Positions 1 through 10,829 of a stretch of 10,829 nucleotides of DNA are shown one piece after another. The notes under the pieces are model-generated. The model was not told the origin of the DNA and did not search any database. It saw nothing but the letters and a program-made list of their open reading frames with translations. The position numbers were made by a program, and so were the translations under genes. Source of the stretch: Holophagales bacterium. GTDB taxonomy: Bacteria > Acidobacteriota > Holophagae > Holophagales > Holophagaceae. How positions within the stretch are numbered: the first letter of the stretch is position 1; every line of letters begins with the position of its first letter. The stretch spans positions 1 through 10,829 of the forward strand of contig JAIRRD010000168.1 in NCBI GenBank assembly GCA_031256155.1, in the 5' to 3' direction.

Positions 1-674
1 CTGTCCGTAGATTGCTGCGCTAATATTCTGTTTTGTCTGTCATATGCCACACGAGGATAATTGGTGTATTGATTGTTGGGAGACCAGAATGAATGCAGGT
101 TAGGCAAGTCCAGACCGGGTTCCAGATCAGCAATTTTAGATGCAAATTCAACAGCCTGGTCAGCAATATTAAATGCCCCTGCCTCTCTGTTCCATGTTGA
201 ATGCAATGCCCTTATGTTAATAGTTAAATCCTGGGTTCCCGTATAGAATTGTTCGCTCAAAACAAACCAATCAGGAATGTCGTTAAATGCGCTTATATTA
301 TTGTACATATCCAATATAGAACCATTTTTAACGCTTCCACGCATTTGGAAATTTCCAGAATTATTTCCTGGGACTTCGTAAGCGGCGAACAAACGAACTT
401 GCAAATTGGCACCCTGCGGTACATTGGCAATTCCATCGCCTCTTGGACCTAAATAACCCGAAAAATAAATATGGCCGGTTTGCGGGTCAAAACCTTCCAC
501 CCAGCAGTATCTGGCTGGCCTGTATTCTCCAGACGATAAACCAGTGGGTGTTATCGGCCTTTTTTCAAATTCAGCGCTGACGAAAACCGAAATTTCACTG
601 TTGCCGCCAATGCAGGCCGCCATTAAAAGCAAAGGCACGACTGCAAAGAGAATGCGATACATTTTCAAAAACAC
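1..674 (-). CDS. Predicted lipoprotein of unknown function (3' end outside window)
   Basis: I read 224 codons, open to the window edge, so the C-terminus is missing. The N-terminus is a lipoprotein signal: a short basic n-region (MFLKMYR), a hydrophobic core (ILFAVVPLLL) and the lipobox-like LMAAC, whose Cys would be lipidated after signal peptidase II cleavage. The mature part begins with a Gly/Asn/Ser linker and continues as a soluble domain rich in aromatic residues (for example CWVEGFDP and IYFSGYLGPRGDG), with no further membrane segment. I chose GTG at 674 over the in-frame ATG at 662 because a strong GGAGGT lies 6 bases upstream of the GTG. It starts 36 bases after the ribD stop and is probably co-transcribed. 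I recognise no family. The envelope location is inferred from the signal peptide; the function is unknown. Confidence 0.75.
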   Translation of the reverse strand, partial: MFLKMYRILFAVVPLLLMAACIGGNSEISVFVSAEFEKRPITPTGLSSGEYRPARYCWVEGFDPQTGHIYFSGYLGPRGDGIANVPQGANLQVRLFAAYEVPGNNSGNFQMRGSVKNGSILDMYNNISAFNDIPDWFVLSEQFYTGTQDLTINIRALHSTWNREAGAFNIADQAVEFASKIADLEPGLDLPNLHSFWSPNNQYTNYPRVAYDRQNRILAQQSTD

Positions 675-680
675 CTGACC

Positions 681-686
681 ACCTCC
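681..686 (-). promoter_or_regulatory. Shine-Dalgarno site deciding the lipoprotein GTG start
   Basis: GGAGGT on the minus strand is separated by 6 bases (GGTCAG) from GTG at 674-672. The next in-frame ATG (662) would lie about 18 bases from this site, too far for normal initiation, so the GTG is preferred and adds four residues, including a Lys, to the signal peptide. Confidence 0.6.
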
Positions 687-710
687 GGTAGTACAAGAGC
701 AACTCAATTA

Positions 711-1853
711 TTATGCCACATTGATTTTGTTTTTATACCAAACTTCCCATACACCGCCGTCAAACCGAACAAAATTCGCCGGTGCGCCAAACACACTGCT
801 GTCCAGTGTAACGATTGACCCGCCCACAGGTTTAGCGCTGCGAAAAATGTGCAAGACGTCCACCAAATTATTTTGAAGCATCTGTGAAGCCAGATTTGCC
901 CCGCCTTCAACCAATAATCTGCAAATGCCGCGAAGTGTTAATTCGTGCAACAGATGTCGCAAACTGCAACCTCCCGATCCGGGCGGCAGGCGGAGGTCTT
1001 CTACACCATCAATGGGCTCCGCTTCTTCGGTCAGAACTCTCATTGACAAATGACCGCTTGCGTTCTGCCACACACTGCGATTGGAACTTAATGACCCGTG
1101 ACTGTCCAGAACTATTCTGCGAAACACACGGTTGGGTTCAGCAGGTTCAAGCCACCTGTCAGTCAGTTGGGGATTGTCAACAGCCACCGTGTTTCGTCCC
1201 ACGAGTATCCCATCGCACACTCGTCTAAGTGCATGGGCAAGGCTCTGTGTCTTTGGTGTTGTTATATTTGTCGTAACACTTGTTGAGCCAATGCCATTGT
1301 CAGAGCCAAGCGCTAGTTTCAGCATTACCCAGGGAAGACCGGTCTGAATTGACTTGAAAAATGGGGCGTGTAAGTGCGCGCAAATATTTCCAAGGACACC
1401 TTCGACCACTTCAACGCCATTAGCGCCGAGTATCGCCAAACCGCCGCCGGCAACCCTTGGGTTGCGATCCCGGACACCGACAACAACTTTTTTTACGCCA
1501 GCCCGCAACAGCGCGTCTGTACACGGCGGTGTCCTGCCAAAGTGGCAGCATGGTTCCAATGTCACATACGCCGTTGCGCCGTCTGCTGATTCTCCGCGCT
1601 CTCTTGCGTCCTGGATTGCCAATATCTCGGCGTGGGAGCCGCCTGCACGTCTGTGCGCTCCCCTGCCGATGGAGCGTCCGTCTTTCATCAATACACAGCC
1701 GACAGAAGGGTTTGGGCTTGAGAGTCCGATTCCGGTCAAGCTTTCCCTGATTGCCTCAGCCATAGCCAGCTCATCGCCAGACAAGCACTCCGGCTTTGGC
1801 CATGGGCCGCCCGTAGCGTGTTCCCAGGCGGATTCCGGCGTTAAATCAGGCAC
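711..1853 (-). CDS. ribD: Bifunctional riboflavin deaminase/reductase RibD
   Basis: This 380-residue cytosolic protein catalyses the second and third steps of riboflavin synthesis from GTP: deamination of the pyrimidine ring, then NADPH-dependent reduction of the ribosyl chain. The N-terminal cytidine-deaminase-like domain carries SSPNPSVGCV (45-54), HAE (74-76, zinc His and catalytic Glu) and PCCHFGRTPPC (101-111), whose C102 and C111 are the other zinc ligands. The reductase domain (about 174-380) has MLKLALGSDN, DGILVGRNTVAVDNPQL (214-230) and LLVEGGANLASQML (313-326). The start is GTG at 1853, overlapping the ftsY stop by 8 bases, with GGAAGGG 7 bases upstream. The first internal ATG, at residue 31, would cut into the deaminase domain. 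It has about 20 more N-terminal residues than most RibD proteins. No other riboflavin gene is in the window. Confidence 0.96.
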   Translation of the reverse strand: MPDLTPESAWEHATGGPWPKPECLSGDELAMAEAIRESLTGIGLSSPNPSVGCVLMKDGRSIGRGAHRRAGGSHAEILAIQDARERGESADGATAYVTLEPCCHFGRTPPCTDALLRAGVKKVVVGVRDRNPRVAGGGLAILGANGVEVVEGVLGNICAHLHAPFFKSIQTGLPWVMLKLALGSDNGIGSTSVTTNITTPKTQSLAHALRRVCDGILVGRNTVAVDNPQLTDRWLEPAEPNRVFRRIVLDSHGSLSSNRSVWQNASGHLSMRVLTEEAEPIDGVEDLRLPPGSGGCSLRHLLHELTLRGICRLLVEGGANLASQMLQNNLVDVLHIFRSAKPVGGSIVTLDSSVFGAPANFVRFDGGVWEVWYKNKINVA

Positions 1854-2757
1854 TCAACAACCCTTCCACAAACGCTTCCGGGTCAAAGGGTATTAAATCA
1901 TCCACTTGTTCGCCCACACCCACAAAGGTAATCGGCAATTTTATTCTTTCCAGTATTGGGACTATTACTCCGCCCTTTGCGCTGCCATCCAGCTTTGTGA
2001 GTACAAGGTCCGTAACCCCTGCGGTCTGTTTAAAACTTTCGGCTTGCTGTATGCCATTCTGGCCGGTGGTGGCATCAAGAACCAATAAAACCCTGTGAGG
2101 TGCGCCTGGAATAACTTTTTGCAGACTCCGGCGTATTTTATCCAATTCACGCATCAAATGCTCTTTGTTGTGCAGTCTTCCCGCAGTGTCAATCAATACC
2201 CACGGGATTCCCTTTGCTTTTGCGGATGTGACTCCATCAAAGGCTATGGCTGCGGGGTCACCCCCCATCTGGTTGCGAATCACCGGAACACCGGCTCTTT
2301 CACCCCAAAGTTCCAACTGATCTATCGCGGCGGCTCTGAATGTGTCTCCAGCCACCACCAGGACATCCTGCTCCTCTGATTTCAAACGCGCCGCCAGTTT
2401 TCCAAGTGTTGTGGTTTTACCAACGCCATTGACCCCAACCAATAAAATCACTTGGGTGCCTACGGGCTGAAATGGGGATGCGGGCGCGTGAGATATGATT
2501 TTTAGCAGTTCATCCTTGATTAAGGCTCTGGGGTCAATTTCATTGGACTTTTGCATCTCAAACCGCAGTCTGTCCATCAAGCGCTGTGTTGCGTGAACAC
2601 CGAGATCGGCTTGAAGTAACATATCTTCTATTTCTAAAAGCTGATCCTCGTCCAACCGCTTCAATCCCAACAGCCGCTGCATTGGGCCAAGCGCCAATTC
2701 CTGTGTCCGCTGCAATCCCTTTTTAAATTTGGTGAATACTGAATCTAAAAACCCCAC
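1846..2757 (-). CDS. ftsY: Signal recognition particle receptor FtsY (NG domain)
   Basis: SRP-type GTPase of 303 residues that docks the SRP-ribosome-nascent chain complex at the inner membrane during co-translational membrane protein insertion. An N-domain helical bundle (about 1-95) is followed by the G domain with P-loop GVNGVGKTTT (108-117), DTFRAAAIDQL (138-148), DTAGR (190-194), TKLDGSAKGG (254-263) and the closing GVGEQVDDLIPFDPEAFVEGLL. It lacks the long acidic A domain of E. coli FtsY, so membrane binding probably depends on the amphipathic, Lys-rich start (MGFLDSVFTKFKKGLQ), as in other short FtsY proteins. The start is GTG at 2757 with GAGGT four bases upstream. It follows glnS by 36 bases and overlaps ribD by 8, which suggests translational coupling. 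Confidence 0.97.
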   Translation of the reverse strand: MGFLDSVFTKFKKGLQRTQELALGPMQRLLGLKRLDEDQLLEIEDMLLQADLGVHATQRLMDRLRFEMQKSNEIDPRALIKDELLKIISHAPASPFQPVGTQVILLVGVNGVGKTTTLGKLAARLKSEEQDVLVVAGDTFRAAAIDQLELWGERAGVPVIRNQMGGDPAAIAFDGVTSAKAKGIPWVLIDTAGRLHNKEHLMRELDKIRRSLQKVIPGAPHRVLLVLDATTGQNGIQQAESFKQTAGVTDLVLTKLDGSAKGGVIVPILERIKLPITFVGVGEQVDDLIPFDPEAFVEGLLSA

Positions 2758-2769
2758 GTTTACCTCACA

Positions 2770-2803
2770 AAAATCATATTTTTTTATTGTTTTCTATGAT
2801 TTT
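2770..2803. repeat. AT-rich inverted repeat at the glnS/ftsY junction
   Basis: AAAATCATA (2770-2778) and TATGATTTT (2795-2803) are perfect 9-base complements around a 16-base loop. The right arm covers the last codons and stop of glnS. The stem is weak (one G-C pair) and may be chance in AT-rich DNA. If real, it could be an mRNA processing or stability element between the two genes. It does not look like an intrinsic terminator. Confidence 0.25.
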
Positions 2804-4530
2804 GCCTCAATCTTTGCCCAACTGTCCTTTAGGCCGACAATTCTATTGAAAACCAGCAATTTGGGGGTTGAATCGCTGTCAACGGCAAAGTAGCCTGTTC
2901 TTTCAAATTGAAAGCGCTGTCCGTGTTGAGCATTTGCCAGGTTTGGTTCAAGTTTAGCACTGAGTGTTTCCAGACTCTGGCTGTTTACGCCTTGCCGCCA
3001 ATCCTGTCCTTCAGGTATGTCCATGGGGTCTTCTGCAAGAAATAGCTGGTCGTATAGTCTTAATTCCGCTTCAATCGCTTCTTCATCGCTGACCCAGTGA
3101 ATGGTACCTTTAATTTTTCGCCCATCGGCGGCATTTCCGCCTTTGGAATTTTCATCCCAGACACATTTAAGCTCTGTAATACCACCTTGAGAATCTTTGA
3201 CTACTTCCTGGCAACGAACAATAGCGGCACCCCGTAATCTCACTTCAGCGCCAGGGGCCAGGCGGAACCATTTTTTAGGGGGGGCTTCCCTGAAATCGTC
3301 CTGCTCAATCCACAACTCTTTTGTGAAGCGCAGCTTACGTACCCCTGATTCTGGTTTTTCATTGAAATGGGGGAGTTCTACATCAAAGGACTGTTCGGGT
3401 GTCATATTAGTAATGGTCAGTTTTAACGGACGCAGCACAGCCATTCTGCGCGGCGCGTTTGCTTCCAGGTCTTCGCGGACACAAGCTTCCAGCAGACTGG
3501 CTTCGGCTAGCATGTCTCGTTTTGCCACACCAACGCGCTCTGCAAAAGACCTTATGGCCTCGGGTGTGTAGCCTCTGCGGCGCAATCCGCATATAGTAGG
3601 CATTCTTGGGTCATCCCAGCCAGAAACTATGCCTTCCTGCACTAATTGAAGGAGGCGGCGCTTGGACATCACCGTATGTGTAAGGTTCAGTCTCGCAAAT
3701 TCGATTTGGCGCGGCAATGGCCGCTTGAAAAACTTTTCCTCAGTGTCTTGCTCCAAAAACCAATCGTAAAGTGGTCTGTGATCCTCAAATTCAAGTGTGC
3801 AAATGCTGTGCGTGATGTTTTCAATGGCATCGCAAATGCCGTGTGCGTAGTCGTACATGGGATATATGCGCCAATCGCTGCCGGTTCTGTGGTGATGAGC
3901 GCGGCGAATACGGTACATCAGGGGATCGCGCATATTCATGTTGGGATGCTGAACGTCTATCTTTGCCCTAAGAACACGGAAACCATCGGGAAATTCCCCG
4001 GCCCTCATGCGTCTGAAAAGGTTCAGACTCTCTTCCCGTGAGCGGTCTCTGTATGGGCTTGGATGCCCTGGGGTATAGAAGTTGCCGCGATATTCCTTTA
4101 TTTCAGATTCGCTTAAGTCGCATACAAAGGCTTTGCCATTCTGTATGAGATATTCCGCAAAGTCGTACAGCAGTGGAAAATAATCGCTCGCGTAGAACTC
4201 GCCTGCCCACGAAAATCCCATCCAGCGCACGTCTTCGCGTATTGAGTCAACATATTCCACGTCTTCTTTGACGGGATTTGTATCGTCAAAGCGTATATTT
4301 GTTTTCCCGCCATACTTTTTTGCCAGACCAAAGTTGATGCAAATGCTCTTGGCGTGTCCAATGTGTAAATAACCGTTAGGCTCCGGCGGAAAGCGCGTCA
4401 TTATGCGTCCGCTGTGCTTATTGGAAGCCAGATCGGCTTCCATGATTTCTTCTATGAAGTTCAGGGATTTTGGGGCAGATGGGGGCTGTTCGTGTGTCAT
4501 TAGTATGCCTATTTGAGTATTATCTTCCAT
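2794..4530 (-). CDS. glnS: Glutaminyl-tRNA synthetase
   Basis: Class Ic synthetase, 578 residues as called, that charges tRNA-Gln with glutamine. The Rossmann domain carries NFIEEIMEADL (24-34), FPPEPNGYLHIGHAKS (47-62, HIGH) and FRFDDTNP-type FDDTNPVKED (81-90). The tRNA-binding stem follows with YPMYDYAHGICDAIE and CTLEFEDHRPLYDW. VMSKRRL (287-293) is the KMSKS loop, and PRMPTICGLRRRGY (308-321) and the C-terminal beta-barrels end in TGYFAVD and FNRIVGLKDSW. These features distinguish it from GluRS, and it is full length for a bacterial GlnRS. The start is uncertain: ATG at 4530 lacks a clear ribosome site, while ATG at 4500 gives a tail like that of E. coli GlnRS and suits the candidate promoter. 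The gene follows the methyltransferase by 64 bases and precedes ftsY by 36. Confidence 0.96.
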   Translation of the reverse strand: MEDNTQIGILMTHEQPPSAPKSLNFIEEIMEADLASNKHSGRIMTRFPPEPNGYLHIGHAKSICINFGLAKKYGGKTNIRFDDTNPVKEDVEYVDSIREDVRWMGFSWAGEFYASDYFPLLYDFAEYLIQNGKAFVCDLSESEIKEYRGNFYTPGHPSPYRDRSREESLNLFRRMRAGEFPDGFRVLRAKIDVQHPNMNMRDPLMYRIRRAHHHRTGSDWRIYPMYDYAHGICDAIENITHSICTLEFEDHRPLYDWFLEQDTEEKFFKRPLPRQIEFARLNLTHTVMSKRRLLQLVQEGIVSGWDDPRMPTICGLRRRGYTPEAIRSFAERVGVAKRDMLAEASLLEACVREDLEANAPRRMAVLRPLKLTITNMTPEQSFDVELPHFNEKPESGVRKLRFTKELWIEQDDFREAPPKKWFRLAPGAEVRLRGAAIVRCQEVVKDSQGGITELKCVWDENSKGGNAADGRKIKGTIHWVSDEEAIEAELRLYDQLFLAEDPMDIPEGQDWRQGVNSQSLETLSAKLEPNLANAQHGQRFQFERTGYFAVDSDSTPKLLVFNRIVGLKDSWAKIEAKS

Positions 4531-4543
4531 CGAATGTTGTCGG

Positions 4544-4572
4544 ATATTACAGTCATTTTGTCTCTATAACAA
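4544..4572 (-). promoter_or_regulatory. Candidate sigma-70 promoter for glnS
   Basis: On the minus strand, TTGTTA (4572-4567) is followed after 17 bases by TAATAT (4549-4544), each matching 4 of 6 consensus positions. Transcription would begin near 4537. That leaves almost no leader for an ATG at 4530 but a normal one for ATG at 4500. It lies in the only sizeable gap upstream of glnS. The match is weak and the DNA is AT-rich, so chance is quite possible. Confidence 0.25.
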
Positions 4573-4594
4573 GCGATTATTGATATTTTATTAA

Positions 4595-5635
4595 TCATAA
4601 TGTACTCAATATTTGAGGTAATTGCAAAACCTCATTTTTGTTTGCGCCCTTCATTCCAGCTTCCGCTCCAAAACTGCGTCCGGCTTCATTATGGCGCAAT
4701 TCCTCAACTCCGTTGAAGTTGCAAAACAGAGGTTTTTCAAGAGGCTCTATTTGATATAAATCTTCAGTAATCAAGGGGATTTCCTGAGAGTCATTATTTC
4801 TACACCAATCCAAATTTTTGCTGATGAGCAATTCGTATATTTCTCTATGGTGTGTACTTTTCATCAAGACTAACTCAGTATCAAATTTATATTTGTTTGC
4901 CAGATCACTGACTTCAATATTATTATCATAAGTCATTAAGAAAGCACTCTTTGTTTGTGCAGTAATTTCAAACAATAGTTTGTGATCAAGTTCATTATAT
5001 TTATATAAGCGAGAACCTGGTTTTTTGCCGCATACTGTATAAGGTGGATCAAGGAAAATGGCCATGTTTTTTTGTGACATTATTTCATTTAAATAATTTA
5101 ATCCATTACCTTGCTTAAAAATGAGAATGTTTTTAATTAATTTAATGTCTTGTATGCGCTGACATAAAGTTGATGGGTACCACCTTGATTTTATACCTTT
5201 TCCTTTTTCGCCTTTATTTATAAAACTACTGCCATCTGCAAGAATACCTCCATGATTGATTCTATTTTTTAGAATTGTTCTAAACGCAAGTTCTTTTGTT
5301 GTTATTGCAGGTTTCATAATAACTTCTTTTGCGGTTTCAGTCGTTAGATTAAATGACAAAATACGATCACATAACCAATCTATATCTTTCCCAAGTATTG
5401 TTTCCCAAACCGCAGCCACATTTGGATCAATTTCCATCATTATTATTTGTTCTGCTAAATTCTCAAATGCAACAGTCAAACTGACTATGCCGCCACCAAG
5501 AAATGGCTCAACGAAATATTCTGGCTTAGTGCTGAAACTCTTCAACCAAGTCCTGATCCAAGGAATTAACCAAGTTTTTCCACCAGGATAACGGAAAGGG
5601 CTTCTTAAGGGAATTGATGCCACATTAACTATCAT
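4595..5635 (-). CDS. D12-class DNA adenine methyltransferase (modification subunit)
   Basis: 346 residues from the ATG at 5635, which overlaps the nuclease stop as ATGA; a TTG at 5647 is a weaker alternative. Motif order is that of the alpha (D12, Dam-like) N6-adenine methyltransferases: PFRYPGGK (13-20, motif X), FVEPFLGGG (41-49, motif I, S-adenosylmethionine binding), a target-recognition stretch including KGIKSRWYPSTLCQRI, and catalytic FLDPPYT (194-200, motif IV). HHREIYELLISKNLDW marks the usual end of the fold. It should protect host DNA by methylating adenine in the target of the adjacent nuclease; both genes are read as one unit. The last roughly 40 residues are unusual: their DNA is GC-richer and carries direct and inverted repeats that suggest a small insertion which changed the C-terminus. 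The catalytic core looks intact. Confidence 0.92.
   Translation of the reverse strand: MIVNVASIPLRSPFRYPGGKTWLIPWIRTWLKSFSTKPEYFVEPFLGGGIVSLTVAFENLAEQIIMMEIDPNVAAVWETILGKDIDWLCDRILSFNLTTETAKEVIMKPAITTKELAFRTILKNRINHGGILADGSSFINKGEKGKGIKSRWYPSTLCQRIQDIKLIKNILIFKQGNGLNYLNEIMSQKNMAIFLDPPYTVCGKKPGSRLYKYNELDHKLLFEITAQTKSAFLMTYDNNIEVSDLANKYKFDTELVLMKSTHHREIYELLISKNLDWCRNNDSQEIPLITEDLYQIEPLEKPLFCNFNGVEELRHNEAGRSFGAEAGMKGANKNEVLQLPQILSTL
4622..4727. mobile_element. Possible 88-base inserted element with 9-base direct repeats
   Basis: TTGCAAAAC occurs at 4622-4630 and again at 4719-4727. Between them, 88 bases are clearly GC-richer than the surrounding gene (32 of 60 in 4641-4700). The insert holds the inverted pair TTGCGCC (4642-4648) / GGCGCAA (4693-4699). 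A longer imperfect pair straddles its edge: TTGAGGTAATTGC (4613-4625) / GCAATTCCTCAA (4696-4707), with one bulged base. Removing 97 bases (insert plus one repeat) lets the methyltransferase end as EKPLFCNYLKY with a stop at 4608-4606. This is the pattern of a small non-autonomous element with target duplication. No clear terminal inverted repeats are seen at the exact ends, and no known family is recognised. Confidence 0.45.
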
Positions 5636-6537
5636 TTCGGCATCCAATCTGTCTGAAAGTGGTCAATCAATGGCGCATCTGGTTTATGCTCTAATCGCTC
5701 ATCTAACTTTGCCTGTAAGATGTCAATAAATTCTTCAATATTTCCGGCATCAGATTTTGTAATTTTGTCCAATGCTTGTTCAAATTTTGTATAAACTATT
5801 TTTGTTAATTCCATATCATATTTATTATTTGACAAATTATATTTAATATCGTAAATTAGCCATGCAATGTCGGCATTTTCTTTATCTATTTCTTCTAGTT
5901 TTGGTAGCGTTTGAAAAAAAACAAAATCCATAGCAACTGCGAGTTTTTTCTTCCAAGCCTTTAATATACCACCCTTAAAAATTAGTTGTGGAGCCAATCG
6001 TTTTCTTGATGAAGAAAGAAAATCTGGTCTGGGATAACTCGTCTGTTTAGTCCAATCCATTTGGGCATTATTTTCGGGGTCATTAATGTAGTAGTTAAAT
6101 GGATTACGAATATTTCCAGATATGTAAACAGCTTGGATTTCCAATGCACCAAAATCAGTAACGCACCCTGATTCATCATAAGCAACCAATACAACGTCAA
6201 TATTGCCAGCAGATTGACCATGTTTATCTTTTAATTTTACTTCAGTAAGTGATGTCCAATTTGAATTGGGTGAAAAAAGAAATCCTGCTGCAGCATCCAC
6301 AATCATCCAGTTTTGTCTGAAACGTATTGGGCAAGTTATAGAAATACCAGCATCCGAAAATATTGAGCATGTTCCTAATGGATCATTCGCTTTATCTTTT
6401 GTGCAATTTGGCACCCTATTGTTGTAGGGACATAGGCGTTTGGCGCGAAAACGCTTTGCTTCGGCTGAAAAATTATTTACAGGAAAACCAAACACTTCAG
6501 CTAATGGGTGAGTAATTGGCTTGGTTTGTTTTTGCAT
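5632..6537 (-). CDS. NotI-family type II restriction endonuclease
   Basis: 301 residues, predicted to cut unmethylated foreign DNA. Four cysteines, C36 (RLCPYNN), C45 (VPNCTKD), C57 (LGTCSIF) and C69 (ITCPIRF), match the Cys4 iron-binding fold of NotI. The nuclease core follows: E99, D114 in GNIDVVLV, and E133/Q135 in GALEIQAVYISGN. In NotI, as I recall it, the corresponding residues are E145, D160, E182 and Q184, with LEIQ conserved. It is shorter than NotI (about 380 residues). The C-terminal part is Lys- and Glu-rich and helical, ending in DHFQTDWMPK. The start is ATG at 6537 with AGGA 8 bases upstream. It lies 35 bases after gltX and overlaps the methyltransferase by 4 (ATGA). No controller gene is present. 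The family call rests on motifs; the specificity is unknown. Confidence 0.88.
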   Translation of the reverse strand: MQKQTKPITHPLAEVFGFPVNNFSAEAKRFRAKRLCPYNNRVPNCTKDKANDPLGTCSIFSDAGISITCPIRFRQNWMIVDAAAGFLFSPNSNWTSLTEVKLKDKHGQSAGNIDVVLVAYDESGCVTDFGALEIQAVYISGNIRNPFNYYINDPENNAQMDWTKQTSYPRPDFLSSSRKRLAPQLIFKGGILKAWKKKLAVAMDFVFFQTLPKLEEIDKENADIAWLIYDIKYNLSNNKYDMELTKIVYTKFEQALDKITKSDAGNIEEFIDILQAKLDERLEHKPDAPLIDHFQTDWMPK

Positions 6538-6559
6538 TTAATTCATCCTGTCCAAAAAA

Positions 6560-6565
6560 ATTATA
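6560..6565 (-). promoter_or_regulatory. Candidate -10 box for the restriction-modification genes
   Basis: A perfect TATAAT on the minus strand lies in the gltX-nuclease gap, 22 bases upstream of the nuclease ATG. No good -35 hexamer is seen 16 to 18 bases further upstream. It could be a weak private promoter for the acquired pair, or chance. Confidence 0.25.
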
Positions 6566-6572
6566 AGAAGTC

Positions 6573-8072
6573 TTACATTAACTGTGGTAGCCATCTCTTC
6601 AGCCTTGAGCGCACTTCCTCAACGCCCAACAAATACAGCGTATCGAATATACCGGGACTTATGGGTTTACCGCACAGCGCCACGCGGAGAGCCTGGGCTA
6701 AATCTTTGGTTTTTAGTCCGTGTCGCTCAAGTATTTCATTGAATGTGGTATGCAGGGGATCGTGTTGGTAATCAGACAGTGCCGCGATTTCCAGGAGGGC
6801 TGGTTTGACAGCCGATGTCATGAATTTATCCGCGCCTTCAAATTCTGTGGGGGCAGACCAGCAAAAGGCCAGCGAATTTGCCATTTCAACAAGAGACTTG
6901 CCTTTTTGTGTGGCTGTTATAGCCACTTTCTTCCATTCCTCAGACTTGGTATCCCACGCATCTGGCATGAACGGGCGCAGGTGCGGCTCAAGCTCTTGCC
7001 ATGTGTATCGCTGAATTAGTTTTTGATTAATCCAGTTGAGCTTGTCCATGTCAAATCTGGCTGGACTTTTTTGTATGTCATCCAAATCAAAAAGTTCAGT
7101 CATCTGGGTATCGGTCAGAATTTCTTCTTCCGCGCTCTCCAGCGCTTTGCCGTCAACTTTGGGAGTCCAGGACAACCTGGCGAGCGCCAAGCGTATGGCG
7201 CTTGGCAAAAGTCCCAAGGCCTGATATTCAGTAATGCTGGTTGCTCCGTGTCGTTTACTGAGTTTTGCCCCATCCTTGCCGAGGATCATCGGCACATGGG
7301 CGAAAACCGGAGGTTCAAGGCCAAGGGCTTGATATAGAGCTATTTGTTTTGGCGTATTGGCTGCGTGGTCATCTCCGCGTATTACGTGGGTAACTTCCAT
7401 GCTTGTATCGTCTATAACCACGCAGAAATTATAGGTCGGTACACCGATCTGGCCGACTTCGCCGGTACGGGCAACTATCCAGTCATCAAGTGTTGGGGCA
7501 GGGAAGTCTATGCGACCTTTGATACGGTCGTGAAGGACAATACAGCCGTTTTCCAGCCATGCCTCATCGCCTGCGGGCATTTTAAGGCGTACGGAAAAGG
7601 GCTGACTGGCATCATGGTTTTTATCGCGGCATCCTTTACCCGCATCCAGTCCGCGGTTGTACTGAAATGGAACACCTTTGTCGTCCGCCATTTTTCGCCT
7701 GGTTTCCAGGTCTTCTTTAGTGCAGCGACAGCGATATGCCAAACCTTGACTGAGCAATTTTTCTACGGCTGGTTTGTAATGGGATTCCATACGCTGCATT
7801 TGTCTGTAAGGGCCGTTTGAACCTATCCATTTTAGCGGATTGCCCACCACAGGGCCTTCGTCCCAGTTCAAGCCGCACCAGCTCATTCCTTCTTCAATAA
7901 TGCGTATGTTGTCATCAGTGCTACGGTCTAAGTCTGTGTCTTCTATACGCAGAATGAAACGACCTCCATGTTTTCTTGCATAGAGCCAGCAAAAAAGAGC
8001 AGTGCGAACACCGCCTATGTGCAACATTCCGGTTGGGGAAGGGGCAAAACGAGTCACAACTTGTCTGGGCAT
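6573..8072 (-). CDS. gltX: Glutamyl-tRNA synthetase
   Basis: Class Ic synthetase, 499 residues, that charges tRNA-Glu. It has VTRFAPSPTGMLHIGGVRTALF (start of the Rossmann fold; HIGG at 18-21), LRIEDTDLDRS (41-51), CRC at 115-117 followed by CRDKNH (148-153), a plausible zinc-binding arrangement, then PTYNFCVVIDD (212-222), HVIRGDDHAANTP (229-241) and the KMSKS loop KLSKRHG (270-276). The C-terminal helical anticodon-binding domain runs to the end, and the length is normal. The start is ATG at 8072 with GAGGT five bases upstream. It begins 22 bases after the adk stop. Since glnS is also present, this GluRS need not misacylate tRNA-Gln, though gatCAB elsewhere cannot be excluded. Confidence 0.97.
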   Translation of the reverse strand: MPRQVVTRFAPSPTGMLHIGGVRTALFCWLYARKHGGRFILRIEDTDLDRSTDDNIRIIEEGMSWCGLNWDEGPVVGNPLKWIGSNGPYRQMQRMESHYKPAVEKLLSQGLAYRCRCTKEDLETRRKMADDKGVPFQYNRGLDAGKGCRDKNHDASQPFSVRLKMPAGDEAWLENGCIVLHDRIKGRIDFPAPTLDDWIVARTGEVGQIGVPTYNFCVVIDDTSMEVTHVIRGDDHAANTPKQIALYQALGLEPPVFAHVPMILGKDGAKLSKRHGATSITEYQALGLLPSAIRLALARLSWTPKVDGKALESAEEEILTDTQMTELFDLDDIQKSPARFDMDKLNWINQKLIQRYTWQELEPHLRPFMPDAWDTKSEEWKKVAITATQKGKSLVEMANSLAFCWSAPTEFEGADKFMTSAVKPALLEIAALSDYQHDPLHTTFNEILERHGLKTKDLAQALRVALCGKPISPGIFDTLYLLGVEEVRSRLKRWLPQLM

Positions 8073-8094
8073 GAATTACCTCAACTTGCGAAAG

Positions 8095-9261
8095 CTACGA
8101 AATCCAGACTGTTTTATCCAAAATGCTCGCAAGTCTGGCAAATACCTCTTCAAAGGTACCTGAACCATCCACTTTCGTCACTCCATGTATCTGGGCGTAT
8201 TTTTCAATGACAGGCACAGTTTTGCTCTCGTGTTCCTGTAATCGCTGAACAATTTTTGCCGTTGTAGAGTCGTATGGCATACACGTATCGGTTTTGCTGC
8301 GGGCATCCAATCGCTTTATTAATTCCAGCGTTGACACTTCAATGTCAATAATTCGAGTGATGTTAGTGCCGCGCTTGCGCAGCAGTCCATCAAGTATGTA
8401 TGACTGAACAAGCGTCCTTGGGAATCCTTTAAAAATAAAACCTCGGACATCTTTTGATTGTTCCAGTTTCTGCTCTATCAAAGGCACTACTATTTCATCT
8501 GAAACAAGTGCGCCGCTCTCATACAGTTCCTGAATTTTTTTCCCAACCGGAGTCTGGCGGGCAATCTCGGCATCCAGCATTGGTCCGGTTGCCAAGTATT
8601 CCAATTCAAAATGCTTTGCCAGTGCTTTGCCCTGAGAACCGCGCCCTGAACCTGGATATCCAAATATAACAATATTTATGGGATATTTGTGAATTTCATC
8701 TTTTACAGCGGCTCTTACGTCATCGCACACTTTTTCAACAGAGTTTCCGCCATTAACAGCTCTGTAAATACCTTTGTCTTTGTAAAACTGCAGCACCGGC
8801 AGTGTTTTTTCATGGTATTCACGCAGACGGTTGAGTATTACGGTTTCGTTATCATCAGTGCGACCAGAGGTAATACCTCGCTTCAGCAAACGGGCCACAG
8901 ACTCTTCCTCGTCAACTTCAAGGCTGATAAGGCAGCTCAGCGAAGTATTCAGCTTGTTCATCAAACCTTCAAGGATATAGCATTGGATGTATGTCCGCGG
9001 GAATCCATCAAACAGGAAACCATTGGCTTCGGGATGTTCCGTAATGGTGTTTTCAATAATCTGAACAATTATTTCATCTGGAACCAAGCCGCCGGCCGAA
9101 ATAATGCTCTTGGCCTCCAGCCCCAATTTGCTCCCCGCAGAAAGCTCCCTGCGCAACAAATCGCCCGTTGAAATGTAGTGAAGGTTGAAAGCCTTTATAA
9201 GAGCTTCTGATTGAGTACCCTTACCTGCACCGGGCGGACCAAACAGTGCGATGTTTATCAT
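8095..9261 (-). CDS. adk: Tandem adenylate kinase: active N-half fused to degenerate C-half
   Basis: 388 residues, twice the usual length. Residues 1-190 are a complete short-LID adenylate kinase (ATP + AMP = 2 ADP): P-loop GPPGAGKGTQ (8-17), STGDLLRREL (31-40), GFLFDGFPRT (81-90) and LID KRGITSGRTDDNE (127-139). Residues 195-388 repeat the fold with key positions changed: GYPGSGRGSQ (201-210, Lys to Arg at 207), TGPMLDAEI (225-233, the AMP-site Arg replaced by Asp230), FIFKGFPRT (275-283, Asp to Lys) and a LID without SGRxDD. The second half is probably inactive or altered, perhaps structural or regulatory. It is a single open frame with the ATG at 9261 preceded by GAGAGG at five bases. It is the first gene of the minus-strand run, ahead of gltX. 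The split of function between halves is inference. Confidence 0.93.
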   Translation of the reverse strand: MINIALFGPPGAGKGTQSEALIKAFNLHYISTGDLLRRELSAGSKLGLEAKSIISAGGLVPDEIIVQIIENTITEHPEANGFLFDGFPRTYIQCYILEGLMNKLNTSLSCLISLEVDEEESVARLLKRGITSGRTDDNETVILNRLREYHEKTLPVLQFYKDKGIYRAVNGGNSVEKVCDDVRAAVKDEIHKYPINIVIFGYPGSGRGSQGKALAKHFELEYLATGPMLDAEIARQTPVGKKIQELYESGALVSDEIVVPLIEQKLEQSKDVRGFIFKGFPRTLVQSYILDGLLRKRGTNITRIIDIEVSTLELIKRLDARSKTDTCMPYDSTTAKIVQRLQEHESKTVPVIEKYAQIHGVTKVDGSGTFEEVFARLASILDKTVWIS

Positions 9262-9293
9262 TGTATCCTCTCAAGTTTGAAAAGTTGAAATGC

Positions 9294-9322
9294 TATATAG
9301 CCATTTTCGCTTGTATTGCTAA
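9294..9322 (-). promoter_or_regulatory. Candidate adk promoter
   Basis: On the minus strand, TTAGCA (9322-9317) is followed after exactly 17 bases by TATATA (9299-9294), each matching 4 of 6 sigma-70 positions. Transcription from about 9287 would give a leader of some 26 bases before the ATG at 9261. The -35 box overlaps the left arm of the inverted repeat at 9312-9358. Confidence 0.3.
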
Positions 9323-9358
9323 CCTAACGGCAGGCAAATCCCGCCTGCAAGCAATACA
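9312..9358. repeat. Nested inverted repeat in the adk/SDR intergenic region
   Basis: TGTATTGCT (9312-9320) pairs with AGCAATACA (9350-9358). Nested inside is a second pair, GCAGGC (9330-9335) / GCCTGC (9343-9348), with a 7-base loop. It could form a two-level hairpin in either transcript or a cruciform. There is no T-run, so it is not an ordinary terminator. Confidence 0.6.
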
Positions 9359-9360
9359 CA

Positions 9361-9386
9361 GTCAGGATTTGAAAACAAATCCTGAC
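9361..9386. repeat. Perfect 11-bp hairpin with AAAA loop
   Basis: GTCAGGATTTG (9361-9371) and CAAATCCTGAC (9376-9386) are exact complements around the loop AAAA, two bases after the previous inverted repeat ends. No T-run follows on either strand. The left arm's GGATTTG can also pair with CAAATCC at 9335-9341 in the neighbouring repeat. Confidence 0.7.
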
Positions 9387-9392
9387 ATAGCA

Positions 9393-9439
9393 GTCCAACT
9401 ACAATAAGTTGAACGGCTATAATACTGTAATATTATAGC
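9393..9439. repeat. Two further inverted repeats upstream of the SDR gene
   Basis: GTCCAACT (9393-9400) and AGTTGAAC (9407-9414) pair with one mismatch around ACAATA. GCTATAATA (9416-9424) and TATTATAGC (9431-9439) pair perfectly around CTGTAA. The second, a 24-base dyad, covers the candidate -10 region of the SDR promoter and has the size and symmetry of a repressor operator. Confidence 0.55.
9409..9436 (+). promoter_or_regulatory. Candidate promoter of the SDR operon
   Basis: TTGAAC (9409-9414; 4 of 6) and TATTAT (9431-9436; 5 of 6) are 16 bases apart. Transcription would start near 9443, just ahead of the GGGAGG ribosome site and 14 bases from the ATG. A perfect TATAAT at 9418-9423 is an alternative -10 but lacks a good -35. 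Dyad symmetry across the -10 suggests negative control. Confidence 0.4.
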
Positions 9440-9456
9440 TACATCGGGAGGGTTAC

Positions 9457-10224
9457 ATGCAAACAAAGGGCAATACAATTCTTATCACAGGCGGCGGTAC
9501 AGGCATTGGTTTTGGTCTAGCAAGGGCTTTTCACGCTTCAGGCAATCAAGTCATTATCGCAAGCCGCCGCAAAGATGTCCTGGATGATGCCGTAAAAAAT
9601 AATCCTGGCATTGCATCTTATATGTTGGACATTCAAAATACCTCTGAAATTAAGGCGTTCGCTACAAAAGTCCTGAATGATTTTCCCGGGCTGAATGTGT
9701 TAATAAATAATTCTGGAATCATGAGGGCCGAAAATTTATTGGATCAACGCGATCTGACCAATATGGAGGCAATCATAGCAACGAATCTGCTTGGCCCACT
9801 GCGATTAACAGCGGCCTTGTTGCCTTCGCTTTTGAAACAGCAGCGTGCTGTTATACTCAATGTTTCTTCTGGACTAGCTTTTGTGCCAATGGCAATCACG
9901 CCAACCTACTGCGCCACTAAGGCGGCGTTGCACTCATATACCCAAAGTTTGCGCTGTCAGCTTAAAAATACTAACGTACAAGTTGTGGAGCTGATTCCGC
10001 CCTATGTGGCCACCCATCTGATGAACGGTGCTGATGACCCAATGGCTATGCCTTTGGACGACTATATTGCGGAAGTAATGGAAATAATAAAATCTCAGCC
10101 TAACGCGGCGGAAATATGTGTAGAAAATGTAAAACGGTTCCGCTTTGCGGCTGAAACCGGAAATCATGAAAAATTTTTCCAGGCCTTTAATGCCGGAGTT
10201 CAAGATGCAATCAACCAATTTTAA
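9457..10224 (+). CDS. Short-chain dehydrogenase/reductase (classical SDR, DltE-like)
   Basis: 255-residue NAD(P)-dependent oxidoreductase with a Rossmann fold: cofactor loop TGGGTGIG (11-18), NNSGI (84-88), N110, and the catalytic set S137/S138 (LNVSSG), Y151 and K155 (YCATK). ASRRKD after the second strand (35-40) places two arginines where NADP-preferring SDRs bind the 2'-phosphate, so NADP(H) is likely. The substrate cannot be told. The overall style resembles the DltE-type group of uncharacterised SDRs. The start is ATG at 9457 with GGGAGG five bases upstream. The TAA overlaps the ATG of the next small gene (TAATG), and a heptosyltransferase follows, so it may act on a cell-envelope or nucleotide-sugar related substrate, but that is only context. 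It is divergent from adk. Confidence 0.9.
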   Translation: MQTKGNTILITGGGTGIGFGLARAFHASGNQVIIASRRKDVLDDAVKNNPGIASYMLDIQNTSEIKAFATKVLNDFPGLNVLINNSGIMRAENLLDQRDLTNMEAIIATNLLGPLRLTAALLPSLLKQQRAVILNVSSGLAFVPMAITPTYCATKAALHSYTQSLRCQLKNTNVQVVELIPPYVATHLMNGADDPMAMPLDDYIAEVMEIIKSQPNAAEICVENVKRFRFAAETGNHEKFFQAFNAGVQDAINQF

Positions 10225-10428
10225 TGAGCGAACCTATTACTATGATAGCTCAAAACAAATCAGGTGGGCGGCTGGCTTGGCTTGTAACATATTCCTTCCA
10301 AACAGTAATGGAGTTTTTTTGAGGTTGCTTGCCACGCCACAAACAACAAAGGAACTGCGCTTATAGGTTTCGCTACTGCCAGTTTCGTGACTGCAAGCAT
10401 AGGGTGGGCTTGGTTTTTTGGTCGATAG
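10224..10428 (+). CDS. Small putative membrane protein with a +1 frameshift at a T7 run
   Basis: Not one open frame. From ATG at 10224 (sharing the A of the SDR stop, TAATG) it reads 32 codons, MSEPITM...QTVMEFF, to TGA at 10320-10322. Skipping one T of the T7 run (10314-10320) continues as EVACHATNNKGTALIGF... for 35 more residues to TAG at 10426-10428, 14 bases before the heptosyltransferase ATG. The second part contains a hydrophobic segment (about residues 43-65: TALIGFATASFVTASIGWAWFFG) suited to one membrane span. Both ends fit the neighbouring genes closely, which argues that the 67-residue product is or was real. The break may be programmed frameshifting, a disabling mutation, or a sequencing error. 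I recognise no family. Confidence 0.5.
10310..10322 (+). other. Possible prfB-like +1 frameshift site
   Basis: GGAG (10310-10313), one codon TTT, a second TTT on which the Phe tRNA could slip +1 and re-pair fully within T7, then TGA in the A site. The release-factor-2 gene prfB uses the same order: an internal Shine-Dalgarno-like sequence, a three-base gap, a slippery codon, then UGA. Differences are the weaker GGAG, UUU rather than CUU, and G rather than C after UGA. Confidence 0.35.
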
Positions 10429-10442
10429 GATTGGATTAACAT

Positions 10443-10829
10443 ATGCGATTTTTATTGTGTAGGACAGATGGTATTGGGGATTTGGTAGTCTCACTCCCTG
10501 TTCAAAACTGTATTTTAGAGAGGGAGCCATCAGCTGAGGTTTTTTGGCTTGTTAAACCAGATACGGCACCAATACTGGATCATCTGCCTGGGGTCTCGGG
10601 CGTATTACATAGGCCACCTGATGCTGATTTGGAGCGGCTCATAGAGATAGTAGGACCAAACGTATTACTTAATTTGGGCCATAGGGACAGAATGATAGTC
10701 CCGGCCGCGAAAAGAGCTAAGGTTCCTATAAGGGTTGCCAAACAAAGAGGAATCCAGCAGACGCTGGCTGCCACTCACATCATCTGGGGCGGATCAAAAA
10801 GAGGCTACCATGAATCGCAGTATTCACGG
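10443..10829 (+). CDS. GT9-family heptosyltransferase, N-terminal part (cut by window end)
   Basis: 129 codons are visible and the frame is open at the edge. The start MRFLLCRTDGIGDLVVSLPV (1-20) is the signature of ADP-heptose:lipopolysaccharide heptosyltransferases, with the GD of the GT-B N-terminal domain. It is followed by AEVFWLVKPDTAPILDHLPGV, LLNLGHRDR (85-93), AKRAKVPIRVAKQRG and HESQYS, all typical of the acceptor-side domain of GT9. The product would transfer a heptose (or related sugar) to the lipopolysaccharide inner core at the inner face of the cytoplasmic membrane. The ribosome site is weak (TGGA, 7 bases before the ATG). It is the third gene of the plus-strand group, 14 bases after the small membrane protein. 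The exact acceptor (WaaC, WaaF or another) cannot be told from this fragment. Confidence 0.88.
   Translation, partial: MRFLLCRTDGIGDLVVSLPVQNCILEREPSAEVFWLVKPDTAPILDHLPGVSGVLHRPPDADLERLIEIVGPNVLLNLGHRDRMIVPAAKRAKVPIRVAKQRGIQQTLAATHIIWGGSKRGYHESQYSR

Follow-up and report, generated by a model that had tools for sequence, protein, structure and literature searches.

The two adjacent genes described here code for a NotI-family nuclease and a D12-class DNA methyltransferase, and it is very probable that they make up a complete Type II restriction-modification system of the NotI fold, whose two enzymes would share an adenine-containing site other than GCGGCCGC. They lie in the window, i.e., the whole stretch of 10,829 nucleotides that was analysed. 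The family, the fold, the intact motifs, the overlap of the two genes and their conserved pairing were all observed. By analogy with the families to which the two proteins belong, the nuclease, expected to combine a PD-(D/E)XK core with a Cys4 metal knot, would dimerise on a palindromic site and cut unmethylated foreign DNA in a defence role; the co-translated D12 enzyme would methylate adenine at N6, and this mark, if placed within the nuclease's own site as the families and the conserved linkage suggest, would protect the host. The system is of an already known kind, in which a NotI-family nuclease is coupled to an adenine methylase, and the window holds a further member of a widespread branch.

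The nuclease, the methyltransferase and their genomic setting

Both open reading frames were found on the minus strand where the original prediction had placed them. The nuclease gene (5632..6537) codes for 301 amino acids and matches the Pfam NotI family (PF12183) with 200.4 bits (cut-off 22; E 3.6e-59), and the comparison of its predicted structure with NotI (PDB 3bvq, 3c25), the check that the original prediction had proposed, revealed the same fold at 14% sequence identity. The hallmarks that had been read from the sequence are all present: the four cysteines C36, C45, C57 and C69 of the putative metal site (6331..6432, minus strand), retained in 107 of 107 aligned sequences, and the catalytic residues E99, D114, E133 and Q135 (6133..6243, minus strand), which correspond to E145, D160, E182 and Q184 of NotI as counted off the 3bvq alignment. 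These eight positions are invariant in a 30-sequence alignment, and they are also kept in the 107-sequence one (assembled after dropping nine short fragments and leaving out loci L278-L298), with the single exception of L243, which is aligned with a proline at E99 and has a glutamate two residues earlier. Within the Cys4 loop, residues 42-44 and 46-48 have a pLDDT below 50 in the model. Passages of a review (PMC4081073) report that NotI has a glutamine instead of the usual lysine at its catalytic site and that its Cys4 site contains iron; NotI cuts rarely and is unusual in its metal-binding Cys4 motif, and the title of the NotI structure paper, which the same review cites, has the Cys4 fold involved in DNA binding. 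The two nucleases differ in the stretch following the catalytic EIQ (AVYISG in the window, TMDFHG in NotI), in the class of the partner, which in the window is an adenine methylase, and in length. The description of the window nuclease as compact holds with respect to NotI (383 amino acids) only, since about 300 residues are normal for its branch (280-309 amino acids in 111 of the 120 best matches).

The second gene codes for a predicted N6-adenine DNA methyltransferase of 346 amino acids if translation starts at the ATG (4595..5635, minus strand); the open reading frame list gives a version starting at TTG (4595-5647). The ATG, which overlaps the stop codon of the nuclease gene, is more probably the start. 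The TGA of the former gene and the ATG of the latter share an ATGA (5632..5635, minus strand; junction ...CCGAAATGATAG...), an arrangement that suggests the translational coupling of the two genes. The partner class proposed at the outset is borne out by a match of 47 bits to the Pfam family MethyltransfD12 (PF02086; cut-off 22) and by the motif IV DPPY (residues 196-199; 5039..5050, minus strand), invariant in an alignment of 23 sequences. A plain Dam function is unlikely, the score against the dam subfamily (TIGR00571) being 37.4 bits with a cut-off of 114.85; E. coli Dam and Mcbe1 (PDB 7m6b), both D12 methyltransferases, are 18-22% identical to the window enzyme.

The C-terminal portion of the methyltransferase (about 46 residues) is supplied by a copy of a dispersed genomic repeat (4612..4762). 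Counting this copy, the draft genome has 13 matches, the other 12 being 30-152 bases long and 72-90% identical. The family domain ahead of this tail is intact in sequence, and the repeat-derived extension could harm the enzyme. It is possible, in fact, to read the locus as a decaying system, in which insertion of the repeat into the methyltransferase gene, at its 3' end, impaired the enzyme, and either the nuclease has fallen silent or the two genes are being lost. In agreement with this, the close homologues end at about 300 amino acids without any such tail, the extra residues have a pLDDT of about 30 in the model, and the repeat recurs at 12 further places of the genome; however, all motifs and both reading frames are intact, the added tail begins only after the end of the family domain, and the loss of methylase activity next to an active nuclease is expected to be lethal. 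We regard decay as quite unlikely, and an intact system as the preferred reading of the locus.

The surroundings of the pair consist of ordinary housekeeping genes on the minus strand. Upstream, separated by 35 bases, lies gltX (6573..8072, minus strand; Pfam tRNA-synt_1c, Anticodon_2), and 64 bases downstream lies glnS (2794..4530, minus strand; Pfam tRNA-synt_1c, tRNA-synt_1c_C, C2). The window also contains, at 8095-9261 (minus strand), a gene for a 388-residue protein with two tandem adenylate kinase domains (two PF00406 stretches). A binning artefact was rejected on account of the gltX of this contig, which is 83% identical to that of G001, a genome of the same genus. In a search of 100 related genomes, the pair was found in the window's own genome only, which is consistent with a horizontal gain, and the two genes probably entered the gltX-glnS gap by horizontal transfer. 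In G001 the same gap harbors, in place of the pair, a gene for an EVE-HNH protein of 451 amino acids (L206:3109-4464, contig C57), probably a modification-dependent nuclease. Hence, in the two genomes compared, i.e., the window's own and G001, one gap of the same genus hosts two different nuclease cargoes, and it is possible that it represents a small defence slot. In a further genome (G002) the contig ends within glnS, and in another one (G003) a match to gltX was not found.

Distribution of the pair and partner classes of NotI-fold nucleases

The rarity implied by the original prediction does not stand: judging from the sequence searches, the pair is not special to the window but one of thousands. 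As many as 5928 relatives of the nuclease (90% clusters) were counted among 6767 candidates, and at least 7607 relatives of the methylase among 8000 scored. In the best 80 of 365 confirmed genome loci, a D12 gene lies directly downstream of the nuclease gene, on the same strand, in 79 cases (in L051 and L057 it is cut by the end of the contig), and in the 80th locus (L030) the contig ends 33 bases past the nuclease match. The expected linkage of the two genes is in full agreement with this finding and with the ATGA overlap; linkage and co-inheritance of this kind are the mark of a Type II system. Judging from the record titles, the hosts of these 80 loci include Chloroflexota, Planctomycetota, Acidobacteria, Verrucomicrobia, cyanobacteria, Nitrospira and one Methanosaeta assembly; besides bacteria, the branch has members in at least one metagenome assembly of an archaeon (L075).

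Plasmids also carry the pair, 11 plasmid records matching the nuclease. The plasmid pTbrSNM4-1c of Thermus brockianus has the same two genes, overlapping and in the same order, with a nuclease 55% identical to that of the window; they are annotated, as are similar pairs, as 'NotI family restriction endonuclease' and 'DNA adenine methylase'. With respect to this plasmid, the window pair is not surrounded by plasmid genes and has a methylase with an extended tail; otherwise, nothing essential differs. The plasmids of Achromobacter and Aeromonas veronii (loci L084 and L086) encode nucleases that are 27-30% identical to the window's, with a D12 partner at 43-44%, and those of Sedimenticola and Cronobacter encode a C5-cytosine methylase instead of a D12 enzyme. 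The methylase search revealed a D12 gene on three Variovorax, a Burkholderia and an Aeromonas caviae plasmid; for the Paraburkholderia plasmid, D12 was not among the 40 matches listed. No match to the nuclease was found in phage records, and none was confirmed in viral contigs by a single-sequence scan, which reaches close relatives only; the methylase matched 20 phage records, all below 31% identity. The two best plasmid matches of the methylase outside the nuclease-matching records, on the Bdellovibrio plasmid pBdHM1 (L276) and on a Deinococcus plasmid (L277), are 49% and 41% identical to the query P0178, respectively. The nuclease search revealed no NotI-family gene in either, and no restriction gene was recognised there, four of the neighbouring proteins having been scanned. 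One neighbour of the Bdellovibrio methylase is a PHP/DNA polymerase III alpha-like protein.

Identity to the window pair could be measured for both genes in 111 of 136 loci. The 101 loci whose nuclease is at least 50% identical to the window's have medians of 60% for the nuclease and 51% for the methylase; in the eight most distant loci the values are 27-31% and 43-47%, respectively, and two loci fall between the near and the distant nuclease groups. Between the subgroups, therefore, the methylase is far better conserved than the nuclease, which fits the idea that two diverged nuclease subgroups serve a shared target; an exchange of partners is a possible alternative explanation.

PF12183 was also sought in three phylum samples, with carriers in 27 of 301 genomes from the phylum of G103 (Chloroflexota by record title), 11 of 297 from that of the window (a count that takes in the window's own genome) and 10 of 294 from that of G107 (a Planctomycetota record). 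This search yielded 52 loci, four of them in the already known carrier genomes G000, G103, G105 and G107. The partner, whose class was assigned by similarity to known partners, is a D12 enzyme in 34 loci (18 of 30, 7 of 11 and 9 of 11 in the three samples, in the above order), a beta-class N4/N6 methylase in eight (six, two and none) and a C5 methylase in two (one, one and none); in the remaining eight (five, one and two), mostly short contigs or split fragments, no partner is visible. All 34 D12 loci score above 68 bits against PF12183, and the 10 loci with another visible partner score below 40.

The nucleases with a beta-class partner form a separate branch (L246, L247, L249, L251, L252, L255, L286 and L287). 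The motif TSPPYW is present in the methylases of the first six of these loci, and the one beta-class member tested (the partner in L247) belongs to PF01555; on the basis of motif rules, these enzymes might produce m4C. This branch is apparently a third kind of NotI-fold system. In L246 the nuclease gene (1345-3143) contains an in-frame TGA, and it is flanked by the beta-class methylase gene and, on the other side, by a different D12 methylase gene.

A phylogenetic tree was constructed with 40 nucleases: 18 from genome loci (every fourth place, 20 taken, two of which were too short), five from plasmid loci, 16 from the phylum samples and that of the window. Its analysis revealed that the five beta-class nucleases group together (99/98), as do the C5-partnered nucleases of Cronobacter and L250 (99/98). 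The C5-partnered nuclease of Sedimenticola sits on a long branch on the D12 side of the tree, and a placement warning was raised for this sequence as well as for L243 and L242. The class of the partner largely tracks the branch of the nuclease, Sedimenticola being either one exception or one misplacement, and it is an imperfect marker of the branch. The solved NotI was found in the PDB set by the single Cronobacter nuclease and by a profile of the Cronobacter and L250 sequences (E 3.4e-8); in the same set it was not found from the window's branch (with either a single query or a D12-type profile), from the profile of the beta-class branch or from the single Sedimenticola nuclease. Since a sequence search from the window's branch misses NotI, the kinship of this branch with NotI rests on the Pfam family and on the fold.

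The recognition site

Methylation at N6 requires an adenine; since both strands of GCGGCCGC lack this base, a matched pair must read another site. This argument of the original prediction is logically sound; it is strengthened by the pairing in 79 of 80 loci and by the retrieval of NotI from C5-partnered, Cronobacter-type nucleases and not from the window's branch. The opposite idea, that the nuclease cuts GCGGCCGC as NotI does, next to an unrelated D12 neighbour and with the host protected by a cytosine methylase encoded elsewhere, can appeal to the identity of the fold and to the depletion of GCGGCCGC in carrier DNA (144 occurrences seen, 353 expected), although palindromes are depleted there in general. 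It must, however, face the conserved adjacency and overlap of the nuclease and D12 genes, an identity to NotI of only 14% and the same pattern of retrieval from the PDB set, and we consider it highly improbable.

The original prediction also proposed a new specificity, and in this respect only part of it stands: a matched pair would read a site other than GCGGCCGC, but the analysis yielded no site, and one that is already known and contains adenine is possible. Palindromes of 6 and 8 bases were counted in carrier DNA only, i.e., in six carrier genomes (2.0 Mb), the 80 carrier loci (1.24 Mb) and 16 further carriers from the phylum of G103 (0.33 Mb); those of 4 bases were counted in the first two sets. 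As a group, hexamer palindromes are depleted (mean log ratio over all 64, -0.52), the lowest being GGCGCC, GTCGAC, CAGCTG, GGGCCC, CGGCCG and GGATCC, and the extent of depletion varies widely among carrier genomes (from 0.01 to 0.90 for GTCGAC), where other systems may be at work in each. No adenine-containing site was singled out by palindrome avoidance within this carrier DNA. We give even chances to the possibility that the pair is an ordinary isoschizomer system, reading an adenine-containing palindrome that is already known as the target of other nuclease families. Most of the Type II systems that come to light through their sequence are isoschizomers, and many adenine-containing palindromes (GTCGAC, CAGCTG and GGATCC, for instance) are depleted in the carrier DNA; against this, the counts point to no one site in particular. 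Such a possibility is compatible with the preferred reading, that is, a complete system sharing an adenine-containing site, and conflicts only with the idea of a new specificity.

Possible specificity change within the NotI fold

In our literature searches, whose scope lay outside REBASE, nothing was found on NotI-family members other than NotI; a word search revealed no whole-word mention of NotI in PMC9516812 and PMC12294265, and the name is absent from passages of PMC3526280 (as a whole word) and of PMC6329791. A branch paired with adenine methylation should read a site other than GCGGCCGC. We can speculate, with considerable doubt, that this very large branch of the NotI fold, protected by m6A, recognises a site unlisted for Type II enzymes and that its two nuclease subgroups, only about 28% identical but with well-conserved D12 partners, probably share one target. 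With the C5 and beta-class methylases of the other branches, a single Cys4 fold would then have been adapted to three or more kinds of protected site. The way in which NotI-fold nucleases sort with the class of their partner methylase represents a natural comparison for the change of specificity, and, if the site of the branch were both long and new, the nuclease would make a useful tool enzyme and reveal how specificity changes within the NotI fold.
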